DNA of 64,000 nt from Thermoplasmatota archaeon (GTDB taxonomy: Archaea > Thermoplasmatota > Thermoplasmata > Lutacidiplasmatales > JAMCUS01). The stretch spans positions 1-64,000 of the forward strand of contig JAMCUS010000028.1 in the NCBI GenBank assembly GCA_023379385.1, written 5' to 3'. The position numbers and the translations under genes were made by a program. Under the pieces are notes generated by a model. It saw only the letters and a list, made by a program, of their open reading frames with translations. It was not told the DNA's origin and ran no database searches. Positions 1-64,000 of this stretch are shown here, in pieces (within the stretch, counting starts at the first letter, position 1; each line of letters opens with the position of its first letter).

Positions 1-602
1 AGGTTTCTCCTTGATTGAAAATTAAAATCAGGTGCTAACTGGTTAAATATTTTAGATAATTCAACCCAGTAAGCAGATGCAATATGTCCTTCATACAACA
101 TAAGACCATTAATGTTATTATAATCGATTCTTTGAATTTCTTTATTTATTACAGTTAAATCAATGTTATAGAATTTTGATAGATTATTAATCAAGCTTAC
201 TGAGGATTTTACTTTTTGCCTGACAATCTGACCAGCTATGTATAATCTCAAATCAGGATTCAGGTATTTTTCATACTGTTTTATTTTCAGTTCTGCGTTA
301 AGCGTTTCCTGAGGTTGAGTCAATGATAATAAATTACCATTCCAGTTCAATAATACTAAAGATACATCATGTTTTGATAGCCATCTCATAGCTTCAAAGC
401 TGACAGAACCGTAATATCCATCTATTATAATTGAATCATAAGGTATTTGATGTGGATAAAATTCGTATTTAACTTGTTTATTTAACTCATTTAATCCAAA
501 ATTATCACGTTTAATATTTAATTTTAATTTATTGTCAATAATTAATTTACGTTTATCAACGTATATTGATAATCCATAGCCTTTTATCAAGATTGGATTC
601 AT
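1..602 (-). CDS. cas1: Cas1-family integrase (putative casposase), C-terminus beyond window edge
   Basis: Translated by hand from the minus strand, ATG at 602..600: MNPILIKGYGLSIYVDKRKLIIDNKLKLNIKRDNFGLNELNKQVKYEFYPHQIPYDSIIIDGYYGSVSFEAMRWLSKHDVSLVLLNWNGNLLSLTQPQETLNAELKIKQYEKYLNPDLRLYIAGQIVRQKVKSS...INGLMLYEGHIASAYWVELSKIF. It has the Cas1 N-terminal beta-domain pattern (IPYDSIIIDGYYGSVSFEAMRWLSKHDVSLVLLNWNG) and the catalytic-Glu helix (YEGHIASAYW). Open to window edge. Confidence 0.88.
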   Translation of the reverse strand, partial: MNPILIKGYGLSIYVDKRKLIIDNKLKLNIKRDNFGLNELNKQVKYEFYPHQIPYDSIIIDGYYGSVSFEAMRWLSKHDVSLVLLNWNGNLLSLTQPQETLNAELKIKQYEKYLNPDLRLYIAGQIVRQKVKSSVSLINNLSKFYNIDLTVINKEIQRIDYNNINGLMLYEGHIASAYWVELSKIFNQLAPDFNFQSRRN

Positions 603-625
603 GTTTATTCCTCTTTTTTATTCGT

Positions 626-838
626 TTATTTAATTTTTAAATTTATACTGGATACATATTTTAAATATAATTTCAAAGTTAATTCATTAATTAATTCACA
701 TTCAACAGGCTTATTTAACTCATTTAACCTTTTTAACCCAGTATTACTTTGTTTTAAATTTAATTTATTATCAATAATTAACTTACGTTTATCAACGTAT
801 ATTGATATACCATAACCTTTTATTAAGATTGGATTCAT
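626..838 (-). pseudogene. Tandem partial duplicate of cas1 5' end
   Basis: MNPILIKGYGISIYVDKRKLIIDNKLNLKQSNTGLKRLNELNKP is nearly identical to the N-terminus of the Cas1 ORF at 1..602, then diverges. Confidence 0.8.
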
Positions 839-870
839 ATTTATTCCTCTTTTTTTTATTTATTTAATTT

Positions 871-1059
871 TTAATTTATACTGGATATATGTTTTATATT
901 TAATTTAATAATTAACATGCATTTAAAAAGGTTATTTAACCTGTTTAACCCAGTATTATTTAGTTTTAATTTATTATCAATTGTAGTGTTACTTTGTATT
1001 GTTATACCACCATTATTAACATTTATATTTTTTTCAACCCTTGATAATAACAAATTCAT
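871..1059 (-). pseudogene. Second, more degenerate duplicate of cas1 5' end
   Basis: Protein retains IDNKLKLNNTGLNRLNNLFK; the DNA shares blocks (gtttaacccagtatta, tagttttaatttattatcaatt) with the 640-840 copy. Confidence 0.55.
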
Positions 1060-2105
1060 TGACTCACCTTTGGCAATAATATATTTTTCAAAACTGAATT
1101 TGAATATTTATTATCAATAATATTACCATTGAAAGCATCAACAATAAAAAATGATCTCAATATTGTGAGTAAAGGATTGTCATTTAATACATTTTGAATA
1201 TTTAATAGACCTGAGATAAAAGATAATGGGTTGTTTTTTAATTCAGATTGATTTTCATTGAATTTGTTAATAATTGATATCTTATCCCTATCTATAAACA
1301 AGGTCTTGAGATAGAACCATAATATTATCTCGAATAGATACGTTCTGTCAACCGATCTTAAGTTAAGGAAATAATCCGTTGCCATTGGTGATGTTAATAT
1401 TATCAGCAACATTTCATTTCTCTGTTTGTCTGGGAATATTGATTTAATTACAGTGTTTAATATAAATTTAAAATCCATCAGTTGATTTTCATTGAGATCG
1501 CTAAAAAAAGAAATCAAATCCTCTGGTTTTGAAATCGATAGAAAATTTTCAAAGTCTGAATCACTAGAGATATTCAATCCCCCCAATTCGCTTTTTAATT
1601 TTTTAATAACTTCCTTCATTTCTTTGCTTGATACATCCTCGCCGTTTCTCTTTGCTTTCTCAATCATTTCATTAAATTTTTTCTCGTCTCTTAGTTGAAT
1701 TAAATCCCTAAGCACCTCAATTATAATGTTTAGAATTCCATAATAAAAAAAATCATCACTGAAGATCAATTTCTTTGCATAGTTGCTTTTTAGAAACAGT
1801 GGTTTATAAAAATCGTTAAGGAAATTGAAAGCTGTCTTAAACGATGAAAACGATTTTTCTATGTAATATATATCGCTCAACCCTCTACTTTCGGCTTTCT
1901 TAACGCTTATTATTTCCTCACTAACTAAATCTGACAGGTGTTTTCGGATAACTTTAATATTTCTTATATTTTTTTCGCTCCTAAGATGCTCTCTGATATC
2001 TGTTATCGTAGCTTTTTCTTTTTCTGATATGTGAACAATGATGCTAGATTTTGTATCTCCTATAGGTTCTCTCTGGCTTGTCTTTCTTCTCTTACGTATT
2101 GCCAT
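1056..2105 (-). CDS. Winged-helix DNA-binding regulator-like protein
   Basis: 349-aa ORF; N-terminus SIIVHISEKEKATITDIREHLRSEKNIRNIKVIRKHLSDLVSEEIISVKKAESRGLSDIYYI resembles a wHTH domain; ATGA-like overlap with the following small ORF. Confidence 0.6.
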   Translation of the reverse strand: MAIRKRRKTSQREPIGDTKSSIIVHISEKEKATITDIREHLRSEKNIRNIKVIRKHLSDLVSEEIISVKKAESRGLSDIYYIEKSFSSFKTAFNFLNDFYKPLFLKSNYAKKLIFSDDFFYYGILNIIIEVLRDLIQLRDEKKFNEMIEKAKRNGEDVSSKEMKEVIKKLKSELGGLNISSDSDFENFLSISKPEDLISFFSDLNENQLMDFKFILNTVIKSIFPDKQRNEMLLIILTSPMATDYFLNLRSVDRTYLFEIILWFYLKTLFIDRDKISIINKFNENQSELKNNPLSFISGLLNIQNVLNDNPLLTILRSFFIVDAFNGNIIDNKYSNSVLKNILLPKVSQ

Positions 2106-2218
2106 AGTATTAGATAATCAATAGTTCTATTATAATCTTTCTCTCTATTAGACAGTATACCCTATATTTATTGAATATACAGTATGGTCTTTAAAATTAA
2201 AAAATACCAATAATATCT

Positions 2219-2731
2219 ATGGATGCTATATCTATAATCATGTTAAAAAATAAAAAAAATAGGGATAAAGAGCTGAAAACGGCATGTAAATTGACACAGA
2301 CAGAACAGCACCGCACAATAATATACTACTCACATTCTATGCAATACTATGATACGGATACAGAACGGAAAGACATGGCTTTCTTAAGCAAACAAAAGAA
2401 TTCAAAAATAATCAATCCTAACGGAATGGACTTACTGGGTTATGACAAAAAGTCTATGATCCCATACCTTCTTACCGTTCAGAAATCTGATGCTGTATGG
2501 TATAGAGGCTCAACCATTGGTGTTGTTGTTGAATGCCTGACGGCTGTGGTTCTGAACAAAAAGGTATATTCTCTTGAAACCAGGAAACCGATAACACAAC
2601 CTGAAATATTGAAGTTATCTGAACTGTTTAAAGATAATACTTACTGCGAAACAGATAAGAGGTTAATAAAGAACCTGTTCGGTAATTCTGTATATAAACA
2701 ATTTTTAATATTACTGGAGGGTGGTTTCTAA
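2219..2731 (+). CDS. Nucleoside 2-deoxyribosyltransferase-like protein
   Basis: HRTIIYYSHSMQYYDTDTERKDMAFLSKQKNSKIINPN ... KSDAVWYRG..IGVVVECLTAVVLNKKVYSL pattern; overlaps the next CDS by one base. Confidence 0.45.
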   Translation: MDAISIIMLKNKKNRDKELKTACKLTQTEQHRTIIYYSHSMQYYDTDTERKDMAFLSKQKNSKIINPNGMDLLGYDKKSMIPYLLTVQKSDAVWYRGSTIGVVVECLTAVVLNKKVYSLETRKPITQPEILKLSELFKDNTYCETDKRLIKNLFGNSVYKQFLILLEGGF

Positions 2732-3384
2732 TGCAATTTTCTAAGGATTACAGAACCTTTGAAGACTGGCTAAAAGCACATCCAGAACAAACAGCATACA
2801 ATCTCAGGATAATAAGAAGCCATTCTAAATATCCCAATGCTTCATTATCCCAGTTAAGAGGTCATACATCTAATGGAAAGAAGCCTGTTTCAAGATTAAA
2901 GCCAGAGCCTATTTATAAGCGTTCTTGGAATTCGTTAAACAAAAGGCAATTATCCCAGAGGGAAAAAAGCCTTGATGTATTAACCAGAGTGAAAAACGGT
3001 AAAAGCCTGACCCATGCATCTAAAGAACTCAAAACAACACCCAAAACAGTCATAAAGCATACCAATGCATTTAAAAAAATCAATAATAAATGGATTCCAA
3101 AGAAATATGATAAGATATCCAGAATTATGAGCATAAACGAACATGGTAAACAGGAATGGATTGATATCAAGGATTCAAGAATTGCATCTAAAATAGGCAA
3201 ATACAATTCTGCTGTAAAAGAATTTTTAATCAGTGGTAACCAGAATGCAGTAAATAGATTTACAGAACCGATCAAAGATTCATACGGTAAATTGCATTAT
3301 TTAGAAACAGACCCAGAAAAACTGATTGAAATAGAGGAATCTCAGGAAGAACCAGAATTTTATGAGATCTATAAAACAGAATAA
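2731..3384 (+). CDS. HTH-domain protein of the casposon-like module
   Basis: LSQREKSLDVLTRVKNGKSLTHASKELKTTPKTVIKHTNAFKKINNKWIPKKYDKISRIM resembles an HTH; operonic with flanking ORFs. Confidence 0.5.
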   Translation: MQFSKDYRTFEDWLKAHPEQTAYNLRIIRSHSKYPNASLSQLRGHTSNGKKPVSRLKPEPIYKRSWNSLNKRQLSQREKSLDVLTRVKNGKSLTHASKELKTTPKTVIKHTNAFKKINNKWIPKKYDKISRIMSINEHGKQEWIDIKDSRIASKIGKYNSAVKEFLISGNQNAVNRFTEPIKDSYGKLHYLETDPEKLIEIEESQEEPEFYEIYKTE

Positions 3385-3389
3385 TTAAT

Positions 3390-3791
3390 ATGAAAAATTC
3401 AACATCTGAGTCCAATTGTATAGACAATGCCGATTTTAAAACACAAGAAATAATAGATAATGAGTCCCAAGAAGCGTCAGATTGGATAAGAGATATTCGT
3501 TACAATAATAATAGACCCAAACTGAATTATTGTGAAATATGCAATTCTAAGGAAAAATTAGAACAGCACCATATCAAAGGACGTAAGCATGGGAATGAGA
3601 TAATAACGGTTTGTGTAAAATGCCATAAAGAATTAACTGATAAACAAAAATTATGGTCAAATTCAGGCAATAAAGATTCGTTTTTAATTAGAGGATTAAT
3701 AGATATTTCTGAATTAAAATATGAAAAAACAGGTATTGAATATTACAGATTGATAGCAAAACAATTAACAGAGGGATATAAATATGACTGA
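3390..3791 (+). CDS. HNH endonuclease
   Basis: CEICNSKEKLEQHHIKGRKHGNEIITVCVKCHKELTDKQ: two CxxC pairs and an HH...N...H arrangement. Confidence 0.8.
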   Translation: MKNSTSESNCIDNADFKTQEIIDNESQEASDWIRDIRYNNNRPKLNYCEICNSKEKLEQHHIKGRKHGNEIITVCVKCHKELTDKQKLWSNSGNKDSFLIRGLIDISELKYEKTGIEYYRLIAKQLTEGYKYD

Positions 3792-6447
3792 TGTTTTTTT
3801 AAGAGCTTTGACTTTTGACAATACAACCAATGTAATAAGTAAACACAAGAATGAAGATAACCACAATACAAATATACAATTGATTATTGATACTGAAACA
3901 ACAACAGACCAATACCAGAACCTGTTGTTTGGTTCATGTCTTGTAAAAATTAAAATAAGCACAGGATTTAAAGAAGAGTGGTATATATTCTACGGTAACG
4001 TTTCTGTGGATAAAATACAACTTATCAAAGACTATGGTAAAGTTCATAATATTACTGTATTGTCAGTAAGAGATTTTATAGATAAAGTATTCTATCCGTA
4101 TGCATATATATCAAGAAGAGAAGTTATAGGATTCAACCTGCCTTTTGATTTATCAAGATTGGCTATCGGTTACGGAATATCAAGAAAAACGAAGGAAGGG
4201 TTCTCATTCAAATTATCTGAAGATGCAAGGAATCCAAGAATCAGAATACGGTCAATAGACCAGAAAAGGTCTTTCATTACCTTTATGAAACCATTAAGAA
4301 AAAAGAGCGATAAGAAATATAAACATTACAACGGATATTTTGTAGATTTAAAGACCTTGACCTTTGCTTTAACAGATAAATCCTATTCTTTAGAATCCGC
4401 ATGTATTGATTTTGATGTATCAAGAAAAACACATCCCGAAGAGCATGGTAAAATAACAGAGAACTACATAGAATACAATCTTAACGATGTTAAAATAACA
4501 TCAGAGTTATACCAGAAAGCACTTGAACGGTATAACATGTTCAATTTGCCTGATTCTGTAAATAAATTATATTCCCCAGCGTCCATTGGAAAGGCATATT
4601 TAAGAAAAATGGGAATAAAACCTTTTAAAGAATGTAACCATGACTTTCCAAAAGAGGTATCAGGCTATGTAATGTCTTCATACTATGGAGGTAGAACAGA
4701 GGTAAGGATAAGAAACAGATCAATTCCTATTACATATCTTGATTTTACTTCAATGTATCCATCTGTTTATTCTTTGCTTGGCTTAGATTCATACCTTAAA
4801 GCCGATAAGATCAAGTTCTATGAAAATACCGATAGCATCAAGAAATTTATAGAAGGCATAACTATCAAAGACCTTCAAAATAAAGATGCATGGAATAGAC
4901 AAAATATGCATTCTATAGTATTGATAAAACCACAGGATGATATTTTACCTGTAAGAATAGAGTATTCTAAAGATGCAAAGAACATAGGCATAAATTACCT
5001 GACATCAGATATGCCTTTATGGTATACCGTTCAGGATGTAATAGCATCAAAATTGCTAACTGGTAAAATTCCAGAAATTATTAAAGCCATTACATTTTAT
5101 TACGATGGGATTCAGGAAGATTTAAAAGATGTGGAAATATCGGATATTACCATTAAAAAAGAGAATGACTTCATACGTAAAGTCATAGAAGAACGGATCA
5201 AGGTTAAAAAAGCAGATGAACCCAACAAAGACCAGATACAATTGATTTTAAAGATAATAGCCAATGCTACATCTTATGGAATATACATAGAGGAGAACCC
5301 AGAAACGTTAAAAGATAAAATGGATTTAAATGTTTATTCCGTTAAATCCTTTAAAATAAAATCAGATAAAATAGAGAGACAGGGTGAATATTTCAATCCA
5401 ATAATGGCTACATTGATAACAGGGTCAGCACGACTGATATTAGCAATGGCTGAACAGATTGCGATACAGAACAACGGATACATTGCGTATATGGATACGG
5501 ATTCTATATTCGTAAAACCTGATAGAGTCAAGGACATTCAAAATTTCTTTAGACCATTGAATCCTTATTCCGTGAACGTTGAAATGTTCAAGATTGAAGA
5601 GGATGATAATAAGAAGCCATTAGACAATATCATGTTCTATGGGATATCAGCGAAGAGATACTGCTTGTATAAAAGTAAAAATAACGGTAAGGACACATTA
5701 CAACCAGATGCATATAAAGATATAAAAATATTGAAGTATTCAACACACGGATTAGGACATCTTATGAATATTAAAGGTGAACAGATATGGAAAGACATAC
5801 TTAACCATAGCTTTAATGAATATACAGATAGAATAGCAGTAAGCCAGATAACCATAACCAGACCATCTGTTCTTAAACGATTTAAAAGATTGAATACTGA
5901 TAAACCAATAGATAACCAGATAAAGCCATTCAATTTTATGCTTATAGGGTCAGAACAGAATAAAGTAATACCGTGTATGCCTTATACAAAAAATATAGAA
6001 GGAATACAATATAAACAATTCATAGATTATAAAACAGGATTAAAATCAGACCAGTTAACAAAGTCAGCTAAAGACTACTGGAAAACATTAGAAGATGTGT
6101 TGATACACTACATAAAGCACAACGACCACAAATTTGACTACATAGATAGCATAGCCCAGAGGAAACACATCATTGCCGACCGTATCAGATACATAGGAAA
6201 GGAATCAAACAACCTTGACGAAGTATCCGTATTGGGAATTGATAACAATTCATACCTTGAGTATGAGAATATCAGGGAATTCTATAATTGGATTTTAACG
6301 TTGAAGCCTAAGGACGTCAGGGATATGGGAATATCGGAAAGAGGACTGAGAAATGTTAAACAAAAAATTCACAATGGAATCGGATTGAAGAACAGGTCAA
6401 AGATTGTAAAAATACTTTTTGAAAAATACTTGAATAAGGTCAATTAA
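3784..6447 (+). CDS. Family-B DNA polymerase
   Basis: 887 aa with 3'-5' exonuclease-like motifs (LIIDTETTTDQ; FNLPFDLSRLAIGYG; YNLNDVKITSELY) and polymerase motifs A (YLDFTSMYPSVYSLLGL), B (LILKIIANATSYGIYIEE) and C (YMDTDSIFV). Confidence 0.93.
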   Translation: MTDVFLRALTFDNTTNVISKHKNEDNHNTNIQLIIDTETTTDQYQNLLFGSCLVKIKISTGFKEEWYIFYGNVSVDKIQLIKDYGKVHNITVLSVRDFIDKVFYPYAYISRREVIGFNLPFDLSRLAIGYGISRKTKEGFSFKLSEDARNPRIRIRSIDQKRSFITFMKPLRKKSDKKYKHYNGYFVDLKTLTFALTDKSYSLESACIDFDVSRKTHPEEHGKITENYIEYNLNDVKITSELYQKALERYNMFNLPDSVNKLYSPASIGKAYLRKMGIKPFKECNHDFPKEVSGYVMSSYYGGRTEVRIRNRSIPITYLDFTSMYPSVYSLLGLDSYLKADKIKFYENTDSIKKFIEGITIKDLQNKDAWNRQNMHSIVLIKPQDDILPVRIEYSKDAKNIGINYLTSDMPLWYTVQDVIASKLLTGKIPEIIKAITFYYDGIQEDLKDVEISDITIKKENDFIRKVIEERIKVKKADEPNKDQIQLILKIIANATSYGIYIEENPETLKDKMDLNVYSVKSFKIKSDKIERQGEYFNPIMATLITGSARLILAMAEQIAIQNNGYIAYMDTDSIFVKPDRVKDIQNFFRPLNPYSVNVEMFKIEEDDNKKPLDNIMFYGISAKRYCLYKSKNNGKDTLQPDAYKDIKILKYSTHGLGHLMNIKGEQIWKDILNHSFNEYTDRIAVSQITITRPSVLKRFKRLNTDKPIDNQIKPFNFMLIGSEQNKVIPCMPYTKNIEGIQYKQFIDYKTGLKSDQLTKSAKDYWKTLEDVLIHYIKHNDHKFDYIDSIAQRKHIIADRIRYIGKESNNLDEVSVLGIDNNSYLEYENIREFYNWILTLKPKDVRDMGISERGLRNVKQKIHNGIGLKNRSKIVKILFEKYLNKVN

Positions 6448-6623
6448 AATTCTTGGATTGTGATATTAAAAGCGGCACGTTTTTTCGTCTTGTCTATATC
6501 CCCCCCATCGTTTATAAGGGGATAGAAAATGGTGAAGTATAGCGATTTGTTTTATCTTGGTTATCTCTATAACTCTTTTCGAGAAATTGATCCTGAGCGA
6601 TTAGCAAAACCTGAATCAACTCA

Positions 6624-6911
6624 ATGGACTGGGCTGAATTACATAAAAAAATACAATATCTACTTAACATACTAAATATTCACGACAAAACTTTTGATAA
6701 CTTTTTGAAAGAGTTTAAGAATAAGTTTAATGCATATGAAGATGGACAACGTATTAAGGATTCTGACAGAAAAAGTATCGATGAACAGATGGATGGGATG
6801 TGGAAAAACTTTGTTAACGACAATCTTGCAGAAAAGATACTGCTAACAGAAAGAGATGATTTGATTTTGGATATTAAAAAATTACATAAAGGGACCAAAG
6901 GTTTTTTTTGA
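6624..6911 (+). CDS. Hypothetical protein
   Basis: 95-aa ORF track entry, no recognised domain. Confidence 0.35.
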   Translation: MDWAELHKKIQYLLNILNIHDKTFDNFLKEFKNKFNAYEDGQRIKDSDRKSIDEQMDGMWKNFVNDNLAEKILLTERDDLILDIKKLHKGTKGFF

Positions 6912-6930
6912 GGAGAATGAGATTAAAAAG

Positions 6931-7317
6931 ATGACTAAAAAAATTGTAAGTGATTTGGATGATGGGATGACTTGCCTCATTGTTGGGATGTGGACACCAG
7001 CAGTAATGATAACTCTACGAGCCGTTGAAGGAATGCTTAGGAAATTTTATAAAAAAGTGAAAGGAAGTGAAATAGAATTGATTGATGAAACTTTTCTAAA
7101 CTGGGGTACCATGTTAAAAAATTTAGATGCATCCACCCATCCACTAGATAAAGATCTGCTTAACAACCTAAGATATCTCAAAATTAAGAGAAACGAAGCT
7201 CAGCATCCTGAGAAAAGATTCACAAAAGATGATGCCGAAAACAGTTTTATTAAGGCTAGGGAAGCCATAAAGAGTATGATAAGTTCAGGACGTATGAGGA
7301 GGCGAATAGATCAATAA
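6931..7317 (+). CDS. Hypothetical protein (DUF4145-like helical)
   Basis: LIVGMWTPAVMITLRAVEGMLRKFYKKVKG ... LRYLKIKRNEAQHPEKRFTKDDAENSFIKAREAIKSM. Confidence 0.45.
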   Translation: MTKKIVSDLDDGMTCLIVGMWTPAVMITLRAVEGMLRKFYKKVKGSEIELIDETFLNWGTMLKNLDASTHPLDKDLLNNLRYLKIKRNEAQHPEKRFTKDDAENSFIKAREAIKSMISSGRMRRRIDQ

Positions 7318-7584
7318 AAAAGATGTACAAAGATTACAACGAAGTGAGACCGCATTCTACGATAGAATATATGAGTCCGAATGGATTTATAGAGAGATGG
7401 AACGTGGATGGTGAGTTTAGAGAGGGGTATTTGAATAATCTGGATAAGAAAATAGAAAGGAGGATGAAAAAAATGGAAAAAAGATATAAAGCAGCAAAAG
7501 ATAAGAAAGAGGTGAGAATAAGTGTATAACAAAAATTCTCAAAAAGTGCATCAAAAAGTGTCCACCAATAGATGGGGCAGATCA
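7317..7584 (+). mobile_element. IS3-family right-end remnant (transposase C-terminus plus right IR)
   Basis: KKMYKDYNEVRPHSTIEYMSPNGFIERWN is the typical end of an IS3 rve domain. 3' tail gatggggcagatca is shared with the element ending at 30313. Confidence 0.75.
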
Positions 7585-7716
7585 TGTTCTGCTGATATTG
7601 TCTACCATAAAGATATACAGATATGGAAATAGAGAAATGGTGAGTGAAATATCAAAAAAACGAATGATATTATAACAAATTTAAAAATCAATAATTTAAA
7701 GCTCAACATCCAAAAA

Positions 7717-7872
7717 TTTATATTTTGTGTCACATAAGACATAATATTTTTATATTTTGTGTCACATAAGATATAATATTTTTATATTTTGTGTCACATA
7801 AGATATAATATTTTTATATTTTGTGTCACATAAGACATAATATTTTTATATTTTGTGTCACATAAGACATAA
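7717..7872. repeat. Five tandem 32-bp repeats
   Basis: Unit tttttatattttgtgtcacataaga(c/t)ataata; the gtcac core starts at 7729, 7761, 7793, 7825 and 7857 (exact 32-bp spacing), with TGTGTCACA palindrome in each unit. Confidence 0.95.
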
Positions 7873-7873
7873 T

Positions 7874-9202
7874 ATGGACGACGAAGAATTAGTATATCTA
7901 CTCTCTAAATGGAATTTTTGGAATGGAGAAATAGAAACAGGCATTGAAAGACCTCAATACCTGGATATGATTTTAAGGTTACTTAATGAAAATAATATAA
8001 TTGCTGAAACAGGTATAAGGCGTTCTGGTAAATCATTTATTGCGAAACAGGTAATAAAAAAGTTAATAGTAAAGCATGGAAGTCAAAATACTTTAATAAT
8101 AAATTTAGAAGATGAGAGATTAAGTATAAAAAATTATGATTTGTTATTGCAAATATATGATGCTTATAAAAAGATAATAAAGCCAAACAAAAAATCAATA
8201 ATAGTTATAGATGAAGCTCAAGAAGTAGATGGGTGGGAAAGATTTGTTCGTGGAATTACGGAACGCAATGAAGCATCATTTATTGTTACTGGTTCATCAT
8301 CAAAACTGCTAAGCTCGGAATTTTCTACACTGCTCTCAGGCAGGCAAATAACTGTTTATATCACGCCTCTAGATTTTTCTGAATTTTTATCTTTTAATAA
8401 TATACAACTTGATGATAGAAGTATAGTTTTAAACGAAGAAAAATTAATTAGATATTTTGATGAATTTCTTTTGTACGGCGGGTTTCCTGCGGTTGTAATT
8501 AATAAAGAAAAAGAAGAACTTCTTCTAAATTATTTTGATGCAATAACAGTAAAGGATATTGTCTCAAGATATAAAATTAGGGAAGTGTCAAAACTTAGAG
8601 CTCTTATGAAGTTTTATTTCACAAATATTGCGTCAGAAATCACGTATAATAGCACAGCCAAGTTTCTAAAGATACCAATTAAAACTGCACAGAGATTCTC
8701 AGAATATATTGTAAACGCAAATGTAATATTTTTTGTAGAGCGATTTTCATTTTCTCTAAAAGAGAGAGAGAATAGTCCTAGAAAAATTTATTCTATAGAT
8801 AATGGAATTGCTCTTGCATTAGGAACGAATTTTGTTGAAATAAAGGGAAGGGCACTTGAAAATATTGTTGCACAACAGCTATTCAGAATATGTCAAAGAG
8901 ATAAAAAATCTAGTATATATTACTGGCGTGAAGATTCAGCACTAACAGGAAAATCCGTTGACTTTATATTTAAAAGTGGTAATCATCTTTTACCAATACA
9001 AGTTGCCTATGAAATAAAAAATGAAAAAACTAAGAATAGAGAACTTCAATCCTTAATAAAGTGCACAAAAAGCATTAATGTAAAACAGGGCATTATTATT
9101 ACTTATAATTTCTCCGGTGAAGAGAACATTGAAGGCATACACATTAAATATATAAAAGCTTATAAGTGGCTGCTGCATGCGGAGAGAGAAGTACGGCTTT
9201 AA
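7874..9202 (+). CDS. AAA+ ATPase with C-terminal DUF4143-type domain
   Basis: Walker A GIRRSGKSF, Walker B SIIVIDEAQEV, sensor TGSSSKLL, C-terminal YYWREDSALTGKSVDFIF. ATG at 7874 preferred over the TTG at 7853 inside the last repeat. Confidence 0.88.
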   Translation: MDDEELVYLLSKWNFWNGEIETGIERPQYLDMILRLLNENNIIAETGIRRSGKSFIAKQVIKKLIVKHGSQNTLIINLEDERLSIKNYDLLLQIYDAYKKIIKPNKKSIIVIDEAQEVDGWERFVRGITERNEASFIVTGSSSKLLSSEFSTLLSGRQITVYITPLDFSEFLSFNNIQLDDRSIVLNEEKLIRYFDEFLLYGGFPAVVINKEKEELLLNYFDAITVKDIVSRYKIREVSKLRALMKFYFTNIASEITYNSTAKFLKIPIKTAQRFSEYIVNANVIFFVERFSFSLKERENSPRKIYSIDNGIALALGTNFVEIKGRALENIVAQQLFRICQRDKKSSIYYWREDSALTGKSVDFIFKSGNHLLPIQVAYEIKNEKTKNRELQSLIKCTKSINVKQGIIITYNFSGEENIEGIHIKYIKAYKWLLHAEREVRL

Positions 9203-9298
9203 CACAGCATCTTTTCTATAGCATTTAGATCAAAGGGCGAAACGTGTTATTTATCTGCGATCTTTTTCGTCTCACCGCTGAAGCCTTTCTTTGAAAAC

Positions 9299-9382
9299 TG
9301 GTTCGGACCAACCATCTTCATATTGGGTAATATAGTATTGAAATATATATTAATAATGAAATACAACAAAGGGGGCAGATCA
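9299..9382 (+). mobile_element. 84-bp internally deleted IS3-type derivative (MITE-like)
   Basis: Left end tggttcgga..accatcttcatattggg..atatatattaataatgaaatacaa matches 29857ff; ends with the same right tip ggggcagatca. Confidence 0.65.
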
Positions 9383-9430
9383 GTGTATCTATCTTTCTGT
9401 CTCCAATAAGTTCTGCTCATATTTTTAAAC

Positions 9431-9528
9431 GGGCGTGGTGGGATTTGAACCCACGGCCACCGGCTTAGGAAACCGATGCTATAGACCATCATGATTTATG
9501 ATGTATATCCATGCTAAGCCACACGCCC
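9431..9528 (-). tRNA. tRNA-Arg (anticodon CCT) with a 24-nt intron in the D-loop (9485..9508)
   Basis: Acceptor GGGCGTG/CACGCCC, T-arm GTGGG TTCAAAT CCCAC, anticodon loop TTCCTAA. Removing ATATACATCATAAATCATGATGGT gives D-loop AGCATGGCTA with A14, G15, GG18-19 and A21. Confidence 0.85.
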
Positions 9529-9556
9529 TTTACATTTTACATAGATGTCAAATGTT

Positions 9557-10414
9557 CTATTTTATCTTTGCACCGCAATTTGGGCATATGTCAATCGTTG
9601 CTTCATATTTTAACTTGCACACCGGGCATATTTTTCCTACAATTTTGACATCACTTATAGTATGGTGATGCACCTTAACTATATCTCTCTGCTTTTTCTC
9701 TACAGTGATCAGAGGTGGCGTATCATGGGCAGGTGGCTGTACTCTCACTACATCCCTGCTGTATACCATTTTTTTATCTGTTTTCGTAGGAACATTAACG
9801 GGTATGTATGGTGTATTAACAACAGGTCTCAGATCTAATTTATTAATATCCATTTTTTCAGCATTACCGTAATGCAGTTGTGTATCTCTATCCCTGCTAT
9901 CTTTTGGTTTGTTATCATCACCGGAGGTTATTAACCCGTATATGATAGCAAGAGCACCTCCGGTAATTACGGGTATTCCTATATATTCCAGACTTTTATA
10001 TGATTTTATATTCAATCCAAAATTAGCGCTTATTATTGATGATGTGGCTGCTGCATATATATAAATTACATATTCACTGGAACTGTTTGATACAAATGTT
10101 ATTGCATTGCTGATACCGTATCCATAAGCATAGGCAGAACCATTGACATTTCCTGTATCTCCTGTAGCATTAAAAGCCTGCCATATCTGGTACGTAACAA
10201 CACCTACTGTGATGTTTACATTGGAACTCCATGTAATGGTTACCTTCCCGTTAAATGGTACAGTTATAGGTGTGGAGGTAAAATATTCTCCGTATAACGA
10301 TCCGGACTGATTCAATGTAAATTTTGTATTACTGGTTGTGGGCATATGTGCATATACCAGTGTTACGCCTATAACAGCCAATACAAATCCCAATATAAAC
10401 AGAGAAGTTTTCAC
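9557..10414 (-). CDS. Membrane/secreted protein with C-terminal zinc ribbon
   Basis: N-terminal TM segment, second TM YIGIPVITGGALAIIYGLI, C-terminal CPVCKLKYEATIDICPNCGAKIK. Confidence 0.65.
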   Translation of the reverse strand: MKTSLFILGFVLAVIGVTLVYAHMPTTSNTKFTLNQSGSLYGEYFTSTPITVPFNGKVTITWSSNVNITVGVVTYQIWQAFNATGDTGNVNGSAYAYGYGISNAITFVSNSSSEYVIYIYAAATSSIISANFGLNIKSYKSLEYIGIPVITGGALAIIYGLITSGDDNKPKDSRDRDTQLHYGNAEKMDINKLDLRPVVNTPYIPVNVPTKTDKKMVYSRDVVRVQPPAHDTPPLITVEKKQRDIVKVHHHTISDVKIVGKICPVCKLKYEATIDICPNCGAKIK

Positions 10415-10485
10415 TGATAGGTTAAATATATTTTCTATTAATAAAGTTAATTAACCTTCTTGATTATTTTATTGTTTGTGTAAAT

Positions 10486-11202
10486 ATGAAAAAATTTGAA
10501 GAGTTAAGGTCCGGGCAGATTGAGGAACTGGATAAATACAAAACGGTTATTGTTATTCCTGTCGGTTCTATGGAGGCTCATGGTCCGCATCTTCCTGTTG
10601 GTTCCGATATGTTTCAACCGTTAGAGATTCTAGAAGAACTTTCAAAGGAGGAGGCTGATCTTGTTGTTATGCCAGCAATTCCATACGGTGTATGTTATTC
10701 TACATCCAAATTTACTGGCACAGTTGGAATATCGGTAAATGCCCTGAGATCTTTAGTCGAGGATCTTATAGAATCCCTGTATCACAACGGATTCAGAACC
10801 ATTTTAATTCTATCAGGCCACGCAGCATTGTCCCACATGTCTGCCTTAAAAGAGGCCGTGTATAACTCACATGATAGAATGAAAGGGCTTAAAATTGCCG
10901 TTTTATCGGATTATGATCTTGCCTATAAATTGAAAAATAAAATGGTTCCAGAAGATGATGGGCATGGCGGCATGCTGGAGACTTCCAGGATCATGGTATC
11001 ACATCATAATCTTATAGGTGAATTACCTGATGAACATCATGCTAATATTCCTCAATTCATTATTCCCGGAGATATAACCGTATACTGGAAATATTCATAC
11101 AGCGGGAATCCAGTAAATGCATCGGTTGAACTGGGCATGCACTGTAATGATTTCATAGTATCTGAGCTAAAAAAATTAATTGCAGAATTGAGGAGAATGT
11201 GA
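10486..11202 (+). CDS. Creatininase-family amidohydrolase
   Basis: VIVIPVGSMEAHGPHLPVGSDMFQPLEI and SGHAALSHMSAL, DDGHGGMLETS motifs. Confidence 0.85.
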   Translation: MKKFEELRSGQIEELDKYKTVIVIPVGSMEAHGPHLPVGSDMFQPLEILEELSKEEADLVVMPAIPYGVCYSTSKFTGTVGISVNALRSLVEDLIESLYHNGFRTILILSGHAALSHMSALKEAVYNSHDRMKGLKIAVLSDYDLAYKLKNKMVPEDDGHGGMLETSRIMVSHHNLIGELPDEHHANIPQFIIPGDITVYWKYSYSGNPVNASVELGMHCNDFIVSELKKLIAELRRM

Positions 11203-11208
11203 ATAGTT

Positions 11209-11895
11209 ATGAATGCAGAATCCAATAAAATAAGATCCGCTACGGAAGCCTTATCGTATATTAAAGACGGAATGGTTATAGGATTGGGATCCGGAACAAC
11301 TGCTTCAATATTCATAAAACTGGTTGGCGAGTTCATAAGAGATAACCGTATTGACGTAATAGGGGTAGCTACGTCAACGGCTTCATATGATCTGGCAAAG
11401 AACATTGGCATTCCCATGCAGGCTTTAGAGGATACAACAGATATAGATATAACCTTTGACGGCGCTGATGAAGTAGATCCTGAACTTAATCTCATAAAGG
11501 GTAAAGGAGGTGCACTTTTCAGGGAAAAGATTGTAGCGCTCATGTCTGACAGATTGGTTATAATGGTTGATGATTCCAAAATTGTTCACAGGCTGGGTGA
11601 AAAGGGTATTTTACCGGTAGAGGTGATACCGGTAGCACTTAATCTGGTGATCTCGTCCATGAATAATCTCAATATCCAGCATCATATGCGGATGAATAAC
11701 AGGCAGTATTACACAACAGACAACGGAAACTATGTGATGGATGTGTGCACTGAAGGGATAGAAAACACCATAACGTTATCTGAAAAACTTAAAAGCATAA
11801 CGGGCGTTATAGATACTGGCCTATTCCACAATCTTGCAGATGTGGTTATAATCGCATACGAGAATGGAAAGGTTAAAAAATTACAGAAAAGTTGA
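11209..11895 (+). CDS. rpiA: Ribose-5-phosphate isomerase A
   Basis: VIGLGSGTTASIFI, DITFDGADEVDPELNLIKGKGGALFREKIVA. Confidence 0.93.
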   Translation: MNAESNKIRSATEALSYIKDGMVIGLGSGTTASIFIKLVGEFIRDNRIDVIGVATSTASYDLAKNIGIPMQALEDTTDIDITFDGADEVDPELNLIKGKGGALFREKIVALMSDRLVIMVDDSKIVHRLGEKGILPVEVIPVALNLVISSMNNLNIQHHMRMNNRQYYTTDNGNYVMDVCTEGIENTITLSEKLKSITGVIDTGLFHNLADVVIIAYENGKVKKLQKS

Positions 11896-11896
11896 T

Positions 11897-12271
11897 CTAC
11901 TTTCCCCTGGAGGAGCCGATCTTTTTCAGTGTATCTATGTTGTTTTTTATATCATCTATTTTCTGTTCGTTCAGTTTAACTATTTCCGCAATAATTTCGG
12001 AAATTGTCTTCTGCAGCTTATAATAGTGCACTGGTCTACCTTTTCCCTCTTTCTTGATGTCCCTCTTGGTTACCCAGCCACGGTTTCTTAATTCCTGTAC
12101 TGAAATTGATACTTCCGGTTGTCTCAGTCCTGTAGAACCCTCTATTTCTATAGAGGTTGTCTCATCCAATGTGGATATAAACACCAATGTTTTTGCCACG
12201 TTTTTAGGAATGGTTGCCTTTATTAATGCATTCATAAAATCCTCATCTTGGGAATTTAATTTATTTGCCAT
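11897..12271 (-). CDS. Winged-helix transcriptional regulator
   Basis: IEGSTGLRQPEVSISVQELRNRGWVTKRDIKKEGKGRPVHYYKL. Confidence 0.7.
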   Translation of the reverse strand: MANKLNSQDEDFMNALIKATIPKNVAKTLVFISTLDETTSIEIEGSTGLRQPEVSISVQELRNRGWVTKRDIKKEGKGRPVHYYKLQKTISEIIAEIVKLNEQKIDDIKNNIDTLKKIGSSRGK

Positions 12272-12479
12272 TATTTACACCTGATAACTATATTAAATTA
12301 ATCATATATATTATTTTCCCTTTTTTTTATTAATTATATATAAATGCTTTTGTTATGTCTGTTATTTATATAACCATCATACATATATATAATTTTCATG
12401 ATTTAAATAAGGCTATTTATCTATTGAAAATTAAATTATTATACGATATGGAAACGTGCAGCTGGTAACCGTTTTAGTT

Positions 12480-12785
12480 TATGGATTGATACGGGTAAAT
12501 ACGTAGAATTCGTGGATCCGAACAGTACAGGTCAGTTATGCTCACGTTGTGGAGCAGTCGTAAAGAAAAATCTGCCCGTAAGAATCCATAGTTGTAATAA
12601 CTGTGGATTGGAAATGGATAGGGCTCTTAACGCTGCTCTGAACATAAGAGGGGGTACATACGGACTGTGTGGAACTCTGTAAAAAGGTCTGCGGATGCTC
12701 TGACCACTACTCAGACAGCCGAGCAAGTCGGAAGTATGAAGCAGGAAGCTCCGATACTTTAGCTGGGAGAGGATGTCACGAATTA
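12480..12785 (+). mobile_element. IS200/IS605-type relic: TnpB C-terminus (about 12494..12682) plus right end
   Basis: GKYVEFVDPNSTGQLCSRCGAVVKKNLPVRIHSCNNCGLEMDRALNAALNIRGGTYGLCGTL*: zinc finger and DxxxA..N motif of TnpB; downstream ~100 bp matches the 50959..51056 copy. Confidence 0.85.
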
Positions 12786-12789
12786 TTCA

Positions 12790-13611
12790 TCATCCTATTT
12801 CGAAATCTTTATCAATGATTGTAGCTTCCACACCTACAATGCCTGCAACCACTTCAAAATATTCTTTTATGCCCGATGTATTTATCTTGTTCTTGAGAAG
12901 GTCATCTACCTGAAATATTCCTGCAGAATTCTTCATATTTATTTTCAATAGTATTGGTTTTTTAGAACCTTCCAGAATATCTATTGAATCAATTGACATT
13001 GCAGATACTGAGTGTATATTGACTTTTCCTGCGTGAAAAGGTATTCTTGCTCTTCCTTTGGCCATATCCAGTGCATCTGCTATCTTTACAACACCCGCTT
13101 CTACAGTCAAAGGTGTTATGTCAGATCTATGAGAATATATACTGTGTAACGTTTCATACTTCACAATTGTTTTTTGCTCTTCGCTGTACAGATCATGCAG
13201 CAACCTGTCAATAATAGGCATGGAAATGTAAACGCTCATCATTTCATGATCGTCTCTGTGAATGGAATGACCTATGTCGTGCAGTATTGACCCCAGGAAT
13301 ACAACAATCTCGGCATCCTCGTTTTTCAATTTATAATCCTTAACAATACTTGGCGTTACCCCTCCTTTTACAAGCATTCTTAAAATCTTCAGAGCTATAT
13401 TGGTTACAATTTTTATATGCACGGGACCATGATCATTCATCCCAATTCTATCAATTGCTGTTATATTGGATGCCTTCCATAAAGTATTCAACTCCACATC
13501 AATAACAACCTTATTGAGCAAAGCCTCCAGTTTATTGTTGTTCTGAATCGGTATATTAAAATTTGACATGTTCTTATCGCTTATTTTGATGGTAATATCA
13601 GTATATAACAT
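12790..13611 (-). CDS. HD-domain phosphohydrolase
   Basis: GSILHDIGHSIHRDDHE; KIADALDMAKGR. Confidence 0.8.
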   Translation of the reverse strand: MLYTDITIKISDKNMSNFNIPIQNNNKLEALLNKVVIDVELNTLWKASNITAIDRIGMNDHGPVHIKIVTNIALKILRMLVKGGVTPSIVKDYKLKNEDAEIVVFLGSILHDIGHSIHRDDHEMMSVYISMPIIDRLLHDLYSEEQKTIVKYETLHSIYSHRSDITPLTVEAGVVKIADALDMAKGRARIPFHAGKVNIHSVSAMSIDSIDILEGSKKPILLKINMKNSAGIFQVDDLLKNKINTSGIKEYFEVVAGIVGVEATIIDKDFEIG

Positions 13612-13832
13612 TTCAGGATAACCTTGTAAAATAACTGGTTGTGTTATTCACCTGTAAAATGGAATTGTTGCGGCTTAATTTGCATTCAATATATCCGTAT
13701 AAAGGTTTTTATTGCACAGAATTCCGTCACGAGTGTTTTTGCAAATGTATGGGATAAACCTAACTGACTATTTTATTCACAGCTAATCTGATGGCTGAAA
13801 AGTGATGGTAAAACTAATATAGTACGCTTCAA

Positions 13833-14067
13833 TACTTATAAGTGGTGTAAATACAACCAAACCACCTGCAGGGCGATAGCTGGATCTGCCAGATATGATC
13901 TGGCATATGTGATTGTATACCTTGGTATGGAGTCGACGATAGTCTATTCAGCCAGATATACGCACCAGTACGGGCATCTCTGCAATGGGCATTTGGCTGT
14001 AAGCGATGGGATCAGTACTGGGGTGTGGAATTTCATCAAAAAAATTGACTACGCTAGGTAGCAGGGG
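13833..14067 (+). ncRNA. Candidate structured RNA of unknown class
   Basis: GC-richer than surroundings; perfect stems TGCCAGAT/ATCTGGCA, CCAGTAC/GTACTGG (distal) and GTAGCA/TGCTAC; no supported ORF before the ATG at 14109. Confidence 0.3.
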
Positions 14068-14108
14068 TGTGCTACACGAAAAAGTGATGATTGATAGAGG
14101 TGTTTTAA

Positions 14109-14581
14109 TGACTGTATGTCCAAATTGTAAAAGTGATGTGCGCATATCGGTGGGTAAAAGTGGGTACTGTACAACCTGTAAAACAGTTGTTCAGTTAGAA
14201 AGTGAAGCAGCTATTGATGACAGAAGTAATCTTTCAAAAAATAATGCAGATATGAATACAGAAAAAGCCAGAATGAATCTTATTCCTGCATTATTAGATA
14301 TTGATAGGAATCTGGATCTACCTGCAACAACAGCCAAAAAGATCACATTCACAAACAGTACAGATAGCAAACTAAAACCCCCCGCTGTTGAATCATATAA
14401 AACAGAAAACAGAATCAATACCGATGCGTACATGAACCATCCATATAGCAACCACATAAGAACCATTCCAAGAGGCCCCCACGAAAGTGCAGGATTTGAT
14501 ACAGGCAACTGCAATGGATGCGGTTCAAGACTTATTTCTGGTGGAAGGTTCTGTCCACGCTGTGGAACACCGCAGTGGTAA
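14109..14581 (+). CDS. Zinc-ribbon protein with N- and C-terminal ribbons
   Basis: MTVCPNCKSDVRISVGKSGYCTTCKTVV ... CNGCGSRLISGGRFCPRCGTPQW. Internal ATG preferred over 14006. Confidence 0.65.
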
Positions 14582-14641
14582 TAAACAATAAATAGATTTA
14601 TAACTACCTTTTTTATATCGTATGAGTGGTGACAATATTAA

Positions 14642-15109
14642 ATGCTTCCAATACCATCTAGATTTTTTATAACGTCTGGTAAAGCTGTAAATAAAATATC
14701 TGATCTCAATGCTTTTGATCTTGCCCTCATAGCTGCTGGAATTGGAGAAGAGAATCTGGTTTCCGTATCCTCTATTCTCCCTGTAGGAATAAAACAGGTG
14801 GAACGTAAGGTACTTCCTATGGGCGCAATAACGCATTGTGTTCTTGCACAGCAGCGTGGTGGAGAGGGTGAGTTGATATCAGCCGGTATTGCATACGCCT
14901 TCAGGGAGGACGGAATGGGTGGGTACGTAGCAGAAGGGCACATCCATGGAACACAGAAAAGTCTGAAGGAATTTTTGAAATGGAGAATGGAGGAAATGGC
15001 TGGGTTCAGAAAGATTGTGTTAAAGAAGATAAACTATAAAACAGAGGAGCTATCCATACCCATGGATCACTACGGCGTCTGCATTGCAGCATGTGTATTT
15101 CTCTTTTAG
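14642..15109 (+). CDS. pdaD: Pyruvoyl-dependent arginine decarboxylase
   Basis: GIGEENLVSVSSILP (self-cleavage region), GAITHCVLAQQRGGEGELISAGIAYAF, MDHYGVCIAACVF. Confidence 0.9.
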   Translation: MLPIPSRFFITSGKAVNKISDLNAFDLALIAAGIGEENLVSVSSILPVGIKQVERKVLPMGAITHCVLAQQRGGEGELISAGIAYAFREDGMGGYVAEGHIHGTQKSLKEFLKWRMEEMAGFRKIVLKKINYKTEELSIPMDHYGVCIAACVFLF

Positions 15110-15234
15110 GTATCTGTACACCGTTTATAAAAAACCAGCAGATAATGTGTTATATACATCCCGAAAAGATATACGGGATTTGCTTATGACACAGTGTAGC
15201 CTGATGGTTTATCATCGGCGAAGAGGTTGCATAA

Positions 15235-15792
15235 ATGAAAAGTCAGATAAGAGTAATTGCTTTTGATGATGGACCCTTTACATTCAGGGAAAAAAAGGAT
15301 AATGTTATTGCTGTCATATGTCGATTGCCTGCATATATTGAGGGTATTGATAGTTTTACAGTAACAGTAGACGGTACAGATTCCACAGATTATATGATTG
15401 ATGTTATCTCAAACAGCAAATTCAAAAAATCGCTCAATATCATAATGATTAACGGTATAGCCTTTGCCGGATTCAATATAGTAGATATGGATAGACTCTA
15501 TAGAATGACTTCTATACCTGTCATAACAGTAACCAGAAAGAATCCCGATATTGATCTCATGATCTCTGCAATTAAAAAGAGGTTTTTAGACTGGGAGGCA
15601 AGAGCTTCATTAATACAGAACAAAAAAACATATATGATTGAGCATATGAATCATAAATTATGGATTTCTTGCAGCGGTATTGAGTATGATATTGCCAGAA
15701 CCATTGTTATTAATTCAATATATTATGGCAATTACCCTGAAGCGTTGAGAATTGCACACATTATCGCTGGTGGCGTTGCTAAACTTCACTGA
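15235..15792 (+). CDS. DUF99 family protein (endonuclease V-like fold)
   Basis: IRVIAFDDGPF ... INGIAFAGFNIVDMDRLYRMTSIPVITVTRKNPD. Confidence 0.8.
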   Translation: MKSQIRVIAFDDGPFTFREKKDNVIAVICRLPAYIEGIDSFTVTVDGTDSTDYMIDVISNSKFKKSLNIIMINGIAFAGFNIVDMDRLYRMTSIPVITVTRKNPDIDLMISAIKKRFLDWEARASLIQNKKTYMIEHMNHKLWISCSGIEYDIARTIVINSIYYGNYPEALRIAHIIAGGVAKLH

Positions 15793-15831
15793 ATTTAATA
15801 CAGAATATGCCTTATTTTATGGATTGTTAAG

Positions 15832-16395
15832 GGTATGGGGGAAGCTATAAAACTCCTTCCTTTAGGGTGGAGATATATGGAATTCCCCCCATCTTTCTTA
15901 ACAAAGTTTTTATTAGAATATATATATATATTTAGTTATGATTAGAACTTACGAATGCAGACCGTATCCAAATAAGAAAATTATCCAAATTTTAAATTAT
16001 CAGTTAGATCTTTGCAGGCAGTTATACAACTGCGCTTTAAAACAACGCCAGTTAACATATAAAATGTCCGGCGTATCTATCAGCTATAATAGGCAGGCTA
16101 CTGAACTGCCTGATATTAAAAAGGATTCCAAATTAATTGCGTACAGCAATATCTATTCTCAAGTTTTACAGAATGCCCTTAATAGAGTTGATTTAGCCTT
16201 CAATAAATTCTTTGATAATCTTAAATCAAACAGTAGAACTAAGGCTGGATACCCGCATTATAACTCATACGGACAATACAGATCTTTAACCTACACGCAA
16301 TCGTGATTTAAAATAAATAATAATAAATTGATAAATTGTCCATCTCTAAAATAGTCCTGATCAAAATAATTCTGCATAGAGAATTAATCGGTAAT
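15832..16395 (+). mobile_element. IS200/IS605-type relic: left end plus truncated TnpB N-terminus (CDS fragment 15938..16306 and beyond the stop)
   Basis: MIRTYECRPYPNKKIIQILNYQLDLCRQLYNCALKQRQ is a TnpB N-terminus; in-frame TGA at 16304, after which homology to the 50-kb copy continues to about 16395. Confidence 0.8.
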
Positions 16396-16399
16396 ATTA

Positions 16400-16518
16400 A
16401 AATGCATATTTCTATTTTTTAAGATAAGCCAAGATAAAGTTGATTTTCCACATCTTCTAATTCCAATGATTACTGGTATATTTGGATGCGTTAACTCCAG
16501 ACTTGGTAGTGATGGCAT
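16400..16518 (-). pseudogene. Fragment of a DUF4143-type AAA ATPase (Walker A region)
   Basis: Minus-strand reading MPSLPSLELTHPNIPVIIGIRRCGKSTLSWLIL parallels KHPTALVILGVRRCGKSTLSQQLLI of the 26469 ATPase. Confidence 0.7.
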
Positions 16519-16895
16519 AATGCGCAATAGCTGGATATTTTATACTTATTTCTGGTAGTAGTGATGGCATAATGCCTCTTTCTAATATTTTAGTTTTAGA
16601 AAGAAAAACATCCCTTTCAATCTCCTAGTTATGTACGATTCTTTTAAATTCTATTGCATCCACGTTACTATAATTTTTTTAGGGTATTTAAAAATTTAAC
16701 TATGAGTATGTAAACAATTAAAAATTGTATACCGTTTAATAATATATCTATTAAAAGGATTGTTGATGCATTACAGATTTTAATTTGCCAGCCTTTAGCT
16801 TTAAAAAAATCACGCATACGTTATCTGGTTTTCAAAAAGGTTTTGTTATAAACATCCACCAATACAGGTCCATGTTTGATATAGCAACGATTCTT

Positions 16896-17426
16896 TCAGC
16901 ATCCAGTAATTGCAGGCGAAACGACGGTTATATTGACAAAAGTACCACCAACATATTTAGTAGATGAAGGTGGTATTGATTCAGTAACTATGTGAATAGT
17001 GTAGGATCCAGGTCCTATAGTCAGACTCTGCCATTTACCACTGCAAAATGTAGATACAATAACCGATGGATTCTGGATTACAAAATAGTAAGGTGATATG
17101 TCTGAGAAATAGAGTGCTATAACTGAAACATCCGAACCAGTGAACGAATCCCCTATCACAACCTTAGTAATTTTTGTGAAAAATCCACTTTTAAAATTAA
17201 TTTTAAAATCCAGACTGGAATTCAGGCCAGATGAATACACCTCCTGTACATACGTAGATATGAGAGAGGCGTTTTGCTTTGCACCATTTACTGTTGAACT
17301 CTGATCATATGTCTTGAACAGTTCAAATATTATCGGTAATGTTATTGCAAGAATTATTACAATGATAATTAACCTCAGTGGTAAATCTTCAACCGCTTTT
17401 TTGCGCATAAAAATTTTTTTATTCAT
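16896..17426 (-). CDS. Type IV pilin-like / archaellum-like membrane protein
   Basis: RKKAVEDLPLRLIIIVIILAITLPIIFELFKTYDQSS N-terminal hydrophobic segment and beta-rich C-terminus. Confidence 0.45.
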   Translation of the reverse strand: MNKKIFMRKKAVEDLPLRLIIIVIILAITLPIIFELFKTYDQSSTVNGAKQNASLISTYVQEVYSSGLNSSLDFKINFKSGFFTKITKVVIGDSFTGSDVSVIALYFSDISPYYFVIQNPSVIVSTFCSGKWQSLTIGPGSYTIHIVTESIPPSSTKYVGGTFVNITVVSPAITGC

Positions 17427-17744
17427 TATATTTTACAGTGCTAAACTCATCTATAAATTTTTCGTATCTGTTTAGCTCTGTGCCAGTGTCTTTTATTAAA
17501 AATAGATTATCGTTTCTTTAATTTCCCAATTATTATCAGTTTTTGGAACTATTTTTGCATAGCTGGTCAATGGATTGCCCTTACTTTTAAACGTTTTTAT
17601 CAGTTTATTATCAGGGTGTTCCTCTTTAAGGTATTGCTCACAGCCTGACTCTAAGCCAAGGCGTTGTAATTTAATTACGCATCTATTTATATTTTCTTTT
17701 GTTTATATACAGGGATTGCATTAACCCTGCCAAAAAAGAGGATG

Positions 17745-18302
17745 TTGTAAAAGGTGTCAAGGAGCGATATGATAGATTTTCTGGTTCCATGGATGAATTA
17801 TCAAAAAGGTTCTAGACTGGAAGTGAATGCCTTTCCATTGGTCATGGCGGTATTGATATCGTTGTCACGGCAACAGGCACGTGGATAGGAACACCGTGGT
17901 TAAAGGCAGAGACGATATAATTGCTGGAAAGAAACTGGGCGGAAGAAATCCGTTGACATTAACCATTGATTGCTAACGCACATGCAGAATATTGTAGATC
18001 CATTTACAAGATGAGATCCCCATTCGTCCTTTCTTGGCATGGGATACAGTCTCAAGAGCAACCAGAAATCGAACGAAGGAATGAGTGAGCCTGATAGGAA
18101 CTAACAGTACCTGTATATCAACAGCAAGGCTGACGAGTTCATGAAAGAGAATCAATCGGTGATATCAGTAGATACAAATAAAAAGAGTTAATATATGTAA
18201 ACCCTATAAACGGTAGATATTCAAATGGCATTTACAACGGAAAACTTCAAGAACAATGGTAAAAAATGGAAAGCTAATGGGGATTATGATCATGTCAAGC
18301 TC
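17745..18302 (+). pseudogene. ISAzo13-type transposase, N-terminal portion, multiply frameshifted
   Basis: YDRFSGSMDELSKRF...SECLSIGHGGIDIVVTATGTWIGT; MGYSLKSNQKSNEGMSEPDR.xQYLYINSKADEFMKENQSVISVDTNKKEL; ENFKNNGKKWKANGDYDHVKL. Confidence 0.7.
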
Positions 18303-18502
18303 TTATCATAGCAATACAGGAAATGTTTGAACAGCATTAAATATACAATTGTACATATAAGTAGATACTATAAAGCAAGAATCTCTCTCAAACTAAAGCA
18401 GATATAAAAATATATATACAAGATAATAATATAAATATTGTAGTTGCTTAGATCACACTCCTTAATCTGAGTGGGTTTACGCTGTATTTGACTAAATAAT
18501 GC

Positions 18503-19114
18503 TTGATAAGAGGTAGTAAGGTTATGCCACCGTCTGCAGTTAAAACAATAAGGGATTTGATTTTCTGGCAATACGCTAAAATTATTTCAACTTCTTCTGG
18601 AATTGGAAAAAAAAATTATGGCTTTATCATGACAAAATTTAAGGAGTTGCAAACCGGCGAAATATCGTGGAACGAAATCAGGGAATATGTAAAAGAGAGA
18701 AAAATAAATGTATGTATTTTTTGTGGTTCTGAAACAGAATTAACAGTTGAACATCTATTTCCAAGAGTGTTAAATGGTCCAGACAATGAAAAAAACATAA
18801 TCTGGATATGTAAAAAATGTAATTCATCAAAAGGATCAAAAAAACTTTATGAATGGTGGACAACCAGGATAGGATTAAAAAACGCTAAATATAACGTACC
18901 TAGAATAGCAGAGGGAAAATATTTAAAATTAATTTATGAATCATTAAAAAAAAGCGATATGCTGGAGTTTGATATTGAAAAGATAAAAAATAAAGTCTGT
19001 CCAGAATGTGATCTTAAAACCCTTTGTAAAAAAGAAAATAGTGAAAATACACTCTCTATTCTCTGTTTAGATAGAATTGCAACAATACGTTTCAAAGAAG
19101 GATACACGGATTAA
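18503..19114 (+). CDS. HNH endonuclease
   Basis: CIFCGSETELTVEHLFPRVLNGPDNEKNIIWICKKCNSSKGSK. True start may be downstream of 18503. Confidence 0.75.
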   Translation: MIRGSKVMPPSAVKTIRDLIFWQYAKIISTSSGIGKKNYGFIMTKFKELQTGEISWNEIREYVKERKINVCIFCGSETELTVEHLFPRVLNGPDNEKNIIWICKKCNSSKGSKKLYEWWTTRIGLKNAKYNVPRIAEGKYLKLIYESLKKSDMLEFDIEKIKNKVCPECDLKTLCKKENSENTLSILCLDRIATIRFKEGYTD

Positions 19115-19276
19115 TTTTGTATATTAAATACTGCACCACATATAATAGTAGATCCAGATACAGATGATTTGTTTTAAAATAGGAATCTGTAGCGGGTCAA
19201 TTTCCATATATAACACATAAAAATATATATTAAAGATGAAATTCAATGTATTGCGTTCCAATTCAAAAAAATTGAG

Positions 19277-19627
19277 GTGATAAAAATTAACAATAAGGAA
19301 TCGGAAATGAAATGGATGTGGATAGGTCTGGCAATAATGTTTATTTTTATAGGAGCTGCAGTATTTATAGAGGCATTGCTGTATAAAAACATACAGAACG
19401 TATCTTATGGAAACACATCAGGTATTGTCAGCACAATTGTCTGGGCTGTAGTTGCGTTATGGGTAATTACTTTAATATTCTGGCCTGGTACAAGGCATTC
19501 GCGTCACTATAGATGGTATGATAGAGGCATGGATGAGGCGTTGGCTATTCTCAGGAAAAGGTATGCTTCCGGAGAAATAACTAAAGAGCAATTTGACCGT
19601 ATGATGCAAGATTTAAAAAATGATTAA
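19277..19627 (+). CDS. Small membrane protein with C-terminal SHOCT-like motif
   Basis: Two TM segments then DEALAILRKRYASGEITKEQFDRMMQDLKND. Confidence 0.75.
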   Translation: MIKINNKESEMKWMWIGLAIMFIFIGAAVFIEALLYKNIQNVSYGNTSGIVSTIVWAVVALWVITLIFWPGTRHSRHYRWYDRGMDEALAILRKRYASGEITKEQFDRMMQDLKND

Positions 19628-20074
19628 ATGGCAGAATTAGGGAATACGGCGATAGATGTAAATGACAATTTAGATAAAACTATTAGTAAAATAACACTTA
19701 CAGGTACTGAATACCTTAAAATTGAAAAACGAATAAACACAAAGTTAAAAGATGTGAAAAAGATGGATAATGAAATAAAAAAGGTTTTAGAAAATACATT
19801 GAATCAGTGGATAGATGAAGAGAGTTTAGAAGTTCTTTATTATGATTTAAAGGAATTGAACGACAAGATAGATCCAGATTATGCAAATGTTATATCTTCT
19901 CTGTATGGAACCATATCTGCATTTTATATATTTGTTCATATGGGTGATAAAGAAAGACCGGTAACTGTAGAGGAAAGTACAGAGTTTTTGGAATGGTTTA
20001 AAAATGAGGCTGTGAAAAAAATTGAAAAAGCTTTATCAAAACATAATATTGGGTCAGATGAATCAGATAAATAA
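19628..20074 (+). CDS. Hypothetical protein
   Basis: 148-aa helical ORF tightly placed between the SHOCT and MscS genes. Confidence 0.55.
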   Translation: MAELGNTAIDVNDNLDKTISKITLTGTEYLKIEKRINTKLKDVKKMDNEIKKVLENTLNQWIDEESLEVLYYDLKELNDKIDPDYANVISSLYGTISAFYIFVHMGDKERPVTVEESTEFLEWFKNEAVKKIEKALSKHNIGSDESDK

Positions 20075-20095
20075 CAAAAATGAATGGTAATATAA

Positions 20096-21037
20096 ATGAG
20101 AAAAAAAGAGATAGATTTTGATAAACATATAAGGTTCTATGTAGCAATAATTGCGGTCATAATTTTAGCAGGCATTTCACTTTATATAATAAGTTATATA
20201 CTTACTGCTACCAAAATTTTTCCTTCTTCTATCATAACAATTCTGTTGGTAGGTATAGTGATTATAGTAGGCTATTTGATTATAAGATCAATCAGTAATG
20301 CTTTATTTGCTACGCTCATTAAAAAGGTGGATAAAAAACGACTGGCTTATTTGAAATTTTTTTTTAATTTTATAGCTTATTTTATATTATTTATGGTTGT
20401 TCTCTATCTGCTGAAAGTTGATTTAACAAATTTGCTTCTGGGTGCTACGTTTCTTGGTCTTGTCATAGGTCTTGCGGCACAGACGGTTTTGGGAAATCTG
20501 TTTGCAGGAATTCTTGTGGTAACAACAAAACCTGTTGAAGTTGGGGAGAGGGTTACAATTTCTACATGGCAATATGGATTGCTTGCACCTACATACTCTC
20601 CAAAGTTCTATTCCAACGATTTCATAGTTCCAGGTTATACAGGGACTATTGATTCCATTGGATTTTTATATATAACAATGATATCCGATGACAACAGGGA
20701 GATAAAGATACCAAATGGCATATTCTTTCAGGCATTGATAATAAACCATTCCAAATATGATCATTGCGTTGTGAGAACACGTTACGAAATAAAAAAAGAG
20801 CTGGATCCTGATAAAGTTATGAATGGTATAAGAAAGCAACTTTCCTCAAACAGATGGATTTATAAGAATAGCGTTATAGATATATACGTTTCTGAAGCTA
20901 CCATGAACTCCTATGTGTTAATTGTATCCACCACTGTTAAAGGGACACTGGAGGAACCACCACGGAGTGATATAATCAGAGACATCATGAAAGCTGTTTC
21001 AACAATAAAACCGGAATCTGATAAGCTCTCTGGTTAA
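20096..21037 (+). CDS. Mechanosensitive channel, MscS family
   Basis: GATFLGLVIGLAAQTVLGNLFAGILVVTTKPVEVGERVTI; IKIPNGIFFQALIINHS. Confidence 0.85.
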   Translation: MRKKEIDFDKHIRFYVAIIAVIILAGISLYIISYILTATKIFPSSIITILLVGIVIIVGYLIIRSISNALFATLIKKVDKKRLAYLKFFFNFIAYFILFMVVLYLLKVDLTNLLLGATFLGLVIGLAAQTVLGNLFAGILVVTTKPVEVGERVTISTWQYGLLAPTYSPKFYSNDFIVPGYTGTIDSIGFLYITMISDDNREIKIPNGIFFQALIINHSKYDHCVVRTRYEIKKELDPDKVMNGIRKQLSSNRWIYKNSVIDIYVSEATMNSYVLIVSTTVKGTLEEPPRSDIIRDIMKAVSTIKPESDKLSG

Positions 21038-21606
21038 TGCAATCGTCTGGTTACCATTGCAGCATATATTGTTTCCCAGTCGAATGATAAGCTATCCAGT
21101 ATCTCAACCTCTATATTTTTGAATTTTTCGATATCCAGTTCTGACAGACTAGAGTATATGAAATAGGCCCTATCGTATAGTTTATCGTTCTGCAGGCATA
21201 ACAGGAACCTTTCAATGGTTTCACAACCCCTTTTTCCCCCTATAGCATACTGGTCATACCCATTTTTTTCGTTCCAACCATCATATGGCAGGTAGGGTGG
21301 ATTGAAAGCAATTACGTTATATTTATGGCATATGCCTGTATACAGATCTGTATTGACAAAATCAATTTTTGAAGAACTAGCTTCTCCGTTTTTTTTCGCT
21401 TCTGCTAGCACGGCCCTGCTCATATCTGTAGCCGTAACCATGGTTGCTCCATTTTTATAGGCATGTATGGCTATCACTCCACTTCCCGTTCCCACATCGA
21501 GGAAGGAATTACCCTTATCCAGTTCAATAATTTTTATGAGAAGGTACGTATCCTCACCGGGCGGGTATGCAATGGTATATTTCAATGGTAACGTAAAGCT
21601 TTTCAT
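21034..21606 (-). CDS. HemK-like SAM-dependent methyltransferase
   Basis: FLDVGTGSGVIAIHA and NPPYLPYD motifs. Confidence 0.8.
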   Translation of the reverse strand: MKSFTLPLKYTIAYPPGEDTYLLIKIIELDKGNSFLDVGTGSGVIAIHAYKNGATMVTATDMSRAVLAEAKKNGEASSSKIDFVNTDLYTGICHKYNVIAFNPPYLPYDGWNEKNGYDQYAIGGKRGCETIERFLLCLQNDKLYDRAYFIYSSLSELDIEKFKNIEVEILDSLSFDWETIYAAMVTRRLH

Positions 21607-21618
21607 TTGTTCACCACA

Positions 21619-23319
21619 TTAATCAAACATTTCCTGGTTATCAACACCTTTGAGTATTGAGTACATGAACTGCTCCTTTTTTGTACTGCTGTAAAATTTT
21701 CCAATATCCTGGGTATCCTCGGCAAGCAGGAATACGACCTTTCCGATCCTGTGCCTTCCTGTTCTACCCATTCTCTGAATTTTTCTTATTTCGCTTGACA
21801 CGGCGTCATAAAAGACAATCATATCTGCATTGGGTATATCCAGACCCTCCTCGCCTATGTTGGTGGTAATGAGGACTCTAAAATCTCTGTTTTTGAACCT
21901 ATCCAGGACCTCCGTCTGTTCCTTTTGGGACATTCCCTTTCCGTCACTCTTTGATCCCTGACCCACCAGTTTATCACTCTGTAGGCCATTATCATTTAAA
22001 AATTGCGTTATCTCTTCTGCCATTCTTCTGTAATTTGTGAATACAATAACAACCGATTTTGCATGAGTTTCAAAAAACAGTTTTAATATCTCCAGTAATT
22101 TCGTCTCTTTAGGATGCCCTATTCCATTGTATTTTGATGCCATCTCAAAAGCTGTCACAATTCTGTCATCTCTTGACAGTATTGTTTCATATCGTTTTTT
22201 CTCTTTATCCTCTCTGATAATGTTTTTGATGTAATCTCTCAACATGAATATGCTTTCTGTTTCTATGTAATTCACCATATCCAGAAGGACCATGAGAATG
22301 TATTTAAGTACCAGCAGATCATATCTCTTGTTGTCTATAAGCTGTTTATCTACATCGCTGGTAAAATAGGACTGTATCATTTTTTTTGATATGAAATTAA
22401 ATGAGTGCTGCTCCATCAGATGATTTTTTTTCAATTTGTCAAAACACTCCATTGCATAGCTTCTGAGCAGATTCCTTATATCAATAAACAGATCGGGCAA
22501 TTTAACCTTTATAACCTCCTTCACCACCTCCTGCATATGCTCGGAAAGATCAATGCTGTCCTTGCTTCTGTAAAGGATCTTGTCAATGTGCAAATTTCTT
22601 TTAAGCTCCATGACTTTCTCTACGTCAGAACCGGTGGATGCAGTTAGTGCTACGATCTTTCCCGCTGGTTGCTGAACGATGTAATCATTTACCACGTTGA
22701 CGTATGCATGATTTCCTATCGTTCTATGCGCTTCATCAATCACAAGCAGGGAAAGGTCTTTTAAATTATACCTGCCTCTCTTCAGGTCTTCCTCCACAGT
22801 TTGAGGTGTTGCGAATATCATTTTGGAGCTTAGCCAGAGAGATGCACGCTCCTTCTGTTTGGTGGTTCCAGTAAGTAAGGCGGATTCTATCTGTGGATTT
22901 AGCCAGTAATTGAACCTGTCTCTGGCCTGTGCTGCAAGGGGTTTGGACGATGCTATCAGCAGCATTTTATCCCTGCCCTCATAAAACAGCTTTGCATATA
23001 TCAAAACAGCAATTTCCGTTTTGCCTGTTCCTGTAGGAAGTACAACAAGCACATTTTTTTTTGTGCCTTCCTCTGCAATGGATAACTGGTACTGTTTGGC
23101 AATCATTATACCGGGTTTTATTACAGGATAGGAAACAAAACCATCCACTATTTTGAATATGGTTAAAATATTTTTTTCGCTGTTCTTCTCTTCAGCGATG
23201 TCTGTATGGCTATTACTCTGAATATTGACAGGCCCATCGGATGCCTCCATAAACTCCGATAATGTTTTCTGTCTTTTTTTTTCATCCATATAAGCCACTT
23301 CTTTTTGTATCACCAGCAT
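21619..23319 (-). CDS. Hef/FANCM-like SF2 helicase (helicase part only)
   Basis: LPTGTGKTEIAV, VIDEAHRTIGN, ALTAS, VFTNYRRMAEEI, TTNIGEEGLDIPNADMIVFYDAVSSEIRKIQRMGRTGR; no nuclease domain after ~566 aa. Confidence 0.85.
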   Translation of the reverse strand: MLVIQKEVAYMDEKKRQKTLSEFMEASDGPVNIQSNSHTDIAEEKNSEKNILTIFKIVDGFVSYPVIKPGIMIAKQYQLSIAEEGTKKNVLVVLPTGTGKTEIAVLIYAKLFYEGRDKMLLIASSKPLAAQARDRFNYWLNPQIESALLTGTTKQKERASLWLSSKMIFATPQTVEEDLKRGRYNLKDLSLLVIDEAHRTIGNHAYVNVVNDYIVQQPAGKIVALTASTGSDVEKVMELKRNLHIDKILYRSKDSIDLSEHMQEVVKEVIKVKLPDLFIDIRNLLRSYAMECFDKLKKNHLMEQHSFNFISKKMIQSYFTSDVDKQLIDNKRYDLLVLKYILMVLLDMVNYIETESIFMLRDYIKNIIREDKEKKRYETILSRDDRIVTAFEMASKYNGIGHPKETKLLEILKLFFETHAKSVVIVFTNYRRMAEEITQFLNDNGLQSDKLVGQGSKSDGKGMSQKEQTEVLDRFKNRDFRVLITTNIGEEGLDIPNADMIVFYDAVSSEIRKIQRMGRTGRHRIGKVVFLLAEDTQDIGKFYSSTKKEQFMYSILKGVDNQEMFD

Positions 23320-23323
23320 ATTT

Positions 23324-24412
23324 TTAGATCAGATACCCTATAAACCCCTTTCTGTAATAAATACCTTCATGATATGATATTCCAGAGATAATAGAGGGTC
23401 TATCAATAAGCTTTTTTTCATCAAGATGTGCAATTACGGAGGAGGCTGCAACAGTATCCAGCATGAAGGTTGACCACGTTGCAGTAAATATTTCGTTGAG
23501 ATCATGCTTATAATTTAAATTATCCAGGATATCTGCAGCGATTCCAACAGTCATCTCTCTTTTTGATAAAATATCACCGTACCACTCAAAAAGTTTTTTT
23601 GCGTCCGGTTCCATTTCAAGGAAACTCAAATCATCACTATTCTTTTTTTTGACTGGTTCTTTTGATCCGTTTTCTTTATCCATCTTCATCAAATATATTT
23701 TATTTCCTCTCTTTTCAATGGAAAGATAATCTCCGCTGGTAGATACAAAAAAATTGTTTTTATCACTGGAAAGATACCTGATAAAATCTAAAACATATGA
23801 TTTTTCATCATTTTTGCATGTTACCTTCTGACCATTAAAATCGTCTTCTGCATTACCAGTAATATCTGCATCCAGAAGAAGTTCACAATATTCTTTGGAT
23901 CTCCAGTTTATCATAATGTCTTTTATAAAATTCACATATTCTCTATTTGCCAACTTCCAGAAGTCGTTATAAATTTTCATGCTCTTTTTATGAATGGATA
24001 TTATATCTTCTGATATCTGCTTTATCATCGCTTTTTCCATACACATGACCGCATCATTGACTGATCTGTTGCCCTCATTCCACAAGCCAGGACAGGAATA
24101 ATCAATCAACACGGAGATTTCCGAACCTACGAATATTCTGACAGGATAGAGTATGCAATGGACTGGCCTATCCGTATAAATTTCACACTGCATGTTTTTT
24201 CTGTTCAGATGGATGCAACCGCCACTGCCATTTATGAATCTATACTGTGTACCTTTAAATTGATCTCTACTTTGTATAAGTTTTGTTTTGTTTTTGAATA
24301 CCTCAATTTCTTTATTAAATAGTTCAGGCGATTCATAACAGCAATAACCACATGATTTTATGCATCTGAATTTCGCAATATTTTCATTTTTTTCCGATAC
24401 GTTGTATAACAT
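23324..24412 (-). CDS. YkgJ-like Cys-cluster protein
   Basis: CIKSCGYCCYESPELF ... GGCIHLNRKNMQCEIYTDRPVHCILYPV. Confidence 0.7.
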   Translation of the reverse strand: MLYNVSEKNENIAKFRCIKSCGYCCYESPELFNKEIEVFKNKTKLIQSRDQFKGTQYRFINGSGGCIHLNRKNMQCEIYTDRPVHCILYPVRIFVGSEISVLIDYSCPGLWNEGNRSVNDAVMCMEKAMIKQISEDIISIHKKSMKIYNDFWKLANREYVNFIKDIMINWRSKEYCELLLDADITGNAEDDFNGQKVTCKNDEKSYVLDFIRYLSSDKNNFFVSTSGDYLSIEKRGNKIYLMKMDKENGSKEPVKKKNSDDLSFLEMEPDAKKLFEWYGDILSKREMTVGIAADILDNLNYKHDLNEIFTATWSTFMLDTVAASSVIAHLDEKKLIDRPSIISGISYHEGIYYRKGFIGYLI

Positions 24413-24805
24413 TTTGTTCTGTTTTTTATTATAGGCATGGTTCTATTTTATCATTTTTATTCTTTATTTAAGTAAGTCATGCGAAGATAACATGCAAAAT
24501 AAAATGAGAAAGAGTTAAATTTGTTGAAAACTATAATATCTGTTAGAGGTAGTTAAAACAATTATAGATTTAATGGAATGATAAATAACGTAATAAATAA
24601 TGACTGGTTAGCTTAATTACATGAAGATGATTTATTGATCCACCCGTGTATGCCGTAGCTGTGTAAGGTAGAAACACGACCTCCATGAATAGAGGAGAGC
24701 AGGGATCACGGTGTAACACTCTTTTGGAATGTAGCAATGCCAATATGGAATGACGGGATTGAAAGGACTCTTTGAATAGATTCAGTATGAAAAATGGTGT
24801 GAATA

Positions 24806-25936
24806 ATGAAAGACTTAAAAAAGGATAATATTGACTTTGAGACCGGTACTTTGAAATGTCCGGTATGCGGTACTATCAACAATATAAATTCAACGTCATG
24901 TTCCAATTGTAAAACAATATTTCCAGAGGGTATTTTAGGCTCCCGTTCTGTCAAACTGAATGTAGATCTTAAAGACAAACCCAAAAAAAAATTGAAAATT
25001 AAAAAATTGAAAGAGCCTTTGAAAATTGTAAAAACCAGAGAGGAGATCATAGCAGATTTTATGCTGGTTCCGGGAATATCGTACGAGGACGCTAAAAAAG
25101 CCTATAACATAGGTCTCAGATCCCTGTCTGAACTTTTTTACAATGTGATGAGTGAGAAGAAAATATCTCAATCAGAATATAAATGCAAAATTTTAGAGGA
25201 CAGAATATTTTTTGTTAAGAAAGGTGTGAATAGTACCGTGACATGTCCAATCTGTAAAACAGTATTTCCGATAAACTATAATACGTGCAGGGTATGTGGC
25301 GCCAATATTGAAGAGGATATTCTTAAAATTAAAGAAGAATCTATGCTGGTGGATGCCTCTCATTTTATAAAAAAATTGAGTACAGAATATGAAGAAGGCA
25401 GCGACGATAAACTTGATCTTAGTATTAATGATATAGATAATATAAAAAATGATAAAAAAGTATCGGATCTTGACAGGCTTATTGAAAATGTTTCTACAGA
25501 TGTAGATACAGAAGACTCCGAAATTTACCATAATAAAACTTACGATGAAGGTGTAAAAGAGGGGACTGATAAATATGAACCAGAACCTGTGTCCGACGCT
25601 GAAGTTGAAAGAGATGAGAATAAATCAGAAAAGGTTGAAGAACCACCTGAGCCATCCCTGTCCAAAGAAGATTTGGAACGCATAGAAATTGAAAAATACA
25701 TAAACGAAAAAGTTGAAGAATTTAGTGATGATGTATATGAAACATTTGATGAGGTAAAACTGATTGATAATTCCCACGACGCATATATGAAATTATTATA
25801 TATATACAAAAAAATAGGATTTGATATACTGCCTCTTTACAGAATTCTGAGAAAGAACCTGCCTATGTTTCTGGAGGTTGGCCCCAATATGCTGATTACG
25901 CAATACAAAAAGATGCTGGAGAAAAAGCTTCTCTAA
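24806..25936 (+). CDS. Double zinc-ribbon, acidic low-complexity protein
   Basis: CPVCGTINNINSTSCSNC and CPICKTVFPINYNTCRVCGANI; helix-hairpin-like FMLVPGISYEDAKKAYNIGLRSLSEL. Confidence 0.65.
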   Translation: MKDLKKDNIDFETGTLKCPVCGTINNINSTSCSNCKTIFPEGILGSRSVKLNVDLKDKPKKKLKIKKLKEPLKIVKTREEIIADFMLVPGISYEDAKKAYNIGLRSLSELFYNVMSEKKISQSEYKCKILEDRIFFVKKGVNSTVTCPICKTVFPINYNTCRVCGANIEEDILKIKEESMLVDASHFIKKLSTEYEEGSDDKLDLSINDIDNIKNDKKVSDLDRLIENVSTDVDTEDSEIYHNKTYDEGVKEGTDKYEPEPVSDAEVERDENKSEKVEEPPEPSLSKEDLERIEIEKYINEKVEEFSDDVYETFDEVKLIDNSHDAYMKLLYIYKKIGFDILPLYRILRKNLPMFLEVGPNMLITQYKKMLEKKLL

Positions 25937-26028
25937 AGTATATTATGCAAAAGCAAAATGAATTTGTAATTGCCATGCCATGCACCTAAACCGATTATGC
26001 ATTCAATATGTTTCTTGTTTTGGTAAAT

Positions 26029-26106
26029 GTGACATCCTCTCCTCAGCTAAAGCATCGGAGCATCCTGCTTCATCGTTCCGACTTGCTTGTCTATTTGAGT
26101 AGTTTT
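26029..26106 (-). mobile_element. Solo right-end relic of the IS200/IS605-type element
   Basis: gtgacatcctctcctcagctaaagcatcggagc.tcctgcttcatcgttccgacttgct is the reverse complement of the sequence downstream of the tnpB relics at 12.7 and 51.0 kb. Confidence 0.75.
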
Positions 26107-26418
26107 ATTATCAGGATATAGTCTATATTGATTGAATACAATTCATTTAACGTTTTTTGATCCTCCATTTAATCAAGGAGATTATTACCTACACCTCGAC
26201 GATGAACAACCATCTAAAGATTACTGGAAGTGGATTGGAGAAGTTCTATCACACATCAATATTCATTCAGCCTGTCGGGTGGATAACATAGCGCAGCACT
26301 ACAACCATGCCCTTTAAGAAACGGTCTGGGGAAAATGATAAAAACCACATCAATAAAGCCCCAACGCTAATAAAAACAATTTTTGTAAATATTATATTCC
26401 CTGATTCTTTTTAAAGTC

Positions 26419-26467
26419 ATATAGTATACTAACAAATATTTAAATAATATTATATACTATACTATAT
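26419..26467. promoter_or_regulatory. 10-bp inverted repeat abutting ATPase start codon
   Basis: ATATAGTATA (26419..26428) and TATACTATAT (26458..26467), ATG at 26469. Confidence 0.5.
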
Positions 26468-26468
26468 C

Positions 26469-27737
26469 ATGGATAAGGAGATACTAAGACTGGTAATAGC
26501 AGATCAAAGGAAAATCATAGAGGAACGATTCAAAAACAAGGACATAATTATTAGAAACTCAAGCAAAGACATATCGTTGAAACATCCTACGGCATTAGTT
26601 ATTCTTGGCGTAAGGCGGTGCGGCAAGTCGACGCTTTCGCAGCAGCTGCTCATCGGATCAAAATTTGGGTACATAAATTTTGACGATGAAAGGCTTTTGG
26701 GTGTCACAGAAAAAGACCTCAACGTAATACTCCAGATATTTTATGAACTGTACGGCACAGATCTTGACAATATAATACTCGATGAAATACAGCTGGTTCC
26801 AGGCTGGGAACCATTCGTAAGCAGATTGCGTGATACGAAAAAGGTCATTGTGATCGGTTCTAGCTCTAAACTACTTAGCGGAGAACTATCAACGCGATTG
26901 ACCGGCAGGCACTTGGATCTGCTACTTTTTCCTTTCAGTTTTAGTGAGTTTCTATTCTATAAAAAATGGGCAATACCAAAAGCATTCTCCACTACAGACA
27001 AAGCTAAAGTCGTAGGATTGTTAGATGAATATATCTCCTCAGGTGGTTTTCCAGAACGATTTACGCTTGGCAGACAGATTGTAAGAAACATATACACCGA
27101 CATATTGACTAAGGATGTTGTTATCAGGCACAAAATAAAGCACATAGATGATTTGAGGCAGGTGGCACGCTTCCTGGTTTCTAACAGTGCAAAAGAATTC
27201 ACATATTCATCGTTGAGAGACATAACAAAAGCCAAGAACGTGATAACGCTTTCTAATTGGGTCAGGTATCTTGAGGAAGCGTACCTTCTATTCAAGGTTG
27301 AGCGATTCTCATACAAATTGAAACAAACAATTTTGGCACCAAAAAAGATATACTGCGTAGATAACGGCATTATAAGTGAGGTAAGCCCCGAACCAACAGA
27401 AAACAAAGGAAGATTGATGGAGAATGTTGCTGCTATAGAGCTAATTAAAAAAAGTAAAAACGAAGCGGGATTCGACTTATTCTACTGGAAGGACCACAAA
27501 GGAAGAGAAGTAGATTTTGTTGTCAAAAAAGGAAGGAATGTAGAGCAATTGATTCAGGTTACGTACGCTTCTAGTAGCGAAGCAATTGAAAAAAGAGAGA
27601 TAGATTCGCTGATTTCTGCTTCTGAAGAGCTGGGATGCAAGGACCTTCTTGTACTTACTTTGGATTACGAAGGTAACTTAACCGCAGGTGCAAAAAAGAT
27701 ATCATGCATACCACTTTGGAAATGGCTGTTACCATAG
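26469..27737 (+). CDS. AAA+ ATPase with C-terminal DUF4143-type domain
   Basis: VILGVRRCGKSTLS, IILDEIQLVPGWE, VIGSSSKLLSGELSTRLTGRH, FYWKDHKGREVDFVVKKG. Confidence 0.9.
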   Translation: MDKEILRLVIADQRKIIEERFKNKDIIIRNSSKDISLKHPTALVILGVRRCGKSTLSQQLLIGSKFGYINFDDERLLGVTEKDLNVILQIFYELYGTDLDNIILDEIQLVPGWEPFVSRLRDTKKVIVIGSSSKLLSGELSTRLTGRHLDLLLFPFSFSEFLFYKKWAIPKAFSTTDKAKVVGLLDEYISSGGFPERFTLGRQIVRNIYTDILTKDVVIRHKIKHIDDLRQVARFLVSNSAKEFTYSSLRDITKAKNVITLSNWVRYLEEAYLLFKVERFSYKLKQTILAPKKIYCVDNGIISEVSPEPTENKGRLMENVAAIELIKKSKNEAGFDLFYWKDHKGREVDFVVKKGRNVEQLIQVTYASSSEAIEKREIDSLISASEELGCKDLLVLTLDYEGNLTAGAKKISCIPLWKWLLP

Positions 27738-27800
27738 ATATCTGAGAAATAATTTAAACTAAATTCCCATGAAAACAGACGAAAAACATGAGGTTGAGGA

Positions 27801-27910
27801 TTTGACAGGCTAAGAGAACGGGATAATTCAATAAAATCTTCAAAAATTCATGCTCAAAAAATTAATTTTTTAGTTTAAAATGTCTGTTTTTTAACATTCT
27901 CTTACTGCTG
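27801..27910. repeat. Dispersed ~110-bp repeat, copy 1
   Basis: tttgacaggctaagagaacgggataattcaataaaatcttcaaaaatt... matches 32311..32419. Confidence 0.75.
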
Positions 27911-28403
27911 TATTGAATAAATCCAGCATAATATCTTTTAATTCCATCCAAACCTTATCCGTTTATACTGGGTACTATTGCTTTGCGTTTTTGAAAAAAG
28001 GTTTTATATTTTTTATACTCGTATATTTAATGATAGAGATTCCTGTTTATCAAGGACCTGACACTTTTAATTCGTTAATAAATGATTTTGAGCCGTATTT
28101 CAATAGTTATAAAGGTTTTAACCAGTTCAAGGGTCTTGTAAATGCCAATGGTAGTTAGCGATTCAAGATCCGTAGCACATTTGAATGGAATAAACATAGA
28201 TCATACAAATCAATCAAATCTGAACAGGTTTATCAGTGTATGCGATAAGCGACGGAGAGAAAGAGATGATAACAGAGGTACCAAAAAAAGCAAGAATATT
28301 GAACGAGAAACTTAAAACGAACTTATTCCCTGAAAACAGGAATTAAGGGTATAAAATCGCAAAACAATATTTTTATATATCAAATTTATGCTATAAAAAT
28401 AGA

Positions 28404-29798
28404 ATGGTCTTTATGATGAGAGCTGAAGAATGGGTAGGTGGTAAGTCATTTTTGATGATACTAAATAAAGCAACAGACGAGGTTTGTGATTATTTAAAAT
28501 TAGATAAGGACATGCCCAATTTTCAAACTAGGCTGTACAGGAATTTTAATTTCAGCGGTATGGGTTTCGGCGCAATACCCACTTATGAGGTCGTTAAGGA
28601 GCCGATTGTCAATGAATTGATTCACAGTCAGTTTAAACAGTTAAGTCAGTTACCATCCGTCAAATCTCTCATAGAGACTATAGGTAAGTTCAGGAGAATA
28701 CTAGAAGTAAATCAAGAACCCGAAAAATTACAGAAACCACCGATTCCAGACAATTTTGAGGAATGGACTGTTTGGTATCTGTTGGTATATACACTGAAAG
28801 AAAGATATTCGTCTAATTATGACAACACTATTGGAAAAAGATTCATATCATACGTGGAATCATATATTAGAAAAGAGCCTATTCGATTCAATGTTGGGAT
28901 TTACTTAGAATTTTTTGATATTCCAGGAGAAGATTTTGTTGAACTTTCACCTGTATTTTTTCTAAGAAGACTTACTTCAGAAGAAAGGTCTTGACTATGT
29001 TCAAGTCCTGATTCATATTTATCCAACATGAGAACATCAGTCATTCCTTCAGACATTCAGTATATTGGTTGGAGACTAGATAGATATTGGATGCAAAATT
29101 GGTCAAGTCAAATGAGTGTAGATACTTCACAGCACAATTTGGTTATGTCTCTCATGAGGTGTGTAAATCCTAGTCCTATTTTTTATAGGGCTGTAACTTA
29201 CGATTTTGGTGATTGGAGGAATAAAGATTCTCTTTGGGATTTCTCTACTGGTGTGCATCCAAACATAATTTACAATTCACCCCACAACTTTTCGAAACAA
29301 GATATTGAAATGGTCAAAAAATATATGGCAAAGTTCTTAAAATATTTCTCAGATGATAGGCTCAAACTCAGAATTGGACTGTCGAGATTTGATAAGGGAT
29401 GCCTAGATAGAGATTTCGAAGACAAGTTAATCGATTATGTAATAGCCTTGGAGTCAGTCTTGATAAAAGATGCTGGATCTGATCTAAAATTAAGGTTTTC
29501 GTTAAGGGGCGCATCATTATTAGGCAACTCACCGGATGAGAGGTCCGAACTGTTCGCAATATTAGGTAAAGCCTATAATGCCAGAAATTCTCTAGTTCAC
29601 GGCTCATCGAAGACGGATTTGACTAGAGTTGACATTAAAACCTTATCATACATAGCTGGTCGTGTGATACTTAAGATGGTAGACTTATCAAGCTTAAATG
29701 AGAATAGGGAAAAAATTATTGAAACACTTAACAATTTCTCATTATCAAGAAAGGAGAATGAAAGTGTTGACGATTTCTTGTCAAGGACTCTGAGCTAG
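28404..29798 (+). pseudogene. HEPN/Apea-like protein gene interrupted by a single in-frame TGA (28992..28994)
   Basis: ORFs 28404..28994 and 29028..29798 are in the same frame; reading through gives RLTSEERS*LCSSPDSYLSNMRTSVIPS. C-terminus LRFSLRGASLLGNSPDERSELFAILGKAYNARNSLVHG has HEPN RxxxxH. Confidence 0.7.
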
Positions 29799-29856
29799 GA
29801 AGCATATTCTCCAATAGCCCGAACCTGAGGTAACAAAAAGGAAATGAGAAGTGGAC

Positions 29857-30313
29857 TGGTTCAGACCATCTTCATATTGGACAATATAGTATTAGAATAT
29901 ATATTAATAATGAAATACAATAAAGGGGGTCTGAGGAGAATTCAATGAAAAATCATACAATTGATGAAAAATACAACACAGTAATGGAACTACTACTGGG
30001 CGGTTCTCCTACTGAGATCTGTAGATGATACTCTGTATCTTCATCTCAGCTCTACAGGTGGAAAGATAAGTTTATAGAGGGTGGTAAACATGGTCTCAGT
30101 CAGGGTGTAAGAAACGAATATTAACATGAAATGGCACAGATGAAATCCATAATAGGTGATCTTACCATTGCTAACGAACTTTTAAAAAAATCTACGGAGG
30201 AAGGATATAAAGAATGGAAAAAAGATATAAAGCAACAAAAGATAGGGAAGAGATGAGAATAAACGTATAATAAAAATTCTCAAAAAGTGTCCAATAATAG
30301 ATGGGGCAGATCA
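29857..30313 (+). mobile_element. Internally deleted IS3-family element (OrfA remnant)
   Basis: TIR-like ends accatcttcatattggaca / reverse complement of tgtccaataatagatggggcagatca; degenerate OrfA MKNHTIDEKYNTVMELLLGGSPTEICR*YSVSSSQLYRWKDKFIEGGKHGL. Confidence 0.75.
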
Positions 30314-30320
30314 ATACGTT

Positions 30321-31280
30321 ATGAACAGATTAACACGTTCCTTTGAATTCCAAATAACACCGGTTCCGCCGTATAATTTTGACCTAACCGCCAGACGACC
30401 TACCGGTTGGTCCCTGTTCACTCCTTTTGAAATCTATGAGAATGACATATTATGGACGGCGACACACTTAGACTCCACTTTAGCTGGGATTAAACTGTCA
30501 TCAAACGGGAGTGTAAGCAACCCGAAAGTGTTAGTGCGGATATTCTCAAGAAAGGAACAGAAGCCGGACGAACAGGAAAATGTTAAGAGGTTGATCGGGA
30601 AGGCTCTGGGAGCTGATCAGGATTTGAGTGAATTCTATGGTATGGCGCGTAAAGATAGCATATTGAAGCACGTGATTGATGATCTTTATGGTATGCATGA
30701 TACTTTCTCGATAACGATCTTCCCAGAAGCCGTGCTAGCTATTCTTCTTCAAATGGCTCCGCTCAAAAGGAGCAACGAGATGATGGCTTGTTTTATACAG
30801 AAATACGGAGAAGTGACGGAATTCGAAGGTAAGAAGATTCTTGCCTGGCCCACTCCAAAAAGAATATCTAAAGTAACGGATAGAGAACTCGCAGAGAATT
30901 GCAAAGTGGGTTATAGAGCCAAGAATATTGTTAGTCTTGCCAGAAAACTTGCAAAAGGTGATTTTCCTACATCGGAGCAGATCCTGGAGATGGATCCTGA
31001 CGAAGCTAAAAAAATGCTGCTCGAGTTACCTGGCATAGGTGATTATTCGGCAGATATAATAAACCCTCACGGTGGTTTTCCCATTGACGTGTGGTCCACC
31101 GAGGTTTTTGCTAAACTCTTCTTTGACAAGAAACCGCATAATAACAGGGAGGCCGTGGATAAGGTGAAAAATGATGGTTTAAAGAGATGGGGGAAGTGGT
31201 CATGGATGGCATTTTACTATATTGTGCAGGATCTACCAAATCTATCCAAAAAGTTAAAAAAAGATTTGCGGCTTTCATAA
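30321..31280 (+). CDS. HhH-GPD DNA glycosylase (AlkA/OGG-like)
   Basis: LLELPGIGDYSADIINPHGGFPIDVWSTEVF: HhH with downstream catalytic Asp. Confidence 0.8.
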   Translation: MNRLTRSFEFQITPVPPYNFDLTARRPTGWSLFTPFEIYENDILWTATHLDSTLAGIKLSSNGSVSNPKVLVRIFSRKEQKPDEQENVKRLIGKALGADQDLSEFYGMARKDSILKHVIDDLYGMHDTFSITIFPEAVLAILLQMAPLKRSNEMMACFIQKYGEVTEFEGKKILAWPTPKRISKVTDRELAENCKVGYRAKNIVSLARKLAKGDFPTSEQILEMDPDEAKKMLLELPGIGDYSADIINPHGGFPIDVWSTEVFAKLFFDKKPHNNREAVDKVKNDGLKRWGKWSWMAFYYIVQDLPNLSKKLKKDLRLS

Positions 31281-31352
31281 CATGGAAAATGTGTTCAATT
31301 TTCGTATTTCCTTAAAACCTTAATCGAATCCAGACCGGTTCAATTCATCAAT

Positions 31353-32201
31353 TTAATTTTTTCCAGTTTTCTGTGCGGTTAATAGATCCTCTGTATTAAC
31401 CTTTTCACCACTGAGTAGCTTCTGTAATACATCATCATAGGATGCAACTTTATCCTCCTTTTCTTTGTTTTTCAGTACTCTGACCATTTTATCTATATCA
31501 TGAATATTATTTATGCATTCAATGTGTTTCTTATGCTCCTCATCCGCCTGAATTTTTATTTTTATAAATTCTTCCTGCGCCTCATCAATCTTCTTTCTCA
31601 GCTCATCTACACTTTCGTATATCTTCATCATTTGTTCATGATACTCCTGTGCTAAATTTGCGTTTTCATTAACCTGTTGATGTGCATTTTCTGATTTCTC
31701 TTTTGCTTCTTCAAGTTTTTTTGCAAGTTCATTTATCTCTGGATCCCTGTATAACGATTCATTGGCCTCTTTTATCTGTGATTGCAACCTGGATATAGAC
31801 TGAACCAGCTCATCTTCCTTCTGCTTTGTCAGGACTGAGGTCATTTGTTTGAATTCCAGTTCCTTTAACTCTTTTTTCAGCTTCCATAAAGGTGTGCCGT
31901 TCTTTGGCTGTTTTTCCTTTTTCATATTTACAAGATCCTCTTCAAATTGAAGCGAAGCTCTATACCATTTACTTCGTTCATTCTTTTCATTTTTTACCTT
32001 TTCATTATATTCGTCTCTTAATACTCTCAATTTATTTGCCTCTGAAATAAGGTCTTTCAACTTATTGTTAAAAACATTACGTTCGTTTAACCATTTTTTA
32101 GCTTCGTTGTTAAGCTTATCCCTTTTTTCTTTATGCAATTCAGCTTCCTTATTTTCAAGTTCACGTTTGACTTCAAGCTCCTTTAAAGCGTTATCCACCA
32201 T
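31353..32201 (-). CDS. Archaeal coiled-coil protein (COG1340-like)
   Basis: KRDKLNNEAKKWLNERNVFNNKLKDLISEANKLRVLRDEYNEKVKNEKNERSKWYRASLQFEE; continuous heptads. Confidence 0.7.
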   Translation of the reverse strand: MVDNALKELEVKRELENKEAELHKEKRDKLNNEAKKWLNERNVFNNKLKDLISEANKLRVLRDEYNEKVKNEKNERSKWYRASLQFEEDLVNMKKEKQPKNGTPLWKLKKELKELEFKQMTSVLTKQKEDELVQSISRLQSQIKEANESLYRDPEINELAKKLEEAKEKSENAHQQVNENANLAQEYHEQMMKIYESVDELRKKIDEAQEEFIKIKIQADEEHKKHIECINNIHDIDKMVRVLKNKEKEDKVASYDDVLQKLLSGEKVNTEDLLTAQKTGKN

Positions 32202-32310
32202 TTAAAAACCTCATACAACTAGGATTTATAAAATAAAAGACTTTTTCACATATAAGTTTTTTGTTGACTTTTTGCGTTACGACGCCATCTATAACAAGCT
32301 AACGGTTTAG

Positions 32311-32419
32311 TTTGATAGGCAGTAATAGAACGGGATAATTCAATAAAATCTTCAAAAATTTACGTTCAAAAAATGTTTTTTTAGGACAAAAACATACTGT
32401 TTTTGGTATTTCCTTACAG
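32311..32419. repeat. Dispersed ~110-bp repeat, copy 2
   Basis: tttgataggcagtaatagaacgggataattcaataaaatcttcaaaaattt... matches 27801..27910. Confidence 0.75.
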
Positions 32420-32584
32420 CCTGTTGAGAGTAAAATGTATATTTCAAGTTTATAAAGTTTATGAAGTGTATGATATTATAAAGGATACTGCTGTTGTCTC
32501 ATATAAAACCGTTTTTACTGAAGATATACAAGATATAAAATTGATTCAATATATATTTAAGTATGGTATGTATTTCTATAGACC

Positions 32585-34918
32585 ATGGATGATTTCATTC
32601 CAATAAATCCAGTAGGTAAAGTTACAGAGAAGTTGAACCTTAAAACTGACGATATAGAGGAAACACTGTTAAAAGTATTTGAATCAAACTTTGAAGGATT
32701 CATTAACTATGAATACGATAAGAAAAAAAAAAAAGATTACGGAACCATTTTTCTTATTAATGGAATACCAAAATTAGCATTTTTTTATAGCAATGATAAC
32801 AAATACGTTGGAATAACTGCTTTACAAAAATTCGTTAATGCCATACTTTCAGATGATGGAACGGTTACACTGTATACTACAAAATACCCTTCAAGTTCAG
32901 TTATTGCTGACGACATAATTAAACAATACAGTGATTATACAATACCTTCTCTTGAAGGCCACTGGTGGAATTATGTAATGGATGATGTAAATAGTGAGAG
33001 TAATGACGAAAATTATGATGACAATAACCTTTCAGATAAAGAAACATTAGAACTTAAAGTTCAGAATGAAATGTCCAATCTTCATAAAGAGATTGAGGAT
33101 CTGAAAAAAAATACCTCTTTACTACTGGATGCTTTATCTAAAAGATCTAAAATAAGTAGTTATGGTTCTGGTCCTGAAAAAATAATGGAGATGCAAGCTG
33201 CTAAAAAGGGATCTGTAAATGAAATAAAAGACGAAATAGGATTACGAAAAATTTCTATAAAAGAGAATGACCTCAAAAAAAGAGAGGAAATTCTACAGAA
33301 AAGGGAGGAGGAGCTAAATCAACAGCTTCAATCCATAAAAAATGAGAAGATAGAACTTGAAAAGTTGTTTCAGGATATAAAACTGAAAAATGAAAAGAAC
33401 TTTGAAGATAAAGACGATATAAAAAGAAGAATTGATGAACTCTCTATTATAGATGTAAACTTAGCAAAAAAAGAAAATGATCTTAACCTAAGAGCTGAAG
33501 AACTTGACAGAAGGGAAATGATGCTAACACACAAAGAAGAGATTTTTAACACCATGGAAGAAGATATGAAAAAAAGAAATGAAGAGATAGCTAAGAAAAC
33601 AGATGACATGTTAAAGGAGGAAAATAGATTACGCGAAATTATAGATGACATAGGAAGAGAAAAGAGAGAGATTGAAAAGCAATATAATGTAATTTCAAAA
33701 GAAAAGGATCTTATTGAGAAAAAAAAAGAAAAACTAAAAATAGAATCTGATGCCATTCAGCAATCTACCAAATCCCTGCAGGAATACATGGAAAAAGTAA
33801 GTAAAGAATATAACAGCCTTACTATAGCCAGGGACATGGTAAGAAAAGAAACCGAAAAACTAAATGAAAAAAATAGGGAATTTGAGGATAAAACCAAGAT
33901 AATCGATGAAAAGGATAGAGACATTACAAAAAAGATTAAAGATTACGAAGAGATGCAGAACAAACTCAAACAATTTGAGGAATTCCTTAATAACAAGGAA
34001 TCAGATCTCAAATACAGAGAGCAGATACTGACAGAAAAGGAGACACGGAGTAATGATCGTGAGATGGTTGCAAACAGAGAGATCGAAAAATTAAAAAATA
34101 GAGAGATCGACCTCAAACATATGGAGGAAAATTTATTAAAAAGAGAAACTTTATTAAAGAACAGAGAAAAGGAACTGTTAGACGAGGTAGCTATACTAAA
34201 TAATCGTGAAAAGGATTTTGAAAATAGAAAAAGCGCTTTACTTCTGGATATAGAGAATAAAAGAGAAGCTCTGGTAGCGGATATAAAAAACATGCTGGAT
34301 AAAGACAATGAAATAACAAAAAAAGAGGCTATGTTGAGCAATACTGAGAAAACCATAGAACTGAAATTAAAAAAATTACACTCTGTAAGTGAAGATTGCT
34401 CGAACAGAGAAAAGGAAATTGGTAAAAAAGAAGAGGCTATTAAAAAAAGACTGGAAGAAATTGATGAACTGAGTTCTAAACTGAAAAAGGATAAAGAGGA
34501 CTTTGATAAAATAAAAAATAAAAATATAGAAGAACTTGAAAAAATGAAAGAGGAAATCAATAAAAAATTAGAAAAAATAACTGCTAAAGAAAATGATCTA
34601 AAGATAATGCTCACTGAAATTAATAATTCTAAAAAAGATATAGAGATAGCTAAAAATGAAAATATTATAAATGAAGAAAGATTGAAAGAATTAAGCGAAT
34701 CACTGAATAAACGTGAAGAAATGATATTATCAAGAGAAGAAAATATTAAGAAAGAGGCCGTTGCTTTACAGATGAGGGAAGATTCTATGAATGCACTTTT
34801 TTCTGAAAGGGAAAATGCTGTAAAAATAAAGGAAGAGCAGATGAAAGCAATTGAGGAGAATATCAAAATCAAGGAGAAAGAGATTAAAAAATTCATGGAG
34901 AATTTAAATGAGTTATGA
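32585..34918 (+). CDS. Long coiled-coil protein with N-terminal globular domain
   Basis: 777 aa; ~130-aa globular N-terminus (DUF4388-like pattern FEGFINYEYDKKKKKDYGTIFLINGIPKLAFFYSNDNKYVGITALQKF) then ~600 aa of charged heptads. Confidence 0.75.
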   Translation: MDDFIPINPVGKVTEKLNLKTDDIEETLLKVFESNFEGFINYEYDKKKKKDYGTIFLINGIPKLAFFYSNDNKYVGITALQKFVNAILSDDGTVTLYTTKYPSSSVIADDIIKQYSDYTIPSLEGHWWNYVMDDVNSESNDENYDDNNLSDKETLELKVQNEMSNLHKEIEDLKKNTSLLLDALSKRSKISSYGSGPEKIMEMQAAKKGSVNEIKDEIGLRKISIKENDLKKREEILQKREEELNQQLQSIKNEKIELEKLFQDIKLKNEKNFEDKDDIKRRIDELSIIDVNLAKKENDLNLRAEELDRREMMLTHKEEIFNTMEEDMKKRNEEIAKKTDDMLKEENRLREIIDDIGREKREIEKQYNVISKEKDLIEKKKEKLKIESDAIQQSTKSLQEYMEKVSKEYNSLTIARDMVRKETEKLNEKNREFEDKTKIIDEKDRDITKKIKDYEEMQNKLKQFEEFLNNKESDLKYREQILTEKETRSNDREMVANREIEKLKNREIDLKHMEENLLKRETLLKNREKELLDEVAILNNREKDFENRKSALLLDIENKREALVADIKNMLDKDNEITKKEAMLSNTEKTIELKLKKLHSVSEDCSNREKEIGKKEEAIKKRLEEIDELSSKLKKDKEDFDKIKNKNIEELEKMKEEINKKLEKITAKENDLKIMLTEINNSKKDIEIAKNENIINEERLKELSESLNKREEMILSREENIKKEAVALQMREDSMNALFSERENAVKIKEEQMKAIEENIKIKEKEIKKFMENLNEL

Positions 34919-35030
34919 TCGTTACGTAATAAAATCTCATTATAGGTTATACAGCAATACATATATATGGTTGTAATATGTGTTATTTATTCTATATTAA
35001 AAGGGTACAGGCTTTGACCGAATGGAGTGA

Positions 35031-35348
35031 ATGAATATGGCACCAAATTTAAGTGTATCTAAAGAGACAGAGGATATGTTGAACGATTTTAAACCTCTTT
35101 TTGAGGCTATAATGGAAAAAAAATTTTCAAATGATTCATATGTAAACACCATAATTCAACTTGGAATTCAGAAGCTTTTCAGGGAGATCATACCATCCGA
35201 TGATGAATGGGAGGTTATAGAACTCATATTTAAGAAAAATAGAAAATTTTTATGTAGCCTTGTCACTGAAGTTTTTATAAATAGTGAAACGAAAGATAAC
35301 ATGAAAAGAAAAGAGATAAAGACAGCTATCCAAAAATATATAGGATAA
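35031..35348 (+). CDS. Hypothetical protein
   Basis: 105-aa ORF with good codon context, no recognised domain. Confidence 0.5.
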   Translation: MNMAPNLSVSKETEDMLNDFKPLFEAIMEKKFSNDSYVNTIIQLGIQKLFREIIPSDDEWEVIELIFKKNRKFLCSLVTEVFINSETKDNMKRKEIKTAIQKYIG

Positions 35349-35381
35349 ATGCTAGATTATTCCATCTAAACATGTAATGAA

Positions 35382-36188
35382 TTATTTCCCGTTTATAGCA
35401 TAAAGAGAGATCGCCTCCTCTTCTGTAAAATGTAATAGTCTGGATGGAATTATTATTGTATGTAACGGATCTCCAAAATTAATCTTTTTCAATTCGGAAA
35501 GCATTCCTGACGATACGGTTAATTTATCGCTTCCGGCTCTGCATACAACAATTCCCAAAGATTTATCATTTAAAGTGCCTTTTTTTTCTGCCTTTTCTGC
35601 CATTTCCAGTATTATAGATATTGCCTCATTTGCTTTCATATATCTGTTATTTTCTGTATCAATATCTAAAAGTACAATTGTATGCGCATTTATGGATAGA
35701 TTATCTTCAATTACATTTAGCGATGAAAACGGCAATACATTCTTATATGGAAATGGTATGGATGCAATTTTTCCAAACTTATAGGCATGAAGACCTGTTA
35801 TAGAAATTACTGCGTTTATAATGGAGACGTTGTTTATCACCTTAACTGTAACATTCCTTTTTTTTAACCATAACAGAAGGTCATGATGTGTTGTAGCTAT
35901 GAAAGGGTCACCTGCAGTAATAAAAGAGGTATCTCCCTCCAGAACAGACTTGTATATCCGTTCATAACAGTTCTCAAGATCTTTTCTTAGAAGAATATTT
36001 ACTTTATTTTTAATTAACTTTTCAAGTTTTTTAACGTCCAGACCCATTGATACAGAGGTATATTGCTCCATAAAAACCGTTTTTGATCCTTTGATTGCGT
36101 TGAACCCTTTTATCGTTAAATCATTTTCATCACCCAAGCCAGCACCTACGAAATAAAATATGCCACAATTTTCAGATTCTTTCGTCAA
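35382..36188 (-). CDS. dphB: Diphthine synthase
   Basis: IFYFVGAGLGDENDLTIKGFNAIKGSKTVFMEQYTS; FITAGDPFIATTHHDLLLWLKKR; only upstream start in track is TTG at 36188. Confidence 0.88.
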   Translation of the reverse strand: MTKESENCGIFYFVGAGLGDENDLTIKGFNAIKGSKTVFMEQYTSVSMGLDVKKLEKLIKNKVNILLRKDLENCYERIYKSVLEGDTSFITAGDPFIATTHHDLLLWLKKRNVTVKVINNVSIINAVISITGLHAYKFGKIASIPFPYKNVLPFSSLNVIEDNLSINAHTIVLLDIDTENNRYMKANEAISIILEMAEKAEKKGTLNDKSLGIVVCRAGSDKLTVSSGMLSELKKINFGDPLHTIIIPSRLLHFTEEEAISLYAINGK

Positions 36189-36850
36189 CTACTACACCCT
36201 GAAGGATTGTGGCTTGTTGCCGGTCTCCACCATACACGTAGGCATGGTTTCATTGAACCTTAATGATTGGATGGTTGACAACATCCTGAAGTACTCAGAT
36301 TTACCGAGTACCTCAATGTTTCTTGATGCATTGAGGTCTGCATGAAGCTCGAATCCACACTTCAGGCAATGGAATATTCTTCCTTTTCGATTGTTCCTAT
36401 CAACGAATCCACATTTTGAGTATTTCTGTGTTGTGTATTTGGGATTCACATATACAACCGATTTGTTCATTTCCTGCTCCTTGTATTCAATAAACTGCTC
36501 TAACTGTTGTGGAGACCATAAACCAAGTTTATGGCTAAATCTTCTTCCATTGCCCCTCTTCCTCATTTCTGTCGATCTTAGTTCTTCAAATGCAACTACG
36601 TCAAATGGATGATTTACTATCTGCTTTGAACATGCTTCTTTGAATTTCTCATCCGTTTCCAGAAGTACCTTATCGTAGGGAAGTTTTAATTTAATGGTTC
36701 TAAACATTATTTAATGGAAGGTTATTCTTGATAATAACACTTTTTGTTTGGGGAAGTCCGTGTATATCCATCCTAAAGCACTGGATTTTTACTGCTTCCC
36801 TCAAACTCCCACCAAAGATTATAAAAGTATAGCCGTTCTTAGGCCAATAC
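36187..36850 (-). mobile_element. IS605-type relic (second tnpB subfamily), tnpB with central deletion (36192..36707)
   Basis: N-terminal MFRTIKLKLPYDKVLLETDEKFKEAC fused to C-terminal VDRNNRKGRIFHCLKCGFELHADLNASRNI; flanks match 57130..58400. Confidence 0.75.
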
Positions 36851-36929
36851 CCTGACAGCCAACATGAATATATAAAAAACTCATAATCAACGATATTATA
36901 AAATAGTACAAAATGGTATAAATGTTTGT

Positions 36930-37883
36930 GTGTTTATGAGCGATGTTGATGCATTGATCAGCGATTTGATTTTAAAAATAAAGGAGAATGTTAAAGATAA
37001 TGCCATAATTGCCTGTTCAGGTGGCATAGATAGTACGGTAGCCGCGTATTTGGTACACACAGCTATAGGCGATAAGGCGACTTCTATCTTTATTGATACA
37101 GGTCTACTGAGAACAAATGAATCTAAAAATGTAAAAAAATTGTTTGAAAAGCTGGGTATATCGTATAAAATCGTTGATAAGCATGAGCTATTTCTAAACT
37201 CATTGAAAAACGTGGTGGATCCAGAGGAAAAGAGAATGATCGTAGGTAAATGTTTCATTGATTCATTTATAGAGGTAGCTAAAAATATAAACAGCAGATA
37301 TCTTATACAGGGGACCATTGCTCCGGATTGGATAGAAAGTGGTGACTCGGTAAGAGATACAATAAAAAGCCATCACAATGTGGGGGGTCTGCCATCAGAC
37401 ATTCCGTTGATTGTTTATGAACCTTTAAGAGATTTATATAAAGACGAAATTAGAAAAATTGCTGAAAGAATAGGTATTGAAAATGCATACAGGCAACCTT
37501 TTCCAGGCCCTGGATTTGCGATCAGGGTTTATGGCGATGTTACAGAGGAAAGGGTCAATATTGTGAGAGGTGCAACTGATGTTGTTGAAAGGATTGTTGA
37601 AGATGCTGTAAAGAAAGGACTGATCAGGCTTCCATGGCAATATTTTGCAATATTTCTTCCTGTCAAAAGTGTTGGTGTAAAAGGAGACCTGAGATCATAC
37701 GGCTATACCATTGTGGTGAGAATTGTTGAATCCACTGATGCCATGACTGCATCTGTATCTAATATACCGTTTGATGTACTGGAGGATATATCCTCCAAAA
37801 TATGTTCGTTATATTCCTCAGATATATCCAGAGTACTTTACGATATAACCTCAAAGCCACCTGGAACAATAGAATGGGAATAA
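36930..37883 (+). CDS. guaAB: GMP synthase (glutamine-hydrolysing) subunit B
   Basis: IIACSGGIDSTVAAYLVHTAIGDKATSIFIDTGLLR; TIAPDWIESG...SHHNVGGLP; PGTIEWE end. Confidence 0.93.
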   Translation: MFMSDVDALISDLILKIKENVKDNAIIACSGGIDSTVAAYLVHTAIGDKATSIFIDTGLLRTNESKNVKKLFEKLGISYKIVDKHELFLNSLKNVVDPEEKRMIVGKCFIDSFIEVAKNINSRYLIQGTIAPDWIESGDSVRDTIKSHHNVGGLPSDIPLIVYEPLRDLYKDEIRKIAERIGIENAYRQPFPGPGFAIRVYGDVTEERVNIVRGATDVVERIVEDAVKKGLIRLPWQYFAIFLPVKSVGVKGDLRSYGYTIVVRIVESTDAMTASVSNIPFDVLEDISSKICSLYSSDISRVLYDITSKPPGTIEWE

Positions 37884-37955
37884 AATACCCGGTACCTGTT
37901 TAGCTCTGTGCCAGTATCCTTTATTATGCTTTCGTTCAACTTTAATAAAATAGCA

Positions 37956-38678
37956 TTATTTGTTACCCAAAAATACAGTAGCAGTACCCAGAGTACAGTC
38001 CCTATACCTACAATTTTTAAATTTAGCAAGATAAAATTTTTTAATTATTTCGTTTCTTGCAGGAAATGATAATAATGATTGTGGTAAATAGCTGTATGCC
38101 TCTTCGTTTTTGGATAATATACCTCCTATATAAGGACCTACTTTTAAGAAAACTTTCTTGTGAATTTCTCTTATCACTTCATTGGTAGGAATAGATATCT
38201 CTAAAAGTATGAATAATCCAGATTTTTTTAGAATTCTATTAACTTCTGCAATTGCATCATCAATAGGTGAAATGTTTCTGAAGGTATACGCACTTATTAC
38301 GTAATCAAAACTTTCGTCTTTGAATGGTAATGTAAAAACATTACCCTCTATAAGATTAACCTTTTTTTTATTCGTGTAAAGCTTTTTGTACCCAACTTTC
38401 AGCATATCTCTTGTGATATCAATACCCGTTATACTACCTTTGAATCCCTTTTTTATAAGATATAGTGGAATATCGCACGTTCCAGTACCTATATCAAGTA
38501 CTGATTTGTTAGAGCCCATGGAGATGTAAGAGAGTGCAACAGTCCTCCAATATATATCTAATCCAAAAGTCATTATTTTATTTGTAATATCATATTTGTC
38601 ATAAATTGAAGAAAAAAAAATCCTTACCTTTTCAGTTCTTTTATCACCTGTAAGGTATGCATCCTCTACGGAACCCAT
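37956..38678 (-). CDS. ubiE: UbiE/MenG-type methyltransferase
   Basis: FFSSIYDKYDITNKIMTFGLDIYWRTVAL; VLDIGTGTCDIPLYL; ISAYTFRNI. Confidence 0.85.
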   Translation of the reverse strand: MGSVEDAYLTGDKRTEKVRIFFSSIYDKYDITNKIMTFGLDIYWRTVALSYISMGSNKSVLDIGTGTCDIPLYLIKKGFKGSITGIDITRDMLKVGYKKLYTNKKKVNLIEGNVFTLPFKDESFDYVISAYTFRNISPIDDAIAEVNRILKKSGLFILLEISIPTNEVIREIHKKVFLKVGPYIGGILSKNEEAYSYLPQSLLSFPARNEIIKKFYLAKFKNCRYRDCTLGTATVFLGNK

Positions 38679-39066
38679 GTACCTGCACCTCTATTGAGAT
38701 CATAATTCTTGTTAAATTTATTAACATTAATCTTCATAAGTTGTCACCTTACACGCTTAAACTTGACGGGTATAACTCAATATCCTCCCATTCCTGACAA
38801 ATGCTTCAGGTAAAGTATTTATCAGCATTACATGAACAACATGGATTTTATCACGTGCCGGCAACCTCATACCCATATCAGTCCACGTATGTATGTACAC
38901 AACCTCATCTTCGTTCATTGATATGGAACGCTGTTGCCATAAATCCTTTCAGATGTTGGCTTCTTTCAGTTACACTTTATAACTTGCATTATTCCTAAAG
39001 ATTTAAAAGTATATAGATGCTTACAGATAGGTTTACATATATTATTAATTACATCAAATTTTATGA

Positions 39067-40971
39067 TTATATCAATCGTACTGTTTCAAGATTGTTAGGT
39101 ACTTTAATATCAATGTTAAATTTATTTCTTAAAACAGATGCTAACTCTATTGATTTCTGGTAATCACCGTGTGATAATATAATCACAGAGGGTTTCGGCT
39201 CCATTTTAGCAACATAGTTTATCAGCTGATTTCTATCACTGTGTCCTGAGAATCCATCACATGTTTCGACGGACAGTCTTATGGGAACAGATTTCTGGAC
39301 TCCGTTTTTATCAATATAAATATATTCATTCATACCGCGTTGTATTCTTCTACCTGTAGAATTTTCAGCCTGATATCCAACGAAAATCAATGAATTTGAC
39401 GCAGAATCACACCAGTTTCTGAAATACTCCATAACTGGGCCTCCGTTAAGCATACCTGAGGTAGCCAGGACCACACACGGTTCAGGATCATTTATTACCT
39501 TTTCCCTTTCGGCACTGTTATTTACAATCTTAAAAAAAGAGGATAGAAATGGATTGTTTTTCTCCTGCAGGATATCAAATTTAAGTGCTGTATTTAGATA
39601 CTCTGGATATGTGGTATGAAGTGCTGTGGCCTCATGTATAAGCCCATCCATATATACATTAACTTCAGGAAGTATCCTGTTTTTTATAGCGTCACTGAGA
39701 ACAAGCATAACTTCCTGAGATCTACCAACTGCAAATACAGGTATAAGAACATGCCCATTACGTTCCATGGACCTCTTTACCAGAGATACTAAAAGATCAG
39801 TTGCATCTGACCTGGATGGCTGTATATCTTTATGTCCTCCGTACGTAGATTCCATTACAAGTGCCTCAATTCTTGGAAATTTATTTGCTGCGGGGTTAAA
39901 TAGCCATGTCTTTTCGTATTTTATATCGCCTGTGAAGACAATATTATAATCACCATCGCCAATATGGATGTGGACACTTGCAGAACCAAGTATGTGCCCA
40001 GCATTATGAAACGTCATTCGCATATCCGGTGCAATATCTGTAGTTTCCCCGTAATTCATTACGATACAATTTTTAAGCATACTACGTACATCTTCGGAAT
40101 CATAAAAACTTTTTTGACCATCCGATTGATTAACTTTTATGAAATCAAGCATCAGCATAGTCATCATATCTCTCGTTGGTGGAGTGCAGTATACGGGTCC
40201 ATCATACCTGTATTTGAACAGAGCAGGTAATAACCCAGAGTGGTCTATATGTGCATGTGTTATTATAACAGCATCTAATGAATCAAGTGGAAGAAGTTCT
40301 GGCATGTTAAGATATGGAGTTCCACCATTCGCTACGTCGTATCCACATTCTACCAATATCTTGCTCTGATCTGTGGTTAATAGATGGGCACTCCTTCCAA
40401 CTTCGTGATAACCACCCAATGCAGTTAACCTCATCCAGTGTTCACCTGTGGATCTGGGTCTTGATATCTTCTTTGCGACCATTTCAAGAAATTTTTTTCG
40501 ATCTTCCTGAACCATTCGCATATGCATTCTAATATCATCTACAATTTTAGACTTCAGTGGGGGGGTTCTTATAACTATGGGAAGCCATCCGATTTCCTTT
40601 TTGAGTTCATTTAAAATAAAGTCATTATTTCCTGTTATAACGGATGGATCTTTCGCCTCTATAACAACTTCTCCAATTTCAGGTTGAAAATAGATAGAGG
40701 TTACTTCTGCCTCTTTCGGAACGATTTTATTTATAGACTTCTCAGACTCATCCTGGGGTAAAAGTATTGAAGGATCCGGTCTGATAACAACGCGTCTATG
40801 AATTCGCATAGCAAGCATTTTCACAAGATCTGGCTTGTCTGCTATGATATCCATATTTTTGGTATATAATACCACAAATGGACCTTCAAATTCAATGGAG
40901 GTTATTTCGATTCCAGATGGAAATATAGTACTTATTGCACTTTTTACATTGCTTAACAGATCTCCTAACAT
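39067..40971 (-). CDS. aCPSF1/FttA-type beta-CASP ribonuclease with N-terminal KH domains
   Basis: THAHIDHSGLLPALF, YTGDIKYE-like FTGDIKYEKTWLFNPA, SGMLNGGPVMEYF, LSVETCDGFSGHSDRNQLINYV. Confidence 0.93.
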   Translation of the reverse strand: MLGDLLSNVKSAISTIFPSGIEITSIEFEGPFVVLYTKNMDIIADKPDLVKMLAMRIHRRVVIRPDPSILLPQDESEKSINKIVPKEAEVTSIYFQPEIGEVVIEAKDPSVITGNNDFILNELKKEIGWLPIVIRTPPLKSKIVDDIRMHMRMVQEDRKKFLEMVAKKISRPRSTGEHWMRLTALGGYHEVGRSAHLLTTDQSKILVECGYDVANGGTPYLNMPELLPLDSLDAVIITHAHIDHSGLLPALFKYRYDGPVYCTPPTRDMMTMLMLDFIKVNQSDGQKSFYDSEDVRSMLKNCIVMNYGETTDIAPDMRMTFHNAGHILGSASVHIHIGDGDYNIVFTGDIKYEKTWLFNPAANKFPRIEALVMESTYGGHKDIQPSRSDATDLLVSLVKRSMERNGHVLIPVFAVGRSQEVMLVLSDAIKNRILPEVNVYMDGLIHEATALHTTYPEYLNTALKFDILQEKNNPFLSSFFKIVNNSAEREKVINDPEPCVVLATSGMLNGGPVMEYFRNWCDSASNSLIFVGYQAENSTGRRIQRGMNEYIYIDKNGVQKSVPIRLSVETCDGFSGHSDRNQLINYVAKMEPKPSVIILSHGDYQKSIELASVLRNKFNIDIKVPNNLETVRLI

Positions 40972-41026
40972 AAAAATGATACCATCAAATATTTAAGAAT
41001 TTAATAAAATTTAATTTTAATGGGTT

Positions 41027-41671
41027 TTAGTTTAATTTCAATTTGGTTATTCTTTTTTTAATTTCATCGTCCGTAAGCTCTTTGAATTCCTTGTCACTTA
41101 TAACGGCAATACTCATGCCATCTCCTGAGGCTGAATCCCTTTTCATGGCTGCTGTTAGACCGCGTATAACCATATCAATTGCGTCGTTTGTAGACATATC
41201 TGCTTTGTAATAATCTTCCAGAACACCATAAACAAACATGGAGCCAGAACCTGTAGATACAAATTTATCCTCTATAGAACCACCCGCTGGATCTATGGAA
41301 TATACATGCCCTCCGTTTTTATCTACACCACCCAACAGGACCCATGCGTAATAAGGATAATACCTGTTACTGACCAGAATATTGGACAATAAAGTGGATG
41401 CACTATCTATTGTTACCTGCTTATTCTGTTTAAGCTTGTAGAGAGCAACCTCAGCTTTTAAATATCTGACAAGAAGCTGTGCATCCCCTACCAGACCTGC
41501 TACGGTCATTCCCATATTTTCATCAACTTTGAATAACTTTTGCGTAGTTTTGTGAGCTATGAAATTGCCCATTGTGGCACGATGCTCCGTGGCCATTATA
41601 ACGCTATCTTTTGTAACAACACCTACCGTAGTTGTTCCCTTCTTTTGCTCTTCTATAATATTATCATTCAT
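41027..41671 (-). CDS. psmB: Proteasome beta subunit
   Basis: KGTTTVGVVTKDSVIMATEHRATMGNFIAHKTTQKLFKVDENMGMTVAGLVGDAQLLVRYLKAE. Confidence 0.93.
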   Translation of the reverse strand: MNDNIIEEQKKGTTTVGVVTKDSVIMATEHRATMGNFIAHKTTQKLFKVDENMGMTVAGLVGDAQLLVRYLKAEVALYKLKQNKQVTIDSASTLLSNILVSNRYYPYYAWVLLGGVDKNGGHVYSIDPAGGSIEDKFVSTGSGSMFVYGVLEDYYKADMSTNDAIDMVIRGLTAAMKRDSASGDGMSIAVISDKEFKELTDDEIKKRITKLKLN

Positions 41672-41890
41672 ACAATATCAACTCCAAAAAATAAGTTATG
41701 CCAATATCAGTAATAACAATATCGTATTTAAAGATTGCATAAAGCTCTATGGTTACAATAAGTTAAATCTTCATTTAACTTTTTGTTATGAATATAAACC
41801 ATCTATTCAGAAATATTTCAAGTTATTACGTCAAAAGCCATTACTGCGGGATAGCTTATTCTGTTGTGTTATTATTATGTAACCCATTTG

Positions 41891-42520
41891 TTAAAAAAAT
41901 CCAAACCATAAAAGTATAATACCTATAAACTCTGCGATGTATAAAAATGCAGGGAATTTAGCTATATACAAACCACCTGCAATACTTACGATAATTGTCC
42001 CGATAATTATGCTCAACATTTTGTTATTCTTTTTCTGCCTATAGCTCTGTGCCGCAACAACGATAAGTATTAATGCCGCTGGAAAGGTAGCTAGAGATGA
42101 AGAGGCAATTATACCTAAAGGCAACGGACCAAAAACCACATAGTTTGTGATAAGATTTCCAACAGGTTCAGTAATCACAAAATATAAAGTTACTGCACTT
42201 ATAATGATACAATATAACAGGTAAACCCTTTTTATATTATCTGATTTTACAAGAGATATGGATCCCAGTGCCAGCAATTCAACTATAACAACCACTACTA
42301 AAAGATATGTTTGGATAAGGAATTGATCTCGGATGTTAAATGCAAATAGAATTTCCAGAAATACACCGATAGCAAAAAACCACATTCCAGAACTCCAGTA
42401 TAGATATGATGTTAATTTATTTGCAACATATTTCTTTGTTAAATATCCTGCAAGAATACTACATAAGATGAATATTATAATGGTAGATAGTTCCACTGAT
42501 GCCTTTATTAAATCACTCAT
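41891..42520 (-). CDS. Multi-pass membrane protein, hypothetical
   Basis: Seven or so hydrophobic segments across 209 aa. Confidence 0.6.
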   Translation of the reverse strand: MSDLIKASVELSTIIIFILCSILAGYLTKKYVANKLTSYLYWSSGMWFFAIGVFLEILFAFNIRDQFLIQTYLLVVVVIVELLALGSISLVKSDNIKRVYLLYCIIISAVTLYFVITEPVGNLITNYVVFGPLPLGIIASSSLATFPAALILIVVAAQSYRQKKNNKMLSIIIGTIIVSIAGGLYIAKFPAFLYIAEFIGIILLWFGFF

Positions 42521-42775
42521 AGATTATAAAGATATAAAAATATCAGATATTTAAGCTCATAGATTCATTTTGCTCTATGAACTGTTCTATTTTTATATTA
42601 CTTCCGGAGTCGTAAATATGTTATACAGCGATTTTCACCAAATAATTAATTGTCATATTTGATTCCTGATCGCTGCTATTATTTCAACTTCTCCATTTAT
42701 AGAACGTACTCCCTCTAAGGGATTACCGCAATATAATATATTAAATCTTTGATATCGTATAATTTCACCGAAAAT

Positions 42776-43297
42776 TTATTTTGTGGTTCGTGATGTTAAT
42801 TTTACTATACTCTTTTCAGAGACTTTTCTACCTATATCGTACATTTTCTTATCTACTCTTGCAGATATCCGTAACCCTTTATTTGTAGTTGTTCCACGGA
42901 TCAGGTTCACTATCGTTTCGTAATTTACCAGTGGTTTCCCTTTCCAGTTCATACTGATAAAAGAGAACATTCTATGTTCAATCTTGTTCCACTTGCTTGT
43001 ACCAGGTGGATAATGACACACAGTTACGTTCAGACACATTTCATTTGAAAATTTTTGCAGATGATATCTCCACAGCCTACTACGACTTGCATTACTGCCT
43101 CCACAGTCCGCTGTGATCAACAGTTCCTGTGCACCAGGATAGTTTTCTCTGCCTATCTTCTTCCACCATTGTCTTATGCTCTCTACCGCAAATTCTGCAG
43201 TATCATGGCTTATTCCAACATTGACAAAACCGCTGTTTGTTTCCAGTTCGTATATTCCATAGTGGACTGCTTTTCCTTCTGACTGAATATTAAAATC
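42776..43297 (-). pseudogene. ISAzo13-type transposase, C-terminal portion
   Basis: DFNIQSEGKAVHYGIYELETNSGFVNVGISHDTAEFAVESIRQWWKKIGRENYPGAQELLITADCGGSNASRSRLWRYHLQKF...YPPGTSKWNKIEHRMFSFI. Confidence 0.85.
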
Positions 43298-43319
43298 TCC
43301 GGGCGGTCAGCCCTTCATT

Positions 43320-43347
43320 GCGGCTCTTAGTCAGTCATAAGAGCCGC
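43320..43347. terminator. Perfect 10-bp stem hairpin (terminator-like or IS end)
   Basis: GCGGCTCTTA gtcagtca TAAGAGCCGC. Confidence 0.45.
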
Positions 43348-43781
43348 ATAGGAGGTGGATTATATGTATATACGAAAAAAGAATATTGACAATAGTTTTG
43401 CATATATATGTAAAAATAAAAATGCCATTTCTATTTATTTATTAATAACCAGATGTTGATTTTAAATATTATAAAATATTAAATATTATTTAATATTCTG
43501 TAATTCTGTGCTATCCATTGAATCAGGAGGTCAATAAATATTTTATATAATGAAACGAATGCAAAATCATTGTAAAATATATATCAATTATCACACTAAT
43601 TTGCCATACCCATGTCAATAAAATGCTGATTTTATCAAATTTATATGTGTCAGTATTTCTAAATATTATTGTAATTTTGTTATATAAAAAAATTTATTAC
43701 TACCTAACACTATTATGTTATTGGGACACTAGATATTGTGTTTGGTGTTCTTGGGATGGTGGTGTTCTTCGCCACGGTCCC

Positions 43782-44513
43782 CTAAATTTCCTTTATACCG
43801 TAGCCGTCTACTTTACTTTTATCATAGGGTGATGTATCAAATTTGTTATAGATCATATTAAAAAAAGTATTAAAGTCAAATACTCCTGTTATTGGATTTG
43901 AATATTTCTTAAATACCGAATAAGCTACTAGATCTGAGAGCTGTATGCCTACATAATCTTTTGAATCCATAAATAAAGGTCTATTTAGTATACTTCTAGA
44001 TGATTTTATACTTTTAGTATAGTAACCATTTTTAATTTCATTTTTGATTGAATCCCTAATTGTTATGTCGTGACTTATTTCTGTTTCGTCTATTATCAAT
44101 ATTGCCATCCCATTTATTTTATCAATATATTTTGCTATTCTTTCTATAAGGTACTGCCAGGATGTAAATTCTCTAACATTAACATATTTTTTAGAATGGT
44201 TTTGTGGACTGAGTTTATTTCTACTTATAACACTGATTATTGTACAGTCCATAGTAGATATATAGCCATAAAGTTTATTCATGAATGACTTCCTAACATT
44301 CACATCGTAACGTCTATAATCACTTTTTCCATGAACTATATAATTTGCATGTATCTCTAACCAGGGATCTACTTTGGGAAATGCATCTAACTTCATTTTC
44401 ATAATAATATTTTCAATATCAAAAAACAATGAATCCTCCATTATCAATGCAGACAAAACAAAAGGTCCTACATCGGTTGCTTTACCACTTTCATCTATAA
44501 GTGCAAAATACAT
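43782..44513 (-). CDS. DUF3800 domain protein
   Basis: MYFALIDESGKATDVGPFVLSALIMED; ILIIDETEIS; YVGIQLSDLVAYSVFKKY. Confidence 0.8.
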   Translation of the reverse strand: MYFALIDESGKATDVGPFVLSALIMEDSLFFDIENIIMKMKLDAFPKVDPWLEIHANYIVHGKSDYRRYDVNVRKSFMNKLYGYISTMDCTIISVISRNKLSPQNHSKKYVNVREFTSWQYLIERIAKYIDKINGMAILIIDETEISHDITIRDSIKNEIKNGYYTKSIKSSRSILNRPLFMDSKDYVGIQLSDLVAYSVFKKYSNPITGVFDFNTFFNMIYNKFDTSPYDKSKVDGYGIKEI

Positions 44514-44550
44514 GTTTTGTTAATATGCCTTACCTATACTTATTTTTAAC

Positions 44551-44647
44551 CTTAGGCACTGTAATTTAATTATATGATTATTTATATTTAATTTTCATAA
44601 ATAAGTTCTTGTGTAAATGCTTATGTTATTTATTTACAATGCCTTAA
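44551..44647. repeat. Dispersed ~97-bp repeat, copy 1
   Basis: cttaggcactgtaatttaattatatgat..aaataagtt.ttgtgtaaatgcttatgttatttatt.acaa matches 51117..51213. Confidence 0.75.
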
Positions 44648-45115
44648 CTCCTATGTCAATTATATATGATTATATGGATAATAATTTTTTATATTATTTT
44701 ACATTGAACTCACAAAGCACTGAAAAGTTTATATTTGTATTACCTACACGGGTATTATGAAATGATACTTTATGAACGTTGTCGTAAGAAGACAGGACAG
44801 TATCTAAAACTGTAAAATCTCTGACTTACGGCGAGTTCACAACAGTGGAGCACATAATGTATTGCAAATTGCATCCATCGAAATTGTACAGATCTGAGGC
44901 TCTCTCATCGCTCATAGGTCCATACTGCAAATATGCCAAATATCCGTGGATTTTTCTGGGTTCAACCATTTTCAATAAAGAATCATCTAAAATTTTATTA
45001 TCCTAACGGTATATAATCGACATAGTATGTATAGAAAGATTGATAAATCTCTTTGTTTTATCTTTATAATCTAAATAATACAACATATGATTGATTTTAG
45101 TTGCTATTGATAAAT

Positions 45116-45205
45116 GGGTCTGTAGCTCAGCTAGGTAGAGCAATCGGCTCTTAACACCTAAAAGAGAGATACCGAAAGGTCAGGGGTTCGAATCCCCTCA
45201 GGCCC
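45116..45205 (+). tRNA. tRNA-Lys (anticodon CTT) with a 17-nt intron after position 37 (45154..45170)
   Basis: GGGTCTG/CAGGCCC acceptor, GCTC/GAGC D-stem, anticodon loop CTCTTA|intron|A, AGGGG TTCGAAT CCCCT T-arm; intron AAGAG can pair with CTCTT. Confidence 0.88.
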
Positions 45206-45304
45206 GCTAAAATTTATAAAATACTGTCTAAAAAGAAAGATTAAAGATATAGCGTTGTATCACGTGTTATGTATAAATGGGGGATCTAAATAAGGATAGT
45301 ATAC

Positions 45305-46294
45305 GTGGGTAGTGGCAGGTATTCAATTCCACCTGAAGGATACGGGGCTGTTGAAAAGCACATATGGAATTTAGCCAGTGCTATTAAAAAGAAAGGACAT
45401 GAAGTACACATTATAAACAGCGTTATGGCTTCAAATAGCATTGGAGAATACAAATTTGCTTTGAAAAGCATAAAGGAGGTAAAGAAAATAGATTATGACG
45501 TTCTCCATATCCATACGGCACCTGTTGGTCTGGTCTATTCTCTGTTTGGATACGATATGGTATACACATCACATTCCAGGCACTGGAACGGTGTTAAATC
45601 TCTGCGTGAACTGTATGGATTGATGGTGGAGAAGCACAATGTCAAGCATGCAAAAAAGGTTGTTGCTTTGACAGAGGTTATCAAAAAAAAGATGGGTATA
45701 AACAGAAATGTGGTGGTAATTCCCAATGGTGTTGATACCTCATTGTATAAAAATAGCAACATGAAAAAAAACAGGATTGTAATGATGGGTGAAGTTTCTC
45801 CCAGAAAGGAGTTTCATTTAGCCTTGCTGGCTCTTAAAGATCTTAACTATAACGTAACTATTATAGGACCTGTTACAGACAGAGATTATGCAGATCGTCT
45901 TAGATGCATAATGCCATCTGTAGTACTTACAGGAGAGATTGAGGAAATGAAAATGACCGGTGAACTCTCTTCATCTACAATATTCATACACCCAAGCAGA
46001 AGTGAGGGTTTGAGCATGGCTGTCATAGAGGCGATGGCTTCAGGAATGGCTGTTATAGCTTCATCTGTAAATTCTATTGTGGAAGATGGAAAATCTGGTT
46101 ATCTGTTTGATTCATCTCTGGACGATGCAGGTATAACCTCATTTATAAGAGACAAAACAACGATGCTCATCAATAACAATGAGCTAGCTGCAAGGTTAGG
46201 ACAGTATGGAAGAGCCATTATAGAAAGGAGTTATTCATGGGAGGTTATTGCAGATAAAATGATTGAACTCTACACAAGTTTTCTTGCCATGTAA
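45305..46294 (+). CDS. Glycosyltransferase family 4
   Basis: GYGAVEKHIWNLASAIKKKGHEVHI; VVVIPNGVDTSLYK; HPSRSEGLSMAVIEAMASGMAVIAS. Confidence 0.87.
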   Translation: MGSGRYSIPPEGYGAVEKHIWNLASAIKKKGHEVHIINSVMASNSIGEYKFALKSIKEVKKIDYDVLHIHTAPVGLVYSLFGYDMVYTSHSRHWNGVKSLRELYGLMVEKHNVKHAKKVVALTEVIKKKMGINRNVVVIPNGVDTSLYKNSNMKKNRIVMMGEVSPRKEFHLALLALKDLNYNVTIIGPVTDRDYADRLRCIMPSVVLTGEIEEMKMTGELSSSTIFIHPSRSEGLSMAVIEAMASGMAVIASSVNSIVEDGKSGYLFDSSLDDAGITSFIRDKTTMLINNNELAARLGQYGRAIIERSYSWEVIADKMIELYTSFLAM

Positions 46295-47790
46295 GGCTCC
46301 TTTTTAAAATATCCAATTTTTCTGAAGTATTCACGCACTCCAACACCACTGAGTACATGGATCATGTCAATACGGTTATCAATAGTTATGCGTTCAGCTT
46401 CCTCAATAAGCCATTTGCCAAGTCCTCTATGCTGTACCTCCCTGTCCATGTAAGGGGTTCTGTTCAGTAATACCTCTGCGCCCAGTACCTTCAATTCACG
46501 AATAATTGATGTTTTTGCATTGCTGTTTAAACGCAATCTCAAATATCCAAAAATATGCTCTTCGTTGTTCTCTATGCTGAGAAAGTATTCGGTTCCAGAG
46601 GACGCATTATAAATAAAACGTTTCATTTGAAGGGATCTATCACTGACCACGTTTCTTGCAACCTCCCTGCATCTTATGCATCTGCATTTCATACCTTTCT
46701 CTTCCAGTTTTTTAATGGCTATTTCGTGAAGGTTGCTCTGCTTTACACCGTCAACGATTAATCTGGCAGGAATATCTCTCTGTATTCTCTGTATTCTGAC
46801 GTAAGGCGGTATAATCTCCATTATTCTGGCAATGAGTTCTGCACTTACCTCTGTATCATAGGGAGTGTATGCACCATGCCTCCATAAGTCATAGAGAACC
46901 GTATTCTTTATAACCAGTGTAGGATATATTTTAAGCATATCTGGTTTAAACCGTTCATCCGAAAAGATCTTCTTTGCACCTTCAAGATCCCTTTCCGGAT
47001 TCATACCCGGTAATCCAGGCATTAAATGGTACACGATTTTAAAACCATCTTCACGTGCTCCAGATGTAGCCATTGCTATATCATTTACCGTATGGGCACG
47101 ATGTGTAGCTTTCAATACAGAGTCTTCAATGCACTGGACACCCAGTTCTACTCTTGTGGCACCATATGACAGTGCAAGATCCCTATGCTCTTTCATAAAC
47201 CAGTCCGGTCTGGTTTCTACAGTAATGCCGATTACCCTTCTTTCTGCTGTCTCATTTATAGCTATTGCCTCTTCAAGAGTTACAGCATCATAGCCATTCA
47301 CTGCGTCAAAAGCCCTTTTTATAAAATCCTGTTGATACGATCTATCCCTTGCTGTGAATGTACCACCCATAATAATGAGATCTATTTTATCTACAGGATG
47401 TCCGGTAGCAATAAGAGTCTCCAGCCTTGATTTCGTTTGAAGGAAAGGATCGTAGCTGTTCTGCCTAGCTCTGAGTGCTGCAGGTTCTTCACCCGTATAA
47501 CTCTGGGCTGTATGGTTTTCAACGCCACCAGGACAATATATACATTTTCCATGAGGGCATGCATATGGAGAAGTCATGATAGCTACAGGTGTTACACCTG
47601 ATTCTGTTCTGGATGGCTTTATCTGCAGTAAGTAGTTATATTGTTTTTTGTCTGCTTCATTGAGCATAGCATATACGACAGAACTTCTTATAACAGGGCA
47701 TTTATACTTTCTTGATAAGCTTATTTTTATATTCTGTAGTTCATCTTTATTTTTTATCTCTCCTTTTTTCAGTAATTCTATAATCTCCAT
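46270..47790 (-). CDS. elp3: Elp3 family tRNA uridine(34) acetyltransferase
   Basis: SPYACPHGKCIYCPGGVENHTAQSYTGEEPA; IIMGGTFTARD; C-terminal GNAT HRGLGKWLIEEAERI. Confidence 0.92.
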   Translation of the reverse strand: MEIIELLKKGEIKNKDELQNIKISLSRKYKCPVIRSSVVYAMLNEADKKQYNYLLQIKPSRTESGVTPVAIMTSPYACPHGKCIYCPGGVENHTAQSYTGEEPAALRARQNSYDPFLQTKSRLETLIATGHPVDKIDLIIMGGTFTARDRSYQQDFIKRAFDAVNGYDAVTLEEAIAINETAERRVIGITVETRPDWFMKEHRDLALSYGATRVELGVQCIEDSVLKATHRAHTVNDIAMATSGAREDGFKIVYHLMPGLPGMNPERDLEGAKKIFSDERFKPDMLKIYPTLVIKNTVLYDLWRHGAYTPYDTEVSAELIARIMEIIPPYVRIQRIQRDIPARLIVDGVKQSNLHEIAIKKLEEKGMKCRCIRCREVARNVVSDRSLQMKRFIYNASSGTEYFLSIENNEEHIFGYLRLRLNSNAKTSIIRELKVLGAEVLLNRTPYMDREVQHRGLGKWLIEEAERITIDNRIDMIHVLSGVGVREYFRKIGYFKKEPYMARKLV

Positions 47791-47867
47791 AGCTATTTTA
47801 GTATCATTAATATGAACGCACCTCCATGAATATATGCTGAATTAACCACCTGTTTAATCAGGCTCCA

Positions 47868-49007
47868 TCACATCTTAATCCATTGTGAACACTCACCTTT
47901 AATAATATGCTCCGATCTCTTCAGCATATCAATATTTTTAGAGCCAGTAAGATACATAGATACCTTCAGCTCTTTAATAAAACCATTTAAATATTGTCTG
48001 GCATACTCATCTCCTTTAACGACTTCCTGCAGAATTGCTCTGGCGAATCCTGCAGCGTCGGCACCCATAGAAATTGCTTTTGCGGCATCTAAACCATTTC
48101 TAATACCACCACTTCCTATGATCTCCTTCTCTGCCAATTTTCCATTGATTATGGAAATGGGAGCTGGAACTCCCCAGCTGCCAAAGAGGTTTCCCAGGCT
48201 GTATCTCTCTGAATCATTTTCATATGCTCTGTATTTCTCCACCTTGGCGAATGAAGTCCCACCTTTACCACTTGTATCTATACCCATGATCTTGGTTTTT
48301 CTAAGCAGAAGAGCCACCTGTCTGGATATGCCTGCACCAGTCTCCTTCACTATAGTAGGAAATTTTTTGGATATCTGTTCAATTCTATCAATACAGCCAG
48401 TGCTATTAAGATCACCCTCCGGTTGAACCACCTCCTGCAGGTAGTTAAGATGTATAGCCACGACATCAGCATTTATGAGGTCTACAAGCATGGATATATC
48501 ATCATCACTCAACGCTTTCTTATCCTTTTGGTCTACAAGTTGCGGTGCGCCAATATTGGCTATTTTTATAGGAATATCATAATCTTTTATACAGGAATAG
48601 CTCTTTTTTAAATCGTTAGACAAGAGCGCACCACGTTCACTTCCTACGCCAAGTCCTATATTAAATTCCGATGAAAGGGTAGCCAGAGCTCTGTTTATCT
48701 TTTCCCCTCCGTCGTAACCACCTGTCATGCCCGTTATTACCAGGGGATAACGGAGCATCTTCCTCAATAATCTAATTTCTGTATCAATAATATCAAAATC
48801 TATTTCCGGTAAAGAGTTATGAACCAGTTCTACATCATCCCAGTAATTGTAGGGTGACGTGACGTCGTTGCCCAGAACAATATTTACATGCTCCTCTTTT
48901 CTTTTTGCATATTTTTCAGCATTTTTATCATTGATATTATAAGATAATTTATTGATTTTACCATTCTTTTTTGAATTTTTCATTGCCTTTAACACCTCTG
49001 AAACCAC
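47868..49007 (-). CDS. fni: Type 2 isopentenyl-diphosphate delta-isomerase
   Basis: PLVITGMTGGYDGGEKINRALATLSSEFNIGLGVGSERGAL; DTSGKGGTSFAKVE; IGSGGIRNGLDAAKAISMGADAAGFARAIL. Confidence 0.92.
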   Translation of the reverse strand: MVSEVLKAMKNSKKNGKINKLSYNINDKNAEKYAKRKEEHVNIVLGNDVTSPYNYWDDVELVHNSLPEIDFDIIDTEIRLLRKMLRYPLVITGMTGGYDGGEKINRALATLSSEFNIGLGVGSERGALLSNDLKKSYSCIKDYDIPIKIANIGAPQLVDQKDKKALSDDDISMLVDLINADVVAIHLNYLQEVVQPEGDLNSTGCIDRIEQISKKFPTIVKETGAGISRQVALLLRKTKIMGIDTSGKGGTSFAKVEKYRAYENDSERYSLGNLFGSWGVPAPISIINGKLAEKEIIGSGGIRNGLDAAKAISMGADAAGFARAILQEVVKGDEYARQYLNGFIKELKVSMYLTGSKNIDMLKRSEHIIKGECSQWIKM

Positions 49008-49042
49008 CTGTTCCTACGCTACATGACAAATGTCAACAGGTC

Positions 49043-50002
49043 TTAATCACGTTTTTTATTAGCGAGCTCTTCCATTGACCTAATCAAACTATATAGTAGT
49101 GAATTATAAATAACTTTCAATTTGACAAAATTACCTTTCTTTATGATGTATCCGTTAATCTCCTCAATCTCTGTTCTTCTTCCCATTTCTATATCCCTCA
49201 ACATGCTTGATCTGTTGGTACTGCTTTTTTTTATGGTATCAAATAACATGTTACGAACTTCATCAAGAGAAATGTTAATGTTCAGCGTATTGGCAATTCC
49301 GACGCCCTCTTTCAGTAATTCATCAATTACCAACGCAAGATTCTGGTTATTGTACAGATACCCATTTTCTACATTTAATATGGCTGTCAGAGGATTTATT
49401 ATTGAATTAACAATTCCCTTCTGCCATATAATAGATTCAATGTTATCGGTAAGAATGCAATTTATACGAGAGCTGGTGAAAAGATCATAGACAATACCGG
49501 ATGAATCTGTCTTTTGATAGGATCCTATCCACATGGATCCATTTCCTGCGTGCACTAAATCTCCGTGCTGATCAATGTAAAAGCCATGGTTTGTAATACC
49601 CATAACAATATATTTTTCAGGACTACCTTTCCAGTTTGTTTTTAAAGTTTTATTAATGGTGTCGTAATTATTCAATCCGTTCTGAATGGATACAATGATC
49701 AGGTCACTCCATTTTTCAGATATATTCTTTATTGCCATCTCTGTGTCATAGGCCTTTGTAGTTATAAAAACAATATCTGGTTTAAAATTTAAATCATCAA
49801 TATCTGTTACTGCGTTACCCTGGAGTGTTCCGGTATCTACACCAGTTACATGCATTTTTTCAGAATTTATTTTATCAACCATTAATTTCCTGCCTACAAA
49901 CCATGTCTCATGATCCCTAAGCATATATCCAATACCACAGCCAAGTGCTCCTGCACCAAAAAATAACAGCTTTTTCATCAGAATAGGTATTGGCAGAGAC
50001 AT
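49043..50002 (-). CDS. Ketopantoate reductase-like (ApbA/PanE) protein
   Basis: LLFFGAGALGCGIGYMLRDHETWFVGRKL; QNGLNNYDTI; WQKGIVNSIINPLTAIL. Confidence 0.82.
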   Translation of the reverse strand: MSLPIPILMKKLLFFGAGALGCGIGYMLRDHETWFVGRKLMVDKINSEKMHVTGVDTGTLQGNAVTDIDDLNFKPDIVFITTKAYDTEMAIKNISEKWSDLIIVSIQNGLNNYDTINKTLKTNWKGSPEKYIVMGITNHGFYIDQHGDLVHAGNGSMWIGSYQKTDSSGIVYDLFTSSRINCILTDNIESIIWQKGIVNSIINPLTAILNVENGYLYNNQNLALVIDELLKEGVGIANTLNINISLDEVRNMLFDTIKKSSTNRSSMLRDIEMGRRTEIEEINGYIIKKGNFVKLKVIYNSLLYSLIRSMEELANKKRD

Positions 50003-50059
50003 TGATTAAGGTTTTTGTATTTATTCAGGTACAATACCTGAACATGTTATGATTTATGG

Positions 50060-51056
50060 ATTGTAAAAAGGATTCCAAACTATCTAATTACAACAATATC
50101 TATTCTCAAGAGAGTTGATTTAGCCTTCAATAAATTCTTTGTTAATCTTAAATCAAACGGTAGAACTAAGACTGGATACCCGCGTTATAAATCATACGGG
50201 CAATACAGATCTTTAACCTACACGCAATCGTGATTTAAAATAAATAATAATAAATTGATAAATTGTCTATCTCTAAAATAGTCCTGATCAAAATAATTCT
50301 GCATAGAGAATTAATCGGTAATATTAAAACATGCACTGTTAAAAGAGATAAAGCAGGCTCCTGATTCGTTTATTTTACATGCGAATTACCAGGTACAGAT
50401 AAGAAACCGTTAGAACAGATTAAAGAACAGGATATAATCGGTGTGGATGTAGGCATAAACAAATTAGCGGCCTTATCTAACGGCGTAGAGATAAAGAATC
50501 CAGAGATATTAAGGAAATCCTAGGAATCCATTAAAATAACGCAGCGTGAACTGAGTAAGATGATGAAAGGCAGTAAGAACAGATTGAATGCAAAACAACG
50601 TATGGCTAAGAGGCAGAGGAAATCAGCAAATGAGAGAAAGGATAACCTGCACAAAGTAGCCAATGAAATAGTAAAAAATATGGTTCAGAATCATAATCTT
50701 GCGAAGAGCATAAATGATGCGTCCTGGAGTAAACTCGTAAACAGCTGTATTTACAGAGCCATTGATGTTGGTAAATACATAGAATTCGTGGATCCGAACG
50801 GTACAGGTCAGTTATGCTCACGTTGTGGAGCAGTCGTAAAGAAGAATCTGTCCGTAAGAATCCACAGTTGTAATAACTGTGGATTGGAAATGGATAGAGA
50901 TCTTAACGCTGCTCTGAACATAAGAGGGGGTACATACGGACTGTGTGGAACTCTGTAAAAAGGTCTGCGGATGCTCTGACCCCTACTCAGACAGCCGAGC
51001 AAGTCGGAACGATGAAGCAGGAAGCTCCGATGCTTTAGCTAGGAGATAATGTCACG
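50060..51056 (+). mobile_element. IS200/IS605-type relic: decayed tnpB (middle to C-terminus) plus right end
   Basis: LPGTDKKPLEQIKEQDIIGVDVGINKLAALSNG (RuvC I) ... VDPNGTGQLCSRCGAVVKKNLSVRIHSCNNCGLEMDRDLNAALNIRGG; same in-frame TGA (50231) as in 16-kb copy. Confidence 0.88.
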
Positions 51057-51116
51057 TTAGTCGTGTTGATATCTACATTAGAAAGGTATCATTATCATAT
51101 TGTCTAACTTCAAATG

Positions 51117-51213
51117 CTTAGGCACCGTGATTTAATTAAATGATCGTTTATATCTAGTTTTGATAAATAAGTTTTTATGTAAATGCTTATGTTATTTATT
51201 CACAATAACTTAG
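51117..51213. repeat. Dispersed ~97-bp repeat, copy 2
   Basis: Same orientation match to 44551..44647. Confidence 0.75.
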
Positions 51214-51253
51214 ACATCGTGAAATGCAAATTGGCAAATGCATTTTGTATAAC

Positions 51254-51772
51254 TCAAAAATCCTCCGGTTTTAGTTGTTTTTTTAGATCTCTTACCTCAT
51301 TCTCTAGAGAGGTAATCTTTTGTGTTATATTATTCAGGCAAACATCTATGTTATTATATATTCGCTCTTCCAACTCACTTAATTTTTTATCCACTACCTC
51401 TGGAGTTTGTTCAATATTTAACACGATTGATATGGTGTAATCCTTGGCATAGATGTTTTTATATTCATCTTTAGAAAACGTTACCCCATCTTTGGTATAT
51501 TCTACCTTGAATTGATAGAAATCCCCTCCTAAAATTCCTGTATCTATTTTTTCAAACAGAGCTTCACCATTTGAGTTCGTTTTTACAGGACCGTATCTTT
51601 TTTTGCTTGAGTCCCATGCATTGTGATTTATAGCCATAACTTTGGCACCTTCTAAAGGGTTCTTTTTGGTACCTACAACTTTTATTTTAATGTTTGCAGC
51701 CATTTTTGACACACTCTCACTTAGTGAAAATATAATATTATATAATAATGTTTTCATATATGCAATGGTCAC
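51254..51772 (-). CDS. Hypothetical protein (beta domain plus C-terminal coiled coil)
   Basis: ANIKIKVVGTKKNPLEGAKVMAINHNAWDSSKKRYGPVKTNSNGEALFEKI (Ig/carboxypeptidase-regulatory-like), C-terminal heptads. Confidence 0.6.
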   Translation of the reverse strand: MTIAYMKTLLYNIIFSLSESVSKMAANIKIKVVGTKKNPLEGAKVMAINHNAWDSSKKRYGPVKTNSNGEALFEKIDTGILGGDFYQFKVEYTKDGVTFSKDEYKNIYAKDYTISIVLNIEQTPEVVDKKLSELEERIYNNIDVCLNNITQKITSLENEVRDLKKQLKPEDF

Positions 51773-52168
51773 GGTTAACGGTTAGAGCAATCACTATAAA
51801 TAATCATATATCACCTCTGTGTTTACACATATAGTAGAAGAAAAACGAGTACAATCTATTATTCGTCTCTCAGAGGGAGGCGCTGTATTGATACGCATGT
51901 GCTGCCAACCTTAATTGAGGGCTCGGCAGGCTGTAGGGATGCTAATAGAACGGCTGAAGATAGGAATGGAGGCACTCATAACCAACAAAATAATAAAACT
52001 ACAATACAATAGGGGTTAAAAGTTATCACTACAAATTAAAAGTAAAAAGTGTGCTCATTTACACACAAAATCTTGCCGAACTCGGGTTCTATTACAGCCT
52101 GTTGAACCCTGATTACATACAAATGTTGCAATATTAGTACCAAAATATTATTCTATTTAAGGATATAT

Positions 52169-53152
52169 CTATAATCCTGTTTGAGATCCATCTGTCTCTG
52201 TTTTATAATTTTTAATATTACCAAACAGCTCCTTCAGTTCATTTTTGCCGTTGCTGAAGAATATAACTTCAATACCCATAAAAAATCGTTTAAAATGGTA
52301 CTGTGGGTAATACCATATTACAGAGATTCTATCTATTCCTGTTTCTACACTGTATGGAAATATACCGGGGTCAAACATATTATGATCCATTATAACTTTT
52401 ATTGAATTATAGAATATTTTTTTATCATTTATGCTGTTCGCAGACAGATCTGTCTTTTTTATAACAGTCTCTGTTCTGTGCAGAAGGTCTATACTATAAA
52501 GTATGGATGTATAATCATCTTTGTGTGACGCCCACTTCACTACATACCATCTGAATGGAGATGACGTTGGCTCTATTGCAATATTCATTTCCCCTGTTCT
52601 ATGTTTTAAATATAATGATGAATAAATTAGAACCCTTGTCCCGTAGTTAATAACGAATATCGAATAAAGTATGTATAGCATCAGATTGAAATAGATTATG
52701 TTAATGCTATATGCCCTGAAAATAAAAAGTGTGACGGTAAAAAAGGTGGATAATAATAACATATACACATTTACAGCTCGATCTATCCCAATCCCTATTT
52801 CAATTTTGCTGAATGGTTCAAATGGAGCTATCTGGAAATCTGTTAAACCATCCATTAGCAGGTGTACCGAACCACCCAGCAGTAGTAGCATATAGTCAAT
52901 TGTTATGGTATTCATGCGATATACAGAACCTATTATTATTGATACAGGTATGAAAACAACACCTAGGAAAAGATAGGTATGAAATATACCGTGATGGCGA
53001 AGAACTTTTACCCGTTCTTTGATTGGAAAGAAGAAAATATCAAAATCAGGAAATGCACCACCTAGAATTGCAACTATAAACATGCTGTCAGAATGGATAT
53101 TGACAGCATAGAGTATCAGATATACAGTTACCAGATGAGAGAGAAAATCCAT
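52169..53152 (-). CDS. Membrane-bound metal-dependent hydrolase (YdjM-like)
   Basis: MDFLSHLVTVYLI, GGAFPDFDIFFFPIKERVKVLRHHGIFHTYLFL, GGSVHLLMDGL. Confidence 0.75.
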   Translation of the reverse strand: MDFLSHLVTVYLILYAVNIHSDSMFIVAILGGAFPDFDIFFFPIKERVKVLRHHGIFHTYLFLGVVFIPVSIIIGSVYRMNTITIDYMLLLLGGSVHLLMDGLTDFQIAPFEPFSKIEIGIGIDRAVNVYMLLLSTFFTVTLFIFRAYSINIIYFNLMLYILYSIFVINYGTRVLIYSSLYLKHRTGEMNIAIEPTSSPFRWYVVKWASHKDDYTSILYSIDLLHRTETVIKKTDLSANSINDKKIFYNSIKVIMDHNMFDPGIFPYSVETGIDRISVIWYYPQYHFKRFFMGIEVIFFSNGKNELKELFGNIKNYKTETDGSQTGL

Positions 53153-53224
53153 ATTTTTTTATTACCTATATGTTCTAAGATAAAATAGGTATATAAGAAG
53201 TTCTATTCTCTATTATGTGATTCT

Positions 53225-53440
53225 ATGTACGAAGGAATAAAGATAACAGATATTCCAGGCGCTGGCAAAAAATTTGAATTTTCATTTGACGATGGTGGAA
53301 TAACTGTAGTCATAACACATGACGAAAGCAGATTTGTAACAGTTAATGACGACGAAGGTCATGAAATAACAGTCAAGGTAAAGGACGAAGACTTAAGAAA
53401 AATTGCAGCTATATTCATAGCTGGTGATCTGCTCTTCTGA
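53225..53440 (+). CDS. Hypothetical small protein
   Basis: 71-aa ORF overlapping the start of the antiporter gene. Confidence 0.6.
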   Translation: MYEGIKITDIPGAGKKFEFSFDDGGITVVITHDESRFVTVNDDEGHEITVKVKDEDLRKIAAIFIAGDLLF

Positions 53441-55127
53441 GATGGGGTTAATGGATACCTACTCAATATATGGTATAGTATTCTTTCTTGCATTTTTGGG
53501 TTCATATATAGCAGAATACCTCGGGCAATCCACAATTCTGGGATATATAATCATAGGCATGATAATAGGCCCGTTTATAGATCTTAGACCTTATGGGATA
53601 CCTTATAACGGATTAATAACCACACCATCAACCCTGCAGATATTTGGAAACATGGGGTTGATATTCATATTCTTTTTTATAGGACTTAGTTTCACTGTAA
53701 ATAAGCTGTCTCATAACCGTAATGCGGCTATAATAATTGCTTTGATGGATATGTTTATTAACATGATGGTGGGCATAGCAATAGGGTTTCTGTTTCACTG
53801 GCCAATTCTGGATACGCTTTTTCTTGCCAGTATAATAAGTTTAAGTTCCGCAGTGATAACGGTCAAGGTACTTGAGGACCTTAAAAGAATAAATACCCCT
53901 GAAACTGGATTGATTCTGAGCATAATGATTGTTGAGGATTTCATGTCCGTTATATTGCTTATACTATTGAGTTCAACCTATGTGGGTATTGCCACCACAG
54001 AATACATTGCCTTCATAGAGATCGTGGGAATATTTACACTGATAATGTTCTATATCATTCTTACCTTTGTATTTATACCGGCCATACGTGTGAGGATAAT
54101 GAAAAGGGCAAGTGACGAAGTCGTTGTACTTCTGGTTGTCGGTATAATCATGCTCTCAAGCAGTTTAGCATCCTTTTTTGAAATATCACCTATTATAGGT
54201 GCTTTTTTCATAGGTATGACCTTATCAGAGACCAATTTATCAAAAACGGTAGAAAATAAAATAAAACCTATTGGCTATCTTTTTGTATCTATTTTTTTTA
54301 TTTACGTTGGTACACTTATAAACCCCATATATATTTTTAAAATTCTACCGATCATAATGGTTTCATTTATCTCAATAATTATAATAGATGTATTCATTAT
54401 CAGCGCCATAACCTACCTGCTGGGATTCTGTTCCAAAGTGGCCATGGCCACCGGTACATCACTCCTTCCTAGAAGTGAGGAATCAATAGTCTTTGCCTCC
54501 TTTGCCACTACTATCAAAAACGGTGACAATAAACCATTGCTGACACACTCGGGTGACATGTATCCCTTGGCCGGTATAATAACCTTATTCACAACTCTGC
54601 TCACGCCTTTGCTTATAAAATATTCAGGTAAAATAAACACATTTATGGAAAGGATTTTGCCGGCCCACATGAAGGTATCTGGAAATGCAATATCAAGGGT
54701 ATTGAGAGGCATGATCAATTCAAGTCCCTATATGAGGAAGGTAGAAAGGCACTACCTGCTCATCCCTTTCATCATCAATGTTCTGTACGTAATCATGTTT
54801 GGATTGTTTATTAAAATGTTAATTCCACTGTATGTTATAATAATACTGTTTCCGGTAATTGTTATAATAGACTATATGATTACAGGCAGCGTATTGGACG
54901 GGACAATTTATCCATTCACATATTCAGGATTGAGTATTCAGAAACATGACCGGTACCTTAAATCACTTATAACAGGTGTAATAACCGCAATATCAATGAT
55001 CATATTCATACCGATAACCTTCTTCATTGATAATATACCACTCTTTTTGTTGTTGAACCTCGCCATATTTGCAATAATAGAGATACACCTTTATCTGTAC
55101 TATAGCCAAAGCCCAGCAAACATTTAA
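53424..55127 (+). CDS. CPA2-type Na+(K+)/H+ antiporter
   Basis: GSYIAEYLGQSTILGYIIIGMIIGPFI, SSAVITVKVLEDL, SPIIGAFFIGMTLSET. Confidence 0.85.
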   Translation: MICSSEMGLMDTYSIYGIVFFLAFLGSYIAEYLGQSTILGYIIIGMIIGPFIDLRPYGIPYNGLITTPSTLQIFGNMGLIFIFFFIGLSFTVNKLSHNRNAAIIIALMDMFINMMVGIAIGFLFHWPILDTLFLASIISLSSAVITVKVLEDLKRINTPETGLILSIMIVEDFMSVILLILLSSTYVGIATTEYIAFIEIVGIFTLIMFYIILTFVFIPAIRVRIMKRASDEVVVLLVVGIIMLSSSLASFFEISPIIGAFFIGMTLSETNLSKTVENKIKPIGYLFVSIFFIYVGTLINPIYIFKILPIIMVSFISIIIIDVFIISAITYLLGFCSKVAMATGTSLLPRSEESIVFASFATTIKNGDNKPLLTHSGDMYPLAGIITLFTTLLTPLLIKYSGKINTFMERILPAHMKVSGNAISRVLRGMINSSPYMRKVERHYLLIPFIINVLYVIMFGLFIKMLIPLYVIIILFPVIVIIDYMITGSVLDGTIYPFTYSGLSIQKHDRYLKSLITGVITAISMIIFIPITFFIDNIPLFLLLNLAIFAIIEIHLYLYYSQSPANI

Positions 55128-55172
55128 TCAGAAACATCAATTAAAAGGTTATGAATAAGATCCAGGAGCTGT

Positions 55173-55757
55173 TCAACTGGCAGTTGCTACAAAAGCTGCT
55201 GTGATCTGTACAGTATCTGTAGTCAGGCTGTTATAATTAACGAAGACAAGATAATATGTACCTGCTCCAACATTGGTATTTATACTACCACTGCTGACAC
55301 TTCCAGAAGTATAAACATATGAACTGGCTGTACCACTGGGAAGTAAAGAGGCGTATTCAGACGGCGTCATTATGTAAAATGTGACTGGTGCTGACGTAGT
55401 GAATGATCCTGTTATAGTAGCAGACTGAGATAAATTGAAACCAACAGGTTGTGCTGTACGGGGGTTTATATTAAATACCACACCATTCTGTACGATTGTT
55501 AAAGGGGCTGGTGTTGACAAACTAGCTAAAATCCCTACCACTATTATGATGACTACTACAACTACCACACCTATAATTATCCATTTTGTTTTGCTCTTCT
55601 TTGGTGCCGGTGGTTGCATAGGCTGTCCATACATAGGCTGTACAGGCTGCTGATATACAGGCTGACCGTATGGCTGCGGCTGCATTCCCTGTCCATATGG
55701 CTGCTGTGGTGGCATTTGCGGCGGTTGGGGGTTCTGCCCCTGATTTGGGTTGTACAT
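55173..55757 (-). CDS. Pro/Gln-rich N-terminus plus single TM protein
   Basis: MYNPNQGQNPQPPQMPPQQPYGQGMQPQPYGQPVYQQPVQPMYGQPMQPP then a TM helix WIIIGVVVVVVIIIVVGILA. Confidence 0.7.
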   Translation of the reverse strand: MYNPNQGQNPQPPQMPPQQPYGQGMQPQPYGQPVYQQPVQPMYGQPMQPPAPKKSKTKWIIIGVVVVVVIIIVVGILASLSTPAPLTIVQNGVVFNINPRTAQPVGFNLSQSATITGSFTTSAPVTFYIMTPSEYASLLPSGTASSYVYTSGSVSSGSINTNVGAGTYYLVFVNYNSLTTDTVQITAAFVATAS

Positions 55758-55956
55758 TTTTCAACATCCTCCCTACATTTACTTTAGCATCTTAAAATAT
55801 TTCTCTCTAAGGTTATATCACATAACCTATTGATTTTATAAATATTGTAATAGGTATAAATATGTTACTGTATTATTTTTTTAAATCATTTATAGATTCC
55901 CTCATCCCCTTAACAATATATAAATTCTGTGGGGGTTACGCATATCATAAAAATTA

Positions 55957-57129
55957 TTGATTACAATTTATATCAATAACTTTTTTAATCTATCTAGATT
56001 ATCCATATTTGTGGCAAAGATCGATGATGATATAAAGAGAATAGACGATGAACTTAAAAAGACAATATATAACAAAAAGACTCAACATCACATAGGAAAA
56101 TTAAAAGCAAAATTAGCGTTCCTTAAAATGGAGGCTGAAAGAAGGAGATCATCTCATAGCTCTTCTGGACTAAGATATGCTGTTAAAAAAAGTGGAAATG
56201 GTACAGTTGCATTGTTAGGATTTCCGTCAGTCGGTAAAAGTACAATTCTCAATAAATTAACCAATGCATTTAGTGAAATTGGCGCATACGACTTCACAAC
56301 AATAACGATAGTGCCTGGAAGCATGAGTTATAAAGGCGCAAATATTCAAATACTGGATATGCCTGGAATAATAGAGGGTGCGTCCGACGGGAGGGGTAGG
56401 GGAAAAGCCGTTATATCTGTTGCCAGAACTTCAGATCTTATTCTTCTCATCGTAGACCCGGTGAAGTCAAGCATAAGTGCACTGATAAAAGAGGCAGAAA
56501 GTGCAAATATAAAATTGAATGGATACAAGCCGAATATAGTTATAACACCTAAAACAAAAGGTGGTGGGTTAAAGATCGTTTCTACGGTTAAACTAACACA
56601 TATTGATGAACAACTTATCGGAGAGGTTGTAAGGGAGTGGGGAATTGTTAATGGAGAAGTAATTATAAGAGAGGATGTCACGGTAGATCAGCTTATAGAT
56701 GTTTTATCAGGAAACAGGGTATATATACCTGCCATAGTTGTAGTGAACAAAAGTGATCTGTTAACTGAAGAGAATAAAGGCAGAATTATGAAGGAGATAG
56801 AAAAATACAACATGAGTTACATATTGACCTCTGCTGAAACAGGCCATAACATGGAGTATCTCAAAGAATTGATGTATGAAAAACTTAATTTTATATCAAT
56901 TTATCTAAAACCACCTGGTAAGGAAGCAGATATGATGAATCCATTAATTATTAAAAAAGGGACTACTGTGCGAATGTTATGTGAACTTATACATAAAGAG
57001 TTTGTAAAACAGTTCAGGTATGGACAGATATGGGGTAAAAGTGCCAAATTTCCGGGACAGATCGTTGGATTTGAACATGTTTTATACGACAAGGACGTAA
57101 TAACCATACATACAAAAAGAACAGAGTAA
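55957..57129 (+). CDS. DRG/Obg-family GTPase with C-terminal TGS domain
   Basis: VALLGFPSVGKSTILNKLTNAFSEIGAYDFTTITIVPG, LDMPGIIEGASDGRGRG, VVVNKSDLL. True start probably near 56011. Confidence 0.92.
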   Translation: MITIYINNFFNLSRLSIFVAKIDDDIKRIDDELKKTIYNKKTQHHIGKLKAKLAFLKMEAERRRSSHSSSGLRYAVKKSGNGTVALLGFPSVGKSTILNKLTNAFSEIGAYDFTTITIVPGSMSYKGANIQILDMPGIIEGASDGRGRGKAVISVARTSDLILLIVDPVKSSISALIKEAESANIKLNGYKPNIVITPKTKGGGLKIVSTVKLTHIDEQLIGEVVREWGIVNGEVIIREDVTVDQLIDVLSGNRVYIPAIVVVNKSDLLTEENKGRIMKEIEKYNMSYILTSAETGHNMEYLKELMYEKLNFISIYLKPPGKEADMMNPLIIKKGTTVRMLCELIHKEFVKQFRYGQIWGKSAKFPGQIVGFEHVLYDKDVITIHTKRTE

Positions 57130-58400
57130 GTCAACTACCACACCACGAAGGATTGTAGCTTGTTGCCGGTCTCCACCATACCCGTAGGCATGGTTTCATT
57201 GAACCGCAACGATTGGCTGGTTGACAACAGCCTGAAGTACTCAGATTTACCGAGTACCTCAATGTTTCTTGATGCATTGAGGTCTGCATGAAGCTCGAAT
57301 CCACACTTCAGGCAATGGAATATTGTTCCTATCAACGAATCCACATTTTGAGCATTTCTGTGTTGTGTATTTGGGATTCACATATACAACCTATTTGTTC
57401 ATTTCCTGCTCCTTGTATTCAATAAACTGCTCTAACTGTTGTGGAGACCATAAACCAAGTTTATGGCTAAATCTTCTTCCATTGCCCCTCTTCCTCATTT
57501 CTGCCATCCCAGGTCTTCAAATGCAACTACGTTAAACGGATGATTTACTATCTGCTTTGAAATCACATGGTTTGTATTCTGCACTAACCGTCTCTATCTT
57601 CCGCTCAATTCCCTCAATTTACGACGGGCGTACCGAGTGCCTGCATGCTGTAATTTCTTTTTATTGTACTGGTATCCCCCTTTTACACTTCTCAATGGTT
57701 TTGAATTAAAAAACCTATTATTTGATAATACTGTTGCATTCTTTATTCCTCTATCTATTCCTACCACTTTTACATTTTCGTCTATCTTTTTTCAACCTCC
57801 TTATCTGGCAATTCTACCTGTATCATTATAAACATTTTCCCATGCATTTTATCAATGAATACCTGTCCATTGGCATATTCTCCTCTATATTTCTCAATTA
57901 CTGGTGTGTGTGCAACGGGGAATACCAGCCCGCCACTGACAATTGTCAACGATACTGTGTGGGAATCGGGATAGAACTTAAACGTTCTCCTACCATATCT
58001 AATAGTGAGGGATCTCTTCTGTATTTCCCTTTCAAGTTTGGTCTGTTTTAATGATTCAGATGCAGTATCCCTGGCTGTTCGGACAAGTGCAGAAGGCAGA
58101 GTAGGTATTGCCTTCCTAATATCTTTACATGTTGCTCTGTTAAGCTTATTCTTATTGATTGTATGTACAGGGAATCCATAATCTAGAAACATCTGGCACG
58201 CTTCTTTGAATTTCTCACCCGTTTCCAGAAGTACCTTATCGTAGGGAAGTTTTAATTTAATGGTTACAAACATTATTTAATGAAAGGTTATTCTTGATAA
58301 CAGCACTTTTTGTTGAGGGAAGTTCGTGTATATCCATGCCAAAGCATTGGAGTTTTACTGCTTCCATCAAACTCCCAACAAAGATTATAAAATATCAAAT
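57130..58400 (-). mobile_element. IS605-type relic (second tnpB subfamily), frameshifted tnpB (57135..58273)
   Basis: N-terminus MFVTIKLKLPYDKVLLETGEKFKEAC...; C-terminus FHCLKCGFELHADLNASRNIEVLGKSEYF; terminal sequence gtcaactac shared with 36184. Confidence 0.82.
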
Positions 58401-58417
58401 TTTGAAAATGAAAAAAG

Positions 58418-59107
58418 TTAATGCACTTTGTAGCCACAATACGGACAGTTTGTTGTGCTGGTCGGTACCTGTTTATTGCATGCTGGACATGTGGTTACAA
58501 CAGATTGCTGATATACCGGTTGGGGTGAGGATGGTTGAGGTATATTTGGTACGTTCTGCTGGCCGTAAGGTTGTGTGTACTGCTGCTGCGGATTGAACTG
58601 CACAGGAGGTTGTTGTTGATACGTTGGCTGTGCCTGCCATGAACCAGGAGCCATGGACGGATAGGGTGATGCCATTACATTTTGTGGGCCGTATATACCC
58701 ATGCCTCCATAAGGTGCGTTTGACATTTCAGCTGCCTTATCTATATGTTTCTTTGCAAAATATAATAAAATGGCGGTTATAATTCCTGAGAAAAAGAACG
58801 AAATAATCAGGAATCCAGTAGTGTTGATGGATCTGGCCTTTATAACATCCCCAGATTCTATCGCCTCTTTGAGACTTAATAACCGTATAAGTACATAAAC
58901 ATCTAAAACAGCAGATACACTATAAAGTATAATAAAAAGAAGATAAAAATTGCTTAAAGCCGGATTGGACTTTCTAAGTCCTATTGACCCAATTATCGAA
59001 AGGGCATCCAATAAAAGGACAATTATTGACCAAATTAATGCAATTAATACCAACGTTTTGGATTTATTTAGCTCATCATTCGCAGGACTTCCTCCTCCAT
59101 ACATCAT
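58418..59107 (-). CDS. Multi-TM, Pro/Gln-rich, C-terminal zinc-ribbon protein (paralogue 1)
   Basis: Four TM segments, WQAQPTYQQQPPVQFNPQQQYTQPYGQQN, CPACNKQVPTSTTNCPYCGYKVH. Confidence 0.75.
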   Translation of the reverse strand: MMYGGGSPANDELNKSKTLVLIALIWSIIVLLLDALSIIGSIGLRKSNPALSNFYLLFIILYSVSAVLDVYVLIRLLSLKEAIESGDVIKARSINTTGFLIISFFFSGIITAILLYFAKKHIDKAAEMSNAPYGGMGIYGPQNVMASPYPSMAPGSWQAQPTYQQQPPVQFNPQQQYTQPYGQQNVPNIPQPSSPQPVYQQSVVTTCPACNKQVPTSTTNCPYCGYKVH

Positions 59108-59213
59108 GCCACAACAACTCCTATTTTTTTACAAACCTGAAATGAACAAATCAAGTCAAAAAGTGGTAGCATAATAATAAATATATACTTTTTCATATAG
59201 AACGTTAAAAAAA

Positions 59214-59918
59214 TCATCGTATTTTGTAACCGCAATAGGGGCATACAACAACCATTGACGATACTGCTCTATGACAGGACTGACAAACAGTAACACCAGT
59301 TTGTTGCAATACGGGTTGTTGTGGTGGTGGTTGTATATACTGTATCTGGGGCTGGAGTGGTTGACTGTATTGCTGTTGTACTGCAGGATTTTGCGGGTAC
59401 TGATACTGTTGTTGATAATATTGTGAAGGGTATTGCTGTAATTGTGGTATAGCCTGCGGATATTGCTGTACGGGTTGGGCAGTGGTGGGTAAATTGTATA
59501 TGCTCTGGCCTGGTTGTTGTGGTTGCATTTGATTATATACGGGAGGGTATGGAGTAGTATGTGTTATTCTGTCAATATGCTCTTTTGATATAAATAACAA
59601 TATTCCAGGAATAACCCCATCAAAAATTATGGCAATTACAATAAGTTCCATATTCATAAGATTGTGAACCTTTAAGATATCACCGGCAGATAATGCAATT
59701 TTGATCTCATTTATTTTTAATACAACAAAAACACCTATAACATCAGATGCTAGTATATATGCATCAATTATTTTATATACAATGTATGGGGATAAAATAA
59801 TTTCAACAGATGCAATAATACCTGATAAAACGATAATAATTAATCCGAATATAAATGCAAGCAATACGAAAGTATTGATATCCTCCAACTCCTTCTTTAC
59901 AGGGTCTGCATACATCAA
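59214..59918 (-). CDS. Multi-TM, Pro/Gln-rich, C-terminal zinc-ribbon protein (paralogue 2)
   Basis: Same architecture; ends CQSCHRAVSSMVVVCPYCGYKIR. Confidence 0.75.
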   Translation of the reverse strand: MMYADPVKKELEDINTFVLLAFIFGLIIIVLSGIIASVEIILSPYIVYKIIDAYILASDVIGVFVVLKINEIKIALSAGDILKVHNLMNMELIVIAIIFDGVIPGILLFISKEHIDRITHTTPYPPVYNQMQPQQPGQSIYNLPTTAQPVQQYPQAIPQLQQYPSQYYQQQYQYPQNPAVQQQYSQPLQPQIQYIQPPPQQPVLQQTGVTVCQSCHRAVSSMVVVCPYCGYKIR

Positions 59919-60066
59919 TACACCTCCTTAAATAGAATGAATCTATTCATGCAAGAAACATATATAATTTTTAGTATATAATGCTTTGTTGATTAAATGC
60001 CAGATTATATTAATATAGTGTCATATAAATTATGAATATTTATCTGGTATAAACAGATAGGTTTAG

Positions 60067-60945
60067 ATGAAATTAAAAGGTGTTATACTGGATTTATTCA
60101 ACACGGAGATATTGAAAAAATATTGTCTTAAAAATAACCAAACATTATATATAAGACAGGAACTCTTAATGACTGTGAACATTAAAAAATATGATTCAGA
60201 AATAATGGTCAAAACGGAACGCAGAAAGAGAACTGTTGAAGACAGGGATGTATGGCATCATGTATTTGATCTTCCCACTGAAAAGATTATACAGAAGATC
60301 ATAAACAGGAGAGTCATAGACACGCTTGATTATGCTATATCTTCCGGAAAGGAGAGTGGTGTATACAGGGCTACCAGTAAAAGTGGATATTACGCCGTAA
60401 AAATTTACAGAATAACAGATTCGTCGTTTAGAAATTTACCGTATTATATTTTTGCAGAAGAGAGATTTTTACAGGTAAAAAAAAAGTGGCATCAACTGGT
60501 ATTCGCATGGGCGTTGCGTGAATACAAAAACCTCACTATAATGCATGAGTCATCAGTGCCTGTACCGAGACCCGTTATGGTACTAAAAAATATACTTATA
60601 GAGGAGTTTTTGGGAGAGGATGGTGTAGCCTATCCCATCCTGCAAAAATATAATGGTATTATAGATGTTAAGCTGTGGAATGATATTATAAATTCCGTAA
60701 AAACAATCTACTACAAAGCCAATATGGTACATGGAGATCTGAGTGAGTACAACATAATTATTGGTAAAAACAATATGCATTATATAATTGATGTTTCGCA
60801 GGCGGTAAAAAAAGAGCATCCTGCAGCCAAGGAACTTCTTCTAAGAGATTTAAAAACAATAGGAAAATTTTTTATTAAAAAAGGTGTTAAGGTGAATATT
60901 GAAGAGACCGTTAAAATTTTTGAAAAAGATGGTGTGAACCCATGA
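60067..60945 (+). CDS. RIO1-type atypical serine kinase
   Basis: ISSGKESGVYRATSKSGYYAVKIYRI, LAWALREYKNL-like FAWALREYKNLTIMHES, MVHGDLSEYNIII, YIIDVSQAV. Start probably 60169. Confidence 0.9.
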   Translation: MKLKGVILDLFNTEILKKYCLKNNQTLYIRQELLMTVNIKKYDSEIMVKTERRKRTVEDRDVWHHVFDLPTEKIIQKIINRRVIDTLDYAISSGKESGVYRATSKSGYYAVKIYRITDSSFRNLPYYIFAEERFLQVKKKWHQLVFAWALREYKNLTIMHESSVPVPRPVMVLKNILIEEFLGEDGVAYPILQKYNGIIDVKLWNDIINSVKTIYYKANMVHGDLSEYNIIIGKNNMHYIIDVSQAVKKEHPAAKELLLRDLKTIGKFFIKKGVKVNIEETVKIFEKDGVNP

Positions 60946-61472
60946 ATATATTCTATCTCAGAGTGCCTACGGACAGGATAGGCGCACTTATAGGAATCAA
61001 CGGAGAGGATAAAATGAAGATAGAAACTACTGGCAAGGTGAAATTGGATATAGATTCCAGTAGCGGAGATGTGGAGATCCTGTTTGATAACGACCCAGTA
61101 CTTGGATTAAAGGCGAGAGATGTCGTTCAGGCAATAGGCAGAGGATTTTCTCCAAAACATGCCATGAAATTATTCAATGAAAATATATACTTTATACTTA
61201 TAGATATCAATGATTTTGCCCGTAATAAAAAATCACATGTAAGGAGAATAAAGGCTAGAGTAATAGGTACCGAGGGTAAAACAAAGAAATTTATAGAAGA
61301 GGAAACTGGCACAACACTTTCCGTTTATGGAACAACAATTGGTGTTATAGGAACTCTGGAGATGGTGGAAATCGTAAAGGAGGCCCTTACCCTGCTTCTA
61401 AGAGGTAGTGAGCATAGTACCATATACCGATATGTTACCAGAAAGGTGAGAGAGGCTGCACTTTATGGATGA
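60942..61472 (+). CDS. KH-domain RNA-processing protein (Dim2/Pno1-like)
   Basis: RVPTDRIGALIGINGEDKMKIE; ARVIGTEGKTKKFIEEETGTTLSVYG; TIYRYVTRKVREAAL. Confidence 0.88.
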   Translation: MNIFYLRVPTDRIGALIGINGEDKMKIETTGKVKLDIDSSSGDVEILFDNDPVLGLKARDVVQAIGRGFSPKHAMKLFNENIYFILIDINDFARNKKSHVRRIKARVIGTEGKTKKFIEEETGTTLSVYGTTIGVIGTLEMVEIVKEALTLLLRGSEHSTIYRYVTRKVREAALYG

Positions 61473-62598
61473 TAAAACAGAAAAATTCATTACAAATCTT
61501 TTTAAACAATATTATGATGGTTTAGATCTGAGTAATGAGCATTATCTGGATATAAAGGAAAGGGAATTTGCATTTACCTATCTTAACAGAGATGGAATGG
61601 ATAGACCAAGATATTTTGATAACTGTGATGAACTGCATAGATACATAATGGATAAGCTACCAGCTGCCATATTTTATTCTACAGCACATTACAGAATAGA
61701 TAAGGTATACGAGCAAAAGGAATGGATGAAGGCGGATCTTATTTTTGATCTGGATGCAGATCATCTACCGGGTGCTGAATCGATGAGTTATGCTGAAATG
61801 TTAGACCGCATAAAGATAGAGTTTTACGATCTTGTAAAAGGGATTCTTATTGATGATTTTAGAGTGGATGAAAAGAACATTTTAATCACCTTTTCGGGGA
61901 ACAGGGGATATCACGCACACATACATTCCGATGCATTTCAGAATCTGGATGCCCGCTCAAGAAGATCAATAACTACCTATCTTGGACTTTCAAAGATAAC
62001 CGTAGAGCAGTATAATAGAATTGGAAATAACGGAATGAAAAAAAGGATAGACTCCGTTTTAAAAAGATTGTATGAGGACATTGGTAACGGGAAAACAGTA
62101 TATAACCTGGAGCCGGAGATTATAAAAAAATTACAGGAAAAAATAAAATTGATTGAAAAGAAAAACAGAAGCAAAGCCAGAGGAAGCAATGGTTATGAAT
62201 TATTAAAGGAGTTATTGAACTCTATGAAAATACCTGATGTGGACCAAATGGCTATACTCAATACATTAATAAAAAATAGCATGGACCTGAGTGTTATACA
62301 TATAGATGCGCCTGTTACAGGCGATATTAAACGGTTAATACGCATGCCTCTTTCACTGCATCCTAAAAGTGGATTTGTTGTTAAAAAAATGGACCTGAAT
62401 TCTTTTGAAAAATTTACTCCAACAAAGGATGCCATCCATAAAGGATTTACGGGCTCATCCATATCTGCCAGGGTTCTGGAGAATACTACGTACACCCTTA
62501 ATGATAAAGTTTTTGATCTTAAAAAGGGTGCGCTTATAGAACTTCCTGAATATGCAGCTCTCTTTTTTGCATGCCGTAACTATATATCAATAGCGTGA
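61465..62598 (+). CDS. priS: DNA primase small (catalytic) subunit
   Basis: ADLIFDLDADHL catalytic motif, FSGNRGYHAHIHSD, IKRLIRMPLSLHPKSGF. Confidence 0.93.
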   Translation: MDDKTEKFITNLFKQYYDGLDLSNEHYLDIKEREFAFTYLNRDGMDRPRYFDNCDELHRYIMDKLPAAIFYSTAHYRIDKVYEQKEWMKADLIFDLDADHLPGAESMSYAEMLDRIKIEFYDLVKGILIDDFRVDEKNILITFSGNRGYHAHIHSDAFQNLDARSRRSITTYLGLSKITVEQYNRIGNNGMKKRIDSVLKRLYEDIGNGKTVYNLEPEIIKKLQEKIKLIEKKNRSKARGSNGYELLKELLNSMKIPDVDQMAILNTLIKNSMDLSVIHIDAPVTGDIKRLIRMPLSLHPKSGFVVKKMDLNSFEKFTPTKDAIHKGFTGSSISARVLENTTYTLNDKVFDLKKGALIELPEYAALFFACRNYISIA

Positions 62599-62604
62599 TG
62601 AAAA

Positions 62605-63243
62605 ATGAGGCCCTACATACATATAAACTGTGCAATGTCGCTTGATGGAAAAATATCATATCCATCTGGCAAATCACTTGCAATATCCGATGAAGAAGAT
62701 ATGGCGAGGGTACATGAACTGAGAAACAGTTACGACGGAATCATTGTTGGTGCTAATACTGTTATAAATGACGATCCCTCTCTCAAGGTCAAGGATAAAT
62801 ATGTAAAGAGAGTAAACCACCCTGCAAGAATAGTTCTGGATAATACAGGAAGGATTCCGCTGACCGCAAGGATATTTGACGGTACTGTGAGAACCATTCT
62901 GGTTACCAGTGGAAAAAATAACCATACCTATAGCAGAATAGAGGTTATATATGCAGGCATTGATAAAATATACCTTGAAACAGCAATGAACGAACTTGTG
63001 AATAAAGGAATAAAAAAGTTATTAGTAGAAGGGGGAGGGGATGTTATATGGAGTTTTGTGAGTAGCGGTATGTTTGATGTAATAACTGTTTTTATGGCCA
63101 ATATAATCATAGGAGGAAAGAATACACCAACAATGGCTGGTGGTCCTGGAATTATCAGTGAATCAGATATAGTGAAATTGAATTTGAAGGAGGTATCAGT
63201 AAAGAAAAATGGCATTTTGCTTACCTATGAACCCAAACAGTAA
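62605..63243 (+). CDS. 2,5-diamino-6-(ribosylamino)pyrimidinone 5'-phosphate reductase (RibD C-terminal-like)
   Basis: INCAMSLDGKISYPSGKSLAISDEEDMARVHELRNSYDGIIVGANTVINDDPSLKV; LLVEGGGDVIWSF. Confidence 0.87.
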   Translation: MRPYIHINCAMSLDGKISYPSGKSLAISDEEDMARVHELRNSYDGIIVGANTVINDDPSLKVKDKYVKRVNHPARIVLDNTGRIPLTARIFDGTVRTILVTSGKNNHTYSRIEVIYAGIDKIYLETAMNELVNKGIKKLLVEGGGDVIWSFVSSGMFDVITVFMANIIIGGKNTPTMAGGPGIISESDIVKLNLKEVSVKKNGILLTYEPKQ

Positions 63244-63313
63244 GTTTCATATTTCAGGTAAAAGAGAAATAGAAAGAGAAACTATTTTAATAAATCATGT
63301 ATTTATAGCATAG

Positions 63314-64000
63314 ATGAGTAAAGCGGATATCATAATAAGGTGTAAATCACCTCTTAGAATAAGTTTTGCTGGTGGGGGTACGGATGTATCACCATATCCT
63401 GAAGAGAGGGGAGGAGTTACACTCAATGCTACAATAAATAGATACGCATATGCCACACTGGATAAGACGGATAGCACAGGATATGTGATAAGATCACTTG
63501 ATTATGATACAACTACAAAATTAACAGATGAGGATGATTTTATATATAATGGAGAGCTGGATCTTATAAAGGCTGTTCTTAACGTAATGACTGAACATAA
63601 AGACGGTATCAAACTATTTCTGCACAGCGATGCACCTCCTGGCAGTGGACTTGGATCCTCTTCAACAATGGCAGTTGCACTTATAGGTGTATTCAAGGAA
63701 TTTTATAATTTACCATATACCAGTTATGAGATTGCAGAACTGGCATATAAAATAGAAAGAAATGAGTTAAATATTGCAGGTGGTAGACAGGATCAGTATG
63801 CCACTACCTTCGGCGGATTCAATTTTATAGAATTTCAGAAAGATGGTGCGATAGTAAATCCATTAAAAATAAAAAAAGAGGTAATAAACGAATTGGAGTA
63901 TAGACTGATACTATGTTATACAGGTAAAACCAGACGTTCTGGCAATATACTGAATGATCAGATAGAGGGCTATACCAAAAAAAATGAAAAGGTTGTTAAG
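63314..64000 (+). CDS. GHMP kinase (HddA-like), C-terminus beyond window
   Basis: Translated by hand: MSKADIIIRCKSPLRISFAGGGTDVSPYPEERGGVTLNATINRYAYATL ... DAPPGSGLGSSSTMAVALIGVF ... NIAGGRQDQYATTFGGFNFIEF; absent from ORF track as it runs off the edge. Confidence 0.85.
   Translation, partial: MSKADIIIRCKSPLRISFAGGGTDVSPYPEERGGVTLNATINRYAYATLDKTDSTGYVIRSLDYDTTTKLTDEDDFIYNGELDLIKAVLNVMTEHKDGIKLFLHSDAPPGSGLGSSSTMAVALIGVFKEFYNLPYTSYEIAELAYKIERNELNIAGGRQDQYATTFGGFNFIEFQKDGAIVNPLKIKKEVINELEYRLILCYTGKTRRSGNILNDQIEGYTKKNEKVVK

Follow-up and report, generated by a model that had tools for sequence, protein, structure and literature searches.

Non-canonical tRNA introns have been described as almost exclusively crenarchaeal, and P. 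aerophilum carries 21 of them in 46 tRNAs (PMC3218864). Asgard genomes surpass this load: in the lineages Atabeyarchaeia and Freyarchaeia the tRNA genes are intron-saturated, with introns in 92-95% of the genes and at many non-canonical positions (PMC11291895). According to reviews, non-canonical tRNA introns go together with loop-bearing forms of the splicing endonuclease EndA, chiefly in Crenarchaeota, and the introns of Euryarchaeota are single and canonical. The alpha'2 type of EndA is regarded as narrow, relaxed motifs being efficiently handled only by loop-bearing types (PMC6379350), and in 2014 the loop-bearing Korarchaeum enzyme was the only exception named for the alpha-2 type (PMC4033280). 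Homodimeric EndA can also cleave BHL-like motifs (PMC8707768).

The window analyzed here, a 64,000-nucleotide stretch of a Thermoplasmatota archaeon contig, contains on its minus strand the only detected gene for tRNA-Arg(CCT) in the genome. The sequence makes it very probable that this gene encodes a pre-tRNA with a D-arm intron at position 22/23 that is excised by EndA, and that this intron is one of about 22 non-canonical ones across the genome. The original prediction, made from the letters alone, had proposed a tRNA-Arg(CCT) with a non-canonical D-loop intron of the bulge-helix-bulge (BHB) type at 9431-9528; these coordinates proved exact, and the insertion is missing in orthologues. The parts of the gene are as follows.

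9431-9528, minus strand: tRNA-Arg(CCT) gene, 98 nt, with one intron (covariance model, 68 bits; orthologues)
9505-9528, minus strand: 5' exon, GGGCGTGTGGCTTAGCATGGATAT, tRNA positions 1-22 (corrected BHB model and orthologue alignment)
9507-9510, minus strand: exon strand of the central helix, GGAT, equivalent to G18 G19 A20 U20a (4/4 pairs with GTCT)
9504-9506, minus strand: bulge ATA at the predicted 5' splice site, cut between T and the last A (BHB solver and fold)
9481-9504, minus strand: predicted intron, ACATCATAAATCATGATGGTCTAT, 24 nt, D-arm position 22/23 (orthologue absence, BHB solver and fold)
9498-9503, minus strand: 5' strand of the inner helix, CATCAT (6 bp with ATGATG, P 0.92-1.00)
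9493-9497, minus strand: loop of the inner hairpin, AAATC (fold)
9487-9492, minus strand: 3' strand of the inner helix, ATGATG (fold)
9483-9486, minus strand: intron strand of the central helix, GTCT (BHB solver and fold)
9480-9482, minus strand: bulge ATA at the predicted 3' splice site, cut between T and the last A (BHB solver and fold)
9431-9480, minus strand: 3' exon with the anticodon arm and T-arm (81-89% identity to same-order orthologues in the aligned 3' part)
9467-9469, minus strand: anticodon CCT (sequence reading)

A covariance model trained on the tRNAs of the same genome scores the gene at 68 bits (E 5e-15 within the window), a value that is partly circular and not independent, since the training set contains tRNA-Arg(CCT) itself. 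ARAGORN does not call the gene at 9431-9528, and a whole-genome search with RF00005 gives only a partial match of 26.2 bits, below the cut-off. Standard searches miss many tRNA genes of this genome: RF00005 at E 0.001 returns 26 matches vs the 41 tRNA genes annotated. ARAGORN labels the tRNA-Lys(CTT) at 45116-45206 as 'tRNA-Stop (tta)'. Elsewhere in the window, an 887-aa open reading frame at 3784-6447 (plus strand) resembles family B DNA polymerases, with a YMDTDSI motif, and the region is possibly an integrated element. An AT-rich direct repeat at 7752-7838 (plus strand) was seen within a weak Rfam match.

Comparison with relatives defines the insertion. The gene is 98 nt long vs 74 nt in intronless same-order orthologues, a net insertion of 24 nt, as the original prediction had estimated. 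BLAST of the locus found similar tRNA 3' halves in 50 of 60 same-order genomes. No D-loop insertion is present in any of the 29 fully read same-order orthologues or close tRNA relatives, and a pattern scan of contigs found four further named Thermoplasmata records to lack an intron at this site. For instance, the relative G007 reads GCTTAGCTTGGATAGAGC where the window reads GCTTAGCATGGATATACATCATAAATCATGATGGTCTATAGC. Excision would give the D-arm GCUUAGCAUGGAUAUAGC, which agrees with orthologues such as GCUUAGCUUGGAUAGAGC, and a standard cloverleaf like theirs, except for one U13-U22 mismatch; as originally claimed, it restores A14, G15, G18, G19 and A21. The paralogous tRNA-Arg(TCT) (L109, G000:C33) is likewise interrupted in the D-loop, at the same column of the alignment, by an intron with the central helix GGAT/GTCC, in which a G-U pair of Arg(CCT) is replaced by G-C, and it has a T-loop intron as well, two in total.

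The geometry of the splice motif was calibrated on classical 37/38 introns of the same genome and then applied to Arg(CCT). The check in the window is the following gene.

45116-45206, plus strand: tRNA-Lys(CTT) with a canonical 17-nt 37/38 intron (45154-45170), central helix CTCT/AGAG

In this tRNA the exon CTCT pairs with the intron-end AGAG, a 3-nt bulge follows each strand and the cut falls after the second base of the bulge. The geometry is the same in tRNA-Ser(GGA), with the central helix CTGG/TCAG. In real BHB motifs, as checked on these 37/38 introns, the central helix thus lies 5' of each bulge. With this one fixed geometry, the central helix has 4/4 pairs in 30 of 34 introns from 22 pre-tRNAs and 3/4 pairs in the other four; the splice sites were picked with agreement to the mature tRNA in view, which makes the 30/34 partly selected and somewhat inflates the contrast, and the constant exon strand TTCA of the T-loop introns limits its weight. 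At other registers of these pre-tRNAs, 4/4 central pairs arise in 3.0%, and the mirrored geometry, with bulges 5' of the central helix, gives them at the same cuts in none of the 34 introns. The contrast of 30/34 with 3.0% is far from chance despite the selection of sites. The Trp intron, which the solver did not resolve, and the Tyr intron are not among the 34. For the D-loop intron of Arg(CCG), the top answer of the solver would lose G18G19, and a hand-placed 18-nt intron (GTAG/CTAA, 3/4 pairs) was preferred, a placement that is uncertain.

Applied to tRNA-Arg(CCT), this geometry gives a central helix GGAU/GUCU, two AUA bulges and the inner helix CAUCAU/AUGAUG. In an unconstrained ViennaRNA fold of the full 98 nt, the pairs of GGAU/GUCU have P 0.96-0.99 and those of CAUCAU/AUGAUG P 0.92-1.00; the inner helix of the original prediction is real. 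The 5' bulge is strongly predicted. The outer helix is weak: the 3' bulge either faces a 7-nt loop or, in the minimum-energy fold, pairs with the D-loop AT. The modeled motif is similar to the relaxed HBh' motifs described in PMC6379350. A 6-bp hairpin arises in 10% of shuffled introns and is weak evidence taken alone; the case for the intron is strong because it draws on the orthologues, the paralogue and parallel cases in other tRNAs, and not on the hairpin alone. A 26-nt intron (TGGA/TCTA) had about the same solver score and was put aside solely because the orthologues are 74 nt long.

The original prediction had drawn the splice motif differently, with a central helix TATA/TATA, bulges GGA and GTC, and cuts after GG and GT that would join GG to CTATAGC. 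These strands are complementary at 4/4 positions and removal of the corresponding segment likewise restores the D-loop landmarks, but the complementarity on paper is coincidental, as the UAUA/UAUA pairs have P 0.00 in the same fold. The drawing is also inverted, with bulges 5' of the helix, contrary to the strand order of the BHB motifs in 34 introns of this genome, and its product CATGGCTATAGC fits the orthologues worse than CATGGATATAGC. We consider this arrangement highly improbable. Given a pair probability of 0.00 vs 0.96-0.99 for GGAU/GUCU, both of its cut sites are wrong, lying 4 nt too far 5' of the supported ones. A 24-nt D-loop intron of the BHB type, as originally proposed, is supported, and the central helix, bulges and cuts as drawn are not. 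The GGAU/GUCU model predicts the exon junction ...CATGGATAT joined to AGCATCGG and the spliced RNA GGATATAGC, vs GGCTATAGC for the TATA/TATA model.

Two other explanations were weighed. The 24-nt insertion might never be removed and might extend the D-loop of the mature tRNA as a hairpin, which is indeed stable; however, the orthologues have no insertion, the parallel insertions in other tRNAs bear splice-site motifs, and those in T-loops would destroy the T-loop if kept, so that retention is very unlikely. Alternatively, the gene might be a pseudogene, AGG being read by tRNA-Arg(TCT) or by an intact tRNA-Arg(CCT) that escaped detection. At a genome completeness of 93.8%, pattern and model searches found no tRNAs for His, Gln(TTG), Thr(GGT), Pro(CGG) or Val(TAC), which leaves some room for an unseen gene. 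Against this, the exons are intact, the acceptor and T stems carry compensatory changes relative to the orthologues, and tRNA-Arg(TCT) itself has two introns. A second tRNA-Arg(CCT), named in the original prediction as part of a case against it, was not found among 40 covariance-model matches in this 93.8% complete genome. A pseudogene thus seems scarcely credible.

We therefore favor an intron spliced at the GGAU/GUCU motif. In the proposed mechanism, the exon GGAU would pair with the intron GUCU as the pre-tRNA folds, placing a 3-nt AUA bulge at each splice site. EndA would cut after the second nucleotide of each bulge, and a ligase would join the exons to form the D-arm described above. From the sequence we infer that the gene is transcribed, that its pre-tRNA is cleaved and ligated, and that EndA has a broad range; the single alpha'2-type EndA found probably processes the ~22 D- and T-loop introns.

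The original prediction treated the Arg(CCT) intron on its own and missed the genome-wide scale, in which it is one of ~22 non-canonical introns. Pattern and covariance-model searches with fetched stretches yielded 41 distinct tRNA genes. By our own annotation of this 93.8% complete genome, 24 of the 41 contain 37 introns, 15 at 37/38, 8 in the D-loop or D-arm and 14 in the T-loop, the latter two making up the ~22 non-canonical introns; visual placement was used for the introns of Trp, Tyr and the Arg(CCG) D-arm. Among the search patterns, TTCA..TGAA for the T-loop stood well apart from its reversed control (69 vs 11 matches), and broad B-box patterns mixed true and chance matches. The genes with non-canonical introns, and the multi-intron genes located outside the window, are listed here.

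D-arm introns (8): Arg CCT, GCG, TCT and CCG; Thr CGT and TGT; Lys TTT; Leu TAA
T-loop introns (14): Arg TCG, TCT and CCG; Asn; Ser TGA and GCT; Lys TTT; Gly TCC and CCC; Leu TAG and TAA; Glu CTC; Asp; Gln CTG
G000:C22:26321-26445: tRNA-Lys(TTT), with D- and T-loop introns
G000:C19:39893-40025: tRNA-Leu(TAA), with three introns
G000:C22:61976-62093: tRNA-Arg(CCG), with three introns

Leu(TAA) and Arg(CCG) are the two triple-intron genes. After excision, the D-arm of Arg(GCG) is identical to that of Arg(TCG), that of Thr(TGT) equals the intronless D-arm of genome G190 and that of Thr(CGT) equals the one of G084. Many of the introns are of the hBH type, with a 3' bulge that is exact against the D- or T-stem and with little inner helix; a few belong to the HBh' type. 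The T-loop introns of Arg(TCG) (L071, AGTGAACTGAAAA) and Arg(TCT) (L109, AGTAAACTGAAAA) are nearly identical, as if copied from gene to gene.

Across the class, a matching Thr D-arm was present in 105 Thermoplasmata genomes, and D-loop insertions occur in only one of these, this genome, where both detected Thr tRNAs have them. The strict T-loop signature GGTTCAAN{4,30}TGAANATCC has 10 matches here and at most 2 in any other genome searched. Matches elsewhere include real tRNAs such as Ala(CGC) in G002 and Glu(CTC) in G037; of the loci retrieved from other genomes, 18 scored as tRNAs, and most class-wide matches are chance-like or unretrieved. Multi-intron Arg(CCG) genes are found in G084 (L198), G201 (L197) and G267 (L196). 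Canonical plus T-loop introns in Arg(CCG) recur in several Thermoplasmata families, and G084 apparently has a D-loop intron too. Non-canonical introns are a low-level trait across the class that is extreme in this genome, in a comparison made with genomes outside its own family. Given the isolated T-loop introns of other Thermoplasmata, the class may carry the trait more often than has been reported. The rarity of such introns in Euryarchaeota, stated in the original prediction, agrees with the literature, and this genome is an exception.

The original prediction had also suggested checking the EndA architecture. A PF01974 search of the genome found one gene, outside the window.

G000:C19:104072-105151: EndA, 360 aa, with two PF01974 domains

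Its nearest PDB matches are the EndA of Methanopyrus, ARMAN-2, M. jannaschii and A. fulgidus, and the catalytic Y, H and K are retained in its C-terminal half. A single gene with two fused PF01974 domains and C-terminal Y/H/K assigns it by sequence to the alpha'2 type. No CSL/ASL insertion is present in its YG-LSL segment, whose length is as in M. jannaschii, A. fulgidus and 23 same-order relatives; ARMAN-2 EndA has an extra loop between YG and LSL, bearing Y160 and K161. A Lys directly follows YG (YGKV), where the relatives shown have other residues such as S, H or C; this recalls the YK of ARMAN-2, without the insertion. A loop-less alpha'2 EndA with ~22 predicted non-canonical introns runs against the published correlation between loop and range. 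Either alpha'2 enzymes would be broader than stated, or this EndA would have changed elsewhere. We see about equal grounds for and against the view that an alpha'2 EndA without CSL/ASL took on relaxed (hBH, HBh') introns in the D-arm, in the T-loop and at anticodon positions, and that large-scale intron gain was here independent of the loop acquisition required by the coevolution model.

The intron type itself is already known, and the combination of a Thermoplasmata lineage with a loop-less alpha'2 EndA looks new. Our literature search, of partial coverage, found no published report of such introns for Thermoplasmata, and a comparable load was known previously mainly from Thermoproteales and some Asgard archaea. 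Its ~22 non-canonical introns, together with two genes carrying three introns each and a loop-less alpha'2 EndA as the only one found, make the genome a direct test case for the link between loop and introns. Korarchaeum cryptofilum differs in its EndA, which is reportedly loop-bearing. ARMAN-1/2 share non-canonical introns and a single-gene homodimeric EndA (PMC6379350, PMC4033280), but their epsilon-2 enzyme is three-unit with an ASL (Y160, K161), whereas the one here is two-domain with no insertion there. The Asgard Atabeyarchaeia and Freyarchaeia have similarly intron-rich tRNA genes with many non-canonical positions, in another phylum and in 92-95% of genes vs ~59% here. The Thermoproteales (Pyrobaculum) are alike in their many intron positions, up to three introns per gene, BHB motifs and load (21/46 vs 22/41 here), but their EndA is of the (alpha-beta)2 type with a Crenarchaea-specific loop, whereas in this member of the Thermoplasmata it is alpha'2 without the loop.
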